From positions 1,488,001-1,552,000 of the forward strand of contig NZ_CP038498.1 of NCBI RefSeq assembly GCF_012427845.1: a stretch of DNA of 64,000 bases, written 5' to 3'. The notes under the pieces were generated by a model. The model ran no database searches and was not told where the DNA came from. It saw only the letters and a program-made list of their open reading frames with translations. The DNA is from Pectobacterium punjabense. GTDB lineage: Bacteria > Pseudomonadota > Gammaproteobacteria > Enterobacterales > Enterobacteriaceae. The position numbers were made by a program, and so were the translations under genes. How positions within the stretch are numbered: position 1 is the first letter of the stretch; every line of letters starts with the position of its first letter. This document shows, one piece after another, positions 1 to 64,000 of this stretch.

Positions 1-2
1 AT

Positions 3-104
3 CGTTTTGGCGATGTTTTCCGTGTTGCCCGTATCACTGCCAAAGAATATTCCGATGAGTGCCATGAATTGAATAACCTCTTGATTCCTAATGGTATGGT
101 GTAA
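3..104 (+). CDS. C-terminal end of an unidentified protein (5' truncated)
   Basis: Frame 3 is open from the left edge to a TAA at 102-104. It gives 33 residues that begin RFGDVFRVARITAKEYSDE and end in LLIPNGMV. The mixed charged and hydrophobic composition and the position before a long AT-rich gap fit a real gene end. The other two forward frames stop early. I do not recognise the family. In E. coli the neighbour at this side of ybfE is fldA, and this tail does not look like flavodoxin, so the local order probably differs here. Confidence 0.45.
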   Translation, partial: RFGDVFRVARITAKEYSDECHELNNLLIPNGMV

Positions 105-783
105 TATTTCACCCACTTATCTGTTAATAATAACAGACACTCACATCAGGAGAAACTCGTATCGGTATGGAGGCGTAAATCAAGAGCATGCGAAATGCTG
201 AGGGCAATAAAAGAAACGGAAAACCCTCTCCATGGGCGTTAAAATACCCACCTTAATTGTGTGAGTATGATGTCTTCTGAGATTAGGTCTACACAGCCTT
301 AGTATTATAAAGGTTATTTATTTGCAACACCGTTTCATTTTTTATGAATGATATTTTTATTTTATGGTTTGTTTCAATTGTAATTAAAAGCAGACTTCTG
401 TTTGTGAAAAATAAAAGTCACGGAACGGTACATCCCTATTCAGGGAAATTAAAATGCATACAAAAGATAATGTTTTATCGAATTGAATGCGTGTAACATT
501 TTGCGGGAAAATTCCTAATGAAGAAGATAAGAATTATAACCATTTACAGCTGAAACGATGCAACCTTAAAGAGAAAGGTTTTAGCTTTTTGATGTTAAAG
601 AATAAAATGAAAATGATGCCCAAATTGCTTTGCCAGCCTGGCTGCATACCCACGCCAATCCGCATGGGAAGCGGGTGACCGTCGGTTTGCGTTCAACCCT
701 ATGATTAAAAACCTTATATTTATAAAAATAGGCTAATTTATTATCAGTGCGAAAAATTATATTAATAAATATAGCAAGAGTGC
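105..783. other. AT-rich intergenic region with no convincing gene
   Basis: About 680 bases, markedly richer in A and T than the flanking genes. A 63-codon open frame at 487-678 has no good ribosome binding site and a composition unlike a protein, so I do not call it. Within it, in another frame, 606-704 reads as about 30 residues of protein-like sequence ending at a TGA (ALPAWLHTHANPHGKR is part of it) without a start. That may be the remnant of a lost gene. The right end leads into the FliA promoter at 784. Confidence 0.5.
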
Positions 784-810
784 TAAATATTCTCTGTATT
801 TAGCCGATGA
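784..810 (+). promoter_or_regulatory. FliA (sigma-28) flagellar-class promoter for the chemoreceptor gene
   Basis: TAAATATT at 784-791, an 11-base spacer, then GCCGATGA at 803-810. The enterobacterial sigma-28 consensus is TAAAGTTT, 11 bases, GCCGATAA, so the -10 octamer differs at one position and the -35 keeps TAAA. Transcription would start near 817 and leave a leader of about 140 bases before the start codon at 955. The site sits directly upstream of a methyl-accepting chemotaxis gene, the class of gene FliA normally drives. Confidence 0.8.
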
Positions 811-954
811 GTTAGCGTGGTTTTTGAGTTTTCAACTCGGTGAAATGTGAACGCTAGGGAGAAGTGACCTGTTTCATGGTGTGAATTTTCTGATTCATAT
901 CGGTTGATTAGCGATAAAAATCTTTTTAACCATTTTCCTGATTTGGAGTGAGCT

Positions 955-2622
955 ATGAGACTTATTAAAAATATTGCCATCAGAACCGCTATGCTATGGG
1001 TGCTGGGCATTTTTTGTGTTCTTTGGGGCGGCGTATCAATATATACCATGTTCTCTTTTAAAGAGATGACAGCGACCTCGAAAACCAGCACCTTGCTGGT
1101 TCAGAACATGAACTTTATCAATCAGGGTAACGATCAATACTTTCGTATGGTAACTCGTCTGGCGCGCGCTGTAGATGCGCGTCGCAGTGGTGATAATGCC
1201 ACCGCAGATAAAGAGCAGGCCTCCGCGCTCGTCGCGCTGGATAAGCTGAAGTCTGATCTGGTGGCGTTTAATGCTATCGATCATGCGAGTCTGGACGATG
1301 CTCTGGTGCAAGCTGTCAGCCGTGACTGGAATAATCTGGTTGTTCAGGGCGTAGAACCGCTTTATCAAAAGGCCGCTGCCAACGCGCTGGATGATTACCA
1401 AAATCAGGCCAAGAATGTTGTGCCGCCATTGAGTCGCCAGTTTGGTGCTTCTCTATCTGCGTTCAGTAACGCCAGCGCAGAGAAATTCGATGCGGCGGGC
1501 GTGCGTTTTGAACAAATCACCACGATTGGGCAGAACATTTTGCTGAGCGGGTTGGTTATCGGCCTCATCATGCTGTTCCTGACAGACCGTTATCTGGTGG
1601 TGTGCTTGGTTCGCCCGTTGAATAACCTGCGCGATCACTTTAGCGTCATTGCTTCTGGTCACCTGGGCAAGCCGATTCTGGACTTTGGTAATAACTGTGT
1701 TGGCCGCTTGTTCCCACTTTTGCGTGAAATGCAGGGGAGTTTGGCTAGCACCGTTAGCACCATTAGAAACAGCACAGATTCCATCTATCAGGGCGCTTCT
1801 GAGATTGCCGCAGGCAACAACGATCTGTCTTCACGTACCGAAGAGCAGGCTTCCGCGCTGGAAGAAACGGCGGCGAGCATGGAGCAACTGACGGCAACGG
1901 TGAAACAGAATGCCGAAAACGCCAACCATGCCAGCCAACTGGCGTTACAAGCCTCGACAACGGCGAAGAAGGGCGGTGAAATCGTTGAGAACGTGGTGAA
2001 AACCATGGCAGAGATCTCCGGCAGTTCGAGAAAAATCGCAGAAATCACCACCGTGATTAACGGCATTGCTTTCCAGACCAACATTCTGGCGTTGAACGCG
2101 GCGGTTGAAGCGGCGCGTGCAGGCGAACAAGGGCGTGGTTTTGCCGTGGTAGCCGGAGAAGTACGTAGTCTGGCGCAGCGTAGTGCTCAGGCGGCGAAAG
2201 AGATTGAAGGGCTAATTTCTGAATCGGTTCGCTGCGTGGATACCGGCTCCAATCTGGTTAGCGATGCCGGAGACACGATGCAGGATATCGTTCGCGCGGT
2301 GACTAACGTAACAGATATTATGGGTGAAATTGCCTCGGCATCGGAAGAACAGAGCAAAGGCATCGCACAGGTTGGTCAGGCTGTGGCGGAGATGGACAGC
2401 GTAACGCAGCAAAATGCCGCATTGGTTGAACAGGCCTCTTCGGCAGCGTTGTCTTTGGAAGAGCAGGCGGCACTGTTGAACCAGACCGTATCGCTGTTCC
2501 AACTGTCCGATACGCAGTCAGGGCTGCAAGTGGCGGCAAAACCGGTGCAGAAAACGCCAGCGATTGCCCCGCGTGCAAGCAAGGCGCTACCGCCCAGTAA
2601 CGACAACTGGGAAAAGTTCTAA
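955..2622 (+). CDS. Methyl-accepting chemotaxis protein (Tar/Tsr-type receptor)
   Basis: A transmembrane chemoreceptor that passes ligand binding in the periplasm to CheA and CheW, and so to the flagellar motor. It has 555 residues. Membrane segment 1 is at about 10-32, a helical periplasmic ligand domain at about 35-190, membrane segment 2 at about 192-212, then HAMP and a long cytoplasmic coiled coil. The conserved hairpin tip that binds CheA/CheW lies at about 373-404 (FQTNILALNAAVEAARAGEQ). The C-terminus NWEKF resembles the NWETF tether for the CheR and CheB adaptation enzymes, so it is probably a high-abundance, self-adapting receptor. GGAG precedes the ATG. It stands alone, with no che genes adjacent, and has its own sigma-28 promoter. 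The ligand cannot be told from sequence. Confidence 0.93.
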   Translation: MRLIKNIAIRTAMLWVLGIFCVLWGGVSIYTMFSFKEMTATSKTSTLLVQNMNFINQGNDQYFRMVTRLARAVDARRSGDNATADKEQASALVALDKLKSDLVAFNAIDHASLDDALVQAVSRDWNNLVVQGVEPLYQKAAANALDDYQNQAKNVVPPLSRQFGASLSAFSNASAEKFDAAGVRFEQITTIGQNILLSGLVIGLIMLFLTDRYLVVCLVRPLNNLRDHFSVIASGHLGKPILDFGNNCVGRLFPLLREMQGSLASTVSTIRNSTDSIYQGASEIAAGNNDLSSRTEEQASALEETAASMEQLTATVKQNAENANHASQLALQASTTAKKGGEIVENVVKTMAEISGSSRKIAEITTVINGIAFQTNILALNAAVEAARAGEQGRGFAVVAGEVRSLAQRSAQAAKEIEGLISESVRCVDTGSNLVSDAGDTMQDIVRAVTNVTDIMGEIASASEEQSKGIAQVGQAVAEMDSVTQQNAALVEQASSAALSLEEQAALLNQTVSLFQLSDTQSGLQVAAKPVQKTPAIAPRASKALPPSNDNWEKF

Positions 2623-2740
2623 GCGTCGTTTTAATCTGAGATAGCGTGTGTAATCTTGGGTGAATGTTCAGGCGGCGTCAGAAATGGCGCCGCACAAAAT
2701 ATGAATGCTTAAGTTATTTATAAATATCAGGTTACGTCAA

Positions 2741-3022
2741 TCAGGATTGCTGTTCGGCCAACTGCGCCAGCAGCATCTCTTCAATCAATTCACTGCGGCT
2801 AATGTTCCGCTGTTCAGCAAGGCTGTTCAGGATATCGACGGCGTCGCTATTAATCTTTAATTCAACACGGCGCAAGCCACGCACTTTATCGCGACGTAGT
2901 TGATTACGCTTGTTAATTCTTAGTTGTTCGTCACGTGTGAGCGGGTTGGTCTTGGGGCGGCCCGGACGACGCTCATCTGCGAACAGATCCAGTGTAGTGC
3001 GATCCGTTTGTTCTTTTGCCAT
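2741..3022 (-). CDS. ybfE: YbfE-like small protein (LexA-regulated family name)
   Basis: A basic 93-residue protein. The N-terminal half is rich in Arg and Lys (ADERRPGRPKTN, RDKVRGLRRVELKI). The C-terminal half looks like a ribbon-helix-helix or CopG-like dimer fold (VDILNSLAEQRNISRSELIEEML), which suggests DNA binding. E. coli YbfE, of similar length, sits next to ybfF and seqA and is called LexA-regulated. The order ybfE-ybfF here matches. I looked for a LexA box upstream and found only a CTG and CAG pair spaced one base too far apart (about 3047-3063), so SOS control is not shown by this sequence. The exact role is unknown. Confidence 0.8.
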   Translation of the reverse strand: MAKEQTDRTTLDLFADERRPGRPKTNPLTRDEQLRINKRNQLRRDKVRGLRRVELKINSDAVDILNSLAEQRNISRSELIEEMLLAQLAEQQS

Positions 3023-3314
3023 AAGTAATGATACTGCAAGGTATTCTGACCAAAATACACAGCGCTGCTCGTTCTGCCCTACAGATAAAATCGATGCCTG
3101 CTCTCACTCTGCAATAGGATTGTCAGAGTGCGGTTTGGCTATCTGTTGAACATGCCGGGAAATTACGCGTGCACTTTGATGAAGTGGTTACAATGACTTG
3201 TGGCTGAATCAGCCGTCCCTCTACTGCGAGCGCCATCATACCCTAGCCGCACTGGCGGCGACAACGGTTAACTGCCGCTGTTGCCATGAATCCGCCAGTG
3301 TCAGTAGGGTCTGG

Positions 3315-4082
3315 TTAATTCGCGTCCAGAAAACGGTGGATAGCGCGCAAAACTGCATCGGGTTTTTCTGAGTGAACCCAGTGGCCAGCTCCGCTGACAA
3401 CATGCGCCCGCGCCGCCGGGAACTGACGCAGTAGCGAATCGCGGTAGCGATCGTCCAGATAGGGGGAATCGCCGCCGCGGATGAACAATATTGGCCCTTG
3501 CCAGGCCGGAACCTCTTGCCAGCCAACAATGTTTTCGTACTCATCCCACAAGACCGGTACGTTAAAACGCCATTCTCCCTGCTGGAAAGATTTCAGCAAA
3601 AACTGAATCACGCCCTCTTCTTTTATATGCTGGCGCATGAGCGCTGTCGCTTCGGTTCGTGATGTCAGGCCCGCTTCCGTTACGTCACGTAGTGCGGCGA
3701 AAATGGTGTCGTGGCGGCGCACTTGATAATCCACCGGGGCGATATCAATCGCGACCAGTTTGTCCAGTCGTTCAGGAATGAGTGCACTGAGCGCCATTGC
3801 GACTTTTCCGCCCATCGAATGGCCAATAACGATAGCGCGTTCGATATGCAATTCATCTAACAGCGCCAACACATCCTCTGCCATTGCGGGGTAGTTCATC
3901 TGTGATGAACGTGGCGACAAACCGTGGTTGCGTAAATCGATTTGTAGGATGTCATGCGTATTTTGCAAATCCCGTCCTAATACACCCAGGTTATCTAATG
4001 TGCCAAACAGGCCATGAATCAGGACAACAGGACGTTTATCTGTGGACTGGTGCGCATTTTGCCAGCGATGATTCAATTTCAT
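3315..4082 (-). CDS. ybfF: YbfF alpha/beta-hydrolase esterase
   Basis: A small cytoplasmic esterase of the alpha/beta-hydrolase fold. E. coli YbfF hydrolyses short acyl esters and acyl-CoA in vitro. Here it has 255 residues. The oxyanion-hole region LIHGLFGTLDNLG is at 21-33, the nucleophile elbow GHSMGGK puts the catalytic serine at 89, and GAGHWVHSEKP near the end gives the catalytic histidine at about 234. I start at the ATG at 4082 (MKLNHRW) because it aligns with the E. coli start. An in-frame ATG four codons upstream at 4094 is also possible, and neither has a strong ribosome binding site. It lies downstream of and divergent from seqA, as in E. coli. Confidence 0.9.
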   Translation of the reverse strand: MKLNHRWQNAHQSTDKRPVVLIHGLFGTLDNLGVLGRDLQNTHDILQIDLRNHGLSPRSSQMNYPAMAEDVLALLDELHIERAIVIGHSMGGKVAMALSALIPERLDKLVAIDIAPVDYQVRRHDTIFAALRDVTEAGLTSRTEATALMRQHIKEEGVIQFLLKSFQQGEWRFNVPVLWDEYENIVGWQEVPAWQGPILFIRGGDSPYLDDRYRDSLLRQFPAARAHVVSGAGHWVHSEKPDAVLRAIHRFLDAN

Positions 4083-4366
4083 GGTGAAGTTCATTCAGAG
4101 AGACATGGGCTTAGGGTATCATGACTTTAGAAGCAATGTTGTCACTGAAGGAATGGTAAGGGACACGTATAGCTACTTGAATGGATGTGAAAGGCATTGG
4201 GGCATAGTCTGACTTTTGGTATTGTCCCATTATGCCGCTGTTCGATAATGTTTGAACGCCTGTATAATCCTTTTGATTTGAGTCATCTACCCATCGATGT
4301 CGGGTTGCAGAAGGGAAGCGTCTCTGTAATTTGCACGGTAATGGGTAAAAACAGCACTGGATAAAG

Positions 4367-4903
4367 ATGAAAACTATAGAAGTCGACGAAGAGCTTTATC
4401 GTTATATTGCCAGCCACACACAGCATATTGGTGAGAGCGCATCGGATATTTTACGGCGTATGCTGAAATTTACGGCCGGGCAGCCTGTCACAACGCCGGT
4501 GGTAGAAGCGACGGCAACGGCGACGTCTCAGCCTGTTACTGCGCCGAGTCCGCGCGATCGGGTTCGAACCCTGCGTGAGCTGCTGCTGTCAGATGAATAC
4601 GCTGAACAAAATAAGGCCATTAATCGCTTTATGCTGGTTCTGTGCACGCTGTATACCCTATCGCCGCAGGAGTTTGCTGCTGCGACAGAATCGCTTCATG
4701 GCCGTACCCGGGTCTATTTCGCGGGTGACCAACAGACATTGCTTCAGCATGGCACACACACAAAGCCTAAACATATTCCTGGCACGCCATACTGGGTGAT
4801 TACCAATACGAATACTGGCCGTAAACGCAGTATGGTTGAGCACATTATGCTGACGATGCAGTTTCCTGCGGAACTGACAGAGAAAGTGTGCGGAACCATC
4901 TAA
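4367..4903 (+). CDS. seqA: SeqA, negative regulator of replication initiation
   Basis: SeqA binds newly replicated hemimethylated GATC sites, sequesters oriC and limits re-initiation. It has 178 residues against 181 in E. coli. The N-terminal oligomerisation segment (MKTIEVDEELYRYIASHTQ) is followed by a variable Ala/Thr/Pro linker at about 40-65. The C-terminal DNA-binding domain follows, with NKAINRFMLVLCTLYTLSP, then the GRTRVYFAGDQQTLLQHG and TNTNTGRKRSMVEHIM regions that contact DNA. It is followed by pgm 126 bases downstream, the same order as in E. coli, with a deleted ERIC element between them. Confidence 0.97.
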   Translation: MKTIEVDEELYRYIASHTQHIGESASDILRRMLKFTAGQPVTTPVVEATATATSQPVTAPSPRDRVRTLRELLLSDEYAEQNKAINRFMLVLCTLYTLSPQEFAAATESLHGRTRVYFAGDQQTLLQHGTHTKPKHIPGTPYWVITNTNTGRKRSMVEHIMLTMQFPAELTEKVCGTI

Positions 4904-4911
4904 TCATCTAC

Positions 4912-4974
4912 CTATCCCCTAAATAATTCGAGTTGCGTGAAGCCAACGCACAGGCAGCTCGAAGAATGAGGGGA
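4912..4974 (+). repeat. Internally deleted ERIC element between seqA and pgm
   Basis: The left end matches the ERIC terminus (CTAAATAATTCGAGTTGC) and the right end matches the opposite terminus (GCCAACGCACAGGCAGCTCG, then GAGGGG). About 65 bases of the usual centre are missing, so the copy is about 63 bases instead of 127. The two ends still pair as an imperfect inverted repeat. Compare the full copy at 33302-33428. Confidence 0.8.
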
Positions 4975-5029
4975 ATAACATTAACCACTTATCTAACTAC
5001 ACTAACTACAGCGTTAGGGAGAAGCGCCA

Positions 5030-6673
5030 ATGGCTAATCACCCAAGGGCCGGACAGCCTGCCCGACAGAGCGATTTGATTAATGTGGCACAGTTAACGTC
5101 ACAATATTATGTGCTGCGCCCGGAAGTCGGCAATACCGCGCATGCGGTGAAATTCGGTACGTCTGGCCATCGTGGTAGTGCGGGGCGTCATAGCTTTAAT
5201 GAACCGCATATTCTGGCGATTGCGCAGGCCATTGCAGAAGAGCGTAAAAAGCAGGGCATCAGCGGCCCGTGCTATGTCGGAAAAGACACGCATGCGCTTT
5301 CTGAGCCTGCCTTTATTTCCGTGCTGGAAGTGTTGGCTGCCAATGGCGTGGATGTGATCGTTCAGTTGGATAATGGTTTTACCCCAACGCCAGCGGTGTC
5401 TAACGCGATTCTGGTTCACAATCGTCAGGGCGGTGCGCTGGCGGACGGTATTGTGATTACGCCGTCCCACAACCCGCCGGAAGATGGTGGCATTAAATAT
5501 AACCCGCCGAACGGCGGCCCTGCGGATACCAACCTGACCAGCGTGATTGAAACGCGTGCGAATGCGCTGTTGGCAGATGAACTGCGTGACGTGAAACGCA
5601 TTACGCTGGATCAGGCGCTGAAAAGCGGACATGTCCACGAGCAGGATCTGGTTCAGGCTTATGTCGAAGGTCTGGCTAGTGTGGTGGACATGGCGGCGAT
5701 TCAACGCGCTGGCCTTAAACTGGGCGTCGACCCGCTGGGTGGTTCCGGTATTGCCTATTGGCAGCGCATTGCAGAACACTACAAACTGGATCTGACGCTG
5801 GTTAACGACGCTGTCGATCAAACATTCCGCTTTATGTCGCTGGATCACGACGGCGCGATCCGTATGGATTGCTCGTCAGAATTCGCCATGGCTGGGCTGC
5901 TGGCGCTGCGTGATAAATTCGATCTGGCGTTTGCCAACGATCCTGACTATGACCGCCACGGTATTGTCACCCCAGCAGGGCTGATGAACCCGAACCACTA
6001 TCTGGCGGTGGCGATCAACTACCTGTTCCAGCATCGACCACAGTGGGGACAGTCTGTTGCTGTCGGCAAAACGCTGGTATCCAGCGCGATGATCGATCGC
6101 GTAGTGGCAGATTTGGGCCGCAAGCTAGTAGAAGTTCCGGTTGGCTTCAAATGGTTCGTTGACGGTCTGTATGACGGCAGCTTTGGCTTCGGCGGTGAAG
6201 AAAGCGCGGGGGCTTCTTTCCTGCGCTTTGACGGCACGCCGTGGTCGACGGATAAAGACGGCATCATCCTGTGTCTGCTGGCAGCAGAAATTACGGCCGT
6301 GACGGGTAAAAACCCGCAGCAGCATTATGATGAGCTGGCACAGCGCTTTGGCGCGCCAAGCTACAACCGTATTCAGGCTTCCGCGACGCACGCGCAAAAA
6401 GCCGCGCTGTCCAAGTTGTCTCCTGAGCAGGTGTCAGCGAGCACGCTGGCGGGCGATCCGATTACGGCTCGTCTGACCGCTGCGCCGGGTAATGGGGCAT
6501 CAATTGGTGGCCTGAAAGTGATGACGGAGAATGGCTGGTTTGCTGCGCGTCCTTCCGGTACGGAAGAAGCCTACAAGATCTACTGTGAAAGTTTCCTCGG
6601 GGTGGAACACCGCGAGCGAATCGAGAAAGAAGCGGTAGAAATTGTCAGTGCGGTGCTGGCAAGCGCCAAATAA
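5030..6673 (+). CDS. pgm: Phosphoglucomutase (alpha-D-glucose phosphate-specific)
   Basis: Interconverts glucose 1-phosphate and glucose 6-phosphate, linking glycolysis with glycogen and UDP-glucose synthesis. It has 547 residues (E. coli 546). [15 protein letters not shown] at 44-58 is a conserved N-terminal substrate motif. The catalytic phosphoserine is Ser146 in [11 protein letters not shown]. The metal-binding loop ([11 protein letters not shown]) and the sugar-specificity loop [10 protein letters not shown] follow, and the C-terminal phosphate-binding loop is [18 protein letters not shown] lies just before the ATG. A hairpin terminator follows at once, so it is probably the last gene of its transcript. 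The enzyme is also linked functionally to galE and galM at the other end of the window through UDP-glucose. Confidence 0.97.
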
Positions 6674-6677
6674 GTGA

Positions 6678-6702
6678 AAAGGGCGCTGCTTGCAGCGCCT
6701 TT
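6678..6702 (+). terminator. Rho-independent terminator after pgm
   Basis: AAAGGGCGCTGC, a two-base loop, then GCAGCGCCTTT, starting 5 bases after the pgm stop. One G is bulged in the left arm. The 3' arm ends in TTT followed by C, so the U-tract is short. Confidence 0.65.
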
Positions 6703-6727
6703 CAGACTGCTGACAAACCTATTTACA

Positions 6728-6848
6728 GAACAAAAACGGTAGTAACGGAATAGAAGAGTAAAGCGTTTGCGCCAGGGATGGCGCAAGCCGAGCGCACAGG
6801 GATGTGTTTACAGCGTCTTTACGATCTATCCGTTACTACCGCTCTACG
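6728..6848. repeat. Palindromic intergenic element, copy 1 (pgm / EamA gap)
   Basis: About 121 bases with long terminal arms that pair with each other. The left arm CGGTAGTAACGG (6737-6748) pairs with CCGTTACTACCG (6830-6841). The arms continue inward as GAAGAGTAAAGCG and CGTCTTTACGATC with some mismatches. A central hairpin TTGCGCC / GGCGCAA is capped by AGGGAT. It lies between convergent genes. Near-identical elements occur at 10867-10987 and 63045-63240. I know no name for this family. Confidence 0.85.
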
Positions 6849-6878
6849 GGTTTTGTCAGTAACCTTCGTATAATAGGT

Positions 6879-7307
6879 TTATCCCAACGCGACCAGTAGC
6901 GCTCCGACGGAAATCAGCGCCACGCCAGCTCCCGCCATCAGCGAAATTTTTTCTCCCAGCAGAATGACTGCCAGCACGACGGCAAATACCACACTGAGCT
7001 TATCGATAGGCGCGACCTGTGCGACGTTACCGTTCTTCAACGCCACAAAATAAAATAGCCACGACAGCGCACCTGCGACGCCGCTGAGCACAATGAACAA
7101 CAGCGCTTTCTTATTAGCGATAACGTCACCGACCAGCGCCAGCTTACCTTGCGCGACCACTACACCCACCAGAAAAAGTGCCATGATGACGGCACGAATC
7201 GCGGTCGCCGTATTGGCGTCCAAATTTTGCAGACCGATCTTGCCGAATATTGCGACCATCGCGGCACATACGGCAGACAACAAAGCATAAATTAACCAAC
7301 TACTCAT
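6879..7307 (-). CDS. Half-size EamA-family membrane protein (putative transporter)
   Basis: 142 very hydrophobic residues with about five predicted membrane segments: 4-22, 32-50, 64-84, 90-108 and 120-140. Sequence such as GEKISLMAGAGVALISVGALLVA is typical of the end of one EamA repeat (drug/metabolite transporter superfamily). Full-length EamA transporters carry two repeats in about 300 residues, so this single-repeat protein probably works as a dimer, as known for small DMT-type proteins. I start at the ATG at 7307 (MSSWLIYALL), preceded by AGGGA. The frame is open 18 codons further up but without a good site. It lies 82 bases after kdpE on the same strand. Substrate unknown. Confidence 0.75.
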   Translation of the reverse strand: MSSWLIYALLSAVCAAMVAIFGKIGLQNLDANTATAIRAVIMALFLVGVVVAQGKLALVGDVIANKKALLFIVLSGVAGALSWLFYFVALKNGNVAQVAPIDKLSVVFAVVLAVILLGEKISLMAGAGVALISVGALLVALG

Positions 7308-7389
7308 GACGGCGTATCCCTGAAGAGAAGGCAGGCGCGCACCGTGGAAAAGGTTCTCCAAGGACGCTGCCTGATACAGAAGGATGATT

Positions 7390-8070
7390 TTACGGTATAA
7401 ATCGATAACCGATAGCGGTTTCAGTCAAGAGATGGCGAGGTCTTGCCGGGTCGCTTTCCAGCTTCTGGCGTAGATGCCCCATATAAATACGCAGATAGTG
7501 GCTGTGCTCGACGGCGTTTGGCCCCCAGACCTGCGTTAGAAGCTGGCGCTGCGTCAGCACTTTGCCGGGGCTGGCGAGCAAGGTTGCCAGAAGCCGAAAT
7601 TCGATGGGCGTCAGGTGCAGTTCCTGACCGTCGCGGTTCACCTGCCGATTAAGCAAATCTACGGTGATCGTACCGAAACTCACCAGCGGCGTTTCCTGCT
7701 GGGTATGGCTGTGGCGACGGAGCGCGACGCGCAGCCGTGCCAGCAGCTCGCCAATGCCAAACGGTTTGGTTAGGTAATCATCGGCACCGGCATCCAACGC
7801 ATCTATTTTATCCTGCTCGTCGGTACGGGCAGATAGCACAATAATGGGCAGGCTGCTCCACTGACGTAAATCGCGGATGTAGTCGATACCGTTGCCGTCC
7901 GGCAGGCCCAAATCGAGAATAATGAGATCGGGTTTGCGCGTGGCCGCTTCTAACAGGCCGCGCTGCATTGTTTCTGCGTCAAACACGCGACAGCCTTCGC
8001 CTTCCAGCGCCTGACGTACAAAACGACGGATCTCTTTTTCATCTTCGACGATCAGAATAGTGGCCTGCAA
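7390..8070 (-). CDS. kdpE: KdpE, response regulator of the potassium-transport operon
   Basis: An OmpR/PhoB-type response regulator that, when phosphorylated by KdpD, activates kdpFABC under potassium limitation or osmotic stress. It has 226 residues. The receiver domain (about 1-115) has acidic residues at VEDEKE, the phosphorylated aspartate at 53 (ILDLGLPDGNG) and the conserved Lys in LTKPFGIGELLAR. The winged-helix DNA-binding domain covers about 125-225 (LTPIEFRLLATLLASPGKVL, RIYMGHLRQKLE). It starts 5 bases after the kdpD stop, so the two are translationally coupled. Confidence 0.97.
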   Translation of the reverse strand: MQATILIVEDEKEIRRFVRQALEGEGCRVFDAETMQRGLLEAATRKPDLIILDLGLPDGNGIDYIRDLRQWSSLPIIVLSARTDEQDKIDALDAGADDYLTKPFGIGELLARLRVALRRHSHTQQETPLVSFGTITVDLLNRQVNRDGQELHLTPIEFRLLATLLASPGKVLTQRQLLTQVWGPNAVEHSHYLRIYMGHLRQKLESDPARPRHLLTETAIGYRFIP

Positions 8071-8075
8071 TGGAT

Positions 8076-10808
8076 TTAGTGCTCCTCAATATCTTCCGGT
8101 TCAAGATCCGGCGGTACCGACAGGGGTAGCGTGAAATGGAAGGCCGCGCCGCCGCTTTCCGCATTCGTTGCCCAGATACGGCCGCCGTGTATTTCTACAA
8201 CGGCTCGACAGATCGCCAGCCCCAGCCCCACGCCGGGAATCGATGACTCTTTGTGACCACGAGAAAATTTATCAAAAATCATGCTTTCCTGGCCGGGCTC
8301 AATTCCCGGCCCATTATCCTGCACGATGATTTCCAACGCATTTTCTTGCGTATCTGTCTGTGGAATAGTGTGCGCCGTAATGGCGATCGTGGCCTGTTCT
8401 CCGGCGTACTTCAGCGCATTCTCCAGCAGGTTAATGAACACGCGTTCCACCAGCCCGGCATCACAATAAACCAGAACCATTTCAGCAGGTAGATTAACCT
8501 GAATAGTGTTTTTCGCCAGCGCACTTTCCAACTGTTGCAGGGTACTACCGATTAACTCCTCGGGTGTTTGCCATTCTTTGCGTAGGTTAAAACCATCCGA
8601 CTGAATACGTGCCATGTCGAGCAGATTATTGACCAATCGCGTAGTATTCAAAATGTGCTGGCGAATCTGATTGGCCTGCTGAGCGTAAGGTGACCCTTCG
8701 CTTGCCAGATTCAATGTTAGAATCTCGGCCTGACCAAAAAGTACCGTCAGCGGCGTGCGCAGATCGTGCGAGAGTGCGGCAAGCAGAGAATTACGCAACT
8801 GCTCACGCTCGGCATCGAGCCGGGCATTTTCTGTACTTTGCATCAGGTGCAGACGCTCCAGTGCATTAGCGATCAGCACGGTAAAGGTTTCCAACAGCCG
8901 CTGCTGCTCGGGAATCATCAACTGCCGCGCATTATTGGGTTCAATCGCCAGCACGCCGAAGATTTGCTGCGTGGTGGTGAGTGGCAGAACCTGATACGAC
9001 ACACCGGGCAGGGTGGATGTCCCCGCACCGGCAGGCGCACGATGATCGACGCTCCAGCGCGCAATAGCGTTATCGACAATCAAGGACTGGCTATCGCGCG
9101 TGGGCTGCTGGCGGTCGGGCGAGATGGGGTGCAGGCTATCGGTCAACAGCACTGCGATCTTGGCCTGAAACGTGGTGCTGAGAAAATGCTGGCTGGTCTC
9201 GACGATATCTGCGCTGGACAGGCTACGGTTCAGCGCCTTGGACATCTCATACAGATGACGGACGCGCTGCTCGCGATAACGAGCGACTCTGGCCTGATAG
9301 CGTACGCCTGCCGTCAGATTACCAACCAGCAGACCGACGCCGAGCATCACGGCAAAAGTAAGCAGATATTGCGCATCCGATACGGCAAAGGTACCGCGCG
9401 GCAGAATGAAAAAGAGATCGAAACTGGCGACGTTAATCACGGCAGCGAACACCGACGGCCAACGACCGAAGAAGAGCGCGACGATGACGACAGCCAGCAG
9501 ATAAATCATCACCAGATTGACCGATTCCAGCATGGCAAACGGTGACCACGAGGCAAGCAGGGTGATAAAGGCGCACAACAGCGTTGCCAGCCCGCAGCCG
9601 AATAATTGCATGCGCCATTTTTCTACCAGCCCACGAGCATCAGGCGTTTTTATCGGTGTGGCGGGGGGATCGTCCTGTACGGCGACGACGACCAGATCGA
9701 GATCGGGTCCCAATCTGCCGAGTCGTTCGGCGAAGCGAGTGCGCCACCACCAGCCGAAGCGCTGTTCCACATGGCGACCAATGACGATTTTTCCGAGGTT
9801 GTGCTCACGCGCATAGCGCAGGACGGCAAGCTCTTCGTCGGGTTCCGATAGCGTAACGGTTTCAGCCCCAAGATCCTGTGCTAGCTTGAGTGCCCGCAAG
9901 ATGGCACGCCGCTGCGGTTCGGGTAACCGGTGCAAGCGCGGTGTTTCGACGTAAACCGCGTGCCAGACACTCCCCAGCCGTGCCGCGAGCCGTGCTGCCG
10001 TGCGCACCAGCTTTTCATTGCCTGTGCCGTGACCGATGCATAGCAGAATGGCATCGCGGGTATGCCAGACCTGCTCACGTCCTTGTCCCGCACGCATGGC
10101 GCGCATTTGATCGTCAACCCGATCCGCCAGACGCCGCAGTGCTAATTCACGCAGGGCGATCAAATTGCCTTTACGGAAAAAATTCTCAACGGCGCGTTCG
10201 GCCTGTAGCGGCAAATACACTTTGCCTTCATTTAAACGCTGTCGCAGATCGTCCGGCGGCAGATCTACCAAAATGACTTCGCTGGCCTGATCGAAGATGG
10301 GGTCCGGCACGGTTTCCCGCACTCTGATACCGGTTACGCCGCCGACCACGTCGTTCAGACTTTCCAAATGCTGGACGTTCACTGTGGTAAAGACATCGAT
10401 ACCGGCATCGAGCAGTTCCTGTACGTCCTGCCAGCGCTTGGGATGACGTGATCCATTCACATTGCTGTGCGCCAGTTCATCGATCAGAATCAGTGCCGGA
10501 CAGCGTGCCAGCGCGGCATCCAGATCGAATTCGACAGTGTGACGACCGTGATGGCGAAGATGCTTGAGCGGCAACTGCGGTAACCCCTCCAACAGCGCGG
10601 CGGTTTCGCTACGACCGTGGGTTTCGACTACGCCGACAAGAATATCCAGCCCTTGCGCCCGCAGCCGTTGAGCTTCCTGCAACATGGCATAGGTTTTCCC
10701 TACGCCCGCACAGGCACCAAAAAATATTTTTAGCTTGCCACGCGGCGGCGCGCCGATCTGTGCCAGTAGGCTATCGGGGTCCGGGCGACGATCTTCACCG
10801 TCAAGCAT
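8076..10808 (-). CDS. kdpD: KdpD, potassium/turgor sensor histidine kinase
   Basis: The inner-membrane sensor kinase partner of KdpE. It has 910 residues (E. coli 894). The N-terminal KdpD domain has a Walker A motif GACAGVGKT at 31-39. A universal-stress-protein-like domain follows at about 250-375. Four clustered membrane segments span about 405-505 (for example LATLLCAFITLLASW and LLTFAVMLGVGLLVGNL), followed by a GAF-like region. The dimerisation and phosphoacceptor domain has His681 in LSHDLRTPLT. The ATPase domain contains the N box (NLLENALKYAG) and G boxes (DNGPGIEPG, GVGLGLAI). Unlike in E. coli, where kdpC and kdpD are tightly packed, 225 bases and a palindromic repeat separate it from kdpC. 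Confidence 0.97.
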   Translation of the reverse strand: MLDGEDRRPDPDSLLAQIGAPPRGKLKIFFGACAGVGKTYAMLQEAQRLRAQGLDILVGVVETHGRSETAALLEGLPQLPLKHLRHHGRHTVEFDLDAALARCPALILIDELAHSNVNGSRHPKRWQDVQELLDAGIDVFTTVNVQHLESLNDVVGGVTGIRVRETVPDPIFDQASEVILVDLPPDDLRQRLNEGKVYLPLQAERAVENFFRKGNLIALRELALRRLADRVDDQMRAMRAGQGREQVWHTRDAILLCIGHGTGNEKLVRTAARLAARLGSVWHAVYVETPRLHRLPEPQRRAILRALKLAQDLGAETVTLSEPDEELAVLRYAREHNLGKIVIGRHVEQRFGWWWRTRFAERLGRLGPDLDLVVVAVQDDPPATPIKTPDARGLVEKWRMQLFGCGLATLLCAFITLLASWSPFAMLESVNLVMIYLLAVVIVALFFGRWPSVFAAVINVASFDLFFILPRGTFAVSDAQYLLTFAVMLGVGLLVGNLTAGVRYQARVARYREQRVRHLYEMSKALNRSLSSADIVETSQHFLSTTFQAKIAVLLTDSLHPISPDRQQPTRDSQSLIVDNAIARWSVDHRAPAGAGTSTLPGVSYQVLPLTTTQQIFGVLAIEPNNARQLMIPEQQRLLETFTVLIANALERLHLMQSTENARLDAEREQLRNSLLAALSHDLRTPLTVLFGQAEILTLNLASEGSPYAQQANQIRQHILNTTRLVNNLLDMARIQSDGFNLRKEWQTPEELIGSTLQQLESALAKNTIQVNLPAEMVLVYCDAGLVERVFINLLENALKYAGEQATIAITAHTIPQTDTQENALEIIVQDNGPGIEPGQESMIFDKFSRGHKESSIPGVGLGLAICRAVVEIHGGRIWATNAESGGAAFHFTLPLSVPPDLEPEDIEEH

Positions 10809-10866
10809 GTTCTATCCCTTATTAGCGAGGCCTGAACCGTGGTCAGGCCGCAGATAGCGATTTGTG

Positions 10867-10987
10867 GAACGAAAACGGTGGTAATGGGATAGAAGAGTAA
10901 AGCGTTTGCGCCAGGGATGGCGCAAGCCGAGCGTACAGGGACGTATTCACAGCGTCTTTACGATCTACCCATTACCACCGCTCTACG
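10867..10987. repeat. Palindromic intergenic element, copy 2 (inside the kdp operon)
   Basis: The same element as at 6728, again about 121 bases. The outer arms read CGGTGGTAATGGG (10876-10888) and CCCATTACCACCG (10968-10980). Where copy 1 has A, C and A in one arm this copy has G, T and G, and the opposite arm carries the matching changes, so pairing is kept. The central TTGCGCC / GGCGCAA hairpin is unchanged. It fills most of the 225-base gap between kdpC and kdpD, where its transcript could fold and alter the ratio of transporter to sensor expression. That effect is an inference. Confidence 0.87.
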
Positions 10988-11033
10988 GCCTCAGCGGGGT
11001 TCCGTATGATGATTAATAGTAACGCACTGTCGA

Positions 11034-11609
11034 TTACGGCAGTGGCTTTTCCTTATCCAGCGCCAGATTTAACAACAGGACATTGACCGTCGGCTGCCCA
11101 ATGAACGCAGGCTTGCTGGTCTCAGTAAAGCGATCGATCAAGTGTTGTATCTGCTGGAGCGACAGCCCTCTGGCCTGTGCGACGTAAAGTGCCTGATAGA
11201 GTGCTGCCTCTGGGGAAATCTGCGGGTCCAGCCCGCTGCCGGATGCTGTCACCAGATCGGTAGGAATGGGCTGCTGATTGCCGACTACCTGATGCCAACG
11301 AGTGGTGCGTTCGCTTATCTGCTGATCGAGCACTGGGTTGCTGGCCGCCAGATTGCTACCGCCGGACGCCAGTGCGTTATAAGGCGCATCTGATGTTGCG
11401 GAGGGACGTCCCTGAAAATAGCCAGCACGATTGAACGGCTGCCCGATCAGGGATGAGCCGACGACGGCATCATCACGATAAATAAGCGATCCGTTTGCCT
11501 GTGTCGGGAACAGCCACTGTGCCAGCACGGTGGTCAGCAGCGGGTACGCCAGACCGGTAAACAGCAGTAATAACAAGAATAAAAACAAAGAAGAACGTAA
11601 ATAGCGCAT
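11034..11609 (-). CDS. kdpC: KdpC, subunit of the high-affinity K+-transporting ATPase
   Basis: A single-span subunit that stabilises KdpFABC and increases ATP affinity. It has 191 residues (E. coli 190). One N-terminal membrane segment spans about 6-28 (SLFLFLLLLLFTGLAYPLL). A periplasmic domain follows with conserved GSSLIGQPF, YFQGRPSAT, ASGSGLDPQISPEAA and VNVLLLNLALD. It starts 19 bases after kdpB and shares its transcript. Confidence 0.96.
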   Translation of the reverse strand: MRYLRSSLFLFLLLLLFTGLAYPLLTTVLAQWLFPTQANGSLIYRDDAVVGSSLIGQPFNRAGYFQGRPSATSDAPYNALASGGSNLAASNPVLDQQISERTTRWHQVVGNQQPIPTDLVTASGSGLDPQISPEAALYQALYVAQARGLSLQQIQHLIDRFTETSKPAFIGQPTVNVLLLNLALDKEKPLP

Positions 11610-11628
11610 AGCGTATACCCGTCAGTCC

Positions 11629-13773
11629 TTAAGCCAGATTCAGCCCGGTCAGTAACATATCAATGAGCTTGATACCGAGGAACGGCACCAGCAGCCCGCC
11701 AAGACCATAAATCCACAGATTGCGGCTTAACTGTGCCGCCGCGCTCATGGGGCGATAGCTAATCCCTTTGAGCGCCAGTGGGATCAGAAAGACAATAATC
11801 AACGCATTGAAGATGACGGCCGAGAGCATGGCCGAGGTAGGGGAGTGCAACTGCATCACGTTTAGCGCATTGAGCTGCGGATAGGTAGCAGCAAAAGCGG
11901 CCGGGATAATGGCGAAATATTTCGCCACGTCGTTGGCGATACTGAACGTCGTCAGCGAACCTCGCGTCATCAGCATCTGCTTGCCGATATGCACCACTTC
12001 GATCAGCTTGGTTGGGTTGGAATCCAGATCGACCATGTTGCCCGCTTCTTTCGCTGCCTGCGTACCGGAATTCATGGCAACGGCCACGTCTGCTTGCGCC
12101 AGTGCGGGCGCATCGTTAGTGCCATCGCCAGTCATCGCCACCAGCCGACCTTCGGCTTGATATTGGCGAATCAACGCCAGCTTGGTTTCCGGTGTGGCTT
12201 CCGCCAGAAAATCATCAACGCCCGCTTCTGCGGCAATAGCCGCCGCCGTGAGCGGGTTGTCGCCGGTGATCATCACGGTTTTGATCCCCATATTGCGTAG
12301 CTCGGCGAAACGCGCCTTAATGCCGCTTTTCACGATATCTTTCAGTTCCACCACGCCAAGCACGCGTTTGCCTTCCGCAACGACCAGCGGCGTTCCTCCG
12401 CTGCGTGCCACATTGGATACCGCTTCTTCGACCTGATGCGGGAAATCGCCGTTGTTCGCTTCAATGTAGCGGCGCAGAGCATCGACGGCACCTTTACGAA
12501 TGGTGCGCTGACCGAAATTGACACCGCTCATACGTGTTTGCGCCGTAAAGGGAACAAAAGTGGCGTCCAGCGAGGTGAGATCCTGATCTGCCAAATTAAA
12601 GCGCTGCTTTGCCAGCACCACGATGCTGCGGCCTTCGGGCGTTTCATCGGCTAAGGACGCGAGGCGTGCGGCATCAGCCAGCGCTTGCTCAGTGACGCCC
12701 GGCGCAGGCAGGAAGGCGGAAGCCTGACGGTTACCGAGTGTAATGGTGCCGGTTTTATCCAGCAGCAGAACATCGATATCGCCCGCCGCTTCAACTGCCC
12801 GCCCGCTGGTGGCAATCACGTTAGCCCCTAACATCCGGCTCATCCCCGCCACGCCGATTGCTGATAGCAGGCCGCCGATGGTAGTTGGGATCAAGCAGAC
12901 GAGCAGGGCGACAAGCACCGTCACACCGACGACATCACCGCTGTGATTCGCCTGCACGCCGAACCAGGAAAACGGGTAGAGCGTGGCGGTGACCAACAGG
13001 AAGATGAGCGTAAGTTCGATCAACAAAATAGTCAGCGCGATTTCGTTCGGCGTTTTTCGACGCTGTGCACCTTCGACCATGGCGATCATTCGATCGAGAA
13101 ACGTTTCGCCGGGGTTGACGCTACACTGAATCACCAGCCAGTCGGACAGCACGCGCGTACCGCCAGTGACGGAAGCGAAATCGCCGCCGGACTCGCGGAT
13201 GACGGGGGCAGATTCCCCGGTAATAGCGCTTTCATCGACGGACGCGCCGCCTTCCAGTACTTCACCGTCGCACGGGATGGTTTCCCCCGCGCTTACCAGC
13301 ACGATATCGCCTTTACGCAGGCTGTCGGCCGGAACCGATTCCGAACTGGCATCGTGATTCGGTGCAGAGAGTTTGTTCGCCCAACTGGTTTTTTTTACAC
13401 CTTTCAGCGCATTAGCCTGTGCTTTGCTGCGACCTTCCGCCAGCGCTTCGGCCATGTTGGCAAACAGCACGGTAAACCATAGCCAGAGTGACACCAGCCC
13501 GGTAAACACGGCATTGCCTTCCGCTTTGCCTGCCAGAATAACTAACCAGACGAGGGTTGTCAGCAGACTACCGAGGTACACCACAAACATGACTGGATTA
13601 CGCCATTGCACGCGTGGGTCGAGTTTCTTCAGCGCCTCTTTCAGTGCCGAACGGATTAACGAGCTGTCAAACAGCGTTTGCTGTTTACGTTTGCCAACGT
13701 GGCGGGAGACCTCACCCTGTTGTAATGAGGTGGGTTCCGGTGTTGCCTGATGATTCATCGTGTGACGAGTCAT
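11629..13773 (-). CDS. kdpB: KdpB, ATP-hydrolysing subunit of the K+-transporting P-type ATPase
   Basis: The P-type ATPase subunit that powers potassium import through KdpA. It has 714 residues, about 32 more than E. coli KdpB. The surplus is an N-terminal extension ([20 protein letters not shown]). The core is intact: actuator motif TGES in [12 protein letters not shown], phosphorylated Asp339 in [10 protein letters not shown], and the hinge [12 protein letters not shown], with paired membrane segments at both ends. The start at 13773 has GGAGA before it and lies 15 bases after kdpA, so the extension looks real and not a mis-called start. Confidence 0.97.
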
Positions 13774-13788
13774 AAAAAGTCTCCAGCC

Positions 13789-15477
13789 TTAGTGAGTCAG
13801 GCCGAACTGTAAATGTTCAGCAACTGGCCCTAACGCCAGTGCAGGGATAAATGTCAGCGCACCAATCAGTAGAACGATGGCGATGAGCATGCCGATAAAC
13901 AGCGGACTACGGGTAGACAGTGAACCTTTGCTTTCCGGCTGGCGCTTTTTCACCACCAGCGAACCGGCGATAGCCAGCACGGGGATCATGACGGCAAAGC
14001 GGCCCAGCAGCATGGCGACAGCGAGCAGAACGTTGTAGAACGGCGTGTTGACGCTCAGGCCAGCAAACGCGCTGCCGTTGTTGTTCGCGGCGGAGGACAC
14101 TGCATAGAGCACTTCACTAAAGCCGTGTGCGCCAGGATTCAGAATGCCGCTACGGCCTGTTTCTGTACTCAGCGCCAGCGCCGTACCGATCAGCACCAGC
14201 GCAGGAGGAATCAGAATCGCCAGTGCTGTCATCTTCATCTCGTAGACTTCGATTTTTTTACCCAGATATTCCGGCGAGCGGCCAATCATCAGGCCGGCAA
14301 TAAAGACGGTCAGAAGCACGAACAGCAGCATGCCGTACAGCCCTGAGCCGACGCCGCCGAACACGACTTCGCCAATTTGCATCAACCACATAGGAACCAT
14401 GCCGCCGAGCGCGGTGAAGGAGTCGTGCATGGCGTTCACTGCACCTGTCGACGTCGCCGTGGTGACAACGGCATACAGGCTGGACGTCAGAATGCCAAAG
14501 CGTGTCTCCTTGCCTTCCAGATTCGCACTGCTATCCGCGCCTAATGCCAGCAGATGGGGATTACCGGTGACCTCCATCTTCATTACTACGGCTGCCGCGA
14601 CGATAAAGATTAGCCCCATGGCCCACAGCAGTGCATGGCCCTGACGGTTGTCGCTGACGGCTTTACCAAAGGCGAAGCACAGTGCAGTAGGAATCAGCAG
14701 GATCGCCAGCATTTGCACGATGTTGCTCAGCGCGGTCGGGTTTTCAAATGGGTGAGCCGAGTTGGCACCAAAGAAGCCGCCGCCGTTGGTGCCGAGCAGT
14801 TTAATCGCTTCCTGTGAGGCAACGGGCCCCATCGGCAGCGTTTGGGGTGTGCCGTCCAGCGTGGTTAAGTGCTGATAAGGCAGTAAGTTTTGCAGCACGC
14901 CCTGGCTAACAAAAAACAGCGCCAGCAGCAGGGACAGCGGCAGCAGCACGTACAGCGTGATGCGAAACAGATCGAGCCACGCATTGCCCAGCGTGTCGAC
15001 GCAGCGACGGGAAAACGCGCGGATTAACGCGAAGGCCACGGCGATGCCGCTCGCGGCAGACAGGAAGTTTTGTACCGTTAGGCCAACCATCTGGCTCAGG
15101 TAGCTCAGCGTGTTTTCACCGCTGTAAGCCTGCCAGTTGGTGTTGGTGACAAAGCTGACTGCCGTGTTTAACGCCAAATGCCACGACAGACCCGGCATAT
15201 TTTCTGGGTTAAGCGGCAGGTAGCCCTGTGCCATTAGCTGCACGAACAGGACGATAATACCGATCAGATTAAGAGTTAGAATAGCCGCCGCATACTGCTG
15301 CCAGCGCATCTCCGTTGTATCTAAGGCAAGGAAACGTGCCGCCCCCGTTTCGAATTTTTGCAGGAGCGTCCCTGTTTCGCCCTCAATCAGATGAGCCAGC
15401 CCGCGACCCAACGGCTGAGCGACGATCAGCACTGTGAGCAGCAGACCGAAGATCAGTAAAAAAGCGTCAGCGGCCAT
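13789..15477 (-). CDS. kdpA: KdpA, K+-binding and translocating subunit
   Basis: The channel-like subunit of KdpFABC, related to K+ channel/SKT proteins, that selects potassium on the periplasmic side. It has 562 residues (E. coli 557) and about ten membrane segments. Filter-like glycine-rich loops are visible: [38 protein letters not shown] and [12 protein letters not shown]. Its ATG overlaps the kdpF stop (ATGA), the normal arrangement for this operon. Confidence 0.97.
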
Positions 15478-15566
15478 CAGAATTCCTCCGCCTTCAATAA
15501 GGCATAAACCAGATAGACCAGTAACAGCAGCACGAGTAGGCCGCCTAAGACGATGCTAAGCGTCAC
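15477..15566 (-). CDS. kdpF: KdpF, small stabilising subunit of the Kdp ATPase
   Basis: 29 residues starting at a [23 protein letters not shown], then YALLKAEEF. Length, single membrane helix and the ending YAL..AE.F match E. coli KdpF, a lipid-like stabiliser of the complex. GGAGG lies 8 bases before the GTG. The frame is open 67 codons further upstream, but that part crosses the KdpE-binding region and is not coding. The stop overlaps the kdpA start. Confidence 0.92.
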
Positions 15567-15645
15567 AACACACCTCCAGAACAAAATAGACAGCGTCAGA
15601 GTAGGAAAACGCAGGAAAAGAAGGTGCAAATTTCCCATCTGCGAG

Positions 15646-15668
15646 CGTAAAAAAAGTATAAAAATGGG
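15646..15668 (-). promoter_or_regulatory. KdpE-binding site upstream of kdpFABC
   Basis: On the minus strand the region reads CCCATTTTTATAC followed by TTTTTTTACGC. This is almost identical to the KdpE operator of E. coli (TTTATA, 5 bases, TTTACA). It lies about 80 bases upstream of the kdpF GTG, the right place for an activator of the operon. The rest of the 15567-15987 gap is AT-rich and holds the start region of ybfA on the other strand. I see no other clear element in it. Confidence 0.75.
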
Positions 15669-15987
15669 ATGAAAAGTAGGCGGCGGAGAGGTGAGTGGCG
15701 TTACGGGATTAACAAAATCGTCTGCGGCGAGAAAAGGGTATGAAGCGGAGGGAATAAAGTGATCCAATTTAAAACCATAAATTAACCAATGGTGAGTTTA
15801 TTTTTAACGTCATTGTAACCTAATAACGTAATGGCGAAAAAATTGGCGATTATTTCATCTTTTACTGGTCAGATGAGTAGTAAACTTTCAGGAAAGGCGG
15901 TAAAATTTTAACCAATATCACAGTTCTTATTTTATCGTTATGAAAAGCGCCGCTGAACAAGGGTGCTTATCCCAGAGGAGGATCGTT

Positions 15988-16194
15988 ATGTCGCTTTATA
16001 CTACTTATCCCTTGCACCGTATTCTCCTGCGTCGCGCCGCTGTGGTTGCTATCGGCGTGTTGGCATTACCGGTGATGCTGTTCCGTCGCGATCGGGCACG
16101 TTTTTACAGCTATTTACACCGTGTCTGGCTGAAAACCAGCGATAAACCGGTATGGATGGCGCAGTCTGAAGCGGCTGCCTGCGATTTTTATTAA
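15988..16194 (+). CDS. ybfA: YbfA-like small membrane protein (DUF2517)
   Basis: 68 residues, the same length as E. coli YbfA, with one membrane segment at about 13-32 ([18 protein letters not shown]). A strongly conserved tail [20 protein letters not shown] is followed by WM and ends in CDFY. AGAGGAGG lies just before the ATG at 15988. The frame is open upstream but without a comparable site. In E. coli ybfA also diverges from kdpF. Function unknown. Confidence 0.88.
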
Positions 16195-16213
16195 GGCCCG
16201 TGTGTAAGATCTG

Positions 16214-16262
16214 TCGTGTTTATCTGCTGTATACCTAAAACGGGAATGGCAGATAAACACGA
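16214..16262. repeat. Perfect 14-base inverted repeat after ybfA
   Basis: TCGTGTTTATCTGC at 16214-16227 and its exact reverse complement at 16249-16262, separated by 21 bases. It begins 20 bases after the ybfA stop. There is no T-run after either arm, so it is not a standard terminator, though it could end or stabilise the ybfA transcript. Confidence 0.6.
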
Positions 16263-16446
16263 AAAATGAACGGCATTTTATTGATGGGGTATCGGTTAAG
16301 CGATCTTCCGATGCTGTCTGCCCCTTTCCTTTCCCGCCAGCTATCCCATTATCCCTTTCCAATCTTATGATTTATTACTTTATTCTTTGCTGTGACAGCA
16401 CTGAATCGCGGTGAAATCCGCTATGCTGGTCAGAGGGTTTGCAGAA

Positions 16447-16483
16447 TGCCAACGCACATGCAGCTTGAACTATGACGGGTATA
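16447..16483 (+). repeat. ERIC terminal fragment forming the ybgA leader
   Basis: GCCAACGCACATGCAGCTTG followed by a terminus ending ACGGGTATA matches the right end of the full ERIC at 33302-33428 (reverse orientation). The rest of the element is absent. The fragment ends 10 bases before the ybgA ATG and directly abuts the AAGGA that serves as its ribosome binding site. Confidence 0.75.
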
Positions 16484-16493
16484 AGGATAAATC

Positions 16494-17453
16494 ATGACGC
16501 TCGAACTCATCCCTGTTGGTATCAGCGCCTGCCTGCTCGGTAATCCCGTGCGGTTTGATGGTGGACACAAGCGCTTGACGTTTGCTGCTGAACAATTGGC
16601 ACCCTATTTTCGTTTTGAGCCGGTTTGCCCGGAAATGGCAATTGGTTTACCGGTGCCGCGTCCGGCACTCAGGCTGGTGCGCGAAGGGGAAAGCCACATC
16701 ACACTACGCGCCAGCAATGGCTCACCGCTGGATGTCACCCAGCAGATGACGGTGTTTTCTGCTGACAAAGTCAGTCAACTTCAGCATTTATGCGGTTATA
16801 TCGTCTGCGCGAAATCGCCAAGCTGTGGCATGGAGCGCGTGAAGGTTTACGATGAAGCGCAAAAGGATGCGCGTAAAAGCGGAATAGGCCTGTTTACGCA
16901 GGAGTTGATGCGGCAAATGCCTTGGCTGCCGGTTGAGGAAGATGGGCGCCTGCAAGATCCCGGCTTGCGGGAAAATTTCATTGAGCGCGTTTATGCGCTG
17001 CACGAACTGAATCAGCTATGGCAAAACGGGCTGAGCCGTGGTGCGCTTATTGCCTTTCATAGCCGCTATAAATTACTGCTGTTGGCGCACTCCCAGCCGG
17101 AATATCGCGAGCTGGGGCCATTTGTTGCGGGAATCGATAAGTGGGAATCGCTGGAAGACTATATTGTTGAATACCGGATGCGGTTGATGAAGCTGCTATC
17201 AACCCCTGCGACGCGACGTAACCACACCAATGTGCTGATGCATGTTCAGGGCTACTTCCGACGCCAGCTAAATTCTCAACAGCGACAGGAACTGGCGCAG
17301 CTTATCGATCGCTATCGACAGGGTTTACAGCCGCTATTGGCACCGATCACATTGCTAAAACATTACATGGCGGAATACCCCGATGCGTATCTGGCTCAGC
17401 AGCGTTACTTTGAGCCGTACCCGGAAGCATTGCGCCTGCGTTATGGACACTAA
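16494..17453 (+). CDS. ybgA: YbgA: DUF523 (TudS-like) plus DUF1722 two-domain protein
   Basis: 319 residues. The first domain (about 5-150, DUF523) carries the cysteine set of the thiouracil desulfurase family, which holds a [4Fe-4S] cluster: Cys13 in GISACLLG, Cys45 in PVCPEMAIGLPVPRP, and Cys105/Cys111 in VCAKSPSCGMERV. The second domain (about 190-305, DUF1722) has HSRYKLLLLAHSQPEYRELG and HVQGYFRR. A role in removing sulfur from damaged thio-bases is a reasonable guess from the first domain. The second is uncharacterised. It lies 21 bases before the photolyase gene, as in E. coli, which fits a shared nucleic-acid repair theme. Confidence 0.9.
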   Translation: MTLELIPVGISACLLGNPVRFDGGHKRLTFAAEQLAPYFRFEPVCPEMAIGLPVPRPALRLVREGESHITLRASNGSPLDVTQQMTVFSADKVSQLQHLCGYIVCAKSPSCGMERVKVYDEAQKDARKSGIGLFTQELMRQMPWLPVEEDGRLQDPGLRENFIERVYALHELNQLWQNGLSRGALIAFHSRYKLLLLAHSQPEYRELGPFVAGIDKWESLEDYIVEYRMRLMKLLSTPATRRNHTNVLMHVQGYFRRQLNSQQRQELAQLIDRYRQGLQPLLAPITLLKHYMAEYPDAYLAQQRYFEPYPEALRLRYGH

Positions 17454-17474
17454 TTTGATCGCCTGAGGAGTTTC

Positions 17475-18953
17475 ATGACCACGCCTGTCGTTACACATGT
17501 TGTCTGGCTGCGCAATGATCTGCGCGTTACCGATAATCTGGCGCTGTATGCGGCCTGTAAGAATCCGAATGCGACCGTGCTGGCGGTATTCATCGCGACG
17601 CCTGCGCAGTGGAAGCAGCATGATATGGCACCGCGTCAGGCGGCTTTTCTGCTAGAGAACCTGACGTTGGTACAGCATGCGCTAGCCGAGAAAGGCATCC
17701 CGTTGCATTACCACGAATGTGCTGATTTTGCGGCGTCGGTTGATTGGCTAGTGCAGTTTTGTGCGCAGCAGCAGGCCTCCGATCTTTTTTACAATTATCA
17801 GTATGAAATCAACGAGCGCCTGCGTGATAAGCAGGTGAAAGCGAGACTGGCGGAGAGCGTGGTTTGCCATGGCTACCATGACAGCCTGTTGCTGCCGCCG
17901 GGAAGCGTGCTGACGGGCAATGGTGAGATGTATAAAGTATTTACGCCATTTCGTCAGGCTTTTATCAAACGCTTGCTGGAGGCGGATACCACGTGTGTAC
18001 CGGCACCGGATGTTCGCGGTGAACCGATCAATCACACGGTGGCACTGGTGCCGTTCAGCTATCCACAGTGTGAGGTGGATAACGATGATTTCCCCTGTGG
18101 CGAACGTGCTGCTTTGCAACAATTACGCCGTTTTTGCCGAGAGCAGGTACAGGATTACGACCAACAGCGGGATTTCCCCGCGCAGCCAGGCACCAGTAAA
18201 CTGTCGCCGTATCTGGCACTTGGAATGGTATCGCCGCGCCAATGTTTTAACCGCCTGCGCACTGAGTGCCCAGAGATGCTGGAACGGCGTGAAGGCGGAG
18301 CATTTACCTGGTTTAACGAGCTGGTCTGGCGTGAATTTTACCGTCACCTGATCGTCTCCTGGCCGCAGTTGTGTAAACACCGTCCATTTACTGCGTGGAC
18401 GCAGTGGGTGAAATGGCGGGAATCGCCGGAGGATTTAGCGGCCTGGCAACAGGGGAAAACCGGCTATCCGATTGTAGACGCCGCGATGCGTCAACTGAAT
18501 GAAACGGGGTGGATGCATAATCGACTGCGTATGATCTGCGCCAGTTTTCTCGTCAAAGATTTACTGATCGATTGGCGTGAAGGCGAGCGCTACTTTATGT
18601 CGCAACTGCTGGATGGCGATCTGGCGGCGAATAACGGCGGCTGGCAGTGGGCTGCTTCGACTGGCACCGATGCGGCACCTTATTTTCGTATTTTTAATCC
18701 GACAACGCAGGGCGAGCGTTTTGATCCCGACGGTCGGTTTATTCGTCACTGGCTACCTGAATTGGCCGCCGTGCCGGATAAAGACATTCATCAGCCCCAT
18801 CGCTGGGCCGACAAACAACATTTTAAGCTGAGCTATCCGCTGCCCATCGTCGACCACAAAACCGCCCGTCAGGATACGTTGGCGGCATTTGAAGCGGCAA
18901 AAAATACCGGTATGGCGAATAACGATCGAGAAGAGAAGAGTAAGTATGCGTAA
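17475..18953 (+). CDS. phrB: Deoxyribodipyrimidine photolyase (CPD photolyase)
   Basis: A light-driven repair enzyme that splits cyclobutane pyrimidine dimers using FADH- and an antenna pigment. It has 492 residues (E. coli 472). The N-terminal antenna domain starts at VVWLRNDLRVTDNLALYAAC. The FAD-binding helical domain contains QPGTSKLSPYLALGM, FNELVWREFYRH, GYPIVDAAMRQLNETGWMHN, RMICASFLVKDLLIDWREGE and NNGGWQWAASTGTDAAPYFR. The last motif includes the tryptophans of the electron-transfer chain. GAGGAG precedes the ATG. The gene end overlaps the ybgI start by 8 bases, so they are probably cotranscribed. Confidence 0.96.
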   Translation: MTTPVVTHVVWLRNDLRVTDNLALYAACKNPNATVLAVFIATPAQWKQHDMAPRQAAFLLENLTLVQHALAEKGIPLHYHECADFAASVDWLVQFCAQQQASDLFYNYQYEINERLRDKQVKARLAESVVCHGYHDSLLLPPGSVLTGNGEMYKVFTPFRQAFIKRLLEADTTCVPAPDVRGEPINHTVALVPFSYPQCEVDNDDFPCGERAALQQLRRFCREQVQDYDQQRDFPAQPGTSKLSPYLALGMVSPRQCFNRLRTECPEMLERREGGAFTWFNELVWREFYRHLIVSWPQLCKHRPFTAWTQWVKWRESPEDLAAWQQGKTGYPIVDAAMRQLNETGWMHNRLRMICASFLVKDLLIDWREGERYFMSQLLDGDLAANNGGWQWAASTGTDAAPYFRIFNPTTQGERFDPDGRFIRHWLPELAAVPDKDIHQPHRWADKQHFKLSYPLPIVDHKTARQDTLAAFEAAKNTGMANNDREEKSKYA

Positions 18954-19689
18954 TACGGAATTGGAAAGGGTCATTAACGAGAAGCTGAGTACCGCGGCGT
19001 TTCAGGATTACGCGCCTAATGGTTTACAGGTTGAGGGACGTGCTGAAGTCAAACGCATTGTGACGGGCGTAACGGCCTCACAGGCGCTGTTGGATGCGGC
19101 GGTAGAAAAGCAGGCCGATGCGATTCTTGTTCACCACGGCTATTTTTGGAAAAACGAACCGCAAATAGTCTGTGGCATGAAGCGTAACCGACTGAAAACG
19201 CTGCTGCTCAATGATATTAACCTATACGGCTATCATCTGCCGCTGGATGCACACCCGGAATTGGGGAATAACGCACAGTTGGCTGCGCTGCTTGAGATTC
19301 AGGTACAGGGCATGATCGAACCGCTGGTGCCGTATGGCGAGCTGGTGCAGCCCATGACAGCAGAAGCATTTTGCCGTCGCGTAGAAAAACGGCTGGGGCG
19401 CACCGTGCTGCATTGTGGGGATAATGCACCGCAACAGATACAGCGTGTGGCCTGGTGTACCGGTGGCGGCCAAGGGTTTATTGAACAAGCGGCCCGGTTC
19501 GGCGTTGATGCCTTTATTACTGGTGAAGTGTCTGAGCAAACCATCCATATTGCTCGCGAGATGGGGCTGCACTTCTTCGCTGCCGGACACCACGCTACCG
19601 AGCGCGGCGGCATTCGTGCGTTGGGCGAATGGTTGGCGACGCAACATGGTTTTGATGTGACATTTATTGATATTCCTAACCCGGCCTGA
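18946..19689 (+). CDS. ybgI: YbgI, NIF3/DUF34-family metal-binding protein
   Basis: 247 residues, the same length as E. coli YbgI, which forms a toroidal hexamer with a dinuclear metal site. The family has been called GTP cyclohydrolase 1 type 2 homolog, but its reaction is not firmly known. Metal ligands are visible in ILVHHGYFW (two His), in the HLPLDAHPELGNN region and in FFAAGHHATERGG near the end. The ATG at 18946 lies inside the last codons of phrB. The longer open frame starting at 18889 would only extend into phrB. Confidence 0.92.
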   Translation: MRNTELERVINEKLSTAAFQDYAPNGLQVEGRAEVKRIVTGVTASQALLDAAVEKQADAILVHHGYFWKNEPQIVCGMKRNRLKTLLLNDINLYGYHLPLDAHPELGNNAQLAALLEIQVQGMIEPLVPYGELVQPMTAEAFCRRVEKRLGRTVLHCGDNAPQQIQRVAWCTGGGQGFIEQAARFGVDAFITGEVSEQTIHIAREMGLHFFAAGHHATERGGIRALGEWLATQHGFDVTFIDIPNPA

Positions 19690-19845
19690 TGGGCTGAAAA
19701 TATCGGTATCGCACAGGAATGATGGCGTATTTTTGATGTTGGCATCGTTGTTGCTTCGCTATTGAGAAGAAAATAGTTCGGTAAGCAGCGCTAATCATTT
19801 AGCCATGTTCACCATGATGGATAAAACGTGATTCAGGAGGAAAGA

Positions 19846-20502
19846 TTGCAACGAGCACGGTGTTATCTTCTGGGCGAGAGGGCTGTTGTTCTGGAACTGG
19901 AACCGCCCATGTCTCTGGAGAGCCAGCAGCGAATATGGGGGCTTGCCGAGCGCTTGAATCACCATGAAGAGGTGCTGGAAGCGATTCCGGGCATGAACAA
20001 TTTGACGGTGCTGCTGGCACATCCGCAACAGATGGCGCTGGATGCGATTGAGCGTTTACAGCGCTGGTGGGAGGAGAGTGAGTCGCTAGTGTTTGACCCG
20101 CGCGACATCGACATTCCCGTTGTTTATGGTGGAGAAGCGGGGCCGGATCTGACAGAGGTTGCCGCTTACAGTGGCCTGTCGGCGAGCCAGGTTGTGGAAG
20201 CGCATGCGGCTGCACAGTACGTGGTCTACTTTTTGGGCTTCCAGCCGGGCTTTGCCTACCTCGGTGGGTTAAATGAGAAACTGCATATGCCGCGTCGCGC
20301 CGAGCCGCGCCTGAGTGTGCCCGCAGGATCGGTCGGGATTGGCGGTGCGCAAACGGGGATTTATCCGCTGGCGACACCGGGTGGTTGGCAATTAATTGGC
20401 CGCACCTCATTGAAGCTGTTCAACCCGCAAACGATGCCGCCAACGCTGTTGCGCCCTGGGGATAACGTCCGGTTTCTGCCACAGAAGGAGGGCGTATGCT
20501 GA
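19846..20502 (+). CDS. pxpB: 5-oxoprolinase subunit B (PxpB)
   Basis: One of three subunits of the bacterial ATP-dependent 5-oxoprolinase, which opens 5-oxoproline (pyroglutamate) to glutamate. With a TTG start at 19846 it has 218 residues, as in E. coli, and begins [26 protein letters not shown] ends 5 bases before that TTG, better placed than for the in-frame GTG at 19828. Conserved family segments include [55 protein letters not shown] and [11 protein letters not shown]. The last codons overlap pxpC by 7 bases. Confidence 0.94.
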
Positions 20503-21440
20503 AAGTTATCCATGCCGGATTGCATACGTCAGTGCAAGACGGCGGTCGCGTCGGTTTTCGTCGTTTGGGCATCAGCCAGTCAGGTGCGCTCGATCTGCCT
20601 GCTCTGCAAATGGCTAACCTGCTGGTGGGCAACGCGGAGAATGCGGCCGCGCTGGAAATTACGCTGGGCAAGTTTACCGCAACATTCACCACCGCCTGCT
20701 GGGTGGCGCTGACCGGTGCGGATTGCCATGCTGACCTCGATGGCAAGCCGCTCTGGACAGGCTGGCGCTTCGCCGTGAAGCCGGGGCAAACGTTGAAAAT
20801 GCGCCTGCCGCGTAATGGAATGCGCAGCTATCTGGCTCTGTCTGGTGGTGTTGATGTGCCGGAGGCACTGGGTTCGCGCAGTACCGATTTGAAAGCCGGT
20901 TTTGGGGGCTTTGACGGACGTTTATTAAGGGATGGCGATGCGCTTCCGCTGGGAACGCCGATGCGTGAATTGACGCGAGAAGTGGGTATTAAGCAGTTGT
21001 TATTCAGCAACCGTGTACGGGCATTACCGGGGCCTGAATATCAGGAGTTCAGCGAAGAGATGCAGGAGTTGTTCTGGCGCACCTCCTGGCAGTTGAGCCC
21101 GCAAAGTAACCGCATGGGGTATCGTTTGGTGGGGGCTGAGCTACAGCGCACTACGTCATCAGGTAATAAACCGCGCGAGCTACCTTCACATGGGTTGCTG
21201 CCGGGCGTCGTGCAGGTTCCCCACAATGGTCATCCTATTGTCCTGCTGGCGGATGCGCAGACCACCGGCGGTTACCCGCGTATTGCGAGTGTGATTGAAG
21301 CGGATTTATTCCATTTGGCGCAAATCCGGCTCGGTGAACCGATACATTTTATTCACTGTACGCCCGCTCAGGCGCAAAAAGCCGCAGAAGAACAGCGGCG
21401 TTACCTCGAACAATTGGCGTGGAGGCTGCATGATTATTGA
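20496..21440 (+). CDS. pxpC: 5-oxoprolinase subunit C (PxpC)
   Basis: The partner of PxpB (biotin-dependent carboxyltransferase-like fold, KipA family). It has 314 residues. Conserved segments are [94 protein letters not shown] and [14 protein letters not shown]. Start and stop overlap with pxpB and pxpA indicate a coupled operon. Confidence 0.95.
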
Positions 21441-22167
21441 TCTAAATGCTGATTTGGGCGAGGGCGGTGAGAACGATGAAGCGCTACTGAAGTTGGTGAC
21501 ATCGGCCAATATTGCCTGTGGATTTCACGCCGGTGATGCACAGACCATGCGCCAGTCAGTACGCTGGGGGATGGGCTATGGGGTCGCGCTTGGCGCTCAC
21601 CCAAGTTTTCTCGATCGTGAAAATTTTGGTCGCAAGGCGATGAATGTACCCGCAGAAATTGTCTTTGCGCAGATGGTCTATCAGCTTGGTGCGCTCAGCG
21701 CGATCGTTGCTGCTGAAGGGGGAATGCTGTCGCACGTAAAGCCTCACGGTATGCTTTACAATCAGGCTGCCAGCCAGCCAGGGCTAGCTGATGCGGTAGC
21801 CAAGGCGGTGAAGGTCGTCAATCCGGCATTGCGTTTGGTTGGGCTGGCGGGAAGTGAGCTAATCCGCGCTGGAAAACGACTGGGGCTAGAAACGCGTCAG
21901 GAAGTGTTCGCCGATCGCTGCTATCTGCCAGACGGGGCGCTGGTGCCACGTACTCAGGCTGGGGCATTGATTAACAGCGATGAACTGGCGCTGGCGCAGA
22001 CGTTGGAAATGATTCAACGCCAGCGGGTGAGGGCGATCGACGGTTCCTGGGTGAATGTACAAGCCGATACCGTATGTATTCACGGCGATGGGCAGCATGC
22101 GCTGTTGTTTGCTCGCAAATTGCGACACTGTTTTAGCCAGCATCAGATAGCGGTTTCTGCCGCGTAA
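21430..22167 (+). CDS. pxpA: 5-oxoprolinase subunit A (PxpA, LamB/YcsF family)
   Basis: The LamB/YcsF-family subunit of 5-oxoprolinase. It has 245 residues from the ATG at 21430 ([12 protein letters not shown]), preceded by GGAGG. The open frame continues upstream to 21295 but only inside pxpC. Family signatures: [75 protein letters not shown] and [11 protein letters not shown]. It is followed 29 bases later by pcp, whose product releases the substrate of this enzyme. Confidence 0.95.
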
Positions 22168-22196
22168 TCATTATTTTTGTATGACAGGGATAACAG

Positions 22197-22844
22197 ATGA
22201 AAACCGTTTTAATTACGGCGTTTGAACCTTTTGGGGGGGAAGCGATTAACCCTTCCTGGGAAGCGGTAAAAGTCCTTCATCAGCGGGAGGTCGGCGGTGC
22301 ACGCGTGGTGGCTTGCCGTTTATCTTGCGCCTTCGACCTGTCACTGGAACAACTTTACCGTGCGATGACTGAATGGCAGCCGGAAGTGGTGATCGCGGTG
22401 GGACAGGCAGGCGGCCGTGCCGATATTACCGTCGAACGTGTGGCGATCAACATTAATGATGCTCGAATTCCTGATAACCGAGGCAACCAGCCGATTGATA
22501 CGCCCGTGGTAAAAAACGGGCCAGCGGCGTATTTCTCGACGCTGCCGGTGAAAGCGCTGGTACAGGCATTACGCGTGGCGGGTATTCCCGCGGCAATATC
22601 GCAAACTGCGGGGACGTTTGTCTGCAATCACGTGATGTACGGGCTCTTACACCACCTCCATCAGCAGGGAGATGTGGTACGGGGTGGTTTTGTGCATATT
22701 CCCTATTCGCCGGAACAGGCCGCACAACATCCCGGTGAGCCGAGCATGCCTACGTCGCTAGTCACAACGGCGCTGGAAGTGATGATCAAGCAGTCGCTGA
22801 TGCAGCAGGGTGATGTGGTACTAACTGGTGGTTCATTACATTAG
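22197..22844 (+). CDS. pcp: Pyrrolidone-carboxylate peptidase (pyroglutamyl peptidase I)
   Basis: A cytosolic cysteine peptidase (family C15) that removes N-terminal pyroglutamate from peptides. It has 215 residues. The catalytic triad is in place: Glu80 in [20 protein letters not shown], Cys143 in [13 protein letters not shown], His167 in [10 protein letters not shown]. The start of the family, [15 protein letters not shown], is also clear. E. coli K-12 has no pcp at this position. Here it sits right after pxpBCA, so free pyroglutamate could be passed straight to 5-oxoprolinase and recovered as glutamate. The 29-base spacing suggests cotranscription. Confidence 0.95.
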
Positions 22845-22893
22845 TCTGGTGAATTGCTCTGTCGCAGAGCGTTTGATTTTCAGGGAGTAAAGT

Positions 22894-23685
22894 ATGCCGG
22901 AAGGACCGGAAATTCGCCGGGCGGCCGATAAGCTAGTTGAGGCAGTGGTGGGGAAAACGCTGATGCGTGTCTGGTTTGCGTTTCCAGAACTGAAGCCGTA
23001 CGAAACACAATTGGTTGGGCAGCAGGTCAGGCAGATCGAAACGCGGGGGAAGGCGCTGTTGACCTATTTTAGCAACGATCGGGTGCTGTATAGCCACAAT
23101 CAGCTTTATGGCGTTTGGCGAGTGGTGAATGCGGGGGAGTCGCCGGAAACAAAACGAGATTTGCGCATCCGGCTGGAAACGCAGGATCGCGCTATTCTGC
23201 TTTACAGTGCATCCGATATTGAAATGCTGACGCCGGAGACGCTCTCGACGCATCCTTTCCTGCAACGTATTGGCCCGGATGTGTTGGATCTGTCGCTGAC
23301 GCCGGAACAGGTCTGTGAGCGTTTGTTGCTACCGCGTTTTCGTCGTCGCCAGTTCAGTGGGCTGTTGTTGGATCAGGCTTTTCTCGCGGGGTTGGGAAAT
23401 TATCTGCGCGTTGAGATTCTCTGGCAGGCCCGACTGGCACCTCAACATACGGCGTCGCAGTTGAATGAAGAACAGTTGCAGATACTGAGTCGAGCGCTGC
23501 TAGATATTCCCCGGCTGTCCTACAACACGCGCGGCACCGTTGATGAAAACCACCATCATGGTGCAATTTTCTCGTTCAAGGTTTTCCATCGTGAAGGGGA
23601 AAGCTGTGAGCGCTGCGGTGGAACCATTGAAAGAACGATGCTGTCATCGCGCCCGTTTTATTGGTGCCCGCACTGTCAGAGCTAG
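22894..23685 (+). CDS. nei: Endonuclease VIII (Nei), oxidised-pyrimidine DNA glycosylase
   Basis: A base-excision repair enzyme with glycosylase and AP-lyase activity. It has 263 residues (same as E. coli). The start [13 protein letters not shown] gives the catalytic Pro2 (after Met removal) and Glu3. The helix-two-turn-helix region contains [14 protein letters not shown]. The C-terminal zinc finger [20 protein letters not shown] ends in CPHCQS. GGGAG precedes the ATG. It converges on gltA, with a shared terminator between them. Confidence 0.96.
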
Positions 23686-23718
23686 TAGAAGTAAGAGAAA
23701 TTCGGTTCTGAAACAACA

Positions 23719-23739
23719 AAGGCCGGATAGCCCGGCCTT
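23719..23739. terminator. Bidirectional terminator between nei and gltA
   Basis: AAGGCCGG, a five-base loop, then CCGGCCTT, with A-rich sequence on the left (AACAACAAA) and TTATTG on the right. The symmetrical stem lies 33 bases after nei and 19 bases after the gltA stop on the other strand. Confidence 0.75.
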
Positions 23740-23758
23740 ATTGCACATGCTGAATAGA

Positions 23759-25045
23759 TTAATCGTATTTCAGGTTGGACGAGAAGTCACGTTTGTCGTA
23801 GCCGGTGTACAACTGACGTGGACGGGCAATTTTGATGCCGTCGTCGTGCATTTCGTTCCAGTGCGCAATCCAGCCTACAGTACGCGCCATCGCGAAGATA
23901 ACGGTAAACATGGAAGACGGAATACCCATCGCTTTCAAGATGATACCGGAGTAGAAGTCCACGTTCGGGTACAGTTTCTTCTCAATGAAGTACGGGTCGT
24001 TTAGCGCGATGTTTTCCAGTTCCATCGCCACTTCCAGCAGATCGTCTTTTCTGCCCAATTCTTTCAGCACTTCATGGCAGGTTTCACGCATGACGGTGGC
24101 GCGCGGATCGTGGTTTTTGTACACACGGTGACCGAAGCCCATTAGTCGGAAGGAGTCGTTCTTATCTTTTGCACGTTCGATAAACGCCGGGATGTGTTCC
24201 ACACTGCTGATTTCCTCCAGCATACGCAGACAGGCTTCGTTCGCGCCGCCGTGTGCAGGTCCCCACAGCGAGGCGATCCCCGCGGCGATACAGGCAAATG
24301 GGTTTGCACCGGACGAACCCGCCGTACGCACGGTCGAGGTTGAAGCGTTTTGTTCGTGATCGGCATGCAGGATAAGAATGCGATCCATAGCGCGTTCCAG
24401 CACCGGGTTCACAACATATTCTTCACAAGGGGTGGAGAACATCATGTGCAGGAAATTACCCGCGTAGGACAGGTTGTTTTTCGGATAAACAAACGGCTGA
24501 CCCAGGGAATATTTATAGCACATCGCAGCGACGGTCGGCATTTTCGACAGCAGGCGATAGGCCGCGATTTCGCGGTGACGCTCGATATTAATGTCGAGAG
24601 AATCGTGGTAAAACGCCGCCAGTGCGCCGGTGACACCGCATAAAACGGCCATTGGATGTGAATCACGACGGAAACCGTGGAACAGACGGGTAATCTGCTC
24701 ATGGATCATGGTGTGACGCGTTACCGTTGTCTTGAAAGTCTCATATTGTTCGACCGTTGGGACCTCACCGAACAACAGGATATAACAAACTTCAAGATAA
24801 TTAGATTTTTCAGCCAGTTGGGCAATCGGGAAGCCACGGTGGAGCAGGATGCCTTCGTCGCCGTCGATATAGGTAATTTTTGATTCGCAAGATGCGGTAG
24901 AGGTAAAGCCTGGGTCAAATGTGAAGTAACCTTTGGAACCGAGGGGACGAATATCAATCTCATCATATCCTAGCGTACCAGATAGGACATTTAGCTCAAT
25001 CGGTTCTTTACCTTCTAGGGTAAGTGTTGCTTTTTTATCAGCCAT
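23759..25045 (-). CDS. gltA: Citrate synthase (type II, hexameric)
   Basis: Condenses oxaloacetate and acetyl-CoA to citrate, the entry step of the TCA cycle. It has 428 residues (E. coli 427). [20 protein letters not shown] is the small N-terminal domain of the NADH-inhibited Gram-negative type. Catalytic regions: [45 protein letters not shown] (substrate histidines) and PNVDFYSGI (catalytic Asp). It diverges from sdhCDAB with 649 bases between them, the same layout as in E. coli. Confidence 0.98.
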
Positions 25046-25432
25046 TTACAGTCTCCTTAGCGCTTTAATTTTAAAAATTCTCACTGAAGAAATACCGTCA
25101 TGCCTGTGCACCGGACGAGTAATGGCCGGTGAAACTCTGTCGTGACACAGTCGTCAAATAGGATACAGAGTAAGGCGGGTAGCCGCATTCAGGATGAAAA
25201 ATTCGTTCTCCAGGCGATTAACAATTATCAGATAATTAATCACGTTCTGAATAGATTGTAGCCATTACCTATGACTTTTACGTGGACTCTCTTCACTGTT
25301 ACATAAGTTACGCCAGTGTGGAAGTGTCCCGCCGAGCTTTAACACATCATAAGAAATTCAATCCCCTAGTTGTAATTGAAATGTTGAAGTTTTGTCAAAT
25401 CAGATAATTAATTTTATATAAATTGTGAAGTT

Positions 25433-25448
25433 CGTGATCTAAATCACT
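25433..25448 (+). promoter_or_regulatory. CRP-like site for the sdh operon
   Basis: CGTGATCTAAATCACT has the form (T)GTGA-N6-TCAC(A), with 8 of the 10 core bases. Its centre is about 80 bases upstream of the predicted sdhC transcription start, close to where CRP activates E. coli sdhC. Confidence 0.6.
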
Positions 25449-25485
25449 GTTCGGGGCAAATGTCACCAAACAGTTTGTATGGGAA

Positions 25486-25514
25486 TTGTAATAGGAATGT
25501 GAAGGACCTATACT
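25486..25514 (+). promoter_or_regulatory. sdhC promoter (sigma-70)
   Basis: TTGTAA at 25486-25491, 17 bases, then TATACT at 25509-25514. The -10 region and following bases (CCTATACT, then GGTCTCCGGAA) resemble the mapped E. coli sdhC promoter as I recall it. The transcript would start near 25521. Confidence 0.75.
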
Positions 25515-25694
25515 CCCGCCAGGTCTCCGGAATCACCCTGCAGTAGGAGCACCCAGTATGAAAGGATCATGCGCTGTTTAGACACCGGAATGTCGATGTT
25601 TGAGCGCGTATCGTAAACCCACTCTCAGGGCTGTAACTTTCATGCTGTCTGACCTCACATCAGGCCCGGAGGAAGAAACAATAATAAAAGCTGT

Positions 25695-26084
25695 GTGGGC
25701 AAATCTGTGAAAAAACAAAGACCTGTCAATCTGGAATTGCAGACGATCCAGTTTCCCGTTACTGCGATAGCATCTATTCTTCACCGCGTCTCCGGCGTTA
25801 TCACCTTTGTCGCTGTCGGTATTTTACTGTGGCTGTTAGGCACTTCTCTTTCTTCAGAGGAAGGGTTCCTGCGTGCTGCGGAAATTATGGATAGCTTCAT
25901 CGTCAAATTTATCGTTTGGGGCATCCTCGTCGCGCTGGCTTATCACATTGTTGGTGGGATACGTCACCTGTTGATGGATTTTGGCTATATAGAAGAAGAC
26001 CTTGCCGCAGGTAAGCGTTCTGCAAATATCTCCTTTATTATTACTGTCGTGCTTTCAATTCTGGCTGGAGTCCTCGTATGGTAA
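25695..26084 (+). CDS. sdhC: Succinate dehydrogenase cytochrome b556 subunit
   Basis: A membrane anchor of complex II that helps bind heme b and ubiquinone. It has 129 residues with a GTG start at 25695, giving the same length as E. coli ([20 protein letters not shown]). Three membrane segments lie at about 30-50, 65-88 and 106-128. SILHRVSG is the conserved quinone-site motif, and His in [11 protein letters not shown] is the expected heme ligand. A second GTG at 25707 is possible. GGAGGA lies 20 bases upstream, rather far, so the exact start is not certain. The stop overlaps sdhD. Confidence 0.95.
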
Positions 26085-26425
26085 GCAATGCTTCTGCGTT
26101 AGGACGCAATGGCGTACACGATTGGTTACTGATTCGCGCTTCCGCCATCGTCATTGTTCTGTATGTAATTTATCTTATTGGTTTTATTGCTACGGCTGGC
26201 GACATCACTTATGAAATCTGGCGTGGTTTCTTCGCGATGGCCCTCACCAAAGTATTCACACTGCTAACGTTATTTTCCATTCTGGTTCATGCCTGGATAG
26301 GGATGTGGCAAGTGCTGACCGACTACATTAAACCGCTGGCCTTACGCCTGACTTTACAGTTGGCAATTGTGGTAGCGCTGTTGGTGTACGTCATTTATGG
26401 AACTGTTGTGGTGTGGGGTGCGTGA
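26078..26425 (+). CDS. sdhD: Succinate dehydrogenase membrane anchor subunit SdhD
   Basis: The second membrane anchor of complex II. It has 115 residues (same as E. coli) with three membrane segments at about 15-38, 58-80 and 90-112. [20 protein letters not shown] starts the first. His in [19 protein letters not shown] is the family signature. It overlaps sdhC by 7 bases and its stop overlaps the sdhA start (TGATG). Confidence 0.96.
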
Positions 26426-28191
26426 TGAATTTGCCAGTCAGAGAATTTGATGCAGTCGTTGTTGGCGCAGGTGGCGCAGGTATGCGCGCCGCGCTGCAAA
26501 TCTCCCAAATGGGCCTGTCCTGTGCCCTGTTATCTAAAGTGTTCCCAACCCGTTCTCATACCGTGTCCGCGCAGGGTGGTATTACCGTTGCGTTGGGTAA
26601 TACTCATGAGGATAACTGGGAATGGCACATGTATGACACCGTAAAAGGGTCAGATTACATTGGCGATCAGGACGCAATTGAATATATGTGTAAAACCGGC
26701 CCGGAAGCGATTCTGGAACTGGAACACATGGGGTTACCGTTCTCCCGTCTGGATGATGGCAGCATTTATCAGCGTCCGTTCGGTGGTCAATCCAAGAATT
26801 TTGGCGGCGAGCAGGCTGCACGTACCGCCGCAGCCGCTGACCGTACAGGCCATGCGCTGCTGCACACGCTGTATCAGCAGAACCTGAAAAATCACACCAC
26901 TATCTTCTCCGAGTGGTATGCCCTCGATCTGGTGAAAAATCAGGATGGCGCAGTTGTTGGCTGTACGGCGATCTGTATCGAAACCGGTGAAGTTGTCTAT
27001 TTCAAAGCGAAAGCAACTGTGCTGGCAACCGGTGGTGCGGGCCGTATCTATCAGTCCACCACCAATGCACACATTAATACTGGCGATGGCGTGGGCATGG
27101 CACTGCGTGCGGGCGTTCCGTTGCAAGACATGGAAATGTGGCAGTTCCACCCGACCGGTATTGCTGGTGCGGGTGTGCTGGTGACAGAAGGTTGCCGTGG
27201 CGAAGGCGGTTACCTGCTGAACAAGCATGGTGAACGTTTCATGGAACGTTATGCGCCAAACGCGAAAGATCTGGCTGGCCGTGACGTTGTTGCCCGTTCC
27301 ATCATGATCGAAATTCGTGAAGGCCGCGGCTGTGAAGGCCCGTGGGGACCACATGCCAAGCTGAAACTGGATCATCTGGGTAAAGATGTTTTGGAATCCC
27401 GTTTGCCGGGTATTCTGGAACTGTCCCGCACATTTGCTCACGTTGACCCGGTGAAAGAGCCGATTCCGGTTATCCCAACCTGCCACTACATGATGGGCGG
27501 TATTCCTACCAAAGTGAGCGGTCAGGCATTGACGGTGAATGAGAAAGGCGAAGATGTGGTGATTCCAGGGCTGTTTGCCGTGGGTGAAATTGCCTGCGTT
27601 TCGGTTCATGGTGCTAACCGTCTGGGCGGTAACTCGCTGCTCGATCTGGTGGTATTCGGCCGTTCGGCGGGTATTCACCTGCAAGAGTCGTTGAACGAGC
27701 AGGGCGAAAGCCGTGATGCCAGCGAATCCGATATTGAAGCCTCTCTCGACCGTCTGAACCGCTGGAACAATACCCGTTCTGGGGAAGATCCGGTTGAAAT
27801 CCGCAAAGCGCTGCAATCCTGTATGCAGAATAACTTCTCGGTCTTCCGCGAAGGCGATGCAATGGCTAAAGGGCTGGAAGAGCTGAAAGTGATCCGTGAG
27901 CGCCTGAAAAATGCGCGTCTGGATGACACCTCAAGTGAATTCAATACCCAGCGCATCGAGTGTCTGGAATTGGATAACCTGATGGAAACCGCGTATGCAA
28001 CGGCAGTTTCCGCTAACTTCCGTACCGAAAGCCGTGGTGCGCATAGCCGCTTTGACTACCCAGAGCGCGACGATGAAAACTGGCTGTGCCATTCGTTGTA
28101 TCTGCCGCAAACCGACAGCATGACGCGCCGTGAGGTGAACATGCAGCCTAAACTGCGTCCGGCGTTCCCGCCGAAAGTACGTACTTATTAA
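26425..28191 (+). CDS. sdhA: Succinate dehydrogenase flavoprotein subunit
   Basis: The catalytic subunit that oxidises succinate to fumarate with covalently bound FAD. It has 588 residues from the ATG at 26425 ([20 protein letters not shown]), exactly the E. coli length. The dinucleotide fold is at the N-terminus, the FAD-attachment histidine is in [10 protein letters not shown], and active-site residues are in [33 protein letters not shown] and [11 protein letters not shown]. The ATG overlaps the sdhD stop. Four upstream codons in frame (from 26413) lie within sdhD and are not used. Confidence 0.98.
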
Positions 28192-28207
28192 TTGCGGAGA
28201 TCAAACG

Positions 28208-28924
28208 ATGAAACTCGAATTTTCCATTTATCGTTATAACCCGGATGTTGATGATGCTCCGCGGATGCAGGATTACCAGTTGGAGGCGGAAGAAGGCCGC
28301 GACATGATGCTGCTGGATGCGCTGATGCTGCTGAAAGAGCAAGATCCAACGCTCTCATTCCGCCGCTCCTGCCGTGAAGGCGTCTGTGGTTCTGACGGCG
28401 TTAACATGAACGGTAAGAATGGGCTGGCCTGTATTACGCCAGTTTCCGCGTTACGGCGCGGAAAAAGCAAAATTGTTATCCGTCCTCTACCCGGATTACC
28501 GGTTGTCCGTGATTTGGTAGTAGACATGGGACAGTTCTATGCCCAATATGAGAAAATAAAGCCTTACCTGTTGAATAATGGGAAAAATCCGCCAGCGCGT
28601 GAGCATCTGCAATCGCCTGAGCAACGTGCCAAGCTGGATGGGTTGTATGAGTGCATTATGTGTGCTTGCTGCTCAACGTCTTGCCCGTCGTTCTGGTGGA
28701 ACCCGGATAAGTTCGTTGGGCCTGCGGGATTGCTGGCAGCGTACCGTTTCCTGATTGACAGCCGTGATACGGAAACTAAGCCACGGTTGGACGATCTGGA
28801 TGATGCGTTCAGCGTCTTCCGTTGCCACGGCATCATGAACTGCGTCAATGTTTGTCCGAAAGGGTTGAACCCGACCAAGGCTATTGGCCATATTAAATCT
28901 ATGCTGTTGCATCGTAGCGCGTAA
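28208..28924 (+). CDS. sdhB: Succinate dehydrogenase iron-sulfur subunit
   Basis: Passes electrons from FAD to quinone through three clusters. It has 238 residues (same as E. coli). The [2Fe-2S] ligands are in CREGVCGSDGVNMNGKNGLA followed by C. The [4Fe-4S] ligands are in CIMCACCSTSCPS and the [3Fe-4S] ligands in CHGIMNCVNVCPKGLNP. It closes the sdh unit. The sucA gene follows after 274 bases that contain two strong hairpins. Confidence 0.98.
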   Translation: MKLEFSIYRYNPDVDDAPRMQDYQLEAEEGRDMMLLDALMLLKEQDPTLSFRRSCREGVCGSDGVNMNGKNGLACITPVSALRRGKSKIVIRPLPGLPVVRDLVVDMGQFYAQYEKIKPYLLNNGKNPPAREHLQSPEQRAKLDGLYECIMCACCSTSCPSFWWNPDKFVGPAGLLAAYRFLIDSRDTETKPRLDDLDDAFSVFRCHGIMNCVNVCPKGLNPTKAIGHIKSMLLHRSA

Positions 28925-28980
28925 CGGATAGCCATTACGTAAGGCGTTATTGCATAAAGATTAAGTAGTAAAACATGTAT

Positions 28981-29067
28981 CTCCCTCTGAAGTTGCTATT
29001 CTTCAGAGGGAGCGCAGGAAACCTTTAAAAACCGGCTTACGCGCCAGAACCGGTTTTTAAAGGTTCC
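28981..29067 (+). repeat. Two strong adjacent hairpins between sdhB and sucA
   Basis: Hairpin 1: CTCCCTCTGAAG (28981-28992), an 8-base loop, and its exact complement at 29001-29012. Hairpin 2: GGAAACCTTTAAAAACCGG (29017-29035) pairs with CCGGTTTTTAAAGGTTCC (29050-29067) with one bulged A. Neither has a clean U-tract. They may act as mRNA stabilisers or partial terminators that set sdh against suc expression. Confidence 0.7.
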
Positions 29068-29198
29068 TTAGGGGGATGGATACTCTAAGCACGTACCGAT
29101 GTACGACAAGTGAACCGTTTGTACGGCACACGATATACGGACACTAATTACATGTTAACCACGGCGAAAACTGAAGCTTATTAGCTTAAGGGATCATA

Positions 29199-32006
29199 AT
29201 GCAGAACGGCGCGATGAAGGCCTGGCTGGATTCCTCCTATTTGGCGGGTGCGAATCAGTCCTACATAGAGCAACTCTATGAAGATTTTTTAACCGATCCT
29301 GACTCGATCGAACATAGCTGGCGCTCGATCTTCCAGCAATTGCCTACGAGTGGGGTCAAACCGGATCAACTCCATTCCAAAACGCGTGAATATTTCCGCC
29401 GTCTGGCGAAAGACGCTTCGCGCTTTACCTCGTCAGTCACCGATCCCGATATTGATGCTAAGCAGGTCAAGGTATTGCAGCTGATCAATGCGTTCCGCTT
29501 CCGTGGACATCAGCAAGCTAACCTGGACCCGATCTTCCTGCGTCCTCAGGAACCCGTTGCAGAACTGGATCTGGATTACCATAACCTGACGCAGGATGAT
29601 TTGCAGGAATCCTTCAACGTGGGTTCTTTTGCTATTGGCAAAGACACCATGAAGCTGGAAGATCTGTATGACGCGTTGAAACGCACTTATTGCGGTTCTA
29701 TCGGCGCGGAATATATGCATATGACCAGCACGGAAGAGAAACGCTGGATACAGCAACGCATCGAATCGGTAATGGGGCAACCGTCATTTACGGTAGAAGA
29801 GAAACGCCGTTTCCTGAAAGAGTTAACCGCAGCGGAAGGACTGGAGCGTTACCTGGGGGCTAAATATCCCGGTGCCAAGCGTTTCTCGCTGGAGGGCGGT
29901 GATGCACTGGTTCCGATGCTGAAAGAGCTGATTCGCCATGCGGGTGCAAACGACACTCGCGAAGTGGTATTGGGGATGGCGCACCGTGGTCGTCTCAACG
30001 TCCTGATCAACGTGTTGGGCAAAAAATCTCAGGATCTGTTCGACGAGTTTGCCGGTAAGCATAAAGAACACTTGGGTACCGGTGACGTGAAATATCATCA
30101 GGGCTTCTCGTCTGAATTCGAGACTGCGGGTGGTCTGGTGCACTTGGCGTTGGCGTTCAACCCATCGCACCTGGAAATCGTCAGCCCGGTGGTGACAGGA
30201 TCGGTTCGTGCGCGTCTTGACCGCCTTAACAGTCAGAGTGGTCCGCGTGTTCTGCCAATCACCATTCATGGCGATGCGGCAGTGAGTGGTCAGGGGGTGG
30301 TGCAGGAACTGTTGAATATGTCGACAGTGCGTGGATATGAAGTTGGCGGTACGCTACGTATTGTTATCAACAACCGTATCGGCTTCACGACCTCTAACCC
30401 GTTGGATATTCGTTCCACCGAATACTGTACCGATATCGGCAAGATGGTGCAGGCACCGATTTTCCACGTTAACGCAGACGACCCGGAAGCGGTGGCGTTT
30501 GTTACGCGTCTGGCGCTGGATTTCCGTAATGAGTTTAAGCGTGATGTGTTCATCGATCTGATTTGTTATCGCCGTCATGGTCATAACGAAGCTGACGAGC
30601 CAAGTGCAACGCAGCCGATGATGTACCAGAAGATCAAGAAACACCCGACGCCGCGTAAGGTATACGCCGATCGTCTGGAGCAGGAAAAATCCATTACGCT
30701 GGAAGATGCCACCGAAATGGTCAACCTGTACCGCGATGCGCTGGATGCCGGTGAATGTGTGGTGGAAGAATGGCGTCAGATGGATATGCAGTCCTTTACC
30801 TGGACGCCGTATCTGAACCATGAGTGGGATGAGCCTTATCCGCACGCAACAGAAATGAAACGTTTGCAGGAACTGGCGAAGCGTATCAGCGAAGTGCCGG
30901 AAGGGATTGACGTTCATCCTCGCGTTGCCAAAGTTTATGCTGACCGGGCTGAGATGGCCGCTGGCAACAAACCTTTTGACTGGGGTGGAGCAGAAACGCT
31001 GGCCTACGCTACCTTGGTTGATGAAGGGATTCCGATTCGTCTGTCTGGTGAGGATAGCGGTCGCGGTACGTTCTTCCATCGCCACGCTGTCGTGCATAAC
31101 CAGAAGAATGGCTCCAGCTACACGCCATTGAACCACGTGCATAACGGACAGGGCGAGTTCAATGTTTGGGACTCCGTGCTATCCGAAGAAGCGATACTTG
31201 CGTTTGAATACGGCTATGCGACGGCAGAACCGCGCACCCTGACCATCTGGGAAGCGCAGTTTGGTGACTTCGCTAACGGTGCGCAGGTTGTTATCGATCA
31301 GTTCATCAGTTCCGGTGAGCAGAAGTGGGGTCGGATGTGTGGTCTGGTCATGCTGCTGCCGCACGGTTACGAAGGCCAAGGCCCTGAGCACTCGTCTGCT
31401 AGACTGGAGCGTTATCTGCAACTCTGCGCCGAGCAAAATATGCAGGTCTGTATTCCGTCAACACCTGCGCAGGTTTATCACATGCTTCGCCGTCAGGCGC
31501 TGCGCGGTATGCGCCGTCCTCTGGTGGTGATGTCGCCAAAATCTCTGTTGCGCCATCCGCTGGCGATCTCTTCACTGGATGAACTCGCAAAGGGTTCCTT
31601 CCAGCCAGCGATTGGTGAAGTTGAAGAATTAGATCCAGCAGCCGTGAAGCGTGTCGTGCTTTGTTCCGGTAAGGTCTACTATGATTTGGTGGAACAGCGC
31701 CGCAAGAACGAGCAAAAAGATGTCGCTATCGTTCGTATCGAACAGCTTTATCCGTTCCCGCATCAGGCCGTTCAAGCTGCGCTGGAATCGTTTGCCCATG
31801 TTCACGATTTCGTGTGGTGTCAGGAAGAGCCGCTGAATCAGGGAGCTTGGTATTGCAGTCAGCACCATTTCCGTGAAGTGATTCCGTTTGGGGCTTCTTT
31901 ACGTTACGCAGGACGCCCGGCGTCTGCATCACCCGCCGTTGGCTATATGTCCGTACACCAGAAACAACAGCAAGATCTGGTCGATGACGCGCTGAACGTT
32001 GATTAA
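29199..32006 (+). CDS. sucA: 2-oxoglutarate dehydrogenase E1 component
   Basis: The thiamine-diphosphate enzyme that decarboxylates 2-oxoglutarate and transfers the succinyl group to lipoyl-SucB. It has 935 residues (E. coli 933). The start MQNGAMKAWLDSSYLAGANQ, then SYIEQLYEDFL, is the E2/E3-binding N-terminus. LGMAHRGRLNVLINVLGK, HLALAFNPSHLEIVSPVV, ITIHGDAAVSGQGVVQE and CYRRHGHNEADEPSATQP carry the TPP-binding and active-site residues. The C-terminal transketolase-like part includes SGEDSGRGTFFHRHAV and ISSGEQKWGR. AAGGGA precedes the ATG. Confidence 0.98.
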   Translation: MQNGAMKAWLDSSYLAGANQSYIEQLYEDFLTDPDSIEHSWRSIFQQLPTSGVKPDQLHSKTREYFRRLAKDASRFTSSVTDPDIDAKQVKVLQLINAFRFRGHQQANLDPIFLRPQEPVAELDLDYHNLTQDDLQESFNVGSFAIGKDTMKLEDLYDALKRTYCGSIGAEYMHMTSTEEKRWIQQRIESVMGQPSFTVEEKRRFLKELTAAEGLERYLGAKYPGAKRFSLEGGDALVPMLKELIRHAGANDTREVVLGMAHRGRLNVLINVLGKKSQDLFDEFAGKHKEHLGTGDVKYHQGFSSEFETAGGLVHLALAFNPSHLEIVSPVVTGSVRARLDRLNSQSGPRVLPITIHGDAAVSGQGVVQELLNMSTVRGYEVGGTLRIVINNRIGFTTSNPLDIRSTEYCTDIGKMVQAPIFHVNADDPEAVAFVTRLALDFRNEFKRDVFIDLICYRRHGHNEADEPSATQPMMYQKIKKHPTPRKVYADRLEQEKSITLEDATEMVNLYRDALDAGECVVEEWRQMDMQSFTWTPYLNHEWDEPYPHATEMKRLQELAKRISEVPEGIDVHPRVAKVYADRAEMAAGNKPFDWGGAETLAYATLVDEGIPIRLSGEDSGRGTFFHRHAVVHNQKNGSSYTPLNHVHNGQGEFNVWDSVLSEEAILAFEYGYATAEPRTLTIWEAQFGDFANGAQVVIDQFISSGEQKWGRMCGLVMLLPHGYEGQGPEHSSARLERYLQLCAEQNMQVCIPSTPAQVYHMLRRQALRGMRRPLVVMSPKSLLRHPLAISSLDELAKGSFQPAIGEVEELDPAAVKRVVLCSGKVYYDLVEQRRKNEQKDVAIVRIEQLYPFPHQAVQAALESFAHVHDFVWCQEEPLNQGAWYCSQHHFREVIPFGASLRYAGRPASASPAVGYMSVHQKQQQDLVDDALNVD

Positions 32007-32021
32007 ATAAAAGGATAGATA

Positions 32022-33248
32022 ATGAGTAGCGTAGATATTCATGTACCCGACCTGCCTGAATCCGTCGCTGACGCCACGGTGGCTACCTGGCATAAAAAGC
32101 CAGGCGATGGCGTCCAGCGCGATGAAGTACTGGTTGAAATTGAAACTGACAAAGTTGTACTGGAAGTTCCTGCCTCTGAAGCCGGTATTCTGGATGCCGT
32201 GTTGGAAGAGGAAGGTGCAACAGTAACGTCTCGCCAACTGCTGGGCCGCATTCGTCGTGGCGACAGCTCTGGTAAAGAAACCAGCGAGAAATCACAAAGC
32301 AAAGAATCAACACCGGCACAGCGTCATACGGCTGGGCTGGAAGAAGAGAACAGCGACGCGCTCAGCCCGGCTATCCGCCGTCTGATTGCAGAGCACGATC
32401 TCGATGCTTCTGCTATCAAAGGCAGCGGTGTAGGCGGTCGAATTACCCGTGAAGACGTGGATAAACATTTGGCGGCCCAGAAGAAAGAGTCTGGTAAAGC
32501 GCCTAAGTCTGAAGCGCCTGCCGCTTCTCCGGCACCGGCTCTGGGCGCGCGCAGCGAAAAACGCGTGCCGATGACGCGTCTGCGTAAGCGTGTTGCTGAG
32601 CGTCTGCTGGAAGCGAAAAACAGCACGGCAATGTTGACGACGTTCAACGAAATCAATATGCAGCCAATCATGGATCTGCGCAAGCAGTACGGCGATGCAT
32701 TTGAGAAGCGTCATGGTGTGCGTCTGGGCTTCATGTCCTTCTACATCAAAGCCGTGGTCGAAGCGCTGAAGCGTTATCCAGAAGTGAATGCGTCTATTGA
32801 TGGCGAAGATGTGGTTTACCACAACTACTTCGATGTCAGCATTGCGGTTTCTACCCCGCGTGGCTTGGTTACGCCAGTGCTGCGTGATGTCGATGCGCTG
32901 GGCATGGCCGATATCGAGAAGCGAATCAAAGAGCTGGCCGTGAAAGGCCGTGACGGCAAACTGACGGTTGAAGAACTGCTGGGCGGTAATTTCACCATTA
33001 CCAACGGTGGCGTCTTTGGCTCTCTGATGTCTACCCCAATCATCAACCCACCGCAGAGTGCGATTCTGGGTATGCACGCCATTAAAGATCGTCCGATGGC
33101 GGTTGATGGTCAGGTAGTTATTCTGCCGATGATGTATCTGGCGCTGTCTTACGATCACCGTTTGGTCGATGGCCGTGAGTCCGTTGGCTTCCTCGTGACG
33201 GTGAAAGAGATGCTGGAAGATCCAGCGCGTCTGCTGTTAGACGTTTAG
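32022..33248 (+). CDS. sucB: Dihydrolipoyllysine-residue succinyltransferase (E2 of OGDH)
   Basis: The core of the 2-oxoglutarate dehydrogenase complex. It has 408 residues. The lipoyl domain (about 1-80) has the lipoylated Lys44 in [10 protein letters not shown] peripheral subunit-binding domain lies at about 115-150 ([20 protein letters not shown]). Alanine/proline/lysine-rich linkers flank it. The C-terminal catalytic domain ends with [11 protein letters not shown], giving the catalytic His379 and Asp383. It follows sucA after 15 bases. The gap to sucC holds an ERIC element. Confidence 0.98.
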
Positions 33249-33301
33249 TCCGACAGATAGGCTTTCGGGCGGGTAACCCTGACGGTTTCCGCCCGAAACG
33301 G

Positions 33302-33428
33302 TATACCCGTTATACTTCAAGCTGCATGTGCGTTGGCCTTCCTCGCTCACCCCAGTCACTTACTGGTGTAAGCTCCTGGGGATTCACTGTGTCGCCGCCT
33401 TCCTGCAACTCGAATTATTTAGGGTATA
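33302..33428 (-). repeat. Full-length ERIC element between sucB and sucC
   Basis: A complete enterobacterial repetitive intergenic consensus of about 127 bases. The diagnostic core GTAAGCTCCTGGGGATTCAC is at 33367-33386 and CGCTCACCCCAGTCACTTAC at 33344-33363. The termini TATACCCGTTATACTTCAAG and AACTCGAATTATTTAGGGTA are imperfect inverted repeats. It lies in the 327-base gap within the suc operon and would be transcribed as a long hairpin between sucB and sucC. The remaining gap sequence (33429-33575) shows no other clear element. Confidence 0.92.
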
Positions 33429-33575
33429 GACAAGATTATGTGCTATGCAGGCCGTTTTTTCTTAACGGCGTTATCCAAATATATCAGAGAGTTAATGGCG
33501 CTTTTCTCTACCGAAAGATTCGGTGATGAAAAACCGTCTGCCGACTTATCTCCAAACCTAAATGGATAGAACATC

Positions 33576-34742
33576 ATGAATTTACACGAGTATCAGGCAA
33601 AACAACTCTTTGCTCGATATGGTTTACCGGCACCGACCGGCTATGCCTGCACCACTCCGCGTGAAGCGGAAGAAGCCGCGTCTAAAATTGGTGCGGGTCC
33701 GTGGGTCGTAAAATGTCAGGTTCACGCAGGCGGTCGCGGTAAAGCGGGCGGCGTTAAAGTTGTCAGCAATAAAGAAGATATCCGCGCCTTTGCTGAAAAC
33801 TGGCTGGGTAAAAAACTCGTTACTTATCAAACTGACGCGCAGGGTCAGCCGGTTCATCAGATTCTGGTTGAAGCCGCGACAGATATCGACAAAGAGCTTT
33901 ATCTGGGCGCAGTTGTTGACCGTGGCACGCGTCGCGTGGTGTTCATGGCGTCCACCGAAGGTGGCGTAGAAATTGAAAAAGTGGCGGAAGAGACGCCGGA
34001 ACTGATCCACAAAGCTGCCATCGATCCACTGGTAGGCCCACAGCCTTATCAAGGCCGTGAATTGGCTTTCAAACTGGGCTTAAGCGGTAAGCAAGTTGCT
34101 CAGTTCACCAAAATCTTCATGGGTCTGGCGACGCTGTTCCTGGAACGCGATCTGGCGCTGGTAGAAATTAACCCGCTGGTTATCACCAAGCAGGGCGATC
34201 TGATCTGTCTGGATGGCAAACTGGGTGCGGACGGCAATGCCCTGTTCCGTCAGCCTGAGCTGCGTGAAATGCGCGACCCAAGTCAGGAAGATTCCCGTGA
34301 AGCGCATGCGGCACAGTGGGAATTGAACTATGTGGCGCTGGACGGCAACATTGGCTGCATGGTCAACGGTGCTGGTCTGGCGATGGGCACGATGGACATC
34401 GTGAAACTGCACGGTGGTGCTCCTGCGAACTTCCTCGATGTTGGTGGCGGCGCGACGAAAGAACGTGTTACTGAAGCGTTTAAAATCATCCTGTCTGACG
34501 ACAAGGTAAAAGCTGTCTTTGTTAACATCTTTGGTGGCATCGTACGTTGCGATTTGATCGCTGACGGCATCATCGGCGCCGTAGCCGAAGTGGGTGTTAA
34601 CGTACCGGTTGTGGTACGTCTTGAAGGAAACAATGCGGAGCTGGGTGCCAAGAAACTGGCGGATAGCGGCCTGAATATTATTGCCGCGACCAGCCTGACG
34701 GGTGCTGCTCAGCAGGTTGTTGCAGCTGTGGAGGGTAAATAA
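33576..34742 (+). CDS. sucC: Succinyl-CoA synthetase beta subunit (ADP-forming)
   Basis: The ATP-grasp subunit that binds nucleotide in the substrate-level phosphorylation step of the TCA cycle. It has 388 residues (same as E. coli). [20 protein letters not shown] starts the ATP-grasp fold. [19 protein letters not shown] is the glycine-rich loop, EINPLV the metal-binding residues, and [20 protein letters not shown] with [17 protein letters not shown] the CoA-ligase half. Its last base overlaps the sucD start. Confidence 0.98.
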
Positions 34743-35614
34743 TGTCCATTCTGATTAATAAAAATACCAAAGTTATCTGTCAGGGTTTTACCGGTAGTCA
34801 GGGGACATTCCACTCTGAGCAAGCGCTTGCTTACGGTACGCAAATGGTTGGCGGTGTGACGCCGGGTAAAGGCGGCACGGAACATCTGGGTCTGCCCGTA
34901 TTTAATACGGTACGTGAAGCGGTAGAAGCGACGGGCGCAACGGCATCCGTTATCTACGTTCCCGCTCCGTTCTGTAAAGACTCCATTCTGGAAGCGATTG
35001 ACGCAGGTATCGAGTTGATCATCTGTATCACCGAAGGTATCCCGACGCTGGATATGCTGACGGTGAAAGTGAAGCTTGATCAGAGCGGCGTGCGGATGAT
35101 TGGTCCGAACTGCCCAGGGGTGATCACACCGGGTGAATGTAAGATCGGTATTATGCCGGGCCATATTCACCTGCCGGGTAAAGTCGGTATCGTTTCTCGT
35201 TCAGGTACGCTGACGTATGAAGCCGTGAAGCAAACAACTGATACCGGGCTGGGTCAGTCCAGCTGTGTGGGTATCGGCGGCGACCCGATCCCAGGTTCTA
35301 ACTTCATTGATATTCTGAAGCTGTTTGAACAGGACCCACAGACAGAAGCCATCGTCATGATTGGTGAAATCGGTGGTACGGCGGAAGAAGAAGCTGCGGC
35401 GTATATTAAAGAGCACGTGACTAAACCCGTTGTTGGTTACATCGCGGGTGTAACTGCGCCGAAAGGCAAGCGTATGGGCCATGCTGGCGCCATCATTGCC
35501 GGTGGTAAAGGTACTGCCGACGATAAATTCGCAGCGTTAGAAGCGGCCGGTGTCAAGACCGTTCGCAGTCTGGCGGATATCGGTGATGCCGTAAAAGCAA
35601 TATTAGCACGTTAA
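34742..35614 (+). CDS. sucD: Succinyl-CoA synthetase alpha subunit
   Basis: The CoA-binding, phosphohistidine-carrying subunit. It has 290 residues. [20 protein letters not shown] is the CoA-binding Rossmann start, [10 protein letters not shown] and [19 protein letters not shown] are conserved, and the active-site His247 is in [17 protein letters not shown]. It is the last gene of the suc unit, ending at a clear terminator. Confidence 0.98.
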
Positions 35615-35637
35615 TCGATTGTTCGATTAAACATACT

Positions 35638-35660
35638 AGCCACCTCCGGGTGGCTTTTTT
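35638..35660 (+). terminator. Rho-independent terminator after sucD
   Basis: AGCCACC, loop TCCG, GGTGGCT, then TTTTT, 24 bases after the sucD stop. A compact stem with a full U-tract; it closes the sdh-suc transcript. Confidence 0.9.
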
Positions 35661-36343
35661 GTGCAAAAGAGAATGGAATTCAATAAGATCAAATATGAGA
35701 GAGTATTGTTAATTTATGCAACAATTATAAAACAATAAAAAAACGGAAGAATCAGTAATAAAATAAGAAAAAGCATACGAAAAAAAGAATAAAAAATGTG
35801 CCTTATTGTATGTAAATAATCGATAACGGAAAGTAGCGATTATATTGCTGAATTAATTTAACTTAAACCTAAAAATTACATTGCATTAACAATAAGCGCA
35901 ATAAAGAAATTAATGCAACGCATCAATCACGAGAAAGGCGTTAAATTGTTTTAGATCAAAAAACGCCTCTGGATATAATTTATGAAATAGGCTTAAATTG
36001 CGCGAGGTCAATTATCGCCTTTTGCACCTTTTGGCGGGAAAGTTGATTTGAAGCCAAAAACCTAGTCTAGGTCACGTAAAAACCTATTTATTGTAGGGGA
36101 TTACAGGCGTAATATACGGCTACCTCCTTATGGGGTACGCTATTTGTAATACTTGTGATTTATCTTGAGCTTGCTGTCGGGGCGTCGCGATGTGACTGCT
36201 CTGGTGAACGGTATTTTTAGTGTTTGTTACAGCCGATGTTAAAGCAATTCTTGTTGTGTTCTTTTTGGGTGTAATGGCCGAATGTTTGGCGGCTTGTCAG
36301 CGTTTGCAAGCTAATCCCTTCCTGCGAGGAGCAAGGAGTCAAA
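35661..36343 (+). promoter_or_regulatory. Long AT-rich control region upstream of cydABX
   Basis: 683 bases without a gene. The part 35690-35990 is extremely A+T rich with A-runs, of the kind bound by H-NS. It includes a 9-base inverted repeat TTGCATTAA (35881-35889) / TTAATGCAA (35910-35918) and an FNR-like site at 35946. The E. coli cyd promoter region is likewise long and controlled by ArcA, FNR and H-NS. I cannot place the promoters exactly. Confidence 0.55.
35946..35959 (+). promoter_or_regulatory. FNR-like site upstream of cydA
   Basis: TTGTTTTAGATCAA matches the FNR consensus TTGAT-N4-ATCAA in 9 of 10 core bases. It lies about 385 bases before the cydA ATG, in the region where oxygen-responsive regulators act in E. 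coli. Confidence 0.55.
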
Positions 36344-37912
36344 ATGTTTGATGTAGTCGAACTGTCACGTTTACAGTTTGCCTTAACTGCAATGTACCAT
36401 TTTCTATTCGTACCATTAACGCTGGGGATGGCGTTTTTGCTGGCGATTATGGAAACGGTATATGTGCTGTCCGGCAAACAAATCTATAAAGATATGACCA
36501 AATTCTGGGGCAAGTTATTCGCAATTAACTTTGCTCTTGGGGTCGCTACCGGATTGACCATGGAGTTTCAATTCGGGACCAACTGGTCATATTTCTCTCA
36601 CTACGTCGGAGATATTTTCGGCGCGCCGCTGGCTATTGAAGGCTTGATGGCATTCTTCCTGGAATCGACCTTTGTTGGCTTGTTCTTCTTTGGTTGGGAC
36701 CGTTTAGGAAAAGTGCAGCATATGGCCGTTACCTGGCTGGTCGCACTGGGTTCTAACTTCTCTGCACTGTGGATTCTGGTCGCTAATGGCTGGATGCAAA
36801 ACCCCATCGCATCAGATTTCAATTTTGAAACCATGCGAATGGAAATGGTGAGCTTCGCTGACTTGGTACTGAATCCAGTTGCTCAGGTGAAATTCGTTCA
36901 CACGGTGGCAGCAGGTTACTGTACCGGCGCGATGTTCATTCTGGGTATCAGTTCCTACTATCTGTTGAAAGGCCGCGACATTGCGTTTGCCAAGCGTTCA
37001 TTTGCTATCGCAGCAAGCTTCGGTCTGGCTTCTGTCTTGTCTGTTATCGTACTGGGTGATGAATCCGGTTATGAAATGGGTGACGTGCAGAAAACCAAAC
37101 TGGCAGCGATTGAAGCCGAATGGGAAACACAGCCGGCTCCGGCATCCTTTACGCTGATTGGCATCCCTAATCAGGATACGATGGAAAACAACTATGCCAT
37201 CAAGATCCCTTACGCTTTGGGGATAATTGCCACCCGTTCGACTGACAAAGAAGTGACGGGTCTGAAAGAGCTGATGGCGATGCATGAAGTGCGTATTCGC
37301 AATGGTATGAAGGCGTACCACTTGCTGGAAGAATTACGCGCGGGCAACACCGACCCGGCAGTAAAAGAAGCGTTCGATCAGTCTAAGAAAGACTTGGGCT
37401 ATGGTCTGTTGCTGAAACGCTATACGCCGAAAGTCTCTGATGCATCAGAAACTCAGATTAAACAAGCGGTTAAAGATTCTATCCCTCGTGTAGCACCGCT
37501 GTATTTTTCTTTCCGTATCATGGTAGGTTGCGGCATTCTGATGCTGTTGATCATTGGCCTCTCTTTCTGGACCGTTCTGCGTGGCAAAATTGGTCAGAAA
37601 CGCTGGCTGCACCGCATCGCCCTGTATGGTATTCCGCTGCCGTGGATTGCTATCGAAGCAGGTTGGTTTGTTGCCGAATACGGCCGTCAACCTTGGGCTA
37701 TCGGTGAAATCCTGCCAACAGCTGTCGCGACCTCATCGCTGACAGCAGGGGATATTCTGTTCTCAATGGGGCTGATCTGTGGTCTGTATACGCTCTTCCT
37801 GGTTGCAGAAATGTATCTGATGTTCAAATTCGCACGTCTGGGGCCGAGCAGCTTGAAAACTGGGCGTTACCATTTTGAACAACCTATAGCGGCTGCGCAG
37901 GAAGCACGGTAA
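36344..37912 (+). CDS. cydA: Cytochrome bd-I ubiquinol oxidase subunit I
   Basis: The catalytic heme subunit of the high-affinity terminal oxidase used at low oxygen. It has 522 residues (same as E. coli). His19 in [12 protein letters not shown] and His186 in [12 protein letters not shown] are the expected heme ligands. [14 protein letters not shown] is the conserved segment after the quinol-binding Q-loop, and the long E. coli-type Q-loop insert is present (about 250-380, including [18 protein letters not shown]). About nine membrane segments. GAGGAGCAAGGAG precedes the ATG. Confidence 0.98.
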
Positions 37913-37925
37913 ACAGGAGTCCACT

Positions 37926-39065
37926 ATGTTTGAATATGAAGTCTTACGTTTTATCTGGTGGCTGTTGATCGGTATTTTGCTGATTGGCTTTGCTATCACT
38001 GATGGTTTTGACATGGGTGTGGGCATTCTGGTCCGTCTGATGGGGCGTGGGGATACCGAGCGTCGCGTCATGATTAACAGTATTGCTCCGCACTGGGACG
38101 GTAACCAGGTCTGGTTGATCACCGCAGGTGGCGCACTGTTTGCTGCCTGGCCGATGGTTTACGCCGCCGCGTTCTCTGGTTTCTACATTGCCATGATTCT
38201 GGTGCTGGCCTCACTGTTCTTCCGTCCTGTCGGCTTCGATTACCGTTCAAAAATCGAAGATCCGCGCTGGCGGGGAATGTGGGACTGGGGCATCTTTATT
38301 GGCAGCTTTGTGCCACCGGTTGTCATTGGTGTGGCGTTTGGCAACCTGTTGCAAGGTGTTCCGTTCCACGTCGATGAATATCTGCGCCTGTACTACACCG
38401 GAAACTTCTTCCAACTGCTGAATCCGTTTGGTTTGCTGGCTGGTGTGGTGAGTCTGACGATGATTCTTACTCAGGGTGCAACCTACCTGATGATGAGGAC
38501 CACGGGCGATTTACACGTGCGTTCCAAATCTGCCGCGCAAATTTCCGCGCTGGTGATGATGGTGACGTTTGCTCTGGCTGGCGTATGGGTGATTTACGGC
38601 ATTGATGGTTATGTGGTGACGTCGGCGATTAACACTGCTGCTGAGTCTAACCCACTGCGTAAAGAAGTCGTTCAGCAGGCAGGTGCCTGGCTGGTCAACT
38701 TTAATAACCATCCTGTGCTGTGGGCGATTCCCGTACTGGGCGTGGTGTTGCCAGTGTTGACTACCCTTATGGCGCGTGCAGAGAAAGGAGCGTGGGCATT
38801 CTTGTTCTCTTCTCTGACTATCGCCTGTGTGATTCTGACCGCTGGGATCGCCATGTTCCCGTTCATTATGCCGTCAGTCACCGTGCCTAACGTCAGCTTG
38901 ACGGTATGGGATGCGACATCGAGTCTGCTGACGTTGAAAGTGATGACTGTGGTTGCGATTATTTTCGTTCCCATCGTGCTTTCTTACACTGCGTGGTGCT
39001 ATTACAAGATGTTCGGTCGTATTACTAAAGAGCAGATTGAGCAAAACACTCACTCTATGTACTAA
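37926..39065 (+). CDS. cydB: Cytochrome bd-I ubiquinol oxidase subunit II
   Basis: The second integral subunit of cytochrome bd. It has 379 residues (same as E. coli) and eight or nine membrane segments. The N-terminus LRFIWWLLIGILLIGFAITD leads into GFDMGVGILVR, and INSIAPHWDGNQVWLITAGG follows, both typical. It starts 13 bases after cydA with AGGAG. Confidence 0.98.
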   Translation: MFEYEVLRFIWWLLIGILLIGFAITDGFDMGVGILVRLMGRGDTERRVMINSIAPHWDGNQVWLITAGGALFAAWPMVYAAAFSGFYIAMILVLASLFFRPVGFDYRSKIEDPRWRGMWDWGIFIGSFVPPVVIGVAFGNLLQGVPFHVDEYLRLYYTGNFFQLLNPFGLLAGVVSLTMILTQGATYLMMRTTGDLHVRSKSAAQISALVMMVTFALAGVWVIYGIDGYVVTSAINTAAESNPLRKEVVQQAGAWLVNFNNHPVLWAIPVLGVVLPVLTTLMARAEKGAWAFLFSSLTIACVILTAGIAMFPFIMPSVTVPNVSLTVWDATSSLLTLKVMTVVAIIFVPIVLSYTAWCYYKMFGRITKEQIEQNTHSMY

Positions 39066-39081
39066 GTAAGGAGCTTAATTT

Positions 39082-39198
39082 ATGTGGTATTTTGCCTGGA
39101 TACTCGGAACGCTTCTTGCTTGCTCACTGGGGATCATCACAGCCCTGGCTATTGAGCAGAGTGAGGCAAGTAAAGCGGCTGAAGACGATAAGCAATGA
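39082..39198 (+). CDS. cydX: CydX, small subunit of cytochrome bd-I
   Basis: 38 residues, a short single-span protein needed for a stable, active bd oxidase: MWYFAWILGTLLACSLGIIT, then ALAIEQSEASKAAEDDKQ. The first 15 residues match E. coli CydX (37 residues). AAGGAG lies 7 bases before the ATG. The stop overlaps the ybgE ATG (ATGA). Confidence 0.95.
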   Translation: MWYFAWILGTLLACSLGIITALAIEQSEASKAAEDDKQ

Positions 39199-39488
39199 AT
39201 GATCTGGTCGATAAACTCTATCGCCTGATGGATAAGAGCCCGTTAAGGGCTCTTTCCCTTATAATGGCGTTGCTACTCGCTGGCTGTGTCTTCTGGGACC
39301 CGACGCGTTTTGCTGCGCGTACCAGCGAACTCGCAGTTTGGCAGGGGCTGCTGTTGATTTGGGCCGTTTGCGCAGGCGTTGTTCATGGCGTGGGTTTCCG
39401 TCCACATCGCCTGCTTTGGCGCGCGTTTTTCGCACCACTTCCTGCCTTTGTGATCCTGTGCGCAGGATTGTACTATTTCTTCGGTTAA
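39195..39488 (+). CDS. ybgE: YbgE, cyd operon protein
   Basis: 97 residues, the same length as E. coli YbgE, with three hydrophobic segments at about 17-33, 48-65 and 78-95. Conserved KLYRLMDKSPLRALSLIMAL and CAGVVHGVGFRP. It is translated from an ATG that overlaps the cydX stop and so belongs to the cydABX transcript. Its function is unknown, though it is suspected to help assemble the oxidase. Confidence 0.93.
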   Translation: MNDLVDKLYRLMDKSPLRALSLIMALLLAGCVFWDPTRFAARTSELAVWQGLLLIWAVCAGVVHGVGFRPHRLLWRAFFAPLPAFVILCAGLYYFFG

Positions 39489-39518
39489 AATAGTCTCCTA
39501 TTCCATTTAATTATGGGT

Positions 39519-39546
39519 TGCTTGCGACCCATAATTATTTTCTTTC
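39519..39546 (+). terminator. Rho-independent terminator after ybgE
   Basis: AATTATGGGT, 8-base loop, ACCCATAATT, followed by ATTTTCTTT. It separates the cyd unit from ybgC-tol. Confidence 0.75.
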
Positions 39547-39621
39547 CGCTGTCACAATCCATTCCAAACCTCATTTCTCTTGCGTATAGTAGCGAGGTTT
39601 AATGCATTACCGGGATGTAGA

Positions 39622-40709
<1,088 letters not shown>

Positions 40710-40721
40710 TCAGGGGGGATC

Positions 40722-41147
40722 ATGGCACGAGTACGCAGAGGTCGTCGTGAGCTGAAATCCGAGATCAATATTGTTCCGCTATTGGACGTGCTGTTGGTGC
40801 TGTTGCTGATTTTTATGGCGACAGCCCCGATTATTACGCAGAGCGTTGAGGTAGATCTGCCGGATGCAACCGATTCAAAAACGGTCTCCAGCAATGACAA
40901 TCCGCCCGTGATCGTAGAAGTTTCAGGCATAGGGCAATATAGTCTGGTTGTTGAGCAAAACCGTATGGAGCAGCTTCCGGCAGAGCAGGTGGTTGCTGAA
41001 GCGCAATCACGACTGGCTACTAACCCCAAGACGGTCTTTTTGATTGGTGGTGCGAAAGATGTTCCTTATGATGAGATCATTAAAGCGTTGAATTTGTTGC
41101 ATCAGGCTGGCGTAAAGTCCGTTGGTTTGATGACGCAACCGATTTAA
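40722..41147 (+). CDS. tolR: TolR, Tol motor subunit
   Basis: An ExbD-like protein with one membrane segment (about 17-37). The proton-path Asp is in NIVPLLDVLLVLLLIFM (about residue 23). The periplasmic part ends with EIIKALNLLHQAGVKSVGLM. It has 141 residues (E. coli 142) and starts 12 bases after tolQ. Confidence 0.97.
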   Translation: MARVRRGRRELKSEINIVPLLDVLLVLLLIFMATAPIITQSVEVDLPDATDSKTVSSNDNPPVIVEVSGIGQYSLVVEQNRMEQLPAEQVVAEAQSRLATNPKTVFLIGGAKDVPYDEIIKALNLLHQAGVKSVGLMTQPI

Positions 41148-41211
41148 ATGAGCGCATCACGGTTATGATCGTTAAGCCTATTTCTGGCAACACTGTTTTT
41201 GGGAATCGCTT

Positions 41212-42399
41212 GTGCTAAAGGCAAACGAACAAAACGATAAGCTGAAACGCGCCGTTATTATCTCGGCTGTTCTGCACATCATACTGATTGCTTTGCTGCT
41301 CTGGAGTTCGTCGACGCAAACGATGGATGCCAGCGGGGGCGGTGGAGGCTCGTCAATTGATGCAGTGATGGTCGATCCGAGCGCGGTGGTAGAGCAGTAT
41401 AACCGCCAACAGCAGCAGCAGACCGATGCAAAACGTTCTGAACAGCAGCGTCAAAAGCAGGCTGAACGGCAGGCCGAAGAGCTTCAGCAGAAGCAAGCCG
41501 CTGAACAGCAGCGGCTGAAAGAGCTAGAAAAAGAGCGTCTGCAAGCGCAGGAAGAAGCGAAAAAGCAGGCTCAGGAGCAGGCTGAACAGCGTAAGCAATC
41601 TGAAGCGGCGGCTCAGCAGGCAAAAGAACAGCAGAAGCAGGCAGAAGCCGCGGCGGCAAAAGCGAAAGCTGAAGCTGAACAGCAGGCGAAAGCGGCAGCG
41701 GACGCTAAAAAGAAAGCGGAAGACGAAGCGAAGAAACAAGCTGCTGCGGCCGCTGCTGCTAAGAAGCAGGCGGAAGAGGAGGCTAAAGAAAAAGCCGCTG
41801 AGGCTGCCAAGCAAAAGGCAGCAGAAACCGCGAAAGCAGAAGCAGCCAAGGCTGCCGCAGAGGCGGCAAAAGAGGCTGAACAAGCTAAACAAAAAGCAGC
41901 AGCTGAGGCAGCGAAACAAAAAGCTGACGCTGATGCAGCGAAAAAAGCAGAAGCAGCTGCGGCGGCTAAAAAAGCCGCTGATGATAAAAAGAAAGCGGCA
42001 GCAGAGGCTGCTAAGCAGGAAAGCGCCGTTGATGATTTGCTGGGTGGGTTGGCTTCATCGAAAAACGCGCCGAAATCGGGCGGTGGTGCACCAGCGGGCA
42101 CGGGTAACAATAAGAAGAGCGGTGCATCAGGTGCGGCGCTCGATAGTTATGGTAGCCAGGTTCGTTCAGCCATTCAGAGCAAATTTTATGACTGGCAGCT
42201 CTACAAAGGACGTACCTGTACATTACGAATTAAGCTGGCGCCAGATGGTCTGCTGATTGATGTCACGGCTGAAGGTGGCGATCCGGCGCTATGCCAGGCG
42301 GCTATTGCAGCTGCCAAACAGGCCAAAATACCGAAGCCACCGAGTACGGATGTTTATGAGGCTTTCAAAAATGCGCCAATAGACTTTAAACCGCAGTAA
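41212..42399 (+). CDS. tolA: TolA, trans-periplasmic linker of the Tol-Pal system
   Basis: Spans the periplasm from the TolQR motor to TolB and Pal. It has 395 residues (E. coli about 421). Domain I has one membrane helix at about 13-34 with the SHLS-like motif SAVLHIILIALLLWS. A Gly/Ser hinge follows (SGGGGGSSIDAVMVDP). Domain II is a very long Ala/Lys/Gln/Glu-rich helix at about 60-275, built of imperfect KAAA/KKAE repeats, shorter than in E. coli. The globular domain III (about 300-395) has CTLRIKLAPDGLLIDVTAEG. I use a GTG at 41212, matching the family N-terminus. Confidence 0.96.
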   Translation: MLKANEQNDKLKRAVIISAVLHIILIALLLWSSSTQTMDASGGGGGSSIDAVMVDPSAVVEQYNRQQQQQTDAKRSEQQRQKQAERQAEELQQKQAAEQQRLKELEKERLQAQEEAKKQAQEQAEQRKQSEAAAQQAKEQQKQAEAAAAKAKAEAEQQAKAAADAKKKAEDEAKKQAAAAAAAKKQAEEEAKEKAAEAAKQKAAETAKAEAAKAAAEAAKEAEQAKQKAAAEAAKQKADADAAKKAEAAAAAKKAADDKKKAAAEAAKQESAVDDLLGGLASSKNAPKSGGGAPAGTGNNKKSGASGAALDSYGSQVRSAIQSKFYDWQLYKGRTCTLRIKLAPDGLLIDVTAEGGDPALCQAAIAAAKQAKIPKPPSTDVYEAFKNAPIDFKPQ

Positions 42400-42465
42400 C
42401 CGGGCTGTTTACCCAATAGATTTAAGATTATTACGATGGTAAATAAACCAGGTTATGTTGTTTTG

Positions 42466-42492
42466 TTGACATTGGTTTGTTTTTGTTAAAAT
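42466..42492 (+). promoter_or_regulatory. Candidate internal promoter for tolB-pal-cpoB
   Basis: TTGACA at 42466-42471 and TAAAAT at 42487-42492 with a 15-base spacer (short; 17 is usual). It lies in the 138-base gap before tolB. E. coli also has a promoter in this gap, which supports the reading. Confidence 0.45.
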
Positions 42493-42537
42493 TCTGCTAA
42501 TTTATCGTAGACTTCGCGTCTGGATAAGGGAGATGAG

Positions 42538-43830
42538 ATGAAGCAAGTACTGAAAGTTGCAGTAAGCTTTTTAATGCTGTGGGCAGCGGTGCTGCACGCG
42601 GAAGTACGTATAGAGATTACCCAAGGGGTAGACTCTGCACGTCCTATCGGCGTGGTTCCGTTCAAATGGGCGGGTCCGGGTGCTGCGCCTGAAGACGTAG
42701 GCGGCATCGTAGGTGCTGATTTGCGTAATAGCGGTAAATTCAACCCTATCGACGCAAACCGTATGCCACAGCAGCCCGCAACGGCATCTGAAGTGACGCC
42801 TGCTGCATGGACGGCGTTGGGTATTGATGCGGTGGTTGTTGGTCAGGTTCAGCCGAGTGCCGATGGCAGCTATCTGGTTTCTTACCAGCTTGTCGATACT
42901 TCTGGTAACCCGGGGAACGTACTGGCTCAGAACCAGTTCAAGGTGACCAAACAGTGGCTGCGCTATGCTGCGCACACGGCCAGTGATGAAGTGTTTGAAA
43001 AACTGAGTGGTATCAAAGGTGCGTTCCGTACCCGTATCGCTTACGTTGTTCAGACTAACGGTGGTCAGTTCCCTTATGAGCTGCGCGTTGCCGACTATGA
43101 TGGCTACAACCAATTCGTTGTTCATCGTTCACCACAGCCGCTGATGTCTCCGGCCTGGTCCGCTGACGGTAGCAAACTCGCTTATGTAACGTTTGAAAGC
43201 GGTCGCTCTGCGCTGGTTATCCAAACGTTGGCAAATGGTGCAATCCGTCAGGTTGCGTCTTTCCCTCGTCACAACGGTGCGCCTTCTTTCTCTCCTGATG
43301 GCAGTAAACTGGCGTTTGCTCTGTCTAAGAGTGGTAGCCTGAATCTGTATGTGATGAATCTGGGCTCGGGTCAAATCAGTCAGGTGACCGATGGCCGCAG
43401 CAATAACACGGAACCAACCTGGTTCCCAGATAGCCAAACCTTGGCCTATACTTCAGACCAGGCTGGTCGTCCTCAGGTTTACAAAGTTAATGCTAACGGC
43501 GGTGCACCACAACGCCTGACCTGGGAAGGTTCTCAGAATCAGGATTCCGATGTGAGCGCCGACGGGAAATTTTTGGTAACGGTGAGCTCGAATGGTGGGG
43601 CTCAGCATATTTCCAAACTGGATCTGGTAACGGGTGCCGTACAAGTATTAACGGACACGTTCCTGGACGAAACGCCAAGTATCGCACCGAATGGCACGAT
43701 GGTGATCTACAGTTCCAAACAAGGGCTGGGTTCAGTGCTACAGCTGGTTTCGACCGATGGCCGTTTCAAAGCGCGTCTTCCGGCTACTGATGGACAGGTT
43801 AAATTCCCTGCCTGGTCGCCGTATCTATAA
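42538..43830 (+). CDS. tolB: TolB, periplasmic beta-propeller of the Tol-Pal system
   Basis: Binds Pal and is released by TolA during outer-membrane constriction. It has 430 residues (same as E. coli). A signal peptide of about 21 residues ends near LHA-EV. The N-terminal domain (about 22-165) begins [20 protein letters not shown]. The C-terminal six-bladed propeller has repeated [13 protein letters not shown] motifs: [43 protein letters not shown] and [14 protein letters not shown]. Confidence 0.97.
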
Positions 43831-43870
43831 GTACAGATATGTACAATAAACTCGTCAAAGGACATAAGAA

Positions 43871-44380
43871 ATGCAATTCAATAAAGTGCTGAAAGGCCTG
43901 ATGTTGGCTCTGCCGGTACTGGCAGTGGCCGCTTGTAGCTCCAACAAGAACGCGGACAATGACCAATCTTCCATGGGTGCGGGTAACAACGGCATGATGG
44001 ACGGCGGTAACATGTCTTCTTCTGAGCAAGCTCGTTTGCAGATGCAAGAATTACAGCGCAACAACATCGTTTACTTCGGTCTGGACAAATACGATGTGAG
44101 CTCTGAATTTGCTCAGATGCTGGACGCCCACGCTGCATTCCTGCGTAGCAACCCGTCTTACAAAGTGACTATCGAAGGTCACGCGGACGAACGCGGTACG
44201 CCAGAATACAACATCGCTCTGGGTGAGCGTCGTGCCAACGCGGTACAAATGTACCTGCAGGGTAAAGGCGTTTCTTCCGATCAGATCTCTATCGTTTCTT
44301 ACGGTAAAGAAAAACCAGCTGTTCTCGGTCATGACGAAGCGGCCTATGCCAAAAACCGTCGTGCCGTTCTGGTATATTAA
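43871..44380 (+). CDS. pal: Pal, peptidoglycan-associated lipoprotein
   Basis: An outer-membrane lipoprotein that clamps the membrane to peptidoglycan. It has 169 residues. The signal peptide ends in the lipobox LAVAACSS, giving the lipidated Cys22. A Ser/Asn/Gly/Met-rich linker follows. The OmpA-like domain (about 65-169) has [40 protein letters not shown] with the diaminopimelate-binding residues, and [20 protein letters not shown]. Confidence 0.98.
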
Positions 44381-44389
44381 GAGAATCGC

Positions 44390-45166
44390 ATGAGCAGTAA
44401 CTTCAGACGTCACCTGTTGGGTCTGTCGTTACTGGTTGGCGTAGCGGTCCCTTGGGCCGCTACTGCCCAAGCGCCAATCAGTAATGTCGGCTCAGGCTCG
44501 GTCGAAGACCGTGTCACTCAATTGGAGCGTATTTCTAACGCTCACAGTCAGCTTTTAACTCAACTTCAACAGCAGATCTCTGATAATCAGCGAGACATGG
44601 ACAGCCTCCGTGGGCAGATCCAGGAAAGTCAGTATCAGTTGAATCAGATTGTTGAACGGCAAAAACAGATTTATCAGCAGATTGATGGATTAAGTTCGCA
44701 ATCATCTTCTACACCGACGACAGGCGGCACACCTGCCGCTGCTGCGGGTACTGACACCGGTGCGGCCAATACGGCTGCACCGGCCAGTACGGGTGATGCG
44801 AATAGCGACTATAATGCCGCAGCTGCGCTCGTGCTGGAGAAAAAACAGTACGATCAGGCTATCAGCGCGTTTCAGGCATTTGTCAAAAAGTATCCAGACT
44901 CAACCTATCAACCAAATGCCAACTATTGGCTTGGTCAGTTGAATTACAACAAGGGGAAAAAGGACGATGCTGCGTACTATTTCGCCAATGTTGTTAAAAA
45001 TTATCCCAAGTCACCAAAAAGTTCCGAAGCCTTGCTGAAGGTTGGGGTGATCATGCAGGAAAAAGGTCAGGCTGATAAAGCCAAAGCCGTTTACCAGCAA
45101 GTTGTAAAAATGTACCCCAATACGGAAAGTGCAAAGCAAGCGCAAAAGCGTTTAGCGGGATCGTAA
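44390..45166 (+). CDS. cpoB: CpoB (YbgF), coordinator of PG synthesis and outer-membrane constriction
   Basis: A periplasmic protein that links Tol with PBP1B-LpoB during division. It has 258 residues (E. coli 263). Signal peptide to about 26 (LVGVAVPWAATAQA). A trimerising coiled coil at about 36-95 (VEDRVTQLERISNAHSQLLT). A Thr/Ala/Gly-rich linker. A C-terminal TPR domain at about 135-258 (YNAAAALVLEKKQYDQAISA, then ANYWLGQLNYNKGKKDDAAY). It is the last gene of the cluster, before a strong terminator. Confidence 0.96.
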   Translation: MSSNFRRHLLGLSLLVGVAVPWAATAQAPISNVGSGSVEDRVTQLERISNAHSQLLTQLQQQISDNQRDMDSLRGQIQESQYQLNQIVERQKQIYQQIDGLSSQSSSTPTTGGTPAAAAGTDTGAANTAAPASTGDANSDYNAAAALVLEKKQYDQAISAFQAFVKKYPDSTYQPNANYWLGQLNYNKGKKDDAAYYFANVVKNYPKSPKSSEALLKVGVIMQEKGQADKAKAVYQQVVKMYPNTESAKQAQKRLAGS

Positions 45167-45179
45167 TACCGTATTAATT

Positions 45180-45216
45180 GGCACAAAAATTGCGCATCAT
45201 GCGCGGTTTTTGTGCC
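45180..45216 (+). terminator. Rho-independent terminator after cpoB
   Basis: GGCACAAAAA and TTTTTGTGCC flank a nested GCGC / GCGC stem. The stem begins 13 bases after the cpoB stop. The 3' arm itself supplies the T-run. Confidence 0.75.
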
Positions 45217-45263
45217 TAAACGTCTTAAGAGTAAGCAATCAAACAGTTTTTTAAGAAAATAGG

Positions 45264-45291
45264 TTGCGCTGAAAATTTAAATCAGTAATAT
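45264..45291 (+). promoter_or_regulatory. tRNA-Lys promoter with GC-rich discriminator
   Basis: TTGCGC at 45264-45269, 16 bases, TAATAT at 45286-45291, then GTGCCGCCG. A GC-rich discriminator of this kind is typical of stable-RNA promoters under stringent control. It lies 50 bases before the mature 5' end of the first tRNA-Lys. Confidence 0.65.
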
Positions 45292-45341
45292 GTGCCGCCG
45301 TTGCCAAGGCAAACAGCGAAACGCTAAAGCAGCATGAAATT

Positions 45342-45417
45342 GGGTCGTTAGCTCAGTCGGTAGAGCAGTTGACTTTTAATCAATTGGTCGCAGGTTCGAA
45401 TCCTGCACGACCCACCA
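45342..45417 (+). tRNA. tRNA-Lys (anticodon UUU), copy 1
   Basis: 76 bases including an encoded CCA. The acceptor arms GGGTCGT / ACGACCC pair perfectly. The D-arm is GCTCAGTCGGTAGAGC, the anticodon arm TTGACTTTTAATCAA with anticodon TTT, and the T-arm CAGGTTCGAATCCTG. It is the same as E. coli lysT apart from one or two D-loop bases, and occupies the position of the E. coli lysT cluster between tol-pal and nadA. The valine tRNAs that accompany it in E. coli are absent here. Confidence 0.98.
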
Positions 45418-45457
45418 ATTTCAAGTTTGATAATTGATTTTGAATCGTGATGGATGA

Positions 45458-45538
45458 GAACCGAAAGGTTCGACAAAATCGGTAGTATCGATTTTGAACA
45501 GCGCGAAAGCGTTGGCCCGAAGGGCGAGTCCGTAGGAC
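45458..45538 (+). repeat. Chain of five mini-hairpins in the tRNA-Lys spacer
   Basis: Consecutive small perfect or near-perfect hairpins: GAACC-GAAA-GGTTC (45458-45471), AAAATCG / CGATTTT (45475-45495), AGCGC-GAAA-GCGTT (45500-45513), GCCC-GAA-GGGC (45515-45525) and GTCC-GTA-GGAC (45528-45538). Two have GNRA tetraloops. They lie in the precursor RNA between the first tRNA and a tRNA fragment. Confidence 0.75.
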
Positions 45539-45542
45539 GAGT

Positions 45543-45568
45543 AATCCTGCACGACCCACCAATTTCAA
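45543..45568 (+). pseudogene. tRNA-Lys 3'-end fragment (identical to copy 1 tail)
   Basis: The last bases of tRNA-Lys (AATCCTGCACGACCCACCA) plus the following ATTTCAA repeat exactly the end and downstream flank of copy 1 (45399-45424). The rest of the tRNA is missing. It could be a relic of a third tRNA copy or an attachment-site remnant of an integrated element. Confidence 0.8.
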
Positions 45569-45621
45569 ATGTAGTTAATGTAGTTGTAGTATCGGTAAGT
45601 ATCAAAGCAGTTCCGCATTGC

Positions 45622-45697
45622 GGGTCGTTAGCTCAGTCGGTAGAGCAGTTGACTTTTAATCAATTGGTCGCAGGTTCGAATCCTGCACGACCCACCA
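45622..45697 (+). tRNA. tRNA-Lys (anticodon UUU), copy 2
   Basis: 76 bases, identical in sequence to the copy at 45342-45417, with encoded CCA. It has no obvious promoter of its own and is probably cut from the same precursor as copy 1. Confidence 0.98.
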
Positions 45698-45770
45698 CTT
45701 CAGCAGTAAAGTTCCTCCCTTGAATAAATTCGTTTTAAATTACATATTGCACGTGTCGTGTAGGTGAGAC

Positions 45771-45858
45771 AAAACCATTGAAAATGGTTTTGAACAACGC
45801 TTGCGTTGACCCTGCAAGGGTGAGCCTTAGAATAAGGCGAATAACCTGCGCTTAGGTT
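45771..45858 (+). repeat. Second mini-hairpin chain downstream of tRNA-Lys copy 2
   Basis: AAAACCATT / AATGGTTTT (45771-45791), AACGC-TT-GCGTT (45796-45807), ACCCT-GCA-AGGGT (45809-45821), GCCTTA-GAA-TAAGGC (45824-45838) and AACCT / AGGTT (45843-45858). The stems differ in sequence from those of the first chain but the arrangement is the same. Less regular pairing continues to about 45905. The rest of the 45698-46162 gap shows no gene. Confidence 0.75.
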
Positions 45859-45913
45859 CGAGCCGAGCGAAGCGAGACAGCAACGCGTCAGCGCTGATCC
45901 TGAAGGCTGAGTC

Positions 45914-45931
45914 ATTCTGCAAGACCCACCA
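45914..45931 (+). pseudogene. Degenerate tRNA-Lys 3'-end fragment
   Basis: ATTCTGCAAGACCCACCA matches the tRNA-Lys 3' end (ATCCTGCACGACCCACCA) with two changes. The flank after it (GTAGTAAATTTCCCCCTC) resembles the flank after copy 2 (GCAGTAAAGTTCCTCCCTT), so tail and flank seem to have been duplicated together. Confidence 0.65.
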
Positions 45932-46162
45932 TATCGGTAGTAAATTTCCCCCTCAAAGAAACTCACGTTATGGCTAGCGCACGTGCTGTGTCGATAAGAT
46001 AAAACCATTATCATTCCCTGCTCGTTAAGGCTTTGGAATATATTAGGTCTTTGCCCCTCTCTATGGACTGTATAACCCGTCAGGAACTGTTTTCTAATCC
46101 TATTGAGCAGGGATGGAGTCATTGCCACAGGGAAGCGCGTATAGCCCTGTTTAGGAAGATAT

Positions 46163-46879
46163 ATGATTGGTCCGTTGATTAATGGTGCCGCTATCTTGAT
46201 TGGTAGTGGTCTGGGTATTGCTTTGCGTCGTTTTATTCCCCAACGCTTGCAGGATGGCCTGCCCCCGGCGTTTGCGATGGTATCGATTGCAATGGGTATT
46301 ACGCTGGTTGTTAAAGTCCAGCAACTGCCGGCGGTGGCGCTGGCTATTGTGATTGGTGTGGCGTTAGGAGAACTGCTACGGATGGAGTCCGCCGTGCAGC
46401 GGGCAGGTACGATAATTCAAAAAGGATTAAACCGCGTTCTGCCTGCACAGGAGCACCGTTTACCGCAGGATGTCTACACTCAGAATTTTACCGCGTTAAT
46501 CGTCCTGTTTTGTGCCAGCGGCACTGGCGTAGTTGGGGCGTTGACGGAAGGGTTAACCGGTGATTATCAACTGCTGATTATCAAATCTGCTTTGGATATT
46601 TTCACTGCACTGATCTTTTCCATCACGCTTGGTCTTGCCGTGATGTCGATTGCGATACCGCAGATGATTGTCCAGACGCTGCTGTTCTTCTCCGCCAAAT
46701 TGATCATGCCCTTTATGACAGACATCACGATGGGGGACTTTTCTGCCTGTGGTGGGATTATCATGATTGCCGTTGGACTACGGATTGCGCAGATCAAATC
46801 CTTTGCGGTAGTTAACTTTCTCCCCGCTTTGGTTTTGATTATTCCGCTCTCTCTCTATTGGCATCGGTTATTCGCCTGA
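46163..46879 (+). CDS. DUF554-family membrane protein
   Basis: 238 residues with about seven membrane segments. MIGPLINGAAILIGSGLGIA at the start, LIVLFCASGTGVVGALTEGL in the middle and KSALDIFTALIFSITLGLAV after it are typical of DUF554 (YdfK/YqgA-like). Function unknown, possibly transport. AGGAAG precedes the ATG. The gene is convergent with the next one, 14 bases away. It lies in the position between the lysine tRNAs and nadA. Confidence 0.85.
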   Translation: MIGPLINGAAILIGSGLGIALRRFIPQRLQDGLPPAFAMVSIAMGITLVVKVQQLPAVALAIVIGVALGELLRMESAVQRAGTIIQKGLNRVLPAQEHRLPQDVYTQNFTALIVLFCASGTGVVGALTEGLTGDYQLLIIKSALDIFTALIFSITLGLAVMSIAIPQMIVQTLLFFSAKLIMPFMTDITMGDFSACGGIIMIAVGLRIAQIKSFAVVNFLPALVLIIPLSLYWHRLFA

Positions 46880-46893
46880 TGCGCGACGGCTGG

Positions 46894-47292
46894 TTAGCGG
46901 CTGACGATCGAGGGGATGTTGCCGCTAAAGATTTGTATCACTTCTTGATCGGTAAGCGGCACATTTTTGCTACACACATAAATATGCTTTCCTTGCGGGC
47001 TGATGCTCCTGGCGAGCTCCATGTAACTGGCAAATTCGACCTGGCTATGTCCGCCTTCATTCATCTCCATGGCATGGATGATGACCTTGTGCGAAGTGAA
47101 TAGCCCAACCCATCGTTTGGCCGCAACCTTGGGTGCGAGCCGAGCCAATAGTGTCATTGCGGGAATCATTTGCCCGAGCAGTAGACGCGCGGTTGTAAAA
47201 GGTATTTCTGATTGCTCGGTGACCTCTTTTTTCGTGTCCACGTTTCTGACCATCAGCGTATCGCGATATATTCTGATATAGAGGCTGGCCAT
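46894..47292 (-). CDS. Conserved-looking hypothetical protein, 132 residues
   Basis: I do not recognise the family. It has 132 residues and no signal peptide or clear membrane helix. It is predicted to be an alpha/beta protein: beta-rich start (LYIRIYRDTLMVRNVDTKKE), a hydrophobic middle (LLLGQMIPAMTLLARLAP), then VIIHAMEMNEGGHSQVEFAS and a beta-alpha end KHIYVCSKNVPLTDQEVIQ. AAGGAG lies at a good distance before the ATG, and composition matches neighbours, so it is a real gene. The middle and end look vaguely like an actin/Hsp70-fold subdomain, which is only an impression. Confidence 0.75.
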   Translation of the reverse strand: MASLYIRIYRDTLMVRNVDTKKEVTEQSEIPFTTARLLLGQMIPAMTLLARLAPKVAAKRWVGLFTSHKVIIHAMEMNEGGHSQVEFASYMELARSISPQGKHIYVCSKNVPLTDQEVIQIFSGNIPSIVSR

Positions 47293-47426
47293 GCCATTTA
47301 TCTCCTTGTCTCTCTTCTACAGATAATGTCTTTCACGCATTTCATCTCATTATTTTAAGCATAATAAACAAAATGGTGCGTAACCTCGAAAAAATACCGC
47401 GACTTTACGACGTGTTTTCGGTATTT

Positions 47427-47444
47427 TGTTTAGGATAAAAAACT
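47427..47444 (+). promoter_or_regulatory. Possible NadR operator before nadA
   Basis: TGTTTA-GGATAA-AAAACT resembles the NadR box TGTTTA-N6-TAAACA: the left half is perfect and the right half matches at 4 of 6. It lies 63 bases before the nadA start. NadR represses nadA and pnuC in enterics. Confidence 0.4.
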
Positions 47445-47507
47445 CCGATGCTGATGCTAAATCAGTATCAGGTGTTGCAACCCGAGTTGTCATCGTGGAA
47501 ATCCATA

Positions 47508-48569
47508 ATGAGTATGCTTTTTGATAGCAATGAGACTATTTATCCCTTTCCGCCAAAGCCCAAGCCATTATCGGCTGATGCAAAACAGCACTATCGTAAC
47601 AGGATAAAGGCACTGCTGCGGGAAAGAAACGCGGTCATGGTTGCGCATTACTATACCGATCCTGAAATTCAGGCGCTGGCGGAAGAAACGGGCGGCTGTG
47701 TGGCGGATTCGCTGGAAATGGCGCGGTTTGGTAGCACCCATTCGGCATCGACGCTGTTGGTGGCAGGGGTTCGCTTTATGGGAGAGACGGCCAAGATTCT
47801 CAACCCAGAAAAGACGATTCTGATGCCTACATTGGAAGCAGAGTGTTCACTCGATCTTGGTTGCCCCGTCGATGAATTCAGCCGTTTTTGTGACGCGCAC
47901 CCAGACCGAACCGTGGTGGTGTATGCCAATACTTCTGCTGCGGTAAAAGCGCGTGCAGATTGGGTGGTGACATCCAGCATTGCGGTGGAGTTGATCGAAC
48001 ATCTGGATAGCCTGGGAGAAAAGATTATCTGGGCACCGGATCGCCATCTGGGAAGCTATGTACAAAAACAGACGCAGGCGGATGTCCTGTGCTGGCAAGG
48101 CGCGTGCATTGTGCATGACGAATTTAAAACGCAGGCGCTGAAGCGCATGAAGATCCTGTACCCCGATGCGGCAATTTTGGTTCATCCAGAATCGCCACAG
48201 AGCGTGGTAGAGATGGCTGACGCCGTTGGGTCAACCAGCCAGCTGATTCAGGCGGCGAAGACGCTGCCACAGCGCGAACTGATTGTGGCGACCGATCGCG
48301 GCATTTTCTACAAGATGCAGCAGGCCTGCCCGGAGAAAACGTTGCTGGAAGCGCCGACCGCAGGAGAAGGGGCAACCTGCCGCAGCTGCGCCCACTGTCC
48401 GTGGATGGCGATGAATGGGCTGGAGGCGATTGCTAACGGTCTGGAGCAAGGTGGCCATGCACATGAGATTCATGTAGATGCAGCCCTGCGAGAAGGCGCT
48501 TTAATCCCGTTGAATCGCATGCTGGATTTTGCAGCTTCGCTAAAATTGCGTGTGAAAGGGAATGCCTGA
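47508..48569 (+). CDS. nadA: Quinolinate synthase
   Basis: A [4Fe-4S] enzyme that condenses iminoaspartate and dihydroxyacetone phosphate to quinolinate in NAD synthesis. It has 353 residues from the ATG at 47508 ([18 protein letters not shown]), aligning with the E. coli start. The open frame begins 20 codons earlier but those residues are not conserved. Cluster ligands: Cys in [12 protein letters not shown], Cys in [14 protein letters not shown] and Cys in [32 protein letters not shown] is the substrate-site region. pnuC follows after 58 bases. Confidence 0.96.
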
Positions 48570-48627
48570 CGGCGATCTTGAGCATCTTGATAGACATTTC
48601 TTACAATAATTGAGACAGGGTGGTGAG

Positions 48628-49353
48628 ATGGATTTTTTTAGTACCAGTAATATTTTAATTCATATTCCGTTGGGGGAAGGGGGATACGACCTTTCCTGGA
48701 TTGAAGCGATCGGCACGTTGTTTGGCCTGCTGTGTATCTGGTTCGCGAGTCAGGAAAAAACCATCAACTATCTGTTTGGGCTGATTAACGTCACGCTGTT
48801 TGCGGTGATCTTTTTCCAGATCCAGCTGTATGCCAGCCTGTTACTGCAAATTTTCTTCTTTGCCGCCAATATTTATGGTTGGTACGCCTGGACGCGTAAA
48901 ACAGATGCGCAGGAAGTAGAGTTGCGCATCCGTTGGCTACCGGTGCAGAAGCTGATTGGCTGGTCGGTGGCCTGTATTATCGCAATTGGCTTGATGACGT
49001 TCTATATTGATGCGGTATTTGCCGTGCTGACGCGTATCGCTGTTTCTGGTATGCAGGGACTCGGGTTAGCGGTGCAGATGCCTAATCTCCAGCCGGATGC
49101 ATTCCCATTCTGGGATTCTACCATGATGGTGTTGTCGATCGTGGCGATGATCCTGATGACGCGCAAATACGTCGAGAATTGGCTGCTGTGGGTGGTGATT
49201 GATGTGATAAGCGTGGTGATTTTTGCTTATCAGGGCGTGTACGCGATGGCAGTAGAATACGCGATCCTGACGCTGATTGCCCTGAACGGCTCTTGGCTGT
49301 GGATTAAGAGTGCGCAGGAAAACCGCGTCAGCGCGGTTTCAAACGGCGTGTAA
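48628..49353 (+). CDS. pnuC: PnuC, nicotinamide riboside transporter
   Basis: An inner-membrane facilitator for nicotinamide riboside, feeding NAD salvage. It has 241 residues from the ATG at 48628 (MDFFSTSNILIHIPLGEGGY), the E. coli start. Seven membrane segments. The substrate region includes FFAANIYGWYAWTRK, and FPFWDSTMMVLSIVAMILMT leads to KYVENWLLWV. Its last codons contain a hairpin that can serve as the zitB terminator on the other strand. Confidence 0.95.
   Translation: MDFFSTSNILIHIPLGEGGYDLSWIEAIGTLFGLLCIWFASQEKTINYLFGLINVTLFAVIFFQIQLYASLLLQIFFFAANIYGWYAWTRKTDAQEVELRIRWLPVQKLIGWSVACIIAIGLMTFYIDAVFAVLTRIAVSGMQGLGLAVQMPNLQPDAFPFWDSTMMVLSIVAMILMTRKYVENWLLWVVIDVISVVIFAYQGVYAMAVEYAILTLIALNGSWLWIKSAQENRVSAVSNGV
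49320..49339 (-). terminator. zitB terminator embedded in the pnuC coding end
   Basis: AAACCGCG-TCAG-CGCGGTTT. On the minus strand it comes 21 bases after the zitB stop and is followed by TTTT, forming a compact intrinsic terminator. The same bases encode NRVSAVS near the end of PnuC. Confidence 0.65.
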
Positions 49354-49360
49354 TCCAAAC

Positions 49361-50323
49361 TTAATGCTTGTGGTGATGACCTTCTGCATCATGCTTTTCA
49401 CCATCATGAATAGCTGAATGATGGTTTTCCTGATGAAAAGAGCAATGGTCATCATCACAGCGTTGATATTCCATCTGAATTGTCGCGTGTGTAATCTGAT
49501 ACTGCTTCAGCAAATATTCCTGAATACGTCTTAATAACGCATCGTGGTCGTGAGGTGGAACCACCTGCGCATGCAGCGTCATCATTGGTTTTTCGCCAAC
49601 CTGCCATAAATGCACATGGTGGATATTCCTGACCTCAGGGATATTCAGCGTCAGATCTTTCTGTAGAACCTCAACGCTGAGTTGGCTCGGTGTGCCTTCC
49701 AGCAGTTCGTGAATACTTTCTTTCAATAACGACCATGCACTGCGTAGTACCAGACATGACACCAAAATAGAGAGAATCGGGTCGATAGGCGTCCAGTTGG
49801 TATAAAGGATGATGACGGCAGCAGCAATCGCACCGACGGAGCCTAGCAGGTCGCCCAGCACATGTAGGGCTGCCGCGCGGACGTTAATGTTTTTTTCTTC
49901 GCTACCGTGGTGTAACAGCCAAAAGGCCACGATGTTCGCCAGCAACCCGGCAATAGCGACAAGCAGCATAGTGACGCCAGCAACGGGCTGGGGGTCATAG
50001 AAGCGTTGAATCGCCTCCCAGAAGATGAAGGCAGTAATCAGTATCAACGTTAGCGCGTTCACAAAGGCGGCGAGGGTGGTGAGCCGCAAATAGCCGAAGG
50101 TATGGCGAGCATTGGGTTTACGCTGTGCGAAACGCACGGCGATAAGCGCGACGAACAGCGCCGCTGCATCCGTCAGCATATGACCCGCGTCCGCAAGCAG
50201 CGCGAGGGAACCGGACAACAGACCGCCAATGACCTCAGCAACCATAAACGTGGCGGTAATGATAAACGCGGCCAGCAGACGTTTACTGTTGCCCGATTCC
50301 GTGTGGCTGTGGTTATGTGCCAT
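49361..50323 (-). CDS. zitB: ZitB, zinc efflux transporter (cation diffusion facilitator)
   Basis: A CDF-family Zn2+/H+ antiporter of the inner membrane. It has 320 residues with six membrane segments at about 17-200. Metal sites are the HxxxD pairs in [20 protein letters not shown] and [20 protein letters not shown]. Histidine-rich ends ([11 protein letters not shown] and [20 protein letters not shown]) probably bind zinc too. The cytoplasmic C-terminal domain contains [20 protein letters not shown]. It converges on pnuC, with only 7 bases between stops. Confidence 0.95.
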
Positions 50324-50617
50324 AAATCACCCTGAGTTGCGGTTTTATCCCATTTTATTGAAACCCACAGAGAAAGCCTATCCTGTGTTCACCGACCTGG
50401 CGGTTGGGCTATTTTCTAGTGAAAATAGGATGGATGCGGCATCTGAGAGCATTTGATCGCGTAAATCCCGCTGATTTCAGCGTCCTGATAACACCAGCTT
50501 GACATATAATAATCAATCTTCAATATGAAACATCCCGTTTCTCAGTCTGCCCGCACAGGCGGGATGGCGCGTATTGGATGGGGCTAACATACCGTTTCGG
50601 AACCGATGGATTTATTT

Positions 50618-51673
50618 ATGAATTACCAAAATGACGATTTAAGAATTAAAGAGATCAATGAACTTTTGCCGCCGGTTGCTTTGCTAGAAAAGTTTCCAGC
50701 CACGGATAAGGCCGCGGAAACGGTATCGTTCGCGCGTACAGCTATCCATAAAATTCTTAACGGCAATGACGATCGCCTGCTGGTGGTGATTGGTCCTTGC
50801 TCGATCCACGATACGAAAGCGGCGAAAGAGTATGCCGCGCGTCTGCTGACGCTGCGTAACGAGTTGAGTGACGATCTGGAAGTGGTTATGCGCGTTTATT
50901 TTGAAAAACCGCGTACGACGATCGGCTGGAAAGGGCTAATCAACGATCCGCACATGGATAATAGTTTCCAGATCAATGATGGCCTGCGTATTGCGCGCCA
51001 GTTACTGCTGGAAATTAATGATATTGGTTTACCCGCTGCCGGTGAATTCCTCGATATGATTACCCCGCAATACATGGCGGATCTGATGAGCTGGGGCGCT
51101 ATTGGCGCACGTACAACCGAATCTCAGGTACACCGAGAACTGGCATCTGGTCTGTCATGTCCTGTCGGTTTTAAAAACGGCACCGACGGCACCATCAAAG
51201 TAGCGATTGATGCAATCAACGCCGCCAGTGCGCCACACTGCTTCCTCTCTGTCACCAAATGGGGACATTCGGCTATCGTGAATACCAGCGGTAACAACGA
51301 TTGCCACATCATCCTGCGTGGCGGTAAAACGCCGAACTACAGCGCAGAGCATGTTAAGGATGTGAAAGTAGGTCTGGAAAAAGCCGGTTTGACTCCGCAG
51401 GTCATGATCGATTTCAGCCACGCGAACAGCAGCAAACAGTTCAAAAAACAGATGGAAGTCTGTACTGATGTTTGTGGACAGATTGCACAGGGTGAAAAAG
51501 CGATCATGGGCGTGATGGTGGAGAGCCATCTGGTTGAGGGTAACCAGAATCTGGAAAGTAGTGAGCCGCTAGTTTATGGCCGTAGCGTGACCGATGCTTG
51601 TATTGGCTGGGAAGATACGGAGTCTCTACTGCGCCAGTTAGCCTCTGCCGTACGCGAGCGCCGCAATAAGTAA
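50618..51673 (+). CDS. aroG: DAHP synthase, phenylalanine-sensitive isoform
   Basis: 3-deoxy-7-phosphoheptulonate synthase condenses PEP and erythrose 4-phosphate, the first step of aromatic amino acid synthesis. It has 351 residues from the ATG at 50618 (MNYQNDDLRIKEINELLPPV), the E. coli AroG start. It is closer to AroG than to AroF or AroH in this N-terminus. VVIGPCSIHD, VYFEKPRTTIGWKGLINDP, GAIGARTTESQVHRELASGL and IDFSHANSSKQF carry the substrate and metal ligands. The 294-base gap before it has a possible TTGACA box near 50500. No convincing TyrR box was seen. Confidence 0.97.
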   Translation: MNYQNDDLRIKEINELLPPVALLEKFPATDKAAETVSFARTAIHKILNGNDDRLLVVIGPCSIHDTKAAKEYAARLLTLRNELSDDLEVVMRVYFEKPRTTIGWKGLINDPHMDNSFQINDGLRIARQLLLEINDIGLPAAGEFLDMITPQYMADLMSWGAIGARTTESQVHRELASGLSCPVGFKNGTDGTIKVAIDAINAASAPHCFLSVTKWGHSAIVNTSGNNDCHIILRGGKTPNYSAEHVKDVKVGLEKAGLTPQVMIDFSHANSSKQFKKQMEVCTDVCGQIAQGEKAIMGVMVESHLVEGNQNLESSEPLVYGRSVTDACIGWEDTESLLRQLASAVRERRNK

Positions 51674-51680
51674 CATCGAA

Positions 51681-51709
51681 TGGCGTGCTATCCGGCACGC
51701 CAATAAAAA
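51681..51709 (+). terminator. Rho-independent terminator after aroG
   Basis: TGGCGTGC, six-base loop, GCACGCCA. It starts 7 bases after the aroG stop and is followed by ATAAAAAAA. On the plus strand the tail is A-rich, not U-rich, so its strength for aroG is uncertain. It would end transcripts from the minus strand (doxX side) well. Confidence 0.55.
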
Positions 51710-51844
51710 AACGGCAGTGAAAGCCTTGAGTTTTTCAGCTCGCGAAAATGAAAACCAGGCTAACACTACCGTTAATGATGCATACCCACCTTTATTCCCT
51801 TTCGGTTCGTTTTTTATCTCTAGCGATAATGCTTTACTTCTCAA

Positions 51845-52234
51845 TTAGTTCCGTTTTGCATCGAGGCTATATTTACTCGGTCCAAAAGCCACAATCTGTA
51901 GTAATCCCCCGACAATAATGATGTTCTTAAGAAAGTTAATCATCGCGTTTTGATCGGCAAAGTTATGATGAAAAAACAGGGCAGTAGCAACAGTAAAGGC
52001 GGACAAAACGAGCGCAACCACACGCGTGCGGTAACCAATAAGTAGAAGCATTCCTCCACCGATTTCGACCACTAAGGCGATCAAATAACCGAGAAGAGGA
52101 AAAGGTAAACCAACCGAGGCGATGTAGCCTTGGGTGGCCTCTGATGCCCCGATCTTGCTAAGGCCGCTGATCACAAAAACAATTGCAATGAGAGCACGAC
52201 CAATTGCTGAAATGATTGAAGCGTTCTTTTCCAT
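51845..52234 (-). CDS. DoxX-family membrane protein
   Basis: 129 residues with four membrane segments (about 10-28, 45-66, 71-92 and 105-125). ALIAIVFVISGLSKIGASEA and LLIGYRTRVVALVLSAFTVA with HHNFADQNAMINFLKNIIIVGG are typical of DoxX/YphA-like proteins, often seen with redox stress genes. It follows azoR after 31 bases on the same strand and probably shares its transcript. Exact function unknown. Confidence 0.88.
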   Translation of the reverse strand: MEKNASIISAIGRALIAIVFVISGLSKIGASEATQGYIASVGLPFPLLGYLIALVVEIGGGMLLLIGYRTRVVALVLSAFTVATALFFHHNFADQNAMINFLKNIIIVGGLLQIVAFGPSKYSLDAKRN

Positions 52235-52265
52235 GGCGATTCCCTTTCTTGGTAGGTCGGCGTTG

Positions 52266-52880
52266 TTAGGCTTCTAAACTAGCAATACTGAGCTTTGCTT
52301 GGCTGATGATGGCAGATTTCGTCTCTTCATTTCCTTGGCCCAAGCCTTCGGCGCGGATGATCGTTACATCGGTCAGACCGATAAAACCAAGCACGGCCTT
52401 CAGATACGTTTCATGATGCTCAAGCATTGCGATAGTACTATCGCCACTGTAAGTTCCGCCGCGAGTTGAGACGATGAACAGCCTCTTCCCTTTCTGTATT
52501 AGTCCTTGTGGTCCGTTGGGCCCGTAGGCGAATGTGCGTCCGCCGATAACGACGCGATCAATCCAGGCTTTGAGTTGGGAAGGGACGGTAAAGTTATACA
52601 TGGGGGCACCAATGACAATGATCTCGGCAGCAAAGAGATCGTTGATATAAGCATCGCCATGGGCAATTTCGTCACTCAACTGCGGATCGGGATTTCCACC
52701 ACCGCGAACCACGGCCATATACGCTCCGGAAAGATGACCCACAGCATCTTCGACAAGATCGCGATAGACGATCTCGGAACCTGGGTGTAACTCACGCAGC
52801 CTTGCGACAATATCGGCAGAAAGTTGTCGGCTGACGGAATAGTCGCCGAGTATGCTGGAATCGATATGAAGAATTTTCAT
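52266..52880 (-). CDS. FMN-dependent NADH-azoreductase (AzoR family)
   Basis: A flavodoxin-fold oxidoreductase that reduces quinones and azo compounds and may protect against thiol or quinone stress. It has 204 residues from the ATG at 52880 (MKILHIDSSILGDYSVSR), with the FMN-phosphate loop at 8-17. APMYNFTVPSQLKAWIDRVV and VSTRGGTYSG are the other flavin-contact segments. The open frame continues 15 codons upstream without conservation. It is preceded by a LysR-type gene on the same strand, which is likely its regulator. It need not be the orthologue of E. coli azoR, which lies elsewhere. Confidence 0.92.
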   Translation of the reverse strand: MKILHIDSSILGDYSVSRQLSADIVARLRELHPGSEIVYRDLVEDAVGHLSGAYMAVVRGGGNPDPQLSDEIAHGDAYINDLFAAEIIVIGAPMYNFTVPSQLKAWIDRVVIGGRTFAYGPNGPQGLIQKGKRLFIVSTRGGTYSGDSTIAMLEHHETYLKAVLGFIGLTDVTIIRAEGLGQGNEETKSAIISQAKLSIASLEA

Positions 52881-53041
52881 AAGGTGGCTTCCTGACTTGT
52901 TTCGTAGCATAACGAATAAGCACAACGATCAGGCACCGATCGTTTCCATGTCAGTATATTTGCGCCAAAGACACCCGAAAACCCGATATTTTCCGAAGGA
53001 ATCCATCGGTTTCTGCGATAGGTAGGTGTTAGCCTGAGCGT

Positions 53042-53956
53042 TTATTGGCCCGTGGTTGCTTCCCCATGAAGACTTTTCAGGCGGTCAAGGAACCAACGCC
53101 CGGCAGGGCCGGGAGGCGCAGCTGTTCGGTAGATGGTGGACATCGGAACAAAGATTCCCTCAGGCGGGATATCTTCAAGCATCAGTTCAACTAACTCTCC
53201 TTCTGCAAGATCGCGCTGTACCACATGCAATGGCATACCGCCCCAGCCTAGCCCGCTAAGAAGAAAAGCATGCTTGGTAAATAAGTCCGTGAGCCGCCAG
53301 GTAGATGAGGATATAACGGCATATTCAATCCCCTCGGATAGGTTTGTTCGGTCGGTAAGGACAAGCTGCACGTGCTTTACCAGTTCCGATTTAGGGATGA
53401 ATCCCCTGAATGCAGCCAACGGATGATGGCGTGAAGCGACCATAACCAGCGTGATGCCAGCAAGGTGCTCAGTGCTTAGTGAGGCAAGAGCACTTGGCAA
53501 CGCTGCGACAGCCCCGATTGCCGCTGTCCCGTCGAGCACGCGATGATAGGTTGCTCCTAGCGCCTCAGCGAACACCCGAAGAGGCGTGCCGGGAAAGCGC
53601 TGTTTGAACTCGTTTGCAATAGCAGCGACAGTGGCAATAGGAAACAGCACATCGACGACAACGGAAAGCTCTGCTTCCAGCCCTTCTGATAACCCCTTTG
53701 CCCGTGCTTTCATGAAATCGACGGAGGTTACGATGCCGCGTGCATCGGCCAGCAAGGCTTGCCCTGCCGGAGTGAGTTTGGGATATCGTCCAGAGCGATC
53801 GAATAATTGAACGCCCATTTGGGCTTCGAGGTTACTCACCAAATCACTGATGACCGACTGCGCGCGATAGAGTTTGCGTGCTGCTGCGGAAAAACTTCCT
53901 TCATCAACAGCAACGATGAATGTTCTTAATTGATCAAGCGATACTCCATTTATCAT
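53042..53956 (-). CDS. LysR-family transcriptional regulator
   Basis: 304 residues from the ATG at 53956 (MINGVSLDQLRTFIVAVDEG), with GAGGG upstream; nine more codons are open in frame. The winged helix-turn-helix is at about 5-64 (GSFSAAARKLYRAQSVISDL). The C-terminal co-inducer domain spans about 90-290. It precedes azoR and doxX in the same direction, so it may activate or repress that pair in response to electrophiles; that is inferred from context only. The E. coli chromosome has nothing between aroG and gpmA, so this three-gene group is accessory. Confidence 0.9.
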   Translation of the reverse strand: MINGVSLDQLRTFIVAVDEGSFSAAARKLYRAQSVISDLVSNLEAQMGVQLFDRSGRYPKLTPAGQALLADARGIVTSVDFMKARAKGLSEGLEAELSVVVDVLFPIATVAAIANEFKQRFPGTPLRVFAEALGATYHRVLDGTAAIGAVAALPSALASLSTEHLAGITLVMVASRHHPLAAFRGFIPKSELVKHVQLVLTDRTNLSEGIEYAVISSSTWRLTDLFTKHAFLLSGLGWGGMPLHVVQRDLAEGELVELMLEDIPPEGIFVPMSTIYRTAAPPGPAGRWFLDRLKSLHGEATTGQ

Positions 53957-54029
53957 ACAAAGTAACCCTCGTCTTTTTATCAATGAGGCATTGATTGTGA
54001 ATGTCCGTGCTGAAGATTATGAAATAAAA

Positions 54030-54051
54030 AAACCCGGCACAGGCCGGGTTT
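54030..54051 (-). terminator. Rho-independent terminator after gpmA
   Basis: AAACCCGGC-ACAG-GCCGGGTTT. On the minus strand it lies 18 bases after the gpmA stop and is followed by TTTTATTTC, a good intrinsic terminator. Confidence 0.9.
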
Positions 54052-54069
54052 ATTTATTTCAACGGTAAA

Positions 54070-54822
54070 TTACTTCGCTTTACCTTGGTTCGCTACTGCG
54101 GCAGCTTTTGCGGCGATTTCGTCCGCGTTGCCCAGGTAGTAACGCTTGATTGGTTTGAAGTTCTCGTCGAACTCATATACCAACGGCACGCCAGTTGGGA
54201 TATTCAGTTCCAGAATTTCATCTTCGCCCATATTGTCCAGGTATTTCACCAGTGCGCGCAGTGAGTTACCGTGAGCCGCAACGATGACACGCTCACCGCT
54301 CTTAATGCGTGGCAGGATGGTTTCGGTCCAATAAGGCACAACGCGTTCGATGGTCAGCGCCAGGCTTTCAGTCAGCGGCAGCTCTTTGTCGCTCAGCGCT
54401 GCATAACGTGGATCATGGCCTGGGAAACGTTCGTCATCACGCGTCAACTCTGGAGGCGTAATGGCGAAACCACGACGCCATTGTTTAACCTGCTCGTCAC
54501 CGTATTTTTCAGCGGTTTCGGCTTTGTTCAGACCTTGTAACGCCCCGTAGTGGCGCTCATTCAGTTTCCAGGATTTCTCAACTGGCAACCAGGCTTGATC
54601 CAGCTCGTCCAGTACGTTCCACAGTGTGTGAATGGCACGTTTCAGCACGGAGGTATACGCGAAATCAAAGGCAAAACCTTCGTCTTTCAGCAGTTGACCT
54701 GCGGCTTTGGCTTCTGAACGGCCCTTGTCGGACAGATCAACATCGTACCAGCCTGTGAAGCGGTTTTCGTTGTTCCACTGGCTCTCACCGTGTCTTACCA
54801 GTACTAGCTTAGTTACAGCCAT
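54070..54822 (-). CDS. gpmA: Phosphoglycerate mutase, 2,3-bisphosphoglycerate-dependent
   Basis: A glycolytic enzyme that interconverts 3- and 2-phosphoglycerate. It has 250 residues (same as E. coli) from the ATG at 54822 ([16 protein letters not shown]), with AGGAG upstream. The catalytic phosphohistidine is His11. The second histidine is in [31 protein letters not shown] and [16 protein letters not shown] complete the active site. The 25 extra in-frame codons upstream are not conserved. Confidence 0.97.
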
Positions 54823-54959
54823 AGCTAAACTCCTTCCTATCCTAAGATTTCTGTGATAACTGATTTCATTATAGGGGGGGAGAGCGGTTATCGGCAATCG
54901 ATAGTCGATGGCAAGCGTGATTTATCCGCAGGTTATTTGCGTAAAATCACGCTCAGGCT

Positions 54960-57900
54960 TTACCGTTTCAGCAAACCGGAATCTCCCTTGTGTAATAGCA
55001 GATAAACTGCCGGAATCACCAGCATTGACAGCAGAGGAGCGCTGACCATGCCACCAATCATCGGCGCGGCGATACGCTGCATGATTTCGGAACCGCTACC
55101 GCCGCCCCACATGATGGGCAGCAGCCCTGCCATAATCGTTGCCACGGTCATCATTTTCGGGCGTACGCGCAGAACGGCCCCTTCGTGGATGGCATCCATC
55201 AGCTGTTGGCGTGACAGCGCCTGACCCGACACCCGATGTTTTTCTACTGCATGGTTGAGATACAGCAGCATGATGACGCCAAATTCCGCCGATACCCCCG
55301 CCAGTGCAATAAAGCCCACGGCACCCGCGACAGAAAGATTATAGCCGAGGAGATAGATCAGCCAGACGCCGCCAATGAGCGCGAAGGGTAAGGTTGCCAT
55401 AATCAGCAGTGCATCTTTGATGCGGTTGAAGGTGATATACAGCAGCACAAAAATGATCAGCAGCGTGAAGGGCACGACGATTTTCATTTTCTCCGTGGCG
55501 CGTTCCAGATACTCAAACTGACCGGACCAGCTTAACGACACGCCTTCAGGCAGCATGACCTGCTGGGCGACAGCCCGTTGCATGTCTTCAACGGCAGATT
55601 TCAGATCGCGGCCGCGTAGATCGACATAAATCCAATCCGACAGTCGACTGTTTTCACTTTTCAGCATGGGAGGTCCTTCGCTGACGTGAACATTGGCCAG
55701 TTCAGCCAGCGTGACCCTGCTGCCATTGGCCGTCACAATGGGAAGGTCGCGCAATTTTTGTAGCGAATCGCGTAATTCACGCGGGTAGCGGATGTTGATG
55801 GGATAACGCTGACGACCTTCAATGGTTTCGCCGATGTTTTGCCCGCCGATAAGCGTCGCGACCACCGACTGAAGTTCCTCGACGGACACGCCGTAACGTG
55901 CGGCACGCTGGCGATCGATATCAATATCGATATAGCGTCCACCCGCTAACCGTTCCGCCAGCGCAGACGTCACGCCCGGAACCTGTTTTACCACCTGCTC
56001 GATTTGCGCGGCGGTACGTTCGATATCCTCCAAATTGTTTCCGTTAACTTTAATACCTACCGGACTTTTGATGCCAGTAGCCAGCATGTCTAGCCGGTTG
56101 CGAATCGGCGGAACCCACACGTTGGCGATACCCGGCAGATTGACGGTACGATCCAATTCGGCAACCAGTTTGTCCATGGTCATGCCCTCACGCCACTGGT
56201 CGCGCGGTTTCAGTCTAATCGTGCTTTCCAGCATGGTCAGCGGCGCAGGGTCAGTCGCCGTATCGGCACGGCCTGCTTTGCCGAAGACCGACTCGACTTC
56301 GGGCACGGTTTTAATCAGCCTGTCCGTTTGTTGTAGTAGACGACCGGCTTCACGCGCGGAAATGCCGGGCAGGGTGGAAGGCATATACAGCAGATCGCCC
56401 TCATCCAGCGGCGGCATAAATTCGCTTCCCAAACGGCTGAGAGGAAATAGCGTCAGTAGTAATAGCAGAGCGGAAACCAGCAGCGTGGTCTTCGGGTAGT
56501 TCAGTACCTTTTGCAGTATCGGGTGATAGAGCGCGATCAACCAGCGGTTTATCGGATTCGCCTGCTCGTCCGGTATCTTTCCGCGTACGAAATACCCCAT
56601 TAATACCGGCACCAGCGTAATCCCCAATCCGGCGGCGACGGCCATGGCATAGGTTTTGGTAAAGGCCAGCGGTGAAAACATGCGACCTTCCTGTGCCTCG
56701 AGTGAAAACACCGGTACAAACGACAGCGTAATGATCAGCAGGCTGCAAAACAGCGCGGGGCCAACTTCCACGGCTGCCCTTTCTGCTAACTGCCACCACT
56801 CATTATTCTGCGGCTGTTTTCCGGGGTTTTCATGCCGCCACTGTTCAATGACTTTATGCATGTTTTCTATCATCACAATCGCGGCATCTACCATCGCGCC
56901 GATGGCAATTGCGATACCACCCAGCGACATGATGTTGGCGTTCACACCCTGATAGCGCATGATGATAAACGCTCCCAGAATCCCGAGCGGTAGGCTGATG
57001 ATCGCCACTAACGCTGAGCGAAAGTGAAACAGGAACAGGGCGCAAATGGCCGCAACGACGGCAAACTCTTCCAGCAGTTTGAAGCTGAGGGTGTCGATGG
57101 CGTGTTCAATCAACTGCGAGCGATCGTAGGTTGGGACGATCTCCACGCCTGCGGGCAGGCTTTTTTGTATCTCCTGTAACCGCGCTTTGACGGCATGCAG
57201 CGTATTCAGTGCGTTTTTTCCATAGCGCATAACGATGATGCCGCCCGCCACTTCGCCTTCACCATTCAATTCGGCGATACCGCGCCGCATCTCCGGGCCT
57301 TCACGGAGCGTTGCCACATCTTGCAATAGCACGGGAATGCCGTTGCGGATGGTAATCACCACATGGTTAAAGTCGTGCGCGGTTTTCAGGTAACCGGTGG
57401 TGCGAACCATGTACTCGGCTTCACCTAACTCCAGCACGGAGCCACCATTTTCCTGATTGGCTGCCTGAACGGCAGTCACGATCTGCTGGTGGGTAATGCT
57501 CTGCGTCCGCATACGTTCCGGGTCAACGACGATCTGATATTGTTTGACCATACCGCCCACGCTGGCGACTTCCGCTACATCGGGAACGGTTTTCAGCTCA
57601 TACTTCAACAGCCAGTCCTGAAAGCCGCGTAGATCGGCCAGACTGTATTTGCCGCTGCGATCGACCAGTGCGTATTCGTAGATCCAGCCGACGCCGGTGG
57701 CATCCGGGCCAAGCGAGGTTTTCGCATCGGTAGGTAGGCTGGATTGTACCTGACTAAGGTATTCCAGCACGCGAGATCGTGCCCAGTAGGGATCGGTGCC
57801 ATCTTCAAACAGTACATAGACGTAGGCATCGCCGAACATGGAGAAGCCCCGTACCGTTTTGGCTCCCGGAACGGAGAGCATGGTGGTCGTCAGTGGATAG

Positions 57901-58097
57901 GTCACCTGATTTTCCACCACCTGTGGCGCTTTGCCCGGATAGCTAACGCGAATGATAACCTGAACGTCAGACAGGTCGGGCAGGGCATCCAGCGGTGTTT
58001 TTTGCAGAGAAAGCAAACCCCATGCCGCCATGAACAGCGCTGCCAGTAAAACCAGCAGGCGGTTTTTGAGTGACCACCGGATCACGAAGGCAATCAT
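54960..58097 (-). CDS. cusA: CusA-type copper/silver efflux RND pump
   Basis: The inner-membrane proton-driven pump of the heavy-metal RND class, exporting Cu(I)/Ag(I) through CusBC. It has 1045 residues (E. coli 1047). The first membrane helix is at about 9-29, followed by the periplasmic porter domain ([20 protein letters not shown]), membrane segments at about 340-540 with [20 protein letters not shown], a second periplasmic half, and segments at about 865-1035. GAIVVMIEN-like spacing and [20 protein letters not shown] are typical of CusA, not CzcA. Its start overlaps the cusB stop (ATGA). Confidence 0.95.
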
Positions 58098-59605
58098 GAG
58101 TGACCTCCGTGCCCGGTATGTGGATCGTTAGCGGGTAAAAAATGCAGAACGTGAATCCCGCTGTCGTCCATATTGAACTGGAAACTGACGGTGCTACCGA
58201 TCCCCACACCCTGTGGCAGCCCTGACAAGGGTAGCGTGAAATCCATTGTCATCGGCGACCAGTTGAGTGCTGGAACGGCTTCATGCTCAATGGTGACCTG
58301 ATTGCCATTTATCGCTTTGATCACTCCCTGAGTTTGATAGCCAACGGGAGCGTCGGGCGTTGCCGATGTTGTTGGTGGTGTAGATGCATCGGCAGCAAAT
58401 TGGGGCAGGGCGCTGCGTAGGCTGGCTTCGGAGTCAATCAGGAACTGACCGGAGGTCACTACACTGTCGCCTTCTTTCAGTCCATCCATGATTTCCACCC
58501 AATCGCCTAACGATGCGCCCGTGGTCACGTTACGCGGGGTGAAATGACCGCTGCCGTCGCTCAGTAAAACCCGATTTTGGCTACCGCTAACTAACAAGGC
58601 TTCCTGTGGGATCGCCAGACGTGGCAAGGCCTGTGTGTGAGAAAGTTGTACTGTCAGGTACATGCCGGGTTTAAGCTGCTGTTGCGGGTTGTCGAGTACG
58701 ACGCGTGCTTTTAACGTGCGCGTCGTGCTATCCAGCACAGGGAGTAGTTCGCTGATTTTTCCATGGAAGGTTTTACCCGGCCAGGCACTACTGGCGGCGC
58801 TGATATCGCTGCCGATCGTGAGCTGCGCGGCCTGCGCCTCGGGATAATCGACATCTACCCAAATTGGGTTCAAGCTGGCAAGCTCGAATAGCGGCTGAGC
58901 CGGAGTTAACTGCATACCTTGCCGCACTTCCAACTTATTAACATAGCCATCTTCCAGCGCGGTAATCGTCATCCTATCCTGCGGTTTTCCGCTACGCTCG
59001 ACCTGTCGAATAATGGCTTCCGGCATGAATAGCAGTGCTAGTCGCTGGCGTGCCGCTTGGGTTAGTACGTCGTCGCCTAACTGCCGTACCGCCAGATATT
59101 CGCGCTGTGCCGCCGCCCAGGCCGGGTTCCACAATGTGGCTAGCGTTTCGCCTTTCTTCACCTGCTGTTGCAGCGCGTTGACCGAAAGTTTCTCGACAAT
59201 GCCACCGCTGGGTGCGACCAGCATGTGCAATCCGCGTTCGTTGAGCGTAACGGTGCCATAACTTGTGCTGTGGTCGGCAAGTTCGCGCATTTCTGCGCGG
59301 GCTGTGCGAACGCCAAGATTTTGCTGCTGGCGGGCGCTGACGGCGACTCCGCCGTCTTCCTGTACGTCATCGGCGTAGCGGGGAACCAGTTCCATATCCA
59401 TAAAGGGCGATTTTCCCGGCTTATCGAAACGCTTATCCGGCACCATTGGGTCGTACCAATAGAGAACCGACCGTTCTGGCGCGGCGGTAGAAGGTGAGTG
59501 CGGCGTTTGCTGGTTACCTACCAGATAACCCGCGCCACCCGCGCTGAGAATAGCCAGCACTATCAGGCTAAACATCAGTGATTTTCTTATGACTATTTTG
59601 CTCAT
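58094..59605 (-). CDS. cusB: CusB-type periplasmic adaptor with a fused C-terminal CusF-like domain
   Basis: The membrane-fusion protein joining CusA to CusC. It has 503 residues from the ATG at 59605 ([20 protein letters not shown]), about 95 longer than E. coli CusB. The order is: N-terminal anchor helix (5-25), metal-handling segment [20 protein letters not shown] leading to MDMELVP, hairpin and barrel domains, then an extra domain at about 418-495. That extra domain copies the copper site of CusF: His441, Trp449, Met452 and Met454 (NWSPMTMDF), with the same spacing as in the separate CusF next door. The tail HTGHGGHS is His-rich. Overlapping starts on both sides show tight coupling. Confidence 0.93.
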
Positions 59606-60861
59606 CGCGTAGGGTTTCCTTGTGGCGTCAGGTAGCGGATGGCGGCCCAATATTGCGCCATCTCTCGTGCGGTATCCTGAACGGCAATCCGGCTTTCGAG
59701 CAGCGCTCGGCGGGCATCCAGTACGGCGGAGAGATTGCTGCTGCCGGATTGATATTGAGCCTGAATCACTTTGATGCGCTGCTGTTGGAGAGGGAGCGTG
59801 TCGTTGTTTTGACGCAGCCAGCGTGACTGTGCGGCTTGATATTGAGCAATTAGCGTATCAAGTTGCGCCTGATGTTCTCGTTCGGTGAGTAGTACTCTGT
59901 CACGTGCTTCCATGCTGCGTGATACGTCAGCGGCGTAGTCTTTATCCTGACGTTTGGATTTGAACAGCGGCAAATCGACCGTCACCATCATGCCTGCCAT
60001 ATCGTCGTAATCGTCCCCACGCTTCGCGTAATAGACCTCAACATCAACATTGGGGATGGCAGCGACGGCTGACTGTGCAGAGCGAGCCTGAGCTAGCTCT
60101 GCTTCGCGCTGTGCCTGCTGCATTTCCGGGTGTTGATGAATGGCGCTGCTGAGTAGCGCTGGTGAGGCTGGCAGCCGTTCAAAACGAGGAAGCTCGCCGT
60201 GTACGTTGATATTCGCGATACCGGTAAGCTGTACCAGCCGGGCGTGTGCGATACGGGTATCTCGCTCGGCGTCGGCCAGCCTGTCCTGCATGGCTGCCAG
60301 CGTCAGACGGGCATCCAGAACGCTACTGGCTTCGCTGCCTGCCGCCACACTCGCTTTTTGCGAGGCGATCTGGCGCTGGCTTTCGTTGACCAGCATCGTG
60401 ACCTCGCTCAACGCTTTGCGTGAAAGCGCCAGATCCAGCCATGCCTGCGCGGTTTCTCGTTGCAGGCGAGCACGGATGCTTTCGCTATTACTTTGCAGCG
60501 CATCGGCTTCTACCCGAATGGCCTGCGCCTTGCTATCACGCTTACGGCTGCTGACATAGGTTTGCATGACGCCGATACGCTGCATCGTCATGCCTTCCCG
60601 CGTGAGTCGGCTACCGTTGTTGCCGCCCAATGGCAGGTTCTCAACGCCAAATTTCAGTTTGGGATCGGGAAGTTGTGTAGCGGAGTCGGCCATGTTTTGT
60701 AGCGCGTTAATCTGGTGTTGATTAGCTGACAGATCGGCGGAGTAACGCTCCGCTGCCTGTAAAGCCTGATCAAGACTCAGATCTGCCGCAAAGATTGCGG
60801 CAGGCAGCCACAGCAACATCGCCAGACACGCGCGCGCAGCGTCGTGTTTGGATATGTTCAT
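59602..60861 (-). CDS. cusC: CusC-like outer-membrane efflux channel (TolC family)
   Basis: 419 residues with a signal peptide to about 25 (CLAMLLWLPAAIFAADLSLD). Two outer-membrane-efflux repeats of long helices follow: SLDQALQAAERYSADLSANQ, and again in the half starting SSAIHQHPEMQQAQREAELA. YQSGSSNLSAVLDARRALLE ends the second. No lipobox is seen, whereas E. coli CusC is a lipoprotein, so it is a more distant CzcC/CusC-type channel. It is 12 bases after cusF, and its stop overlaps the cusB ATG. Confidence 0.9.
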   Translation of the reverse strand: MNISKHDAARACLAMLLWLPAAIFAADLSLDQALQAAERYSADLSANQHQINALQNMADSATQLPDPKLKFGVENLPLGGNNGSRLTREGMTMQRIGVMQTYVSSRKRDSKAQAIRVEADALQSNSESIRARLQRETAQAWLDLALSRKALSEVTMLVNESQRQIASQKASVAAGSEASSVLDARLTLAAMQDRLADAERDTRIAHARLVQLTGIANINVHGELPRFERLPASPALLSSAIHQHPEMQQAQREAELAQARSAQSAVAAIPNVDVEVYYAKRGDDYDDMAGMMVTVDLPLFKSKRQDKDYAADVSRSMEARDRVLLTEREHQAQLDTLIAQYQAAQSRWLRQNNDTLPLQQQRIKVIQAQYQSGSSNLSAVLDARRALLESRIAVQDTAREMAQYWAAIRYLTPQGNPTR

Positions 60862-60873
60862 GATGTGCTCCGG

Positions 60874-61224
60874 TTAAGGCTGCTGTGGCGTAATCGCGGT
60901 CAGAGTGTAGCCGCTGTCGTTCTGGATAAAGCTGAACGTGACTGGCGTATTGACCGCGAGCGGCGCTATCTCGCTACTAGATGGCAGCATGAATGCCATT
61001 GTCATCGCGGGCCATTTCAGGTCGGCAACCGGGGCGTGAGAGAGCGTGACGCTATCGGTGTTCCACTGTTTAACAATCCCGGTTGTCTGATAAACGGCAG
61101 CGATCGCAGGCGAGTTGGCATGCATCATCGCGTGATGCTGGTGGTCGTTTGCCCACACTGGGAAGGCGAAGGAAGAAACAGAAAGAATCAGGCTGCTGAT
61201 AACGGCAGTGTAAGTGATACGCAT
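60874..61224 (-). CDS. cusF: CusF-like periplasmic copper/silver-binding chaperone
   Basis: 116 residues from the ATG at 61224 (MRITYTAVISSLILSV), signal peptide to about 25 (AFPVWA-ND). A His/Met-rich segment HQHHAMMH is followed by an OB-fold domain with the CusF copper site: His63, Trp71, Met74 and Met76 in SHAPVADLKWPAMTMAF. It hands Cu(I)/Ag(I) to CusB. The open frame upstream to 61257 is not conserved. It is the second gene of the efflux operon. Confidence 0.93.
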   Translation of the reverse strand: MRITYTAVISSLILSVSSFAFPVWANDHQHHAMMHANSPAIAAVYQTTGIVKQWNTDSVTLSHAPVADLKWPAMTMAFMLPSSSEIAPLAVNTPVTFSFIQNDSGYTLTAITPQQP

Positions 61225-61298
61225 AAAATAATCCCAATAAAAGTCATTGATAAACAAGGTGTTGCGCTCGATGGCGCAGGCGTTATCAATATCTTGGG

Positions 61299-61751
61299 TT
61301 ATTCTCTGAATCGACAGAAGCGGATCTCAGCCGGAGGGCCAGCCGCAGGAGGAGAGAGCCAGGCATCACATGCCTGATTAAGCGTGATTGGGTTATCCGC
61401 TAAAACCAGTTCGTTACTGACTGGCAGCGCTAACAATGCCAGCGATCCATTATCCTGCTTCACACTATCCGGCACGCAGTGCTTTTCACACAGCGGTGTT
61501 TGCTGGTCTGCAGCGTAAGAGGCTTTCGCTGCATGGTGAGCGTGAGAGGATTGCGGCTGAACGTCAGTCTGTTGCAGATGTGCTTGATGCTGGATCGCAG
61601 GAGGTGTCTGGCTGAGCGTTATATCGCATTGATGACCTGCGATAGCCAGTTGTGCATTCAGGAAAAGCCAGCACAGTGCCAATAGCCATCCCCACCTGCC
61701 TTTGTGGCGCAGATGATGAATGAGTAATGGAGACCGTGATGATGCGGACAT
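61299..61751 (-). CDS. His/Cys-rich secreted protein at the head of the cus operon
   Basis: 150 residues. A basic N-terminus and one hydrophobic segment (WGWLLALCWLFLNAQLAIAG) act as signal peptide or anchor. The mature part is rich in His and has scattered Cys (GHQCDITL, SSHAHHAAKAS, LCEKHCVPDS, NQACDAW). It ends with PPAAGPPAEIRFCRFRE, an ending I associate with small proteins of unknown function beside heavy-metal efflux genes. AAGGAAA precedes the ATG. Position and residues suggest a periplasmic metal-binding role, but this is inference. It lies 74 bases before cusF. Confidence 0.78.
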   Translation of the reverse strand: MSASSRSPLLIHHLRHKGRWGWLLALCWLFLNAQLAIAGHQCDITLSQTPPAIQHQAHLQQTDVQPQSSHAHHAAKASYAADQQTPLCEKHCVPDSVKQDNGSLALLALPVSNELVLADNPITLNQACDAWLSPPAAGPPAEIRFCRFRE

Positions 61752-61902
61752 GGCATTTCCTTTTTGGATGTCGTGGCAGTGTAAGCGTCTGGGCAGGAAG
61801 GGGGCAAGCGGGGAATGGCATAGTTTTGTAAAGCCGGTTTGTAAATTGGCAGATAGTCATCTGCCAATGTTATCAATGAGTTAATTATATTTAATCGTAC
61901 GG

Positions 61903-62949
61903 TTACTGGATGAGGAACTGGTACGTGGTATCCGAGCGATAGACTTTCCCCGGTTTCAGCCAGCAGTCGGGCTGCGGCCAGTCGGGGTGATTCGGGCTGT
62001 CTGGCAGGAATTCACTTTCCAGTGCGACACCGGCATAGTTTTCATACTGGCCGCCGTCTCGTGAGGGTGTTCCGGTCAGAAAGTTGCCGCTATAGAGCTG
62101 TAAGGCGGGAGCGCTGGTGAAAACGCTCATCAGCACGCGGCCATCGGATGACCATAAATTGGCTGCTGGGCTTTCGCTGGAGCCACAGGTGCGATGCAAT
62201 AAATAGGCATGATCGTAGCCGCCAACAGCCATTTGATCGCTATCGCGCAGGAAATCTTCCTCTAGCGTTTTGGGCTGGCGAAAATCCATGCCAGTCGCGT
62301 TTACCGACGTCAGGTCGGCGTTGGGAATGCCTGCACTATTGACGGGTAAATAATAGTCGGCAAATAGCTGCAACTGGTGCTTACGTACATCAGCCAGATC
62401 GCCATCCAGGTTGAAATAGGCGTGGTTGGTCAGGCAGACAGGACAAGCTTTCTCCACGGTAGCCTGATACGAGATTTCTAACGAGTTATGTTCGGTCAGC
62501 GTGTAGGTGACCTGAACATTGAGGTGCCCTGGATACCCCTGATCGCCATCCGGTGAGTGCAACTGGTAAGTCACCTGCGCTGCATCCTGACTCGTAATTC
62601 GCCAGCGGCGGGCATGAAAGCCTTCCGGGCCACCGTGCAGTTGATGCTCGTTCTGATTTGGAACCAAATTGAAGGTTTCGGCCTCTCGGCTGAATGTTGC
62701 TTTGGCTATGCGGTTGGCATAGCGGCCAATCGATGCACCGAGATAAGCGTTTTGTCGCGGATACTGCTCGGGCGATGCACAGCCCAATAAGACTTCTCGC
62801 ACCTCACCCTCTGGTAGCGGCAGCTCACAGGAAAGCCAGGTTGCACCCCAGTCCATCAGGCGCACGCGCATGCCTGCTTGATTCTGCAAGGTCGTTAATT
62901 GAAACGGCTGACCATCGGGTGCCAGCGTGCTAAGACTTTCATTCAACAT
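61903..62949 (-). CDS. galM: Aldose 1-epimerase (galactose mutarotase)
   Basis: Interconverts alpha and beta anomers of galactose and glucose at the start of the Leloir pathway. It has 348 residues from the ATG at 62949 (MLNESLSTLAPDGQPFQL), with AGGAG upstream. The frame is open for 59 more codons, but these run into the promoter and the palindromic repeat. Substrate and catalytic residues: GRYANRIAKATF, NEHQLHGGPEGFHARRW, His176 in TNHAYFNL and Glu311 in VALESEFLPDSPNH. It has its own likely promoter and is separated from galE. Confidence 0.95.
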   Translation of the reverse strand: MLNESLSTLAPDGQPFQLTTLQNQAGMRVRLMDWGATWLSCELPLPEGEVREVLLGCASPEQYPRQNAYLGASIGRYANRIAKATFSREAETFNLVPNQNEHQLHGGPEGFHARRWRITSQDAAQVTYQLHSPDGDQGYPGHLNVQVTYTLTEHNSLEISYQATVEKACPVCLTNHAYFNLDGDLADVRKHQLQLFADYYLPVNSAGIPNADLTSVNATGMDFRQPKTLEEDFLRDSDQMAVGGYDHAYLLHRTCGSSESPAANLWSSDGRVLMSVFTSAPALQLYSGNFLTGTPSRDGGQYENYAGVALESEFLPDSPNHPDWPQPDCWLKPGKVYRSDTTYQFLIQ

Positions 62950-63010
62950 GACTTGCTCCTGTAGAGGCCTGAGAAGATAGAGAAGGTTGGCCGATGGTTG
63001 TAATGTTGGG

Positions 63011-63039
63011 AAATTAAGCAGAAAGGAGTTTGCTGACAA
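63011..63039 (-). promoter_or_regulatory. Likely galM promoter
   Basis: On the minus strand TTGTCA (63034-63039), 17 bases, TAATTT (63011-63016), ending 62 bases before the galM ATG. Good spacing and near-consensus boxes. It sits between the palindromic repeat and galM, so galM need not depend on the galE transcript. Confidence 0.55.
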
Positions 63040-63044
63040 AGTAC

Positions 63045-63240
63045 GTCGAGCGGTGTTAATGGGTAGATCGTAAAGACGCTGCAAGTACGTCCCTGTAAGC
63101 TCGAGCCGCGCAGATATGAATCTCATCCCTGAGATTCACCCTTTTGGGGTCGCCGCAAGCGACGCTCAAAAACGTTCCTGACGTTTTTGTCCCTGGCGCG
63201 GACGCTTTACTCTTCTATCCCATTATCACCGTTCTTGTTC
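63045..63240. repeat. Palindromic intergenic element, copy 3, expanded by nested hairpins
   Basis: Same family as 6728 and 10867 but in reverse orientation and about 196 bases long. Outer arms: CGGTGTTAATGGGTAG (63051-63066) against CTATCCCATTATCACCG (63215-63231). The centre has extra sequence made of perfect small hairpins: TGAATCTCA-TCCC-TGAGATTCA (63117-63138), GTCGC / GCGAC (63149-63163) and AAAAACGT-TCCTG-ACGTTTTT (63167-63187). It fills the galM-galE gap together with the galM promoter. Nothing else is seen there. Confidence 0.82.
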
Positions 63241-63316
63241 CGTAAATGGGTTGTCAACGGTATGAATCAGTTCTGCTTATCTTCCCTTATCTGTCACTCA
63301 GCGTGAAAAAACGCCG

Positions 63317-64000
63317 TCATTCTTCGTCGTACCCGTTGGGGTGCTTGGATTGCCAGCGCCAGGTATCCTGCGCCATTTCTTGCAATGAGCGTGTGACCCG
63401 CCAGTTAAGATCTTTCGCTGCACGTTCGGCATCCGCCCAATAAGCGGGCAGATCGCCCTGACGACGGGGAGCAAAATGGTGAGCGAGCGGTTTACCACAG
63501 GCTTGGCTAAAAGCCTCGACGACCTGCAATACACTGTAGCCTACGCCAGCACCGAGGTTGTAAATGTGCACACCAGCACGATTTTGCAGGGTATTCATGG
63601 CGGCGATATGACCGTCGGCCAGATCGACAACGTGGATGTAATCCCGTACACCAGTGCCGTCAGCGGTAGGGTAGTCATTACCGAAAATCGCCAGCGAGTC
63701 GCGACGTCCGACAGCAACCTGAGCGATGTAAGGCATCAGGTTATTGGGCACACCCTGCGGATCTTCACCCATCTCACCCGATGGATGTGCGCCAACCGGG
63801 TTGAAATAGCGTAACAGTGTAATACTCCATTCCGGCTCGGCATGCTGCAAGTCTTGCAGAATTTGCTCGACCATCAACTTGCTGCGGCCATAAGGGCTAG
63901 CAGGGTGTCCCGTTGGGAAACTTTCTTGATAAGGTGTGCGTGGCTGATCGCCATAGACGGTGGCGGAAGAGCTAAAAATCAGGTTTTTTACGCCGGCTTT
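63317..64000 (-). CDS. galE: UDP-glucose 4-epimerase, C-terminal part (continues past the window)
   Basis: The last 227 codons of galE; the N-terminal NAD-binding part lies beyond base 64000. It interconverts UDP-galactose and UDP-glucose. Visible: IFSSSATVYGDQPRTPYQES with the catalytic Ser/Thr, the catalytic Tyr and Lys in SPYGRSKLMVEQ, then LLRYFNPVGAHPSGEMGEDP, GRRDSLAIFGNDYPTADGTG, VRDYIHVVDLADGH and FAPRRQGDLPAYWADAERA. Very similar to E. coli GalE. The next gene on this strand is galM; galT and galK do not intervene. Confidence 0.97.
   Translation of the reverse strand, partial: KAGVKNLIFSSSATVYGDQPRTPYQESFPTGHPASPYGRSKLMVEQILQDLQHAEPEWSITLLRYFNPVGAHPSGEMGEDPQGVPNNLMPYIAQVAVGRRDSLAIFGNDYPTADGTGVRDYIHVVDLADGHIAAMNTLQNRAGVHIYNLGAGVGYSVLQVVEAFSQACGKPLAHHFAPRRQGDLPAYWADAERAAKDLNWRVTRSLQEMAQDTWRWQSKHPNGYDEE

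What the first reader, a model, noticed from the sequence alone, without database searches (positions are those of the whole stretch)
63045..63240. Three-copy palindromic element with arms that change in step
Elements at 6728-6848, 10867-10987 and 63045-63240 share sequence and a long terminal inverted repeat. In the outer arm copy 1 reads CGGTAGTAACGGA and copy 2 CGGTGGTAATGGG. In each copy the opposite arm carries the matching substitutions, so pairing is kept although the sequence differs. Copy 3 keeps most of it with one mismatch. Such covariation suggests selection for the folded RNA or cruciform, or arm-to-arm gene conversion. It is not ERIC, and I know no name for it.
Basis: partly seen in the sequence, partly recalled or inferred. 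Interest (0 to 1): 0.72.

Follow-up and report, generated by a model that had tools for sequence, protein, structure and literature searches.

The report
Mobile hairpin repeat resembling RsmA-binding RNA
The three palindromes are copies of a mobile repeat in a Pectobacterium genome whose stems change sequence while staying paired and whose loops look like docking sites for the regulator RsmA (CsrA), so it may scatter RsmA-binding sites through the genome; this is inferred from sequence and not yet tested at the bench.

Summary
The host genome (Pectobacterium) carries 23 copies, 17 short and 6 long. In one copy per site, 98.7% of stem cells pair (93.7% shuffled), with 173 double changes against 58. 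At orthologous sites 10 in-step double changes were seen against 2.2 expected. A covariance model from these copies finds 60 distant copies at E<=1e-4, whose stems differ freely in letters yet pair in 94% of cells.

It is not nameless. Rfam Ysr224 matches half of the opposite strand. The architecture is TwoAYGGAY-like (RF01731), which Rfam puts in one clan with CsrB/RsmB. One strand has hairpin loops A-N-GGA: two in short copies (168 of 172), about four in long ones. Best explanation: a non-autonomous mobile element carrying RsmA/CsrA-type hairpins. It sits about 60 nt behind stop codons; 30 of 100 sites have flanking direct repeats, 22 of which fold as whole stem-loops.

RsmA binding is inferred, not shown. 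Strand preference is modest. Every literature search failed, so priority is unknown.

The parts
6703..6866 (+). Copy 1, short form, whole element with outer ends; GGA strand is +, the same strand as pgm upstream
6737..6749 (+). Copy 1 outer arm 5' (CGGTAGTAACGGA)
6829..6841 (+). Copy 1 outer arm 3', exact complement
6767..6786 (+). Copy 1 hairpin P3, loop AGGGAT (ANGGA, RsmA/CsrA type)
6794..6806 (+). Copy 1 hairpin P2, loop ACAGGGATGT (RsmA/CsrA type)
6681..6699 (+). Terminator-like hairpin behind pgm at which copy 1 is inserted; 16 of 25 genomes have no complete element there
6760..6866 (-). Rfam Ysr224 match (85.7 bits), antisense to the GGA strand and covering only part of the element
10867..11004 (+). 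Copy 2, short form, between kdpC and kdpD; GGA strand is antisense to the kdp genes
10876..10888 (+). Copy 2 outer arm 5' (CGGTGGTAATGGG)
10968..10980 (+). Copy 2 outer arm 3', exact complement
10906..10925 (+). Copy 2 hairpin P3, loop AGGGAT
10933..10946 (+). Copy 2 hairpin P2, loop AGGGAC
10899..11004 (-). Rfam Ysr224 match (71.3 bits)
63029..63265 (-). Copy 3, long form with four GGA hairpins, between galE and galM on their coding strand (outer limits read by eye; model match 63042-63240)
63219..63231 (-). Copy 3 outer arm 5' (CGGTGATAATGGG)
63051..63063 (-). Copy 3 outer arm 3' (one A-A mismatch)
63167..63189 (-). Cassette hairpin A, loop CAGGA
63117..63139 (-). Cassette hairpin D, loop CAGGGATG
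63083..63098 (-). Copy 3 hairpin P2, loop ACAGGGACGT
63108..63192 (-). Stretch used as the cassette query; the cassette (about 80 nt) distinguishes long from short copies

Best explanation
The three elements are copies of a short, non-autonomous mobile repeat (about 160 nt, or about 236 nt with the cassette). Its one strand folds into a long base stem (P1) carrying two hairpins with A-N-GGA loops; an 80-nt cassette brings two more such hairpins. Shown by computation: the fold is conserved by in-step changes; across genera the letters of P1 and of the P3 stem are nearly free while their pairing is kept; the GGA of the loops is nearly invariant while the base before it is free; copies sit just behind stop codons; and about a fifth of the sites lie between two copies of a whole stem-loop, so insertion appears to duplicate that stem-loop. 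Inferred: when the GGA strand is transcribed as part of a 3' UTR, the paired hairpins bind the dimeric regulator RsmA (CsrA), in the way that the hairpins of RsmB/CsrB do. Selection therefore keeps the stems paired and the loops GGA while letting the stem letters drift. Also inferred: the effect is to titrate RsmA locally or to mark the host transcript. The enzyme that moves the element is unknown.
For: Fold: 98.7% paired cells and 173 versus 58 double changes. In 60 distant copies (60 of the 62 model hits, those at E<=1e-4), 94.1% versus 53.8% shuffled, 34 of 34 pairs with both-side changes, 803 versus 226 cells, slid controls 111-167 (this alignment was fitted to the model). Orthologous sites: 10 in-register double changes versus 2.19 expected. 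Loops: both GGA in 168 of 172 short copies and in all short copies of 80 of 84 sites; long copies keep GGA in cassette hairpin A in 49 of 51 and in D in 48 of 51; mean GGA 4.06 on this strand versus 1.10 on the other. Changes on the element tree: P3 loop N 33 changes versus 0, 1, 0 in GGA; P2 loop N 25 versus 0, 2, 2. Distant copies: at least one ANGGAN hairpin on the matched strand in 60 of 60 and two or more in 49 of 60; none on the other strand in 59 of 60. The CsrA SELEX consensus (recalled) RTACARGGATGT occurs 5 times in the 4.79-Mb genome (reversed-pattern control 0) and 4 of the 5 lie inside these elements (against the coordinates). Rfam puts TwoAYGGAY and CsrB/RsmB in one clan, CL00106; the genome has RsmB (254 bits). 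Strand: new G-U 38 versus new A-C 19 on the GGA strand (p=0.023 against a 51% expectation that I derived from the unpaired columns); the consensus fold of 150 copies is -46.8 on this strand and -33.8 on the other. Context: 59 convergent, 35 tandem, 2 divergent of 96 sites, versus 46 of 160 divergent in the background. Hairpin duplication: 30 of 100 sites versus 2 of 1000 mispaired controls.
Against: No binding was tested. At orthologous sites alone the GU:AC count is 22:15, p=0.32. Single window copies fold slightly better on the other strand. The GGA strand matches the gene direction in 20 of 29 tandem sites, p=0.06, and window copy 2 is antisense to the kdp genes. The tree-aware covariation test is weak for most outer pairs, and some of its strongest signals are unpaired columns. 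Of the ten orthologous double changes only six go from one Watson-Crick pair to another, two describe one event, and two come from the pgm hot spot, where copies may be independent insertions. A transposase that reads folded single-stranded DNA could also keep loops and stems. The window copies do not score with RF01731 itself.
Confidence: 0.6

Rival explanations
1. The folded form is a DNA signal: a transposase or recombinase acting in trans recognises the single-stranded hairpins, so only well-folded copies move, and the arms look coordinated because only such copies spread. RsmA plays no part.
For: Mobility is clear: empty sister sites, both orientations at one site, hairpin duplications; 17 of 54 multi-copy site groups hold copies in opposite orientation. 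Folded-DNA elements with conserved hairpin loops are known (recalled: IS200/IS605, attC).
Against: In-step changes also occur within what looks like one settled insertion (for example the L098/L129/L372 site). Copies with the same stem mismatch (G-A at one position, 27 of 162) are spread over many sites, so perfect arms are not needed to move. A-N-GGA with a free N in four otherwise unlike hairpins fits RsmA better. No Y1/RAYT transposase (PF01797) was found in the own genome.
Confidence: 0.2
2. Arm-to-arm copying (templated repair in the palindrome) makes the second change; no selection on the fold is needed.
For: Some in-step changes are pair inversions such as T-A to A-T or C-G to G-C without a wobble intermediate; one site carries a wholly different 14-base arm on both sides (L020, L043, L104, L123).
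Against: The bulged A next to the arm is not removed (161 of 162). Hairpins P2 and P3 and cassette hairpin A covary as well. The GGA loops, which are not palindromic, are kept on one strand only.
Confidence: 0.08
3. A YPAL-like 3'-UTR hairpin repeat: the long stem protects the upstream mRNA from 3' decay, whatever protein binds.
For: Position about 59 nt behind stop codons and at terminator-like hairpins; similarity to a Yersinia transcript, Ysr224. What YPAL does is recalled, not read here.
Against: Stability alone would not keep GGA loops on one strand, nor add a cassette with two more GGA hairpins.
Confidence: 0.1
4. The functional product is Ysr224, a small RNA read from the opposite strand.
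For: Rfam gathering-level matches for copies 1 and 2; single window copies fold slightly better on that strand.
Against: The Ysr224 model covers part of the element and misses its main stem; in 59 of 60 distant copies that strand has no ANGGAN hairpin, and it gains A-C rather than G-U mismatches.
Confidence: 0.02

Closest known systems
Rfam RF01731 TwoAYGGAY (Weinberg et al. 2010, PMC2864571), clan CL00106 with CsrB/RsmB
   Same: Long base stem of free sequence carrying two neighbouring hairpins, mostly with ANGGAN loops, in the loci inspected; the model built from the present copies finds 3 of the 18 RF01731 loci that were searched (L454, L457, L458)
   Different: Window copies do not reach the RF01731 score. 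Pectobacterium loops are mostly AGGGA rather than AYGGAY, and copies are dispersed with hairpin duplications. The paper's table lists the motif as probably RNA, not cis-regulatory and not a riboswitch (outline and table passage seen)
Rfam RF02770 Ysr224 (Yersinia sRNA 224)
   Same: Homologous sequence; copies 1 and 2 pass the threshold
   Different: Ysr224 is the antisense strand and about half of the element, with another fold; no clan is shown for it
CsrB/RsmB sRNA (RF00018)
   Same: Many AGGA motifs, in hairpin loops as recalled; same Rfam clan as TwoAYGGAY
   Different: One match in the genome, a gene with many sites; here dispersed 2- or 4-site elements
YPAL repeats of Yersinia (recalled; paper could not be opened)
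   Same: Palindromic repeat with target duplications, behind stop codons, at terminators
   Different: Sequence could not be compared; RsmA-type loops are, as far as I recall, not part of its description

Membership tests
TwoAYGGAY (RF01731) | Score at or above gathering (43 bits) | tested here: not met
   No RF01731 match at E<=1 for copies 1 and 3, none at gathering in the window, 0 in the own genome (stricter filters)
TwoAYGGAY (RF01731) | Two adjacent hairpins with AYGGAY loops on one base stem | tested here: inconclusive
   Two loops with GGA in 168 of 172 short copies, but the strict AYGGAY form in 64 of 172 (P3) and 35 of 172 (P2)
TwoAYGGAY (RF01731) | Homology bridge | tested here: met
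   Model R1 hits L454, L457, L458, i.e. 3 of 18 RF01731 loci searched; L203 matches both families on opposite strands, both below gathering
Ysr224 (RF02770) | Score at or above gathering (70 bits) | tested here: met
   85.7 and 71.3 bits for copies 1 and 2; copy 3 58.7, below
CsrA/RsmA-binding RNA | ANGGA in hairpin loops, at least two | tested here: met
CsrA/RsmA-binding RNA | Bound by CsrA/RsmA | not testable with these tools
   needs a binding assay
YPAL (recalled) | Sequence identity to YPAL | not tested
   No YPAL sequence or paper could be reached
YPAL (recalled) | Target duplications, 3' UTR position, terminator targets | tested here: met
   the defining features themselves are recalled
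ERIC | ERIC consensus | not tested
   No comparison run; by recall the sequences differ
REP/RAYT or IS200-type system | Y1 transposase (PF01797) in the genome | tested here: not met
   0 matches in the own genome; control genomes ring in 5 of 14

The most novel reading that the evidence does not exclude
A class-wide family of mobile repeats spreads ready-made dual or quadruple RsmA/CsrA-binding hairpins into 3' UTRs by inserting at terminator hairpins and duplicating them. The outer stem is a structural scaffold of arbitrary sequence. The genome-wide set of copies forms a variable, lineage-specific sponge or tagging network for RsmA, with cassette gain and loss changing the number of sites per copy.
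Probability: 0.35. Interest if true: 0.82.

Novelty: new variant of a known kind. Interest (0 to 1): 0.62.

Why it matters
It joins things that are held apart: a structured-RNA motif of unexplained role (TwoAYGGAY), a Yersinia 'sRNA' (Ysr224) that looks like half of such an element on the opposite strand, and dispersed palindromic repeats of plant pathogens. If the RsmA link holds, insertions can add RsmA sites to transcripts across related species, a directly testable way in which a global regulator network is rewired by mobile DNA. The hairpin-for-hairpin target duplication is also an unusual integration footprint that should help to find the enzyme.

Tried and rejected
ERIC, CRISPR, attC and simple terminators were considered and set aside on anatomy (recall only, no search). 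A Y1/RAYT mover was looked for and not found. Phage carriage: no match in 50,697 phage records. Plasmid carriage exists: 15 of 72,556 records, one 76-77% match each, and 5 of 5,426 E. coli genomes, four of them on plasmids. The cassette as an independently mobile unit: in the own genome its 6 full matches are exactly the 6 long copies, although parts of it recur elsewhere. Element-to-element gene conversion as the cause of long/short exchange: the 45 nt beside the junction differ no more in exchanged than in unexchanged pairs (2.21 versus 2.22), so it is not favoured; the 42 of 106 figure is biased, because the second batch of genomes was fetched mainly by short-copy hits. In-step double changes are more frequent in pairs that also differ in the cassette (7 of 42 versus 2 of 64), so some may be replacements of a whole copy; this weakens the orthologous-site test. 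Folding energies of single window copies do not favour the GGA strand.

Rows dropped: 5 of 167 copies without both anchors; copies closer than 90 nt to a locus end and 78 duplicates (318 to 240); 7 of 84 site representatives before alignment A1 (arms out of register or unusual; one of them, L111, in fact has intact arms); pairs with more than 5 arm differences, and pairs with both flanks below 85% identity; 15 of 64 distant loci without a usable core, where 4 of the 49 used rows are second fetches of a place already in the set. For the model searches I gave 35 of the 64 distant loci and 18 of the 30 RF01731 loci, chosen after I had seen their cores, so the hit rate is not a blind one. In one search the best of up to nine copies stands for a site, whereas the control takes single pairings. 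In one search the P3 loop was required to contain ANGGA. In one search, 14 of 96 sites overlap a mechanical ORF of 70 or more codons; its background used ORFs of 100 or more codons.

Full report
What is there. The window lies in a Pectobacterium genome. The window is part of a single 4.79-Mb contig. Copy 1 stands between pgm and a convergent gene for a small protein with weak, below-threshold matches to transporters, copy 2 between kdpC and kdpD, copy 3 between galE and galM. Copies 1 and 2 have perfect outer arms that differ at three positions, each changed on both sides; copy 3 has one A-A mismatch. The own genome holds 23 copies, 17 short and 6 long (the long ones as 12 partial matches).

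Structure. I write the strand with TAGAAGAGTAAAGCG as the GGA strand. It has a 13-bp outer stem, a bulged A, a 4-bp helix, an internal loop, a 6-bp helix, and then two hairpins: P3 (TTGCGCCA-NGGA-TGGCGCAA) and P2 (TACA-NGGA-NGTA). In long copies an 80-nt cassette sits in the tip of P3 and brings a hairpin with loop CAGGA and one with loop CAGGGATG. Outside the outer stem pairing falls off: 9% of 162 copies at the next position, then one conserved A-T (75%), then 37% or less for the eight positions after it.

Is the covariation real? On one copy per site (77 sequences, 76 distinct; 76 from the genus and one from Samsonia) 98.7% of cells pair (shuffled 93.7%), 13 pairs have changes on both sides, and 173 cells do (shuffled 58, slid 3-16). 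Mapped on a tree of 162 unique short copies, in-register co-changes number 29 against 4.4 expected from off-register columns, 23 of them Watson-Crick to Watson-Crick. The tree is built from the same columns, so this is not independent. With a null that redistributes changes over that tree, one outer pair reaches E=0.03 and one P2 pair E about 0; the other outer pairs lie at about E=0.9 or more, and three combinations of columns that are not pairs of this structure also reach E about 0. So the signal is real but carried by few independent events. At orthologous insertion sites, 106 comparisons gave 67 single and 10 in-register double changes against 2.19 expected (a looser set of 114 gave 11 against 2.0). 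Six of the ten are Watson-Crick to Watson-Crick. Two share one event (L033 with L173 and L002), two come from the pgm hot spot, and doubles are enriched in pairs that also differ in the cassette (7 of 42 versus 2 of 64), so some may be replacements of whole copies. The site L098/L129/L372, with its own unusual flanks, shows a T-A to A-T change in place.

Wider family. The search with Rfam RF02770 over 295 genomes of the order found matches in 27 (4 above the cut-off). Many of the weaker ones share little more than the core GAGCCTACANGGAYGTATTYACGGC and a neighbouring ANGGA hairpin, while their outer arms are unrelated in sequence and still complementary, up to 35 bp (arm score at least 10 in 29 of 49 rows against 23 of 1500 mispaired arms). 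A covariance model built from the Pectobacterium copies and the one Samsonia copy found 62 hits at E<=0.1 in the 53 distant loci given to it, up to 82.5 bits; the same alignment without structure gave 51 with lower bit scores, up to 48.8, though for L201 with a slightly better E-value. On the 60 hits at E<=1e-4, 94.1% of cells pair against 53.8% shuffled, all 34 pairs have both-side changes, and most outer-stem pairs show all six pair types (the alignment is fitted to the model). In these genomes copies often stand in clusters or inverted pairs, neighbours mostly with arms of their own, for example six within 1 kb in L183.

Identity. Rfam Ysr224 matches the opposite strand and only part of the element. 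The loop motif led to RF01731 TwoAYGGAY: L203 matches it at 30.7 bits (below its 43-bit cut-off) on the GGA strand. RF01731 itself rings in 17 of 274 genomes of the class, often several times per genome, and not in the own genome; three of the 18 such loci searched are hit by my model. Rfam puts RF01731 in clan CL00106, and my control scan of E. coli K-12 csrB and the own RsmB shows CsrB/RsmB in that clan. Weinberg et al. 2010 (PMC2864571; outline and table passage seen) list TwoAYGGAY as probably RNA, not cis-regulatory, in gut samples, gamma-Proteobacteria and Clostridiales.

Why RsmA/CsrA. CsrA is known (recalled) to bind ANGGA in hairpin loops, with SELEX consensus RUACARGGAUGU, and to bridge two sites as a dimer. 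Here both loops keep GGA in 168 of 172 short copies, and in every short copy of 80 of 84 sites, while the base before GGA changes freely (33 and 25 changes against 0-2 in GGA). The two GGA start 24 nt apart. The cassette adds two further hairpins that keep GGA in 49 and 48 of 51 long copies, and hairpin A itself covaries. The other strand has few GGA and, in the distant set, practically no ANGGAN hairpins (59 of 60 none). Of the five exact SELEX-type sites in the genome four lie in these elements. Parts of the cassette recur elsewhere in the genome; 15 of 24 such loci inspected (two of them overlapping) carry ANGGA hairpins, against 20 in both strands of the whole 64-kb window, elements included (my notebook entry says 14, an undercount). 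So a second dispersed family uses the same loops.

Which strand? New G-U mismatches outnumber new A-C mismatches 38 to 19 on the GGA strand; from the unpaired columns I expect about 51%, p=0.023. The consensus fold is better on this strand (150 of 172 copies). In the orthologous-site set the count is 22 to 15, not significant, and the three window copies taken singly fold slightly better on the other strand. The strand preference is therefore modest.

Mobility and target. Of 25 Pectobacterium genomes, 9 have a complete element behind pgm, 5 in one and 4 in the other orientation, with empty close relatives; 6 of the 20 with the kdp locus have one there; 5 of 25 have a long one in gal, with remnants in others. 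Over 54 sites with two or more copies, 17 hold both orientations. Over 96 sites, 59 are convergent, 35 tandem and 2 divergent, against 23, 91 and 46 of 160 element-free gaps; the median distance to a stop codon is 59 nt (mechanical ORFs). In 30 of 100 sites the flanks carry a direct repeat (2 of 1000 controls), mostly at a similar distance from the ends, and 22 of the 30 repeats fold as a stem-loop. In G305 the whole pgm terminator hairpin stands on both sides. Insertion thus seems to act on a hairpin and to leave it doubled. The mover is unknown; no Y1 transposase was found in the genome.

Verdict. The finding is real and larger than stated: a mobile, structurally selected repeat with RsmA/CsrA-type loops, of TwoAYGGAY-like architecture. 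Membership in RF01731 by score is not met, so I file it as a new variant of that kind. RsmA binding and its consequence are inferred. All literature searches failed technically, so I make no claim that this is unpublished.

Noticed in passing
G000:C1:2169797-2169911 (L407), 2240770 (L499), 702658 (L483), 6152 (L405): A second dispersed repeat family of the same genome, partly in tandem units of about 73 bp, is built of ANGGA hairpins and shares modules with the cassette of the long copies.
   Followed up: partly
L183, L424, L423, L187, L190, L198, L201, L420, L428, L439, L457, L182: Distant copies stand in clusters or inverted pairs, neighbours mostly having unrelated but self-complementary arms.
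   Followed up: partly
L006/L143, L137/L044, kdp site G000/G312 and G003/G313: At one and the same site the short and long interiors replace each other exactly, with unchanged or nearly unchanged arms.
   Followed up: partly
L208 and 14 further plasmid records: A related copy sits on plasmids of Escherichia, Klebsiella, Citrobacter and Shigella; in the one inspected, L208, again between two hairpin repeats.
   Followed up: partly
window 6673-6879: The pgm terminator is a recurrent insertion place: both orientations, patchy over the tree, one internal deletion at a CTTT microhomology (G315).
   Followed up: partly
window 44281-45931: Two tRNA-Lys genes, each followed by an RtT RNA match; and a CpoB/ybgF thermometer match at 44281-44419.
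   Followed up: no
L245 and L248, kdpC-kdpD gap: What looks by recall like an ERIC element occupies the gap where other genomes carry the present repeat.
   Followed up: no
window 61903-64000: galE and galM are adjacent with only the repeat between them; galT and galK do not lie between them, and were not looked for elsewhere.
   Followed up: no
L020, L043, L104, L123: One insertion site carries a completely different 14-base outer arm, complementary on both sides; its origin is unexplained.
   Followed up: partly
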